IMG/VR virus record: IMGVR_UViG_3300009408_000041 | Span: 1 to 20,552 of that record | Direction: 5' to 3' (one strand) | Origin: a virus | DNA length: 20,552 nt | Part shown: positions 1-20,552 of the stretch, piece after piece | Layout of the letters: each line of letters begins with the position of its first letter | How positions within the stretch are numbered: the first letter of the stretch is position 1 | Program-made: the position numbers and the translations under genes | Notes under the pieces: generated by a model | The model's database searches: none | Seen by the model: only the letters and a program-made list of their open reading frames with translations | Told to the model about the DNA's origin: nothing

Positions 1-1195
1 TTGCGCCGTTATCAGCCTCATTTTGTAAATATTGCTGCTCTTCTTTCAAAGCACTAATGTGTTCTTTTATAATGTCTATCTGGCTTTTATCTCCACTTGC
101 TTTAGCCTTTAACTTTTTAGTTTGCTCATCGGTGCTCTCACTTAAATAAGCATAAGCAGCGGCTAGTGTCACAAGGCCAGCTACCCAAGGGTTTTTAGAT
201 AATGCCAATAATGCCAATCTTAAGCCTTTTGTCGCTTCAGCGGTTCTTAGTGCCGCAGGAATATAATAGGCAGTCATCACGCCTGCGGTTATACCTAAAG
301 CATCACCAACTGTATCAATATTATGAGCCATATTATTAATGCCATCGGCTAAGGTACCGCTTACTCCGCTCATGGTGTCAAAATCACCAATAGCCAACAT
401 CATATTGGTACGCATGTTTTGCATCGCACCGCCCACGGTTAAGGGCAAGTTTAAAAACTTTTTATCCACGGCATCGGCTTGGCGTTTTAAAGCATCGACC
501 ACCACATCGGCGGTTAATAAGCCTTGTTCTGCCATTTTCCGCAATGCGCCAATAGGCACATTTAAACCTTCTGCTAAGGTCATGGCCACACCACGGCCAT
601 TTTCCATAATGCTGTTAAATTCTTCGCCGCGTAAAATACCTGAACCCATCGCTTGGCTAAACTGTAAAATAGCAGAGCTAGACTCTTGTGCGGTGGGTGA
701 GGTTAAAGCCAATGCTTTGTTAAACGTGCGCATTAACTTCATCGAGTCTTTACTGCTTTTACCCATCGTTTTAAAGGTGGGTGTTAGGGCAGAATAAAGT
801 TTAGTGATGGATGTAATGTCAGAGCGTGTTTCTATCGCTATTTCATGCAGGCCACTTTGTGCAATGGCTAATTCTTCTGAGCCGTTGGTCACTAACTTTA
901 ATTGACCTTGCATTGCTTTATAAGCATCGGCAGTGCTAATGGCACCGCCTATTAATTGGCTGGCACTGGCAACACCTAGCAATGCAAGCATGGATGATTT
1001 TGCATTATCTAACTGTTTTGATGTACCCTTAACACCTTGTGAGGCTTTGGACATACCTTTGTCAATTTTTTGTCCCGCTTTTTGACCATCACTACCAAAC
1101 TTTGTGATTTCTTTTTTAGCGCCTTTTATTTTGCCTACTAACTTTCCAGTTTTAGCATCTAAAGTAAGGCTAATGGATAAATTTTGATTATTCAT
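1..1195 (-). CDS. Tail tape measure protein, C-terminal part outside window
   Basis: This open frame runs from ATG at 1195 off the left edge, giving about 398 N-terminal residues. It carries the tape-measure N-terminal domain: a Lys/Gly-rich start, then a region with FNKALALTS, LQFSQAMGSG and LRGEEFNSIMENG near residues 165-210, and KMAEQGLLTADVVVDALK. These segments are typical of the conserved tape-measure domain of siphovirus and Mu-like tails. A hydrophobic alanine-rich stretch follows near residues 310-365, and a charged, coiled-coil-like segment begins at the cut. In the family the protein sets tail length and is ejected with the DNA. It lies 26 nt after the stop of the frameshifted chaperone, as expected for the G/GT-tape order. 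No clear Shine-Dalgarno sequence is seen before the ATG. Confidence 0.9.
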   Translation of the reverse strand, partial: MNNQNLSISLTLDAKTGKLVGKIKGAKKEITKFGSDGQKAGQKIDKGMSKASQGVKGTSKQLDNAKSSMLALLGVASASQLIGGAISTADAYKAMQGQLKLVTNGSEELAIAQSGLHEIAIETRSDITSITKLYSALTPTFKTMGKSSKDSMKLMRTFNKALALTSPTAQESSSAILQFSQAMGSGILRGEEFNSIMENGRGVAMTLAEGLNVPIGALRKMAEQGLLTADVVVDALKRQADAVDKKFLNLPLTVGGAMQNMRTNMMLAIGDFDTMSGVSGTLADGINNMAHNIDTVGDALGITAGVMTAYYIPAALRTAEATKGLRLALLALSKNPWVAGLVTLAAAYAYLSESTDEQTKKLKAKASGDKSQIDIIKEHISALKEEQQYLQNEADNGA

Positions 1196-1221
1196 AATAG
1201 TATTTATTCAATGTTAGTGTG

Positions 1222-1946
1222 CTAATCAGCATTTAAAAGACTAATCGCTTCACGTTCTAATATTTGCAATCGTCCGATCAAATCGGCTTCATCCTCTTCT
1301 TTAAAAAACCACTTTCTATTTAGTTCGACGGCTTGATAATCCAATCCATCGATAATGACTTTAGCGCCTGACATTGATGACACCACGGTCTTTTTCCACT
1401 GCGTTTGACACTTAATTAACAGCTGAACCGCAGGCCAATTTTCGGGTAACACCATAAAATCTTCTTGATGTTTTGCTTGAGATTGAAAAATAGGCTCACT
1501 AGCAATTGCTCCTGCATTGCTAGCATGACCGCCATCCTTGGCGGCCTCAATCCCGATAAGGTTTGCAAGCTGGCTGTTAGCATCATCAATATCAACCGTT
1601 GATGCAGGCTTTATGAGTTCTCTTGCTGCTCCAAGAAGGTTCTCGACTTCATCAAAGTCTTGTCGTTTCCCAAGCGGTAGGCCTGAGCAATTAATGCTGA
1701 TAATTCAAAATCATTTTTAATGGCTTCAAGTGCATCCGATGTGCCAAGAGCCACACCTTCATCATTGCAAATATCCAAACCATCCACCGACACAAGAACT
1801 TCATCAATCAGCGCTTTGTCTGAGTTTTCGGCTTCATGTCGTTTGAGTAATTTGCATTTAACTTTAAATGTTTGCATGGTGCCATCGGCATCTTCTATGG
1901 CAACGGTGAGAATAGTGGTGCGGTTTTTGTTTAGTTTTAATGGCAT
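1222..1946 (-). CDS. Tail assembly chaperone GT fusion made by -1 frameshift
   Basis: Reading starts at ATG 1946, shifts -1 at the heptamer G GGA AAC (1665-1671), and ends at the TAG at 1222. The product would be about 241 residues: 94 from the first frame and 147 from the second. The -1 frame is open from a TGA near 1703 down to 1222 and has no good start of its own; ATG 1455 has no Shine-Dalgarno and sits inside the domain. The C-terminal part (PENWPAVQLL, TQWKK, GLDYQAVEL) resembles DUF1799, the T-domain family of HK022-like phages. In λ and many other tailed phages, G and GT made at a fixed ratio chaperone tape-measure folding before tube assembly. The linker contains a copy of a dispersed repeat (1503-1534). 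Confidence 0.83.
1503..1534. repeat. Dispersed 32-bp repeat, copy in coding sequence
   Basis: This matches 20013-20044 with 2 mismatches in 32 bp; the shared core on the minus strand includes CAATGCAGGAGCAATTG. Here it is translated in the -1 frame of the chaperone fusion as GGHASNAGAI. A perfect hairpin, CCGCCA-AGGA-TGGCGG, lies at its 5' side on the minus strand. The other copy is intergenic and supplies the ribosome binding site of a small gene. Confidence 0.8.
1611..1946 (-). CDS. Tail assembly chaperone G (unshifted product)
   Basis: This is the 111-residue zero-frame product between tail tube and tape measure, the classical place of the G-type chaperone. AAGGAG lies 7 nt before the ATG. 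The N-terminus (LKLNKNRTTILTVAIED) and the helical C-terminal half (DALEAIKNDFELSALIAQAY) fit the phage tail assembly chaperone fold. The last 17 codons lie beyond the slippery heptamer and are replaced in the fusion product. The family name rests on position, length and the frameshift rather than on a unique motif. Confidence 0.8.
   Translation of the reverse strand: MPLKLNKNRTTILTVAIEDADGTMQTFKVKCKLLKRHEAENSDKALIDEVLVSVDGLDICNDEGVALGTSDALEAIKNDFELSALIAQAYRLGNDKTLMKSRTFLEQQENS
1665..1671 (-). other. -1 ribosomal frameshift slippery heptamer G GGA AAC
   Basis: On the minus strand the zero frame reads TTG GGA AAC GAC, so GGGAAAC is in the X XXY YYZ phase required for -1 slippage. Five bases downstream is a small hairpin, GACTT-TGATG-AAGTC, and further on another, TCTTG-GAGCAG-CAAGA, either of which could stimulate the shift. 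The -1 frame then stays open for 147 codons and encodes a DUF1799-like domain. The heptamer is close to the GGGAAAG used by λ G-T. Confidence 0.85.
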
Positions 1947-1968
1947 TTTATGCTCCTTTAAATTAAGG

Positions 1969-2901
1969 TTAAGATTGAACGATGGTTAAATCGTTATTTT
2001 GAGCGTTGGGTACAATATCGGCGACCACATCACAATAAGCGAACTCACCATCCCATGTAATTTTGGCGGTTTTTACTTGCACCTGTGGCGTATTAACGGT
2101 GAGTATTTCTCCTGGCACTAAACCATTAACAAACGTCACCACGCCCGTGGCATTGGTTTCTGCTTGACTGATCGCAAGTATCAACTCAGCTTCATTGGTT
2201 TTAAAGCTAATGTTCACAGAGCCTGCGCGTGATTCAACTTCAACCGATTCGGCATCTAAGTCATTTAGATATTTAACGCCTACACCTAAATCAATGCTCA
2301 GTTTGCTCATTTGCACTGCAGAGCCTAAAAAGGTAACGCCAGCAGTGGCACTAATCACACCCAATGGATTTTTGTAAGCTGACGTATCAACGCCCGCTAA
2401 CACAGCGGCTTCAACGGTCGGGGCTTGATATAAGCTGAGTATGTCAAACTTAATCATCGGGATACTGCCGTTATCTAAATTCAGCACAAACTTGCCACGG
2501 CTTCCCAGTAACTTTTGTTGCATCTTAGCAATGCGATAATAGGCACTCACTGATCCAAAAACGGCATCAACAGGGGTGTATGTTACTGTGCTAGCACCCA
2601 CTACTTCTGCCATGCCACACGATTTTAAAAGCTCACCCCATGCTGGCGGTGTGGTTGCTACGCCAGACCCTGCAAATTCAACACCAAAACTGCTGCTAAT
2701 ATGTTTAGCAACCGTAATAGAGCCTTGAGCGCCTAAGCGTCCATTCATGTTATTGCGGGTTGCTGTTTCGCTTTCTAGCATATTCACAACAAGGTCTTGC
2801 GCTAATACCGCTTTAGATCCTGTGGGTACAGCATCAACGCCATAAGTAACTTCCGGACTAACGGCGATCACTTGTTGTTGTTTTCGTAGTAGTTCAGCCA
2901 C
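1969..2901 (-). CDS. Major tail tube protein (siphovirus type)
   Basis: This 310-residue protein begins at GTG 2901 with AAGGAG 9 nt upstream. The N-terminal region (VSPEVTYGVDAVPTGSKAVLAQDL, read as two shorter blocks EVTYGVD and GSKAVL) is typical of tail tube proteins of siphoviruses and of Mu-like siphophages. The rest is rich in β-strand and glycine. The family polymerises into the inner tail tube. It is followed 22 nt on by the frameshifting chaperone and then the tape measure. No sheath gene precedes it, which argues for a non-contractile tail. Confidence 0.85.
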   Translation of the reverse strand: MAELLRKQQQVIAVSPEVTYGVDAVPTGSKAVLAQDLVVNMLESETATRNNMNGRLGAQGSITVAKHISSSFGVEFAGSGVATTPPAWGELLKSCGMAEVVGASTVTYTPVDAVFGSVSAYYRIAKMQQKLLGSRGKFVLNLDNGSIPMIKFDILSLYQAPTVEAAVLAGVDTSAYKNPLGVISATAGVTFLGSAVQMSKLSIDLGVGVKYLNDLDAESVEVESRAGSVNISFKTNEAELILAISQAETNATGVVTFVNGLVPGEILTVNTPQVQVKTAKITWDGEFAYCDVVADIVPNAQNNDLTIVQS

Positions 2902-2903
2902 GG

Positions 2904-3053
2904 TTATTTCTCCTTCTTAGTTGTAGTAGTTGTTTCGGTTGTTGTCTTAATTAGCTTTGGTATGCCGCCAACTACTTTATAAGAGCCACCTTCATGCATG
3001 GTTGCTGCCATTTTTTGTGCTTTAATGACGGCTGGATTAGGTTTTGTTTTCAT
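2904..3053 (-). CDS. Small basic protein of unknown function, 49 aa
   Basis: This short frame starts at ATG 3053, overlapping the upstream stop as ATGA (translational coupling), and ends with TAA at 2904, two bases before the GTG of the tail tube gene. The product is lysine- and threonine-rich: it starts MKTKPNPAVIKAQK and ends with a run of threonines then KKEK. The tail tube ribosome binding site lies in its last codons, so it may also couple tube translation to the upstream gene. I do not recognise a family. Confidence 0.65.
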   Translation of the reverse strand: MKTKPNPAVIKAQKMAATMHEGGSYKVVGGIPKLIKTTTETTTTTKKEK

Positions 3054-3499
3054 ATCAAATTCTCCATATCGATTTGATGAGTGGTTGAAAAGATTTCAGC
3101 CCAAAAGGTAATGGGCTTTTTAATTTTTAGTAAACGTGATCCGGCCAGCACCAGCGGTGTGTAACTGTCATTAACCGATTTGGGTACAAAGCCAAATAGC
3201 TTTTCGCGCACGGCTAAACGTTTTTCTTTTAATATTGCTGCTGTCTTTTCGCCATCACCATCATTAACCTGTTTAATGGCCATAATCACTGCAAACAATT
3301 GTTGCTCTATTTGCACGGGGGTACCCATATCACGGCTGTTCTGTTTTGCATTGGTTTTAAGCTCAATCACCCATGCTTGTGCATTACCTTTAATTTGCTT
3401 TTCCTGCATCACTGATTCGCTATCAATAGCTAAACTGACGCCTCTAAATGCATGACTGGCGATAAGCTCATTAATGATTTGTTGTGCGGTGTCGATCAC
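3050..3499 (-). CDS. Putative tail terminator / tail completion protein
   Basis: This 149-residue protein begins at GTG 3499 in a TAGTG overlap with the DUF1320 gene stop. It has the form of small α/β neck proteins (N-terminal helix IINELIASHAFRGVSL, central AWVIELKT strand, QQLFAVIMAIKQ helix) that occupy this place, between the gp36-like adaptor and the tube, as DUF1834 (Mu gp37) does in Mu. Tail terminators cap the tube and join it to the head. I see no diagnostic motif, so the call rests on position, length and predicted fold. Confidence 0.55.
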   Translation of the reverse strand: MIDTAQQIINELIASHAFRGVSLAIDSESVMQEKQIKGNAQAWVIELKTNAKQNSRDMGTPVQIEQQLFAVIMAIKQVNDGDGEKTAAILKEKRLAVREKLFGFVPKSVNDSYTPLVLAGSRLLKIKKPITFWAEIFSTTHQIDMENLI

Positions 3500-3915
3500 T
3501 ACATGAACCCATTGTCTTTTCGGCTAAACACGCTGCCTGAATGTTGCATGGTGGCTGAGTTGTTGGTCTGTGGTTTACTGCCACTGGTGTTTATGCCTAA
3601 GCCTGCTTTGCCAGTGCTGACATCGCGTAAAAACTTGGTGGCGCCATCAAAGCGTTTGTTAACGTCATCGGTTGGTGAGTCGTACAAGCCGTAGTGAACT
3701 AGATCACAGGCTATTTTATTTAAAATGGGTGGTATTTCAGACAATGGCAGTGTGTAACGGCTGGATAAGTAGCTTTCAATAAAACCACTGGCATCTATGA
3801 TGGCTCGTGTTACTTGTGTGGATTCAATCTCTTCAGTGCCATGCTCATCGGTTAAGTCAATAAGCTCTTGCTCACCAAATCGATCTATTAAGTCTTGTAC
3901 TGTGCAATATGTCAT
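3499..3915 (-). CDS. DUF1320 family head-tail adaptor (Mu gp36-like)
   Basis: The 138-residue protein starts MTYCTVQDLIDRFGEQELIDLTD, recognisable in pieces as the DUF1320 opening (QDLIDRFGEQEL), and continues with AIIDASGFIESYLSSRYTLPL and IACDLVHYGLY, the conserved helices of the family. DUF1320 proteins are related to gp6-type neck adaptors. It is the first gene of the connector-tail module. The ATG has no Shine-Dalgarno and lies about 7 nt after a CATAAT box, so its mRNA may be leaderless. The tail after residue 105 is polar and low in complexity. Confidence 0.88.
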   Translation of the reverse strand: MTYCTVQDLIDRFGEQELIDLTDEHGTEEIESTQVTRAIIDASGFIESYLSSRYTLPLSEIPPILNKIACDLVHYGLYDSPTDDVNKRFDGATKFLRDVSTGKAGLGINTSGSKPQTNNSATMQHSGSVFSRKDNGFM

Positions 3916-3922
3916 GGCGCTG

Positions 3923-3966
3923 ATTATGCTGTAAGCACAAAGCGAAGTGACCCGGAAGGGGCTTCC
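3923..3966 (-). promoter_or_regulatory. Putative late promoter for the connector-tail module
   Basis: The palindrome GGAAG-GGG-CTTCC (3954-3966) is followed on the minus strand by GGGTCAC and then CATAAT (3923-3928), whose first base lies 32 nt from the dyad centre. That puts the dyad near -44 if CATAAT is the -10. No -35 hexamer is obvious at the usual place, which fits an activator-dependent promoter. The same arrangement precedes the I protease gene, and the same palindrome precedes the endolysin gene. Confidence 0.65.
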
Positions 3967-3999
3967 AGGGTATTGGAGATGTAGGGACTACTTTTTAGG

Positions 4000-4082
4000 T
4001 TGTAGGTTGTGGGTGATAACCCCAACAAAACAGTAACGTGGCCACTGCTGTTGGGGGTTCATTCTTCACCCACAACTTACAA
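4000..4082. repeat. Long interrupted inverted repeat between fibre block and tail module
   Basis: The arms TTGTAGGTTGTGGGTGA (4000-4016) and its near-complement TCACCCACAACTTACAA (4066-4082) pair at 16 of 17 positions. An inner pair AACCCCAACA / TGTTGGGGGTT extends the stem, with GTGGCCAC near the apex. There is no T-tract on either side, so it is not a standard intrinsic terminator, though it lies after the last fibre-block gene and before the next promoter, where a transcription block would be useful. Confidence 0.7.
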
Positions 4083-4091
4083 AAATATAAA

Positions 4092-4376
4092 TTAGTGGCC
4101 TGAGTTTTTAATTCTAATAACGATTTGTTCGTGTAACATTTCGCCGTTGCTTGTGGTTATTTCATTTTCTAGTTCGTAGTCTTGGTCTAAAGTTCCACCA
4201 CTTAATTTAATGCCCACTGACATTCCACTCACAGCCACTTGATCTTGAGTGATGCCTGCAGGCACTGTCCAACTGCTTGTGCTGATGGATGCGCCTTGCA
4301 GCTCATCAGCGCTCCATTGCATCCAGTACCACTTAACTGAGTCTGAATGTTTAGGCGGGGCATTTTTTATGGACAT
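4092..4376 (-). CDS. Fibre-tail adaptor-like small β protein
   Basis: This 94-residue protein has the pattern W-x-x-D-E-L-Q then SSWTVPAGI, LSGGTLDQDYELENEITTSNG and a final I-x-I strand. The pattern (D/E-x-I-x-SSTWTV, LSGGT-x-x-x-Y-x-L-x-N-x-ITT) is widespread in phage small structural proteins annotated as fibre-tail adaptors. It is the last gene of the block of structural genes after the capsid genes. It starts 3 nt after the previous stop with no good Shine-Dalgarno, suggesting translational coupling. Its position on the particle is not known. Confidence 0.6.
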   Translation of the reverse strand: MSIKNAPPKHSDSVKWYWMQWSADELQGASISTSSWTVPAGITQDQVAVSGMSVGIKLSGGTLDQDYELENEITTSNGEMLHEQIVIRIKNSGH

Positions 4377-4379
4377 AAT

Positions 4380-4889
4380 TTAAGCGGCTGTTTCGAATTT
4401 CACTTCAATGACACTGCTGTCACTGTTATAAGCAGATGCGGCTATTGCAATATCTCGACGAACCCAAATTGCTTTCCATGATCCGGCTGGAATGTCCCCA
4501 ATCACTAATGCATTGGCTTCTAAATTTGATTGGGTGAAGACAACAGCGGCAGGAGCCGTATCTTCATCTGCTATGGTTTGTTCTACACCGCCGATGGCTG
4601 ATGAACCTAAACCAATCAGCTCATCTGAGTCGGCACTGGGTGATTCGGTTTTAACGTAAACCTTTGCGGCTAACATGGTCAGTGTGCCATGATTGTTTTT
4701 AATGTAAAAACAACGGTATTCGCTGTCACCAGCGGCGGCTTCATAGCCACTCACAATATCGAATAAGTTATGCAGAGATGCATTGACTATGGCATTGGCA
4801 CTGATTATGCCACCTAGGGCTAAATCGGGGTTGGCATTGGCAACGCCGCCACTGAGTTGAAATGAAATGTCTGCTTGTACGATTGGCAT
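4380..4889 (-). CDS. Phage structural protein of unknown position, 169 aa
   Basis: AGGAG precedes the ATG at a good distance. The sequence opens with LSGGVANANPDLALGGIIS, contains EYRCFYIKNNHGTLTM and ends with an AGSWKAIWVRRDI segment. This set of segments is one I associate with a conserved family of phage virion proteins found beside fibre genes; it looks all-β and has no signal peptide or membrane segment. It is probably a particle-surface or fibre-associated component made with its neighbours at 4092 and 4898. I know of no established function. Confidence 0.55.
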   Translation of the reverse strand: MPIVQADISFQLSGGVANANPDLALGGIISANAIVNASLHNLFDIVSGYEAAAGDSEYRCFYIKNNHGTLTMLAAKVYVKTESPSADSDELIGLGSSAIGGVEQTIADEDTAPAAVVFTQSNLEANALVIGDIPAGSWKAIWVRRDIAIAASAYNSDSSVIEVKFETAA

Positions 4890-4897
4890 AATGGCTC

Positions 4898-5665
4898 CTA
4901 ATGAACGCTAAAAATGCGTTGTTCTGGTTTAATGGGGATGACTCTTTGTTCTGGTTTAATGGGGATGACTCTTTGTTCAGGCTTTATCAGCATGATTTGA
5001 GTTGGTGTGAATTGCAGGCCATCGACTGACCATAAAAATGACACGCTACTTTCTGACAGCTCTAAACCATCCCAAATTAAATCTGCCTCTGCAGACACGT
5101 TGTTTAAAATTTGATGCTGAATTTGAAGGTCTGCTACCACGATGTTGGCCAAGTGCCAGGACAAGTTTGTTTGCTTATTAATGGTTTGTAATAAGTCCGA
5201 TCGGGTTTCTAACGTCGCGGCAATAGCATGACGAATATCAAACTTTGTGTTCAAACTAGCTGTGACAGATTGCAGGGCTGAGTTAAGGTTCCACACTAAG
5301 CCTACGTTTTGATTCACGTTTTCACGAATTGACCATTCAGTGTCTAAATCTGCTGTGATGACTTGGAGTACTTGGTATTGAATGTCTAAACTGGCATTGG
5401 TGGTTTTTAATAAAGCCCAAGCTGCTTGAACGTCTTGTGTGACTGTTTTAAGAATCTGCTGGGTTAAGGTGACATTGTTAGTGATGCTGTTGAGCATGTC
5501 ATAACGTAATTCAGTTGATGCGATTACGTTTTGGTTTGCGCTCCATTCAAGACTCAAATCATTGCTAATAATTTTTTTAGCATCCCAATTCAAAGCAATG
5601 GATGATGTGACAGACTGATTACCACCTTGACCTGCTTTCTTTAAAAAAATAGGGAATAGACGCAT
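4898..5665 (-). CDS. Repeat-built structural protein (about 14-16-residue units)
   Basis: The 255-residue protein is made mainly of degenerate units with a hydrophobic/aromatic pattern: SLEWSANQNV, LRYDMLNSIT, LTQQILKTVT, LDIQYQVLQVIT, LDTEWSIREN, VGLVWNLNS, LNTKFDIRHA, LETRSDLLQT, LSWHLANIVV, LQIQHQILNN. Such L-x-W-x-I-L-x-x-V repeats occur in other phage structural proteins near fibre genes, and each unit could be a β-hairpin or strand-turn of a long shaft. The C-terminus has perfect tandem copies of the 9-mer KPEQRVIPI coded by 27-bp DNA repeats, a place where copy number could vary. Function is not known; a fibre shaft or spacer is my inference. Confidence 0.6.
   Translation of the reverse strand: MRLFPIFLKKAGQGGNQSVTSSIALNWDAKKIISNDLSLEWSANQNVIASTELRYDMLNSITNNVTLTQQILKTVTQDVQAAWALLKTTNASLDIQYQVLQVITADLDTEWSIRENVNQNVGLVWNLNSALQSVTASLNTKFDIRHAIAATLETRSDLLQTINKQTNLSWHLANIVVADLQIQHQILNNVSAEADLIWDGLELSESSVSFLWSVDGLQFTPTQIMLIKPEQRVIPIKPEQRVIPIKPEQRIFSVH
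4921..4987. repeat. 27-bp tandem repeat, two perfect copies plus a diverged partial copy
   Basis: Units 4921-4947 and 4948-4974 are identical, followed by a partial copy (4975-4987, GTTCAGGCTTTA against GTTCTGGTTTAA). The unit length is a multiple of three and encodes the 9-residue repeat at the C-terminus of the 255-residue protein, so copy changes would keep the frame. Confidence 0.9.
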
Positions 5666-5666
5666 T

Positions 5667-6419
5667 TTAATAGACTTCTAGAAAACAATTCGGATTATCA
5701 GACCACATTTTACGTTCTGCTTTACTTAGTGCGCGCTCCCAAATATCTGTGGCATCTTGTGTTCCTGTGTAGCGTCCTTTGTCAGAGTTATCCGCATATA
5801 GTCCATTATTACAAATACCCGCGTTTACAGCCCAATAATCAAAATAAGTACCCGTTGCTGCTACACCATCAATCTCAAGAGTATTTACTACGCTTCCCGT
5901 AACTTGACTTGTAGTTGCTATAGCTCTATAGAGCGTGTCGTATAGAATGATTTCGCTTAACTTTGGCGCTCCGGCATTCCCTGATCTATACGCATTTTGC
6001 ACATAGCAACGCTTCCAGTCATCAACTAAAATAGCGATCCCAGTTGGTATATCTTTGTTTGCAGTTCCGTGATTATGCGATGCCACTATGTTGCAATACT
6101 GATTATCATTAACTTGTATTTTAAAACAGCTTGCAACTGTAGCTTCTGCAAGAACAAGCGATTCATCGAAAGATAACTCATCAAAATTATCTTTATTTAA
6201 ACTAAGCTGTCCTGCCGAATTAATCTTTGGTTCTCCGCTCGTGTTTGCAAGCTTTTTGCTGCTCACAACGTCATAAAGTCCATTTGCAGCATATCGATAA
6301 CAACGACACAATCCCGCGCTCAATGGATGACCTTTTTTAACACGCACACGCTGAAACGGTCTATTGCCCATTCTCATTAATGCTGGTGATTGAAGTTTTT
6401 GTGGCATCAAAAGACTCAC
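5667..6419 (-). CDS. LamG/concanavalin-like phage structural protein
   Basis: GTG at 6419 is preceded by GAGG at 8 nt; an alternative ATG lies four codons later. The 250-residue protein has features of phage LamG-like (laminin G / concanavalin A) domains: GLYDVVSSKKL early, strands such as ATVASCFKIQV and a final DIWERALSKAERKMW-x-DNPNCFLEVY. The W-x-RALS-x-AE-x-x-x-L-x-x-x-P ending is typical of LamG modules in phage virion proteins. It is likely a carbohydrate-binding or surface-exposed structural component. Its stop overlaps the approach to the repeat protein gene, so the two are probably co-translated. Confidence 0.65.
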   Translation of the reverse strand: MSLLMPQKLQSPALMRMGNRPFQRVRVKKGHPLSAGLCRCYRYAANGLYDVVSSKKLANTSGEPKINSAGQLSLNKDNFDELSFDESLVLAEATVASCFKIQVNDNQYCNIVASHNHGTANKDIPTGIAILVDDWKRCYVQNAYRSGNAGAPKLSEIILYDTLYRAIATTSQVTGSVVNTLEIDGVAATGTYFDYWAVNAGICNNGLYADNSDKGRYTGTQDATDIWERALSKAERKMWSDNPNCFLEVY

Positions 6420-6872
6420 TTATACGTCCTCGTAGCCACCGTCGGACACTTCATAAGTTAATGTATTATTTGTTGCTGCTAATGCTTGCCCCGTTTCGTT
6501 AATTAAAAGAATGTGATAATTACTATTGGGCAGTACAATAGGGAGAGGCGTTACGGCATCACGTGCAGACGTATTGGCATCAAAATTAAAGACATGCGCT
6601 AAATGCTCTGGCGCTGGATCTAACACATCACTTCCATACGCATGTGATCCACCTTCTTCAGGTAGAAAGAACATAGAAATAGAAGCATTTGCTTTTCGTG
6701 CTGCACCTTGCAATTCTAAGTGCAAACGAAACATTGAAAACAGGTCCCGTTCTGCAACTAAACTATTTGAAATGGGTGCTGATGTTATTTTATTCGCATC
6801 GTTTGCTAATGCATTTAATTCAGCAGAAAAAATAGTGATACTGGCATTTTTAGCTGTGTATTTTGCAACCAT
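6420..6872 (-). CDS. Phage structural protein, jelly-roll-like, 150 aa
   Basis: The gene begins at ATG 6872 in a TAATG overlap with the upstream stop. The sequence is β-rich, with SITIFSAELNALAND near the start, ISMFFLPEEGGSHAYG in the middle and LPNSNYHILLINETG near the end. The pattern resembles a family of small phage virion proteins that I have seen beside LamG-like genes; no enzymatic motif is present. It sits in a tightly packed operon with the LamG and repeat proteins, suggesting one assembly. Function is inferred from context only. Confidence 0.5.
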   Translation of the reverse strand: MVAKYTAKNASITIFSAELNALANDANKITSAPISNSLVAERDLFSMFRLHLELQGAARKANASISMFFLPEEGGSHAYGSDVLDPAPEHLAHVFNFDANTSARDAVTPLPIVLPNSNYHILLINETGQALAATNNTLTYEVSDGGYEDV

Positions 6873-7276
6873 TATAAAGCTCTCGCTTTCATGAGCTTGC
6901 CAACGCTAATATGTGGGTATTTTAATTTAGTAGTGGTTGCTCGTGCTATTAAGTCTTGCTTTGCTGGTGTTGTAATTAATCCCGCAGCTTCAAGGCCATT
7001 AATCAGTAGCATAACTTCGGGATCGGACAGGTCTAGATTTGAATTAATATTTTCAAGGTTGCTTCGTGCGGCGGCTGCTAGTTCGTATGCAACATGCCCA
7101 TAATCTTCTGAGGCCATCATAATGGCTTTGCGTGCGCTATTAGCCGCTGCCCATTTGTTAAGTTGGGCCGAAGATAATGTATTGAAAACCTGCTTTGTTT
7201 CAACCTTCATTGCATCAAAAGCAACTTGAAGATCCCCTCCGGGATCTCCTGTTTTAATATCATCTAATCGTGACAT
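6872..7276 (-). CDS. Phage protein of unknown function, 134 aa, helical
   Basis: AAAGG lies before the ATG and the gene ends in a TAATG overlap with the next. The product is mostly helical: SAQLNKWAAANSARKAIMMA, then DLSDPEVMLLINGLEAAGLITTPAKQDL (two pieces, LSDPEVMLLINGL and GLITTPAKQDLIA). The second half looks like a small helical domain found in uncharacterised phage proteins. It opens the six-gene block inserted between the gp35-like and gp36-like genes. A chaperone or particle-associated role is possible, but nothing in the sequence decides it. Confidence 0.5.
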   Translation of the reverse strand: MSRLDDIKTGDPGGDLQVAFDAMKVETKQVFNTLSSAQLNKWAAANSARKAIMMASEDYGHVAYELAAAARSNLENINSNLDLSDPEVMLLINGLEAAGLITTPAKQDLIARATTTKLKYPHISVGKLMKARAL

Positions 7277-7279
7277 GAG

Positions 7280-7618
7280 TTATGCCTTTTTAGCATTAAA
7301 CAATTTAAAAGCTTGATCACGTTGCTTGGCATTGATGTTAATGCCCGTGGCTTTTTCTAATGCTTTTACTTCGGGCTTGTTGCTTTTTGTCCAGTGTTCT
7401 TTATTGCCTTTTTCTAGTTTGCCAATGGCTTCTACTAATTGGGTGATGAGCGGATCAACTTCTTCAGAATTAACTTCTTCTATCGAAAACATGGCGTCAT
7501 CATCTAGCTGTTGCCATTGCTTTTCTGTTAGATCGTCTTGCTCTAAAACAGTTGTGCCAGCCCATGCTCGGCCTGCGCGACGAAAACCATCTTTTTTTGT
7601 TGTTACTGAAATTTTCAT
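7280..7618 (-). CDS. HI1506-related / Mu gp35-like protein
   Basis: The 112-residue protein begins MKISVTTKKDGFRRAGRAW, the characteristic opening of the HI1506 / Mu gp35-like family (K-I-x-V-x-x-K-x-x-G-F-RRAG), followed by a region like LTEKQWQQLDDDAMFSIEEV. The C-terminal 45 residues (PEVKALEKATGININAKQRD) look like a second small helical module. It lies directly after the major capsid gene as in Mu. The role of the family is not established. Confidence 0.75.
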   Translation of the reverse strand: MKISVTTKKDGFRRAGRAWAGTTVLEQDDLTEKQWQQLDDDAMFSIEEVNSEEVDPLITQLVEAIGKLEKGNKEHWTKSNKPEVKALEKATGININAKQRDQAFKLFNAKKA

Positions 7619-7665
7619 GATTGATACCTGTTTATTTAAAAGACTATTTCTGTGTTTGAATCAAG

Positions 7666-7695
7666 AAAAGGGAGTACGTTAAACACTCCCTTTTT
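7666..7695. terminator. Bidirectional intrinsic terminator after the major capsid gene
   Basis: The stem GGGAGT (7670-7675) / ACTCCC (7685-7690), with a 9-nt loop, is flanked by AAAA on one side and TTTTT on the other; on the minus strand it is followed by TTTTCTT. It lies 33 nt past the capsid gene stop. Partial termination here would keep capsid mRNA more abundant than the downstream structural genes. Confidence 0.75.
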
Positions 7696-7728
7696 ATCAT
7701 TCATCTCGTCCTTGAGATTATTAAGTTA

Positions 7729-8775
7729 CTAGCCTTGGCCAGTTGATCCATAACTGGTTTGTGGGAAACCATAAACACCAGCCGCCCGGGCCTCGACACC
7801 AAACTTGTATTTCTTGCTCATAAACACATCGTCACTGTTCATGTCTGTTTGTGAGACAAACACGGGGGCTTTGCGCATTTGCAAAATAAAGGGTTTAACG
7901 GGCTTATTGGTGCAATGCACAAACCAAGCGGTTGAGCTGGATAAAGCAGGGTTAACCACTAACTCAAGCATGCCCTTAAAAGGATTGGGTGAGTTGTTAT
8001 TAAGCTTGTCGGCATTCACTAGCTTATGAGCAATGCTGCGTAAAGCGGGTGGCACTTCTAAAACATTAGGCATTAAACGTAGTGGCTTTTTCTCTTCATC
8101 TTTAAATGAACTGATCGCTGTAATTGCTACGCCTAGGCTGGCTTCTGCCGCCGCTTCGGTTGCTGAGCTTAAAGCCGCTATGCCTTTGTTACTGTAACTG
8201 CCATCACCTACTGGGTGGTCGATGTCATAAAAGTATTGGCCATCCATACACATTTGAGCAAAACCACCATTTTTTAATTCATCAATAATGGTATCGGGTA
8301 ATTCAGCTGCTGAATCACCTGCCATTTGAGACTGTGTGTTGTAGATGCCTAAACGATCATCTTCTATATCGTTGCGGTCTACTTCTACCGTGGTTTCATA
8401 GTCGTCATTAACCACGGTGTATTTATTGGCCTTAATGGACTTAATGGTTTTTTCACCGACCCATTTTTTCATAGCCGGAAAGCGAGATAACCATGCATAG
8501 TCTTCTTCACGTGATGAAGACTGAACTTGCATGGCTGTTTTTTGCCAGTTACCCGTTTGAGCCTTTAAAGCATTGTTAAAGATGGTTTTAAGGCCAACAA
8601 AAATACTGTTAATGGCTTGTTTGTTTACCAGCATTCCGGCCACCATAAAACCACCCGGTACATCAAAAGATAAACTGGATAAATTGGCGGTAGCCATATC
8701 AACGGCTGCTAATGCAGACCCTGTTGCCATTAAAGAGACGGCAACGACTAAGATTAAATTTTTAAATAATTTCAC
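7729..8775 (-). CDS. T: Major capsid protein, Mu gpT family, with signal-peptide-like N-terminus
   Basis: The protein matches Mu gpT-type capsid proteins: NKQAINSIFVGLKTIFNNAL, the YAWLSRFPAMKKWVGEK segment, DDYETTVEVDRNDIEDDRLGIY, CMDGQYFYDIDHPVG and a C-terminal GVEARAAGVYGFPQ. I chose GTG 8775 because AGGGGGA lies 6 nt upstream, beyond the stop of the cement gene; the longer ATG (8814) lies inside that gene. The chosen N-terminus has two lysines, a hydrophobic core (LILVVAVSLMATG) and SALA before AVDM, a typical Sec signal peptide shape, which is very odd for a cytoplasmically assembled capsid subunit. A start at the ATG coding M-A-T-A-N would remove it but has no Shine-Dalgarno. It is followed by a terminator. 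Confidence 0.92.
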   Translation of the reverse strand: MKLFKNLILVVAVSLMATGSALAAVDMATANLSSLSFDVPGGFMVAGMLVNKQAINSIFVGLKTIFNNALKAQTGNWQKTAMQVQSSSREEDYAWLSRFPAMKKWVGEKTIKSIKANKYTVVNDDYETTVEVDRNDIEDDRLGIYNTQSQMAGDSAAELPDTIIDELKNGGFAQMCMDGQYFYDIDHPVGDGSYSNKGIAALSSATEAAAEASLGVAITAISSFKDEEKKPLRLMPNVLEVPPALRSIAHKLVNADKLNNNSPNPFKGMLELVVNPALSSSTAWFVHCTNKPVKPFILQMRKAPVFVSQTDMNSDDVFMSKKYKFGVEARAAGVYGFPQTSYGSTGQG

Positions 8776-8791
8776 TTTTATTCCCCCTATG

Positions 8792-9190
8792 TTAAATTTC
8801 AATCCAAACGCCATCGGCGTCTACATCTACAATTGTTCCGGCTACTGATCGTGTAGCAACGCCATCGTTGTCTGCGACTGTTTGGTCATCGACTATGTAA
8901 GCTGTTTTTTTAATGTCTACACGAGCGATTGTTCCGTCATTTGCAAACTGAAAAACACCTTTACTGCTTTGGATAGTTTCATCACCATCGGCACCTGATG
9001 AGTTATCGACGTACTCTTCTGCACGACCGCGAACGGTTAAAGTCGTAGAAGTTGCACCCGGTACGGCATTGCCGTTGGCATCTAAACAAAGAATAGAGCC
9101 AGCAAATATTTTGGTTGCTGCTGCTACAGGGTCATTGTTTTCTTTGCCTGCGCGCCAAGGGGTGTTTTTATCTTGAGTTAATGCAGTCAT
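8792..9190 (-). CDS. Capsid cement / decoration-like protein
   Basis: The 132-residue protein starts at ATG 9190 in a TAATG overlap with the protease gene, with GGAGG upstream. It is β-rich and begins with a PVAAATKIFAGSILCLDANG segment, as in phage head cement proteins of the DUF2190/capsid-cement type. These lie between scaffold/protease and major capsid genes in many phages, and trimers of the family stabilise the expanded head. The match is by pattern and position (Mu gp33 place). Confidence 0.65.
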   Translation of the reverse strand: MTALTQDKNTPWRAGKENNDPVAAATKIFAGSILCLDANGNAVPGATSTTLTVRGRAEEYVDNSSGADGDETIQSSKGVFQFANDGTIARVDIKKTAYIVDDQTVADNDGVATRSVAGTIVDVDADGVWIEI

Positions 9191-9678
9191 TATTTATCCT
9201 CCGCTAAGGTTTTTTTGTAATCTTCAGGATCAATACCCATGCCTTTACACACGGCTAAATCTGTATCATTTAGCTCATTGCCTTCTTCGCCTTCAGGTGT
9301 TTTGCCTTTGGTTTGATCGCCATTAAGAGCTGCAATTTTTGGTGCTTTATCGATAAAGCCTTTTAACGCCACCATGTCTGTTTGGCCTAGTGATGTAGCC
9401 CAATCTTTTTGAACGGGTAATAACTTGCCATCACTTAAAGCTGTTTCAACGATTGCATTAACTTCATCGCTGTCATTTTTTGCCGTAAGCGCTGCCAAGT
9501 CTGTTTGCATGGATTTAATAATGGCCATTGCATCATCGGGTGTTTCTGCTTTAGCAGCTGCAATAGCGACTTCAGAATCTTTGTCTTTTTTGACTAAAGC
9601 AGTTAAAGCGACTTGCACTTGTTCATCACTTGCGTCTTTTTCAAGACCCAGCAATGCACGAATTTGTTCAGCATTCAT
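9190..9678 (-). CDS. Z: Scaffold protein from an internal start (Mu Z-like)
   Basis: An in-frame ATG at 9678 (residue 188 of the protease) is preceded by GAGG at 8 nt, a good internal ribosome binding site. It gives a 162-residue product beginning MNAEQIRALLGLEKDA and rich in alanine, lysine and acidic residues. This matches the nested Z scaffold of Mu, made from the 3' part of I, and the λ C/Nu3 arrangement. The internal site seems too good to be accidental, though expression is inferred. Confidence 0.75.
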   Translation of the reverse strand: MNAEQIRALLGLEKDASDEQVQVALTALVKKDKDSEVAIAAAKAETPDDAMAIIKSMQTDLAALTAKNDSDEVNAIVETALSDGKLLPVQKDWATSLGQTDMVALKGFIDKAPKIAALNGDQTKGKTPEGEEGNELNDTDLAVCKGMGIDPEDYKKTLAEDK

Positions 9679-10239
9679 TGAGTTTTCCTCTTGGGGTTGT
9701 GTGATTAGTTGAAAAGAAAATTTTGCGGCAGCTTGTGCTTGTAGTTCGTCCATGCCATCGATGGCGGCATAGTTGGTGATTGCGCCCATGATGATGTCGT
9801 AGACTTCACCAGTTAGTTTGTTAAAGACCATGACAGGGCTAAAGTATTTGTATTCTTTAGTGTCTATTTTAGATTTGGCTGCATCCGTCCATTCGGGCGT
9901 TACAAAAAAACCTTCGCCTGATCGCCACTCGATATCTGCACCATTAATCCAACCTGCTGCAGGGGCTGGTTGGCCATTCTTTTCTGCGTTTAATGTTTGG
10001 TGTTCGTAGTCTATGACCATTTGGTCTTGACGTGCTTTAAGTTTGGCTAGAATTTTGGGGGCAGTTTCATCGGTGATGAACCATTGGCCAGCCACATGAG
10101 GACGACCATCTTTAGCAGAAAAACTGCCTGCAGGCGTTAGTTGAATAGCACCCGTTGAAGAAAGTGAAAAGCGGCAGGCCGCGATAGCAACTTCAGGCTG
10201 GTATGTTTTGATTTTGTTTTGTGCTGGATGACCGTACAT
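9190..10239 (-). CDS. I: Mu I-like head maturation protease with scaffold domain
   Basis: The 349-residue protein corresponds to Mu I. Residues 15-165 form the protease domain with AIAACRFSL, IQLTPAGSF-x-x-x-DGRP, MVIDYEHQTL (residues 74-83) and YKYFSPVMV. After residue 188 comes a helical, acidic scaffold region. In the family the protease cleaves the scaffold and itself during head maturation. The ATG lacks a Shine-Dalgarno and lies at the expected start of the transcript from the TATTAT box, so initiation may be leaderless. It is the first gene of the head module after the interruption by the plus-strand gene. Confidence 0.9.
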   Translation of the reverse strand: MYGHPAQNKIKTYQPEVAIAACRFSLSSTGAIQLTPAGSFSAKDGRPHVAGQWFITDETAPKILAKLKARQDQMVIDYEHQTLNAEKNGQPAPAAGWINGADIEWRSGEGFFVTPEWTDAAKSKIDTKEYKYFSPVMVFNKLTGEVYDIIMGAITNYAAIDGMDELQAQAAAKFSFQLITQPQEENSMNAEQIRALLGLEKDASDEQVQVALTALVKKDKDSEVAIAAAKAETPDDAMAIIKSMQTDLAALTAKNDSDEVNAIVETALSDGKLLPVQKDWATSLGQTDMVALKGFIDKAPKIAALNGDQTKGKTPEGEEGNELNDTDLAVCKGMGIDPEDYKKTLAEDK

Positions 10240-10245
10240 GCGGCC

Positions 10246-10290
10246 ATAATAGGGAGAGTGGTTCTTTTAGTGACCCGGAATGGGCTTCCG
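10246..10290 (-). promoter_or_regulatory. Putative late promoter for the head module (Mu PI analogue)
   Basis: The palindrome CGGAA-TGGGC-TTCCG (10276-10290) is followed on the minus strand by GGGTCACT and a TATTAT box (10246-10251). The box is placed exactly as in the tail promoter: 25 nt between TTCC and the hexamer. A dyad near -44 without a -35 element is what is known for Mor/C-activated Mu promoters. The ATG of the protease gene lies about where transcription would begin. Confidence 0.7.
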
Positions 10291-10315
10291 TGGTGCTATC
10301 GGTTGCTTTTATATT
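10276..10315 (+). promoter_or_regulatory. Possible divergent promoter for the plus-strand gene
   Basis: On the plus strand the same palindrome is followed by GTGGTG and, 20 nt after TTCC, by TATATT (10310-10315). The palindrome near the lipoprotein gene has the same GTGGTG and a TATATT 19 nt after TTCC. The third palindrome, with no plus-strand gene, lacks both. No convincing -35 is seen. Confidence 0.4.
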
Positions 10316-10384
10316 GAGCACTTTTAAAAATATTACGTTACCATATATTTTCACTTTTTTTAAATTTCTTAGGGATAATTCTTT

Positions 10385-10912
10385 ATGAGCAATCAACTTA
10401 ACGTAGCATTAAATAGTGATTTAATGAGTATTGAAGACATTAAGTTACTCATGATAAATATTACTATCGCCATTTCATCAGGCAAAGGATCGACTCCATT
10501 AATGATAAAACAGTTAGAACTCGATGGCAGCGCTCCTTTACGTTATTTTTTAGGTCATCACGATAAGCCTTTTACTCATGCACAACAAAAATTTGTAGAG
10601 GCTATTTGGCCAATCACATTTAAAAAACGTTTATCTCTTATTAAAAATATTTGGGTAGAAACGCCTAATTGGAGACCGAAAAATCCACATACAACCAACC
10701 TTGACTTAAAACAATCAACCTTAGACATAGAGTTTATTAAAAGCTTTGGCGTACCTCTAACAATTTGGGATACCCAAGTGTTTAATTCATCAAGCTTAAT
10801 ATGTCGTGTAAAAAAAGGTATTTCAACTCATGCCGATCTCGTTCGTGCCTATGCTTCTTTGGCTATTTTTGGCTTTTTAGAACCTGATATGTTTTTTACA
10901 GCCAATCATTGA
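10385..10912 (+). CDS. Orphan plus-strand gene within the head module, 175 aa
   Basis: This gene opposes all its neighbours and sits between gpG and the I protease, which are adjacent in Mu. TTAGGGAT lies about 9 nt before the ATG. The product is soluble, without signal peptide or membrane segment. A central block KFVEAIWPITFKKR then IKNIWVETPNWRPK is striking, and the C-terminal part (ISTHADLVRAYASLAIFGFL) is probably helical. I do not recognise a family. By eye it is more AT-rich than the head genes. Position, orientation and its own promoter candidate mark it as a moron: an accessory gene, possibly expressed in the lysogen, for host fitness, exclusion or regulation. Confidence 0.75.
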   Translation: MSNQLNVALNSDLMSIEDIKLLMINITIAISSGKGSTPLMIKQLELDGSAPLRYFLGHHDKPFTHAQQKFVEAIWPITFKKRLSLIKNIWVETPNWRPKNPHTTNLDLKQSTLDIEFIKSFGVPLTIWDTQVFNSSSLICRVKKGISTHADLVRAYASLAIFGFLEPDMFFTANH

Positions 10913-11047
10913 TGATTAGCATCAAATTTAAATCGGTCTTAACAGGGGTACACGCTATTTTCTTCTTAAAATAACATCATCATAAGGCTCTACACTTTAA
11001 AGTCGCTTAGAATGGATTACACGCCATGATATACTTCTTTCAAAGTA

Positions 11048-11473
11048 TCATATGTTGAGACTATCTTTTATATGATCAGCAATGATGTTTAAAATCTCTT
11101 CATTGTCTTCTGCACTCACACCTAACAATTGACGTGCTGGCATGTGCTTAGTACCAAAATCATGGTAGACCGCATAATCAGTATTTAAACCAAACTCTAA
11201 AGCATCGGAGCTGGATTGCGTAATGAGGTCTCTGAGCATGTCATTACTATCTCGTAACATTTTAGGGTTTTTCTTTTTCGCCCACGTTTCTGGTAACAAT
11301 TCTTCCCAAGGTGTGCCATCAGGCTCTTGCTCGTTATCCCAGCTATAACGATGAGTTTGTTTTAAGTACTGACCAATATCATCAAAAACAGGCTCTAAGT
11401 CTTGGCCAAGATCAACGAGGCGGTTGAATGCTTGCTGAATGTCTTTGTCGTCATAATCAATGATGATTTGCAT
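11048..11473 (-). CDS. G: Virion morphogenesis protein, Mu gpG family
   Basis: The 141-residue protein matches the phage virion morphogenesis / tail completion family: an N-terminal helix-strand, then PDGTPWEELLPETWAKKKNP with the P-x-G-x-PW-x-x-L core, followed by MLRDSNDMLRDLITQ and YAVYHDFGTKHMPARQLLGVS, where H-x-FG and MPARQ-LG are the family hallmark. In Mu, gpG has roles in tail-head completion. AAAGG lies upstream of the ATG within a 28-bp leader that is repeated before the gp30-like gene. Confidence 0.9.
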   Translation of the reverse strand: MQIIIDYDDKDIQQAFNRLVDLGQDLEPVFDDIGQYLKQTHRYSWDNEQEPDGTPWEELLPETWAKKKNPKMLRDSNDMLRDLITQSSSDALEFGLNTDYAVYHDFGTKHMPARQLLGVSAEDNEEILNIIADHIKDSLNI

Positions 11474-11498
11474 GAGTACTTAACCTTTTATGTTATTT
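11471..11498. repeat. Repeated gene leader, copy before gpG
   Basis: This 28-bp segment matches 12851-12878 at 23 of 28 positions. On the minus strand both begin AAATAACATAA, contain the ribosome binding site and end with the ATG. It is likely a trace of duplication or of recombination at gene borders. Confidence 0.65.
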
Positions 11499-11529
11499 AA
11501 TAAGAATAGGTCTATAATTTAATGATGAG

Positions 11530-11601
11530 GTGGCTGTAAGTCTCAGTGGCAGAGCGGAGGTTTTTAACCTCGTGGCGCAGTGTTCGACTCCTGCCAGCCA
11601 T
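11530..11601 (+). tRNA. tRNA-like sequence, Lys(UUU) anticodon, probably degenerate
   Basis: The 72-nt segment folds as a cloverleaf. The acceptor stem is GTGGCTG (11530-11536) with CAGCCAT (11595-11601), seven pairs including one G-U. The D-arm has CTCAGTGGCAGAG with three pairs. The anticodon stem GAGG/CCTC encloses TTTTTAA (11561-11567), with U33, anticodon UUU (11563-11565) and A37. The T-arm has loop TTCGACT (11583-11589) and five pairs if T11581 is bulged. Departures are two extra bases before the D-stem, a G-G mismatch at 27-43, the T-arm bulge and no encoded CCA. The T-arm region resembles bacterial tRNA-Lys. It lies on the opposite strand between gp30 and gpG, suggesting an acquired or decaying phage tRNA. 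Confidence 0.5.
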
Positions 11602-11602
11602 C

Positions 11603-12853
11603 TTATATTTTTCCTTTAATGACTGTCTTTCCATCTTGAAGCAAGTTAATTAATGGCACTATCGAACCACTAACGACGACATTTTTCTTGCTTTTCGGGT
11701 GATTAACTCGTATTGAAATTCGCCCCGCTTTGTCATTGGGTGCGTCAAAAATATAAAGCAAGGCGGGTCTTCTACCACTGTTATCCCAAATAACTGCTTT
11801 TGGTCGCGCTAAAAATTGAGGCAAATTTTTGACTTGATCTAAGGTTAATGATTTATCGCCTTTTCTAGCGTCTGCCAATAAGTGTCTAATCTCCCCCTGA
11901 GATAGCGAAATCACGAGCGAGTTAAGATCAACATTTTGTTGCTTTAGAGCATCAACAATATCATCTTCAATAATACCGACATCATAGCTTTTACCAGCAG
12001 TCTTTAAATTGCCCTGATTAATATCATCAACCCAATGATCATAATCTTTACTCAATGCTTTTAAAACTGAATCTGATGCCAACAACCTAGCCGATGAGTT
12101 AATGGCTGACGATAAGGGTAACTGGCTAATTTGTTCAAAGCGTTTTTTAAGCAATGTTGATAAAACACTACTGCCCGGTGCATGTTCAAAGCCCGGATCA
12201 ATACCTTTGGGTACAGAAACGGTTCTAGGGTTTGGCCCACGAATCCCCACTACTTTATCTTCCCATTCTATTGTGGGTGCTTTATCGGGTGCCGTTCGTC
12301 CTGTCTTTTTTAAATCACGCTCTGACAACACATTAAAACCACAGTTACAGCCCCAACCATTCATAGGGCGGTGACTGTCCCACCACGGATCATCATGGCG
12401 TAAAATTAACCCATTCCACGCTAAATGCTCTAGCCTAGGTGCTTTAGAGTGACCATGAGCATTATGAACGTATTCCCAATAAGGGCGATGGTCTGATATG
12501 GCTTTAGCTTGGGTAAAGTTACCAGCATTATAAGCTTGCTGAATGTTGGTGTGATAAATAACCCGTGATCGCCAACCTTCACCACCGTTATAAGACCAAC
12601 CATGCTTTTTTACTATTTGAGGAAAAGCTTTGCGAAACTCGGCATAGCCAGTGCCCGTTGATAACGCTTTATCAATTTCGTTTTTAAAATCAGCTATTAA
12701 ATCATCTTTGATGGCTCCTGCCACCATAAATGCTTTGTCGTGTTCTAAGCCATAAATATCCGTCCACGTTGCTGTCGGTATATTTAGTTTTTGACTAAAA
12801 AAACTGATTGCTTCAGAGAACGGGAGCGCGGTAGAGCTTTTAATGTTAGGCAT
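11603..12853 (-). CDS. Head morphogenesis protein, MuF (gp30) with PBECR-type C-terminal domain
   Basis: Residues about 60-200 form the MuF domain: RVIYHTNIQQAYNAG, PYWEYVHNAH, RLEHLAWNGLILRHDDPWW and PMNGWGCNCGFNVLSERDL. The protein then continues to residue 416 with a domain unlike Mu gp30: SLSQGEIRHLLADARKG, LTLDQVKNLPQFL, RPKAVIWDNSG, PALLYIFD and NVVVSGSIV. This order (helix with H324, an LP-x-x-L helix, then β-strands) fits the phage Barnase-EndoU-ColicinE5/D-RelE-like (PBECR) nuclease domains often attached to MuF proteins. MuF proteins sit at the portal and may be injected. RBS AAGGGG is 10 nt before the ATG. The toxin assignment is by pattern only. Confidence 0.87.
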   Translation of the reverse strand: MPNIKSSTALPFSEAISFFSQKLNIPTATWTDIYGLEHDKAFMVAGAIKDDLIADFKNEIDKALSTGTGYAEFRKAFPQIVKKHGWSYNGGEGWRSRVIYHTNIQQAYNAGNFTQAKAISDHRPYWEYVHNAHGHSKAPRLEHLAWNGLILRHDDPWWDSHRPMNGWGCNCGFNVLSERDLKKTGRTAPDKAPTIEWEDKVVGIRGPNPRTVSVPKGIDPGFEHAPGSSVLSTLLKKRFEQISQLPLSSAINSSARLLASDSVLKALSKDYDHWVDDINQGNLKTAGKSYDVGIIEDDIVDALKQQNVDLNSLVISLSQGEIRHLLADARKGDKSLTLDQVKNLPQFLARPKAVIWDNSGRRPALLYIFDAPNDKAGRISIRVNHPKSKKNVVVSGSIVPLINLLQDGKTVIKGKI

Positions 12854-12878
12854 AAGTGCTCAACCCCTTATGTTATTT
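12851..12878. repeat. Repeated gene leader, copy before the MuF gene
   Basis: This is the partner of 11471-11498 (23 of 28 identical). Here the AAATAA at its 5' end on the minus strand includes the last Lys codon and stop of the portal gene. The same bases in the other copy follow no recognised gene. Confidence 0.65.
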
Positions 12879-14474
12879 AGAATTAATGGGTGCATCTTGA
12901 TCATCAATGATAGACATACCCATCAATTCAGCGGTAGAAAACCCATGAGCCATAATCTTGGTGAGTTCTTCAATATCGGTATCGCCATAATTCTCTAGCA
13001 ATTTATCTTGTAACTCTTCATACGACTCTGACTCGTCAACCAATGCTTTGATGTGATCAATCATGCTGGTCATGGGTTTTTGAGTTTCATCTTCTAGTTG
13101 TGGAATAAGCTCATCAATGACATTGACTTCTTTATCTGCTTCACCTTTTAAAGCGACCATTCCCATTAATGGTTCGCTTTTTGGTGCTTCGCTACCTTGC
13201 TTAATTTGAGTTGGTACCATCTTAAGCACTTCTTCATCGTCATCAGCTTCGGGGATCTGCAATCGCTCATGCATATGCTTCACGGGGATTCTCATGCCCA
13301 CACTGACAAGACCAGGAATAGCTTCTGAATAAAGCTTAATGTCTTCTGCTTGTTGGGTGATGAACTCGAACCTAGGGCAACGTCTTAAGCTGGTGATGGC
13401 TCCTGAGTTTAGAGCGAGTATTGGATAGACTAAATCTCGTGTGAGTGTTCTTGCTATTTGCTTTGCATCAGCTTCTTTTAAGTCATGGCGTACTTCATTA
13501 TGAACATTACCAAGGGCATTGGTACTGCTGGCTCCGTCTGCTTGGCTTGTTAATGTTCCGCCTAATATGGCTTTTGACTGTGTTTTTTCACACCAGTTGA
13601 TCATGGCCATGTAAGGATCTGATCCACCTTTGGCCGCTTCTTCAAACTCTATCATCATGCCTTCGGGGATTATGCCTGCTGCATTGTGGCCAATGTTCGT
13701 GACGGCTCTTAATAGGGTGCTTTTTTCATCGTCACTTGATCCGCTGGGATAAGTACCTAAGCGAAGTGGCAAACCATAGATTTCATTAAACTCTGCAAGA
13801 TCACGAATTGAATAGTTTTTGAATAAGAACGGCCATGCTAAAACACGGTGTAACCCTGCACGAGGTAAAAAGCCTGACGTGGCTTTGTGAACGTGACTGA
13901 TCCATGTGAATGGTTGAAGCTCTTCACCATTGAGACTGTTGTCTCTTAGGCGCAATTGGTCACGATCTGTTTGTAATACGGTAAACCAGCTGGGCGGCCT
14001 GTGGTCTATTTTTTGTGGTAGCCATTCATTGCCCCAACGTTCCCAAGTCATTTCTAAATTAGAGTAGGCATAACCGATGGCATCAGCCATATCTAAGATA
14101 ACATCACTCAAGTCAGTCATATCACCTATGATCTCTTGAGCCAGTTCTGTGGCTTTTTGTTCTGCTGTCGTGGCATTTCTTGGTGCTGTTATCATCCACT
14201 CTAAGCCAGATACCGCGCGTTTACGCTTGCCCATTTCAGCAAAGACATGACCGTCTTTTTCTTCTATGTCTGAAAATAGGTTGCACTGGTCTAGCATTTG
14301 GCCTTGTTCGGCTCCTTGCATAATGCGCGCAAGTTTACCCGGTGTTAATCCACGGCTTGGGTGGTTTTCAAACTCGGTGTGCAATGAGGCTAGGCGTGAT
14401 GTTTGTGGGTCTGCTGTTAGCTCTTGTTTTTTAAAGGGCTTGCCTGTGCTGTCTAATATTGTTGAGTGTTGCAT
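12873..14474 (-). CDS. Portal protein, DUF935 family (Mu gp29-like)
   Basis: The 533-residue protein shows the DUF935 pattern of Mu gp29: LTPGKLARIMQGAEQGQMLDQ near residue 45 (in the pieces LTPGKLARIM and EQGQM), HVFAEMGKRKRAVSGLEW, ADAIGYAYSNLEMTWER, RAGLHRVLAWPFLFKNYSIRDLAEF, EIYGLPLRLGTYPSG and the TLTSQADGASSTNALGNVH segment. It is the dodecameric ring through which DNA enters the head. Its ATG overlaps the terminase stop (TAATG). The C-terminal 130 residues are acidic and helical, as usual. Length is normal for the family. Confidence 0.95.
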   Translation of the reverse strand: MQHSTILDSTGKPFKKQELTADPQTSRLASLHTEFENHPSRGLTPGKLARIMQGAEQGQMLDQCNLFSDIEEKDGHVFAEMGKRKRAVSGLEWMITAPRNATTAEQKATELAQEIIGDMTDLSDVILDMADAIGYAYSNLEMTWERWGNEWLPQKIDHRPPSWFTVLQTDRDQLRLRDNSLNGEELQPFTWISHVHKATSGFLPRAGLHRVLAWPFLFKNYSIRDLAEFNEIYGLPLRLGTYPSGSSDDEKSTLLRAVTNIGHNAAGIIPEGMMIEFEEAAKGGSDPYMAMINWCEKTQSKAILGGTLTSQADGASSTNALGNVHNEVRHDLKEADAKQIARTLTRDLVYPILALNSGAITSLRRCPRFEFITQQAEDIKLYSEAIPGLVSVGMRIPVKHMHERLQIPEADDDEEVLKMVPTQIKQGSEAPKSEPLMGMVALKGEADKEVNVIDELIPQLEDETQKPMTSMIDHIKALVDESESYEELQDKLLENYGDTDIEELTKIMAHGFSTAELMGMSIIDDQDAPINSK

Positions 14475-16132
14475 TAATATGCTCCGCCTTTACCTATTGG
14501 GTAGTCGTATGAGTCGTTGTCGTCTGGGTTTTCATCCCATCGGCTTTGTTTGTCGGGTGCTGCTGTGTATTCGATGGCAGAGGATCGGTTGTTGGTGGCG
14601 AACCACATGAGTGCGCCTGTGATTGCACTATCACCATGTCGCACTAAGTCGGCATCTTTTAAGTCTTTGCGCTCTAGTTTTGGGATCATGGGTATTCCGT
14701 CTATTAAGGTGACGGCTCTATGGTCTTCTAGAATGTTTTCATCTTTGGGTATCTCTAACGAACCATCTTCAAAAGCATCCACATAAGAACGCATGTTTTC
14801 GGCATACCATTTACGGCTTAAGGTGACTTGATGAATGCGGTGGTGGCCAAATTTATCTGCTGTGTATTCTGCAATGGTTTGTCCTGGTCCCGTGGCATCT
14901 ATTGCGCCACTTCTAAAATTGGGTAGGCCTGCAATCATTGCCCAAAGGATTTGTTCTTGTTGGCGTGTGGGCACGTTGTTTAGCTCGATAGCAAAAGGCA
15001 CAATACGTTTTAGCAGCGGTGTTAAATAAGCTGGCCACATGACAGTAAAGTGACGATGACGCGCAAAGTCCATTCCAAAGAAGTGTTGTCGGTCTTTTAA
15101 AAGGGTCTTTAATACGGGTGTTAAATGGCGTTTAATCCAGTCTTCACACCATCGTTCTCGTTCAATCGTTGGCTTGCTGGCAAAGTTATCCGATAACGTT
15201 AGCCTAAGAACTGGCCTTTCTTCAGGCATTGCATTTTCTACCCAAATGCTTGGGATCGCTACGCCTGAACCATCACGAGGGATTGCATCTAGCTCTTCGC
15301 GCATGGCTGCTTTACGTGGGCCATAGGAATTACGGAATCCGTTATACCATTTCTTTTTGCCCTCTTTTGTGGGTTTTTCACCCTTCATTAAACACACTCT
15401 AGCATACAGACCATTAGCTACAGCATCGTCAAAGGTGCAGCGATAAACGGCTGCTGTGTCTGCATAATAGCCAGCTTCTATATCTTTTTTAAGCAGGTTA
15501 AAGGGGTTTCCTTTACCTCGGTGTGTTGAGATTATTCTGATCTTACCGCCCCATGCGAGCAAGGCTGTGGCATTTTCTAATAGCTTACCTACATCGGCAT
15601 GCAATGCTGCTTCATCAATAACAACGATGCCCTGCAAACCATTAACACTATTGGGGTTTGATGACATACCAATAATGCGGTGACCACTGGCAAAACGAAT
15701 GCGGTAACTGGTTATTTGTTTCGTATTGCCTTCTTCATCTTGGTCTTCAAATAAGAACTGTTCAATACTAGAGACACCAGTGCCTTGAGCTTTTGCAATG
15801 AGCTTGGCAAACTTGGCACAATAGCCTATGAACTCTAAGCTCTTTTCTTTTGTGTCTGCCATATAAAAAATATTGTCACCACCAGCTGATTTACGGCTGG
15901 CGGCTATAATGGTGTCACCTAATGCCTCGGCAAATGTAATACCTGTTCGACGGCCTTTAGAGCATAGCTTGATACCTGTGTCTAAGCTGATCCATTCAGC
16001 TTGGTGCTTCATCAGCAAGCCTTGATCTAACAAGTCTATGTCTGTGCGAATATCACGCGCACGTGCTGGCAATTCATCCCAGTCTATGGTTCGTTGGGTA
16101 TCGGCTAATGGTTTAAGTGTTTCTTCAGACAT
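14474..16132 (-). CDS. Terminase large subunit (Mu gp28-like)
   Basis: The 552-residue protein has the ATPase and nuclease parts of the family. A Walker-A-like SKGRRTG lies at residues 58-64, Walker B GIVVIDEAAL has D173-E174, and ISTHRGKGNPF follows near 201-211. The nuclease half contains FFGMDFARHRH (D355), GAIDATGPGQTIAEYTADKFG in two pieces (D412, GQTIAEY) and a late D-S-A-I-T-G-A-L. It cleaves and pumps DNA into the prohead; in Mu-like phages packaging runs from the integrated end by headful. It starts 6 nt after the small terminase stop. Confidence 0.95.
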   Translation of the reverse strand: MSEETLKPLADTQRTIDWDELPARARDIRTDIDLLDQGLLMKHQAEWISLDTGIKLCSKGRRTGITFAEALGDTIIAASRKSAGGDNIFYMADTKEKSLEFIGYCAKFAKLIAKAQGTGVSSIEQFLFEDQDEEGNTKQITSYRIRFASGHRIIGMSSNPNSVNGLQGIVVIDEAALHADVGKLLENATALLAWGGKIRIISTHRGKGNPFNLLKKDIEAGYYADTAAVYRCTFDDAVANGLYARVCLMKGEKPTKEGKKKWYNGFRNSYGPRKAAMREELDAIPRDGSGVAIPSIWVENAMPEERPVLRLTLSDNFASKPTIERERWCEDWIKRHLTPVLKTLLKDRQHFFGMDFARHRHFTVMWPAYLTPLLKRIVPFAIELNNVPTRQQEQILWAMIAGLPNFRSGAIDATGPGQTIAEYTADKFGHHRIHQVTLSRKWYAENMRSYVDAFEDGSLEIPKDENILEDHRAVTLIDGIPMIPKLERKDLKDADLVRHGDSAITGALMWFATNNRSSAIEYTAAPDKQSRWDENPDDNDSYDYPIGKGGAY

Positions 16133-16138
16133 GATGCA

Positions 16139-16987
16139 TTACATGCCTTTTAAGAATTGCTCACGCCAAAAACGTGCTTGATCACTGCCTAGGCCAGCGG
16201 CTACGGCGGCATCTTCACCGACTGTGGCGGCTTCTTCTATGGTTTTGCATCTCGCTTGTTGTTCTATTTTCTGCTTTTCAGCATCAGCAAAACCTTTTCC
16301 TAAGCTCGGTAATGCTTTAACAAGTCCAGCCAATGAATCATTGCCTTCGTTATATTTACCATTTTCAATCGCATCTAAAACAGCGGTAACACTCACGCCT
16401 AATGCACCTTGCATAATCATGGGTGCATCAGTGCCAAAAACAGCGGCTAAGCTTTTAGCTTGTTCTGCACGTTCTTTATATTTAGCCACTCGTGCTTTTA
16501 ACTGTTTACCATAACGGCCAAGGCTAGAGCGTGTAATGCCTAAGCCTTGTTCTTTAAGCATTTTTATTAAACCATCGTAATCACTAAAGCTTCTTTCAAT
16601 GAGCTTTTGGTCGATCCATTCACGGGTTTCAATCGGTAGCTTATCTACTTTTGATACTCGACCATTGTAATTGGGTGGTAGTTTTGGTGGCTCGTAACTC
16701 GGTTGGTAAATCGCTAAGCTATGATCATCTTCTGATTGCAGCCACATTTCACCATCATCTGTTATCGATGCAGCTAACCATTCACTATCATTCACTTGTA
16801 CTACTTGTACGAGTTGCTGCATGGCTAAATAATCAATGGCATCACGTACTTTGTTGATGGTTGGTGCTAGTTCTGCATCACGTAATAGATGATTTAAAAG
16901 ACCAGTTTCACCCATTGGTAAGGGTGCATTGTGAGCTAGGGTTTGAAGTACTCTAAGTCTTCTAAGTTTTGATAAGTGACTAGGCAT
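16139..16987 (-). CDS. Fusion of gp26-like winged-helix protein and gp27-like small terminase (DUF3486)
   Basis: Residues 1-95 have a winged-helix pattern (LRRLRVLQTLAHNAPLPM, LRDAELAPTINKVRDAIDYL, MQQLVQVVQV, WLAASITDDGEMWL) that corresponds to the roughly 100-residue protein normally encoded separately just upstream (VpaChn25_0724 type). Residues from about 105 to 282 are DUF3486: RVSKVDKLPIETREWIDQKL, FSDYDGLIKMLKEQGLGITRSS and LGRYGKQLK, followed by helices. DUF3486 is the likely DNA-recognition small terminase subunit of Mu-like phages. The single frame is continuous with no sign of an assembly shift. It overlaps the upstream gene by 8 nt. Confidence 0.85.
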   Translation of the reverse strand: MPSHLSKLRRLRVLQTLAHNAPLPMGETGLLNHLLRDAELAPTINKVRDAIDYLAMQQLVQVVQVNDSEWLAASITDDGEMWLQSEDDHSLAIYQPSYEPPKLPPNYNGRVSKVDKLPIETREWIDQKLIERSFSDYDGLIKMLKEQGLGITRSSLGRYGKQLKARVAKYKERAEQAKSLAAVFGTDAPMIMQGALGVSVTAVLDAIENGKYNEGNDSLAGLVKALPSLGKGFADAEKQKIEQQARCKTIEEAATVGEDAAVAAGLGSDQARFWREQFLKGM

Positions 16988-17414
16988 CTTTTTTCTCTAA
17001 TGCATGTTTGATATCTTTTACTAGCCCTGCAATTTGGCTTTCTTGCATGCTTCTCATTGCGCCAATGGATTGATTTAAGTCTTTTGCTATGCCACCAACG
17101 CGGCTATGCAAACTATCCAGTTTATGATCAATAGAGCCTTCAAGTTTTTCTATGGTATTTTCGAGCTTTTCAATTTGGCTAATTCTCGCATCGCCTTTGA
17201 CCATCTCTTCTCGTGTGACTCTAATCAGCTGTTCTATGACGCGTAATTTTTCTGAGTGACGTTTTAACTGTGCAGATTGATCACTGAGTTTTTGATCTTG
17301 TATCGAGTTAATTTCTGATTTACGTTTGTCGTTTCGTGAGATGATCCATTTATAAAAACCAAATAAAAAGGTTAGTACAGCCAGTCCTACCGCAATCTTA
17401 GTGCCTAAGTCCAT
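16980..17414 (-). CDS. Membrane-anchored coiled-coil protein, DUF2730-like (Mu gp25 place)
   Basis: The 144-residue protein has one N-terminal membrane helix (residues about 7-25, IAVGLAVLTFLFGFYKWII) followed by a long charged coiled coil (SAQLKRHSEKLRVIEQL, ISQIEKLENTIEKLEGSID). This is the architecture of DUF2730 proteins, which lie between the DksA-like and gp26-like genes in Mu-like phages. Function is unknown; a spanin-like or membrane-linked packaging role has no direct support. AGGAG lies 11 nt upstream of the ATG. Confidence 0.65.
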   Translation of the reverse strand: MDLGTKIAVGLAVLTFLFGFYKWIISRNDKRKSEINSIQDQKLSDQSAQLKRHSEKLRVIEQLIRVTREEMVKGDARISQIEKLENTIEKLEGSIDHKLDSLHSRVGGIAKDLNQSIGAMRSMQESQIAGLVKDIKHALEKKDA

Positions 17415-17428
17415 TGCTCTGTTATCTC

Positions 17429-17713
17429 CTAATTGTCTTGGCCACGGATGGCTTGATATCTTGGGCGGGCTGGATGCCCAGAAAGATGTTTTTGTTTGTT
17501 TTCTAATGCTTCTTTACAAGGGACGCAGCGTGCAGCTTTAGGCTCTATGTCTAAGCGTTGTTGTGGCAACAAATCACCGCAATCAAGGCAAACAATGCGC
17601 CCATTTTCATCAAGTTTTTGTTTTGGAAATTGAGAGCCATTGATCGTCTTATCAATCGATAACTCTCTAAATTGCATCTCAACATCTTTAGCTCGGTCTA
17701 AATCATCAGCCAT
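17429..17713 (-). CDS. TraR/DksA-type C4 zinc finger protein
   Basis: The start is ATG 17713, in a TAATG overlap with the previous gene and with AAGGACC upstream; a TTG two codons earlier is less likely. The 94-residue product has the four-cysteine finger C-L-D-C-G then R-C-V-P-C-K-E-A-L-E (near residues 42-70), typical of phage TraR/DksA homologues. DksA and TraR bind in the RNA polymerase secondary channel; short phage members may adjust host transcription late in infection. The N-terminus is short and lacks a long coiled coil, as in TraR. It is a standard gene at this position in Mu-like phages. Confidence 0.88.
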   Translation of the reverse strand: MADDLDRAKDVEMQFRELSIDKTINGSQFPKQKLDENGRIVCLDCGDLLPQQRLDIEPKAARCVPCKEALENKQKHLSGHPARPRYQAIRGQDN

Positions 17714-18072
17714 TAGCAATGGTCCTTATCAAATTCGTTTAGGTGTTTGCAAATAAACACGGCAAAGCTATAACGCCAACGAATAAGCCAAGGACTGAAT
17801 GTACGTGGTTGTAAACGTTTATAGCGTTTCATTCGGCCTGTGACTAACTCGCCCAATGTTTTGGGTGGATCTAAAAAAGCAAAGCTGATAATGATATTCA
17901 CCCACCAATCGGCAATGACAAACACGATGGCAAATAAGATAAACAAAGGTCGAATAAACCAATGGTGTGATAAACCATGCTTGCGTATCCATCTTAAAAA
18001 CGTGAATAAAAAGGCGTAAAAAACAAACAGTAACGCCAGTGCTTTTGCGGTTAATAATAAATAATCAATCAT
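17713..18072 (-). CDS. Phage membrane protein, two predicted membrane helices
   Basis: The 119-residue protein has hydrophobic segments at about residues 4-27 (LLLTAKALALLFVFYAFLF) and 40-66 (RPLFILFAIVFVIADWWV and following), with a basic cytoplasmic-type C-terminal half ending FDKDHC. AAGGAC precedes the ATG. It follows the holin, so it may help lysis (second holin, antiholin or pinholin regulator), but I do not recognise a named family. The C-terminus stop overlaps the DksA-like start by one base. Confidence 0.6.
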   Translation of the reverse strand: MIDYLLLTAKALALLFVFYAFLFTFLRWIRKHGLSHHWFIRPLFILFAIVFVIADWWVNIIISFAFLDPPKTLGELVTGRMKRYKRLQPRTFSPWLIRWRYSFAVFICKHLNEFDKDHC

Positions 18073-18087
18073 GGTTTTGTCCTTGGG

Positions 18088-18510
18088 TTACTTTTGCTTA
18101 AGTGATTTAGTGACTTTTTCGATGCCGCGACTGCCGAAGTAGGCAATGGTCATGGTGTAGAGCAGGCCTTCTATAACGGGGATGTAAGCTTCATTAATGA
18201 CAAAGCCACCTAGGTTGCCATCGAATAACACCAAGCCTGCAAACAGCACCAAAACAAAACCATAAGCCACAGGGCGCACTAAGCGCGTTACGTTGTGTTC
18301 GTTATCACTTTGCCAGCGTTTTGTTATTTCTTGGTCATAACTGGCTTGGGCTTTTAATTGCTCAGTTTTAAAGGCGTTCATCTCTTGCTCAACTTTTAGC
18401 TTAAGTTGCAAACGCTCTTCATCACTGGTGACTAAGCTGTCAATGGCATTGCCCAACGACTTGACGACTTTGCTGGCTCCGGTGCTGAATAAATCACTTA
18501 ACCAAGCCAT
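18088..18510 (-). CDS. Holin, GTA/3TM-holin-like
   Basis: I start this at ATG 18510 (MAWLSDLFSTGASKV), which has AAGGGGC upstream and lies just past the endolysin stop; a longer frame to 18606 would run into the endolysin gene and add unrelated residues. The 140-residue product has an amphipathic N-terminus, a charged helix (SDEERLQLKLKVEQEM), then NVTRLVRPVAYGFVLVLFAG and a second hydrophobic helix (IPVIEGLLYTMTIAYFG). This is the pattern of the phage holin family related to the gene transfer agent 3TM holin. It would form the lesion that releases the endolysin. Confidence 0.8.
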   Translation of the reverse strand: MAWLSDLFSTGASKVVKSLGNAIDSLVTSDEERLQLKLKVEQEMNAFKTEQLKAQASYDQEITKRWQSDNEHNVTRLVRPVAYGFVLVLFAGLVLFDGNLGGFVINEAYIPVIEGLLYTMTIAYFGSRGIEKVTKSLKQK

Positions 18511-18511
18511 C

Positions 18512-18877
18512 TTATCTATGCCCCTTATAAAAAACAGAGTAGTGGTTTCCGTCTTTAAACTGTCCGCCCCAAGAAAATAAAGGATGTAACGATTCCCAAT
18601 ATTCACCCAAAAATAAATGGTCTGATGTGTCTGTTAAATAATTGCCGTCTTTAAATAAATTAAGGTCAATGGCAAGTCGTCGCTTGTGATTACTTTCTTG
18701 TCGGCCATAGCCTTTTTGCTCTGCCGTTGTGCCGAACACACGAGAATCACGAAAGCCATCACCCAGTGTTAGTTCATAACCATTGACATAGGCATACTGA
18801 ATTAACAGGGGTAAAAAGCGCATGAATAGGCGCTGGGTTTCACCGAGTGATAATTTGTTTTTAATTGATTTTTCCAT
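18512..18877 (-). CDS. M15-family peptidoglycan endopeptidase (endolysin)
   Basis: The 121-residue protein has the M15 (VanY/D-Ala-D-Ala carboxypeptidase-like) motifs: GFRDSRVFG, then SNHKRRLAIDLNLF with H and D seven apart, and WGGQFKDGNHYSV with the second metal-binding His. Such single-domain enzymes cut peptide stems of murein. There is no signal peptide, so release depends on the adjacent holin. The ATG has no Shine-Dalgarno and is 37 nt from the palindrome, as for the other late operon first genes. Confidence 0.88.
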   Translation of the reverse strand: MEKSIKNKLSLGETQRLFMRFLPLLIQYAYVNGYELTLGDGFRDSRVFGTTAEQKGYGRQESNHKRRLAIDLNLFKDGNYLTDTSDHLFLGEYWESLHPLFSWGGQFKDGNHYSVFYKGHR

Positions 18878-18888
18878 AGCGCCAGTGT

Positions 18889-18928
18889 GCTATGAAAGGT
18901 GTTTAGTTTGACTCGGAAGGGGCTTCCG
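18889..18928 (-). promoter_or_regulatory. Putative late promoter for the lysis-packaging module (Mu Plys analogue)
   Basis: The most symmetric of the three palindromes, CGGAAG-GGG-CTTCCG (18914-18928), lies upstream of the endolysin gene. On the minus strand it is followed by GAGTCA, matching GGGTCA in the other two. The -10 is less clear here: CATAGC (18889-18894) is a weak candidate and is 5 nt closer than in the other two. The distance of palindrome to ATG is the same as at the I gene. Confidence 0.6.
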
Positions 18929-18952
18929 TGGTGAAGGGGTAGCTGTTATATT
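18914..18952 (+). promoter_or_regulatory. Possible divergent promoter for the lipoprotein gene
   Basis: On the plus strand the palindrome is followed by GTGGTG and TATATT at 18947-18952, nearly the same layout as at 10276-10315. The lipoprotein ATG lies 77 nt further on, and the orphan gene ATG lies 69 nt beyond its box. No good -35 hexamer is present. Confidence 0.4.
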
Positions 18953-19029
18953 ACGATACAGGTATCAGGGATTGGATGCAATTTCTTGATGTTTTTTGAA
19001 TAAAAAGCAAGGCAAACCACGGAGGTTAC

Positions 19030-19767
19030 ATGCTTAAATCACTTTCTATTTTATTTCTTTCTTCGATTTTTATCTTTTCATTATCGAGTTGTGCAAAAGG
19101 CCCGACAACTGTAAAAGAACTTACCGCACCTTTAAATCGTATATTCGCGAAAGAAACTCATATTATATCACCCAAAAGAAACACTATTGCTAAACGCACT
19201 ATTGGTGAAAAACTAATACTATCATTTCGTCAATATGAGAGTGAAGGCATTGACATTAAAACGGATATTAAAGTTGCAGGGAAATATAGAGGGTATGATA
19301 AATTATATTCCCTAGAAAAAGGTAAATTTAGTTTAAGGTATAAAACAGATAAGGGTAATTTTTATGTCCCTAATAAATCTATGTTGGAAATAACAGGTTC
19401 AGGAGAAAACACATCATTAGATGGCGGTTTATATATTAACAATAATACTGATCAATATATTTATTTTGTTATTAAAGGAAAATACTATTATCAGCAACTA
19501 GTTAATAAAATTACTTATGAGCAGACAATTGTCTCTAATATTATTCCAAATCAGTTTCAACAAACTTTAGTCTATAACGGTACTGTTAAAGGCATTGTAT
19601 CGCTTAACTATCAAGAGTTTAAAGGAAAGATGAAACGTGACGCATTCTCTCAAGATATAAAATATGATTTAGCTGAAGGGAATATCATTCAATATAAAAA
19701 TGCAAAAATTGAGGTGATTGAAGCTAAGAGTAATTCCATTACTTATAAAGTATTAAACCCGTTTTAA
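19030..19767 (+). CDS. Predicted outer membrane lipoprotein, accessory (moron) gene
   Basis: GGAGG lies 5 nt before the ATG. The 245-residue product begins with two basic/polar residues, a hydrophobic core (ILFLSSIFIFSL) and a lipobox LSSC with Cys21, followed by A at +2, so it should be lipidated and sent to the outer membrane. The rest is rich in Lys, Tyr, Asn and Ile and looks β-stranded; I do not recognise a family. The gene is clearly more AT-rich by eye than the phage genes around it, is on the opposite strand and ends at a REP-like hairpin. It is a candidate lysogenic conversion gene, for instance in surface change or exclusion of superinfecting phage. Confidence 0.82.
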   Translation: MLKSLSILFLSSIFIFSLSSCAKGPTTVKELTAPLNRIFAKETHIISPKRNTIAKRTIGEKLILSFRQYESEGIDIKTDIKVAGKYRGYDKLYSLEKGKFSLRYKTDKGNFYVPNKSMLEITGSGENTSLDGGLYINNNTDQYIYFVIKGKYYYQQLVNKITYEQTIVSNIIPNQFQQTLVYNGTVKGIVSLNYQEFKGKMKRDAFSQDIKYDLAEGNIIQYKNAKIEVIEAKSNSITYKVLNPF

Positions 19768-19779
19768 ATAACCAAGTAG

Positions 19780-19806
19780 GTCGGGTTAGCGTTAGCGTAA
19801 CCCGAC
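19780..19806. terminator. REP-like hairpin between convergent genes
   Basis: GTCGGGTTA (19780-19788) pairs perfectly with TAACCCGAC (19798-19806) around GCGTTAGCG. The sequence GTAGGTCGGGTTAGCG is of a type found as dispersed intergenic repeats in many gammaproteobacterial genomes. It lies between the lipoprotein stop and the stop of the convergent small gene, where it may end both transcripts; there is no long T-tract. Confidence 0.65.
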
Positions 19807-19812
19807 ACTGGC

Positions 19813-20010
19813 TTAAGCCTGCTTAATCGCAAGCTCCAATTGCTCCCTCGCTTTATTATATTCCGTTTGCAAAAAATACATCGCACTGGCCAGCTTGTCA
19901 CGATTCACACAATGCAAATCATCACTGGGACTCATTAAATCCGTGATCACTTCCCAACAGGCGGCTATTTCGTCTTGGCGGTCTATGGCCGCTAAAATAG
20001 CGGGGTTCAC
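19813..20010 (-). CDS. Small phage protein of unknown function, 65 aa
   Basis: The start is GTG 20010 with AGGAG 8 nt upstream, supplied by the dispersed repeat. The product is acidic to neutral and helical (MNPAILAAIDRQDEIAACW, YFLQTEYNKAREQLELAIK) with no recognised motif. It lies between the KilA-N gene and the lysis region and converges with the lipoprotein gene. It may be a small phage early/middle protein. Confidence 0.55.
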   Translation of the reverse strand: MNPAILAAIDRQDEIAACWEVITDLMSPSDDLHCVNRDKLASAMYFLQTEYNKAREQLELAIKQA

Positions 20011-20012
20011 GA

Positions 20013-20044
20013 CAATTGCTCCTGCATTGTTCGCATGACCGCCA
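20013..20044. repeat. Dispersed 32-bp repeat, intergenic copy
   Basis: It differs from 1503-1534 at 2 of 32 positions. On the minus strand it contains the AGGAG used by the 65-residue gene. Similarity continues at its flanks, including the CCACCA/TGGCGG arm next to it and the GTGAACC after it (GTGAGCC in the other copy). Confidence 0.8.
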
Positions 20045-20107
20045 CGTATGGTGGAAATTCAGAAGAATTGTTTGGAACAATTCCTGTGACCCACATCCCT
20101 GTGGCTC
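20045..20107. repeat. Cluster of short hairpins after the KilA-N gene
   Basis: Between the KilA-N gene stop and the 32-bp repeat lie GAATTGTT-TGG-AACAATTC (20065-20083, eight perfect pairs) and CCACA-TCCC-TGTGG (20091-20104). With the adjacent 32-bp repeat they look like one modular palindromic element. The eight-pair hairpin may also terminate the regulator transcript. Confidence 0.65.
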
Positions 20108-20552
20108 TCACGATTGCTCCTCGCGTTTAATAAAACGACGAACACAGCTTTCTGATCGGCCTGTGATGGTTGAAATTTGGGCAAATGATTTACCTTCGTG
20201 GTGCAGGTGTTTAATTTGTTCTTTTTCTATAAAAATTAACGGCGTTTTGACGGATTGCTTGGCTTCTAACAAGCCACATTCAACCATATCGACTTTAATG
20301 TGTGACACCTTGGTTTGTGATATTTGCAATAATAAGGCAATTTCACGAACTGATAGCTGTTTGTTAAGGTATTGACTGACTTGGTTAAACTCAGGCCGTG
20401 CTTTTAATAGAGCTTGGGTTAGCTTTTTTTCAGTGCTGCTGGGCGGTGCTAGGGCTAAATTAGCATCAAAAGCGCGAATAACGTGCAGGTGAAACTTGGC
20501 GGATACCCACATGGCGTATGCATAGACCAGTTCTTTGCAAACGTAGGTGCCT
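20108..20552 (-). CDS. KilA-N domain regulator with helix-turn-helix, N-terminus outside window
   Basis: The frame is open to the right edge. The visible start GTYVCKELVYAYAMWVSAKF, followed by HLHVIRAFDA, is the C-terminal half of a KilA-N domain. Therefore ATG 20512, which gives 134 residues, is internal and not the true start. After a linker come a helix-turn-helix segment (LSVREIALLLQISQTKVSHIK) split as SVREIALLLQIS and TKVSHIKVDM, and a second one (HHEGKSFAQISTITGRSESCVRRFI in pieces GKSFAQIST and SESCVRRFI). Such proteins act as phage DNA-binding regulators or antirepressors. Confidence 0.82.
   Translation of the reverse strand, partial: GTYVCKELVYAYAMWVSAKFHLHVIRAFDANLALAPPSSTEKKLTQALLKARPEFNQVSQYLNKQLSVREIALLLQISQTKVSHIKVDMVECGLLEAKQSVKTPLIFIEKEQIKHLHHEGKSFAQISTITGRSESCVRRFIKREEQS

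Follow-up and report, generated by a model that had tools for sequence, protein, structure and literature searches.

The source record is a virus fragment of 20,552 bases, analysed here over its whole length (the window). A terminase search gave a Mu-like relative, L008; the two terminases are 75% identical and the gene order of L008 is that of the window. In the window, genes for an M15-type endolysin, the head maturation protease (gene I) and a head-tail adaptor (gp36) are each preceded by a dyad and a -10 element.

18914..18928, minus strand: dyad CGGAA-GCCCC-TTCCG, candidate activator site of the lysis promoter, then GAGTCA to 18909
18884..18889, minus strand: -10 CACACT of the lysis promoter, 25 nt past TTCC
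18512..18877, minus strand: endolysin gene, M15-type (PF13539), first in the lysis unit; ATG 37 nt past TTCC, no Shine-Dalgarno sequence (SD)
10276..10290, minus strand: dyad CGGAA-GCCCA-TTCCG, candidate activator site of the gene I (head) promoter, then GGGTCA to 10271
10246..10251, minus strand: -10 TATTAT of the gene I promoter, 25 nt past TTCC
9190..10239, minus strand: gene I, head maturation protease/scaffold (PF10123, E 7.6e-96); ATG 37 nt past TTCC, no SD
4092..7276, minus strand: six-gene block between a 112-aa gene (7280-7618) and gp36; not at the same place in L008
3954..3966, minus strand: dyad GGAAG-CCC-CTTCC, candidate activator site of the gp36 (head-tail) promoter, then GGGTCA to 3948; absent in L008
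3923..3928, minus strand: -10 CATAAT of the gp36 promoter, 25 nt past TTCC
3499..3915, minus strand: gp36, head-tail adaptor (PF07030, E 6.8e-37); ATG 38 nt past TTCC, no SD

The composite GGAAGCCC[C/A]TTCCG[G/A]GTCA occurs three times in the window and only before these genes, as the minus-strand copies GGAAGCCCCTTCCGGGTCA (3966-3948, gp36), GGAAGCCCATTCCGGGTCA (10289-10271, gene I) and GGAAGCCCCTTCCGAGTCA (18927-18909, lysis). No further matches were found in the window even with up to three mismatches, 100 dinucleotide shuffles of the window contained 0 copies, and GGAA-N5-TTCC was seen three times (0.26 expected) and nowhere besides these copies. The three palindromes described in an earlier, sequence-only reading of the window are therefore real, with two refinements: the gp36 copy has no outer C/G pair (TGGAA..TTCCG), and in the gene I copy it is the inner G/C pair that is missing (GGAAG..ATTCC), so that the constant dyad is GGAA-N5-TTCC. 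Besides the window and L008, the composite pattern had no noncoding match in IMG/VR. Matches in L021, L022, L024 and L025 were discarded, as all lie in coding DNA, and the match of L004 (viral_contigs, IMG/VR) to the exact motif, the sole other contig, sits inside a coding region and is due to chance.

The distances from TTCC to ATG were as first reported, as was the identical offset (25 nt) of TATTAT (10251-10246) and CATAAT (3928-3923), to which CACACT (18889-18884) in the lysis copy can now be added. No TTGACA-like -35 element is present at the three promoters, where the conserved GTCA occupies the -35 place and gives at best 3/6 matches by eye, and consensus scans of the window called no sigma-70 promoter at these sites. 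The dyad centre lies at approximately -44 from the inferred +1. This placement and the missing -35, both proposed previously, also hold in L008, and the geometry is the same across Mu-like phages. Two other classes of site were considered. An ECF sigma factor site (GGAAC..GTC) was ruled out: ECF promoters need a wider gap between GGAA-type and GTC-type elements than the 11 nt separating GGAA from GTCA here. Palindromes near promoters are often operators, but a repressor operator, or a dispersed repeat with no role in activation, is highly improbable, as the dyads sit ahead of the -10, which is not accompanied by a -35, rather than over it, and precede late operons only, and the exact motif is found in no other IMG/VR contig bar the one coding-region match.

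In L008, the sequences ahead of the lysis gene and of gene I were inspected, and both carry the element with the spacing of the window but with different spacer bases. The L008 lysis gene has GGAACCCTCTTCC-GAGCCA, CACAAT at offset 25 (equal to that of CACACT in the window) and ATG at 38, and gene I has GGAACACCCTTCC-GAGTCA, TAAGAT at offset 25 (equal to that of TATTAT) and ATG at 37. The dyads of the window and L008 share only GGAA-N5-TTCC and GRGYCA, and the remainder is therefore free to vary. The location of sites before lysis and gene I, which had been likened to that of Mu Plys and PI, thus recurs in a relative. The gp36 gene of L008 directly abuts its neighbour, and no site is present there.

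The third copy, the gp36 promoter of the window, would restart transcription behind the inserted block 4092-7276, which lies between the capsid region and gp36 and most of whose genes have no family matches (one is tail-like, phrog_6079, and one matches phrog_13135); a distant relative of one gene of this block was found after gp36 in L008. Between the block and the gp36 promoter, at 3995-4060, lies a long inverted repeat (CCCCCAACA / TGTTGGGG), which has no T run and was not reported by terminator calling on the window. Two plus-strand genes, at 10385-10912 and 19030-19767, lie just ahead of the promoters of gene I and lysis, respectively. They had no Pfam matches and look like late-arriving cargo genes; the latter starts like a lipoprotein.

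No SD was found before the endolysin gene, gene I or gp36, while several genes inside the operons do have one, and the last base of the -10 is only 6 to 7 nt ahead of the ATG at all three genes. Together, these features predict leaderless late mRNAs: the messages of endolysin, protease I and gp36 probably start at the start codon.

The resemblance to Mu is one of activator logic. The target of Mu Mor is a 16-bp element with its centre at -43.5, made up of two 5-bp repeats around a 6-bp G/C-rich spacer, and Mor bound there replaces the -35 (PMC4390567). The window has similar 5-bp inverted repeats, a short G/C-rich spacer and a -10, but differs from Pm, the middle promoter of Mu, in its half-site, its 15-bp element, its association with late operons and a predicted +1 that coincides with the ATG. 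In Mu, the genes under the control of the activator C are lys, I, P and mom (PMC4461284). As with C at Mu Plys and PI (PMC4461284), sites in the window lie ahead of lysis and of gene I, several late operons have a dyad family in common and an activator of the same Pfam family is expected; unlike those of the window, Mu C sites contain CATAAYCCC, and no promoter is noted before gp36 in Mu. Judging from oligonucleotides in PMC4461284 that reach 20 nt beyond +1, transcription from Mu PI and Plys starts ∼22 to 25 nt ahead of the ATG. Mu late mRNAs accordingly have leaders of ∼22 to 25 nt with SD-like sequences, in contrast to those predicted for the window, a point against the leaderless reading.

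A Mor/C-type activator of a late regulon had been proposed for these sites. The search for a Mor/C gene in the window found none, and L008, also a fragment, has no Mor-family gene either; as the 20.5-kb record covers only part of the phage genome, it does not show the activator of the window phage. Support comes instead from synteny and co-occurrence in relatives, as phages with the GGAA half-site carry a Mor-family gene. The Mor family of activators (PF08765) is represented in near-complete relatives that have GGAA-N4-TTCC sites; in the closest of these, L065 (gp29 60% identical), the Mor gene comes right before the site and endolysin. The family is present in 23 of 30 relatives, and the seven without it are fragments of 12 to 31 kb. 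A prophage of Acinetobacter calcoaceticus JUb89 has GGAA-N4-TTCC sites before lysis, gp29 and I. Among 99 Acinetobacter genomes, CGGAA-N4-TTCCG-YCTRAT occurs in 11 (reversed control, 0/99) and a Mor-family gene in 12, with both in seven (Fisher p=1.4e-5); wherever a genome has at least two sites, it also has Mor (6/6), and in the five genomes with both on one contig, Mor lies ∼9 to 11 kb beyond the outermost site. Exceptions are five genomes with Mor but without the exact site pattern and four with a single site but without Mor. The spacer is N5 in the window and N4 in the relatives in which Mor was seen. By eye, the C-terminal helix-turn-helix (HTH) segments of Mor seem to differ between the GAA-type and TAA-type dyad groups.

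The same late promoters might instead be served by a KilA-N/HTH protein that has replaced Mor. Just upstream of the lysis unit (20108-20552, minus strand), where Mor lies in L065, the record end truncates a gene for a KilA-N protein, of which a C-terminal portion containing two HTH motifs is left, and L008 has the end of an HTH-type protein at the matching place. However, L008 shows no evident counterpart of the second HTH found in the window, even though the two phages have the sites in common; relatives with GGAA dyads have Mor, and phage KilA-N proteins are usually antirepressor-type early proteins. We consider this replacement unlikely.

The same arrangement extends well beyond the GGAA group. 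Upstream regions of gene I were taken from 72 Mu-like loci (54 after dereplication), and inverted repeats (arms of at least 5) peaked at -44.5 from the ATG (11, versus 0.09 in shuffled sequences; 54 loci), close to the -43.5 of Mor in Mu. A second inverted repeat peaked at -9 to -11.5, around the -10. As both register and spacer are variable, the analysis relied on the centre profile; statistics on column pairs, calculated in a single fixed register, had not singled out any pair. The dyads vary (CGGAA..TTCCG, CTGAA..TTCAG, CCGAA..TTCGG, ACTAA..TTAGT-like, GGAGG..CCTCC) but their place is constant. In six control genes of the same phages, dyad, -10 and hairpin are absent, and most of these genes have SDs more often. 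One private dyad per phage recurs at both lysis and I, and relatives show that each such Mu-like phage appears to carry its own private version of the site. Only exact-arm copies were used, as a relaxed search (one arm mismatch) gave 38 "other" sites, many of them chance matches. The putative recognition sequence of the window, claimed previously to be new, does differ from the Mu half-site but is one of many private dyads.

A similar region is seen in Pseudomonas phage DMS3 (NC_008717), with a Mor-type late activator annotated upstream. As in the window, its gene I has a dyad (TGAACCCCTTCA) and a -10 (CACCAT), after which GGCGGC leads into an ATG at 19037. The half-site differs from that of the window, and the DMS3 record places the gene I start at 19163, 126 nt further downstream. 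In this stretch (19037-19163; L145:10038), the upstream ATG is in frame, and its position after the dyad, -10 and GGCGGC is exactly that seen in relatives. Gene I of DMS3 has probably been annotated 126 nt too short.

A separate scan with CGGAA-N4-TTCCG-CCTNA and a fixed ATG found at least 120 stretches; 45 dereplicated sites among the matches listed open a reading frame. At these 45 listed sites, a -10 is present at 43 and an SD-like 5-mer at one, and at 40 the -10 is bracketed by a repeat (five or more of six pairs), compared with a mean of 7 and a maximum of 15 in shuffles. Mismatches in this -10 repeat are G-T in 17 cases and A-C in 2 (p=0.0007; 45 sites among the matches listed), figures made optimistic by the relatedness of the sites, and the gene I set gave 13 G-T and 3 A-C. 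In most relatives, the -10 is placed in the loop of an inverted repeat that covaries and in which G-T mismatches are tolerated, A-C mismatches hardly so. The dyad has no such excess (4 G-T, 9 A-C). As G-T is in excess only in the second repeat, the dyad behaves as a DNA site and the second repeat as an RNA structure.

This distinction bears on whether the palindrome itself acts at the RNA level, as a hairpin within the 5' leader or within read-through RNA, to control translation or processing of a gene without an SD. Its arms could form a small hairpin with a loop of 3 to 5 nt, and the endolysin gene, gene I and gp36 indeed lack SDs. Nevertheless, arm sequence is fixed, not compensated, in the GGAA group, dyad mismatches show no G-T excess, and the constant distance of the dyad to the -10 and ATG suits activator geometry; such a role is quite improbable.

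The three sites are most likely late promoters of a Mu-like phage, bound at the dyad by a Mor/C-family activator encoded outside the fragment and giving leaderless first cistrons. The sequence and positions of the sites, their statistics and conservation, and the co-occurrence with Mor in relatives are direct observations, from which we infer dyad binding, activation, the exact +1 and leaderless translation. A dimeric Mor/C-family activator would bind GGAA-N5-TTCC centred at approximately -44, take the place of the -35 element and recruit host sigma-70 RNA polymerase to the -10 (CACACT, TATTAT or CATAAT). Transcription would begin at, or 1 to 2 nt before, the A of the ATG, and endolysin, protease I and gp36, each encoded first in its unit, would be translated from leaderless mRNA.

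The leaderless design and the private-dyad rule, both read from sequence, are the new parts; in the portion of the open-access literature covered, no description of leaderless late promoters in Mu-like phages was found. Mor/C activation has so far been known mainly from Mu. With a dyad centre ∼44.5 nt before an SD-less ATG and a -10 ending ∼6 nt ahead of that ATG as the rule, candidate late promoters can be located in many Mu-like phages and each matched to a Mor protein, which opens the Mor recognition code to comparison; the rule also suggests corrected gene starts, e.g., that of DMS3 gene I. It further suggests that lysis and head genes are translated from leaderless messages, and an RNA lock may act against read-through.

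The -10 repeat structure would be missing from a leaderless transcript and present in read-through RNA only. We tentatively suggest, as a possibility short of an even chance, that many Mu-like phages have one-unit leaderless late promoters that combine a private dyad coevolving with Mor, a -10 in the loop of a covarying hairpin and an ATG at +1. The hairpin in read-through RNA might then block the SD-less start, such that lysis and protease proteins would be made only from the activated promoter. The -10 hairpin is weak at gene I of both the window and L008 (3/6 pairs) and is for that reason not claimed for the window phage. In Mu, shortly before gene I, an inverted repeat (CTGCTCA..TGAGCAG) surrounds the I transcript start and recalls the hairpin of the relatives, shifted relative to the -10. 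In four Acinetobacter prophages (L051, L052, L055 and L056), the lysis promoter leads straight into a CCTCATC-N4-GATGAGG-TTTTTT hairpin containing the endolysin start codon, and this hairpin with its T residues looks like an attenuator or start-codon lock.
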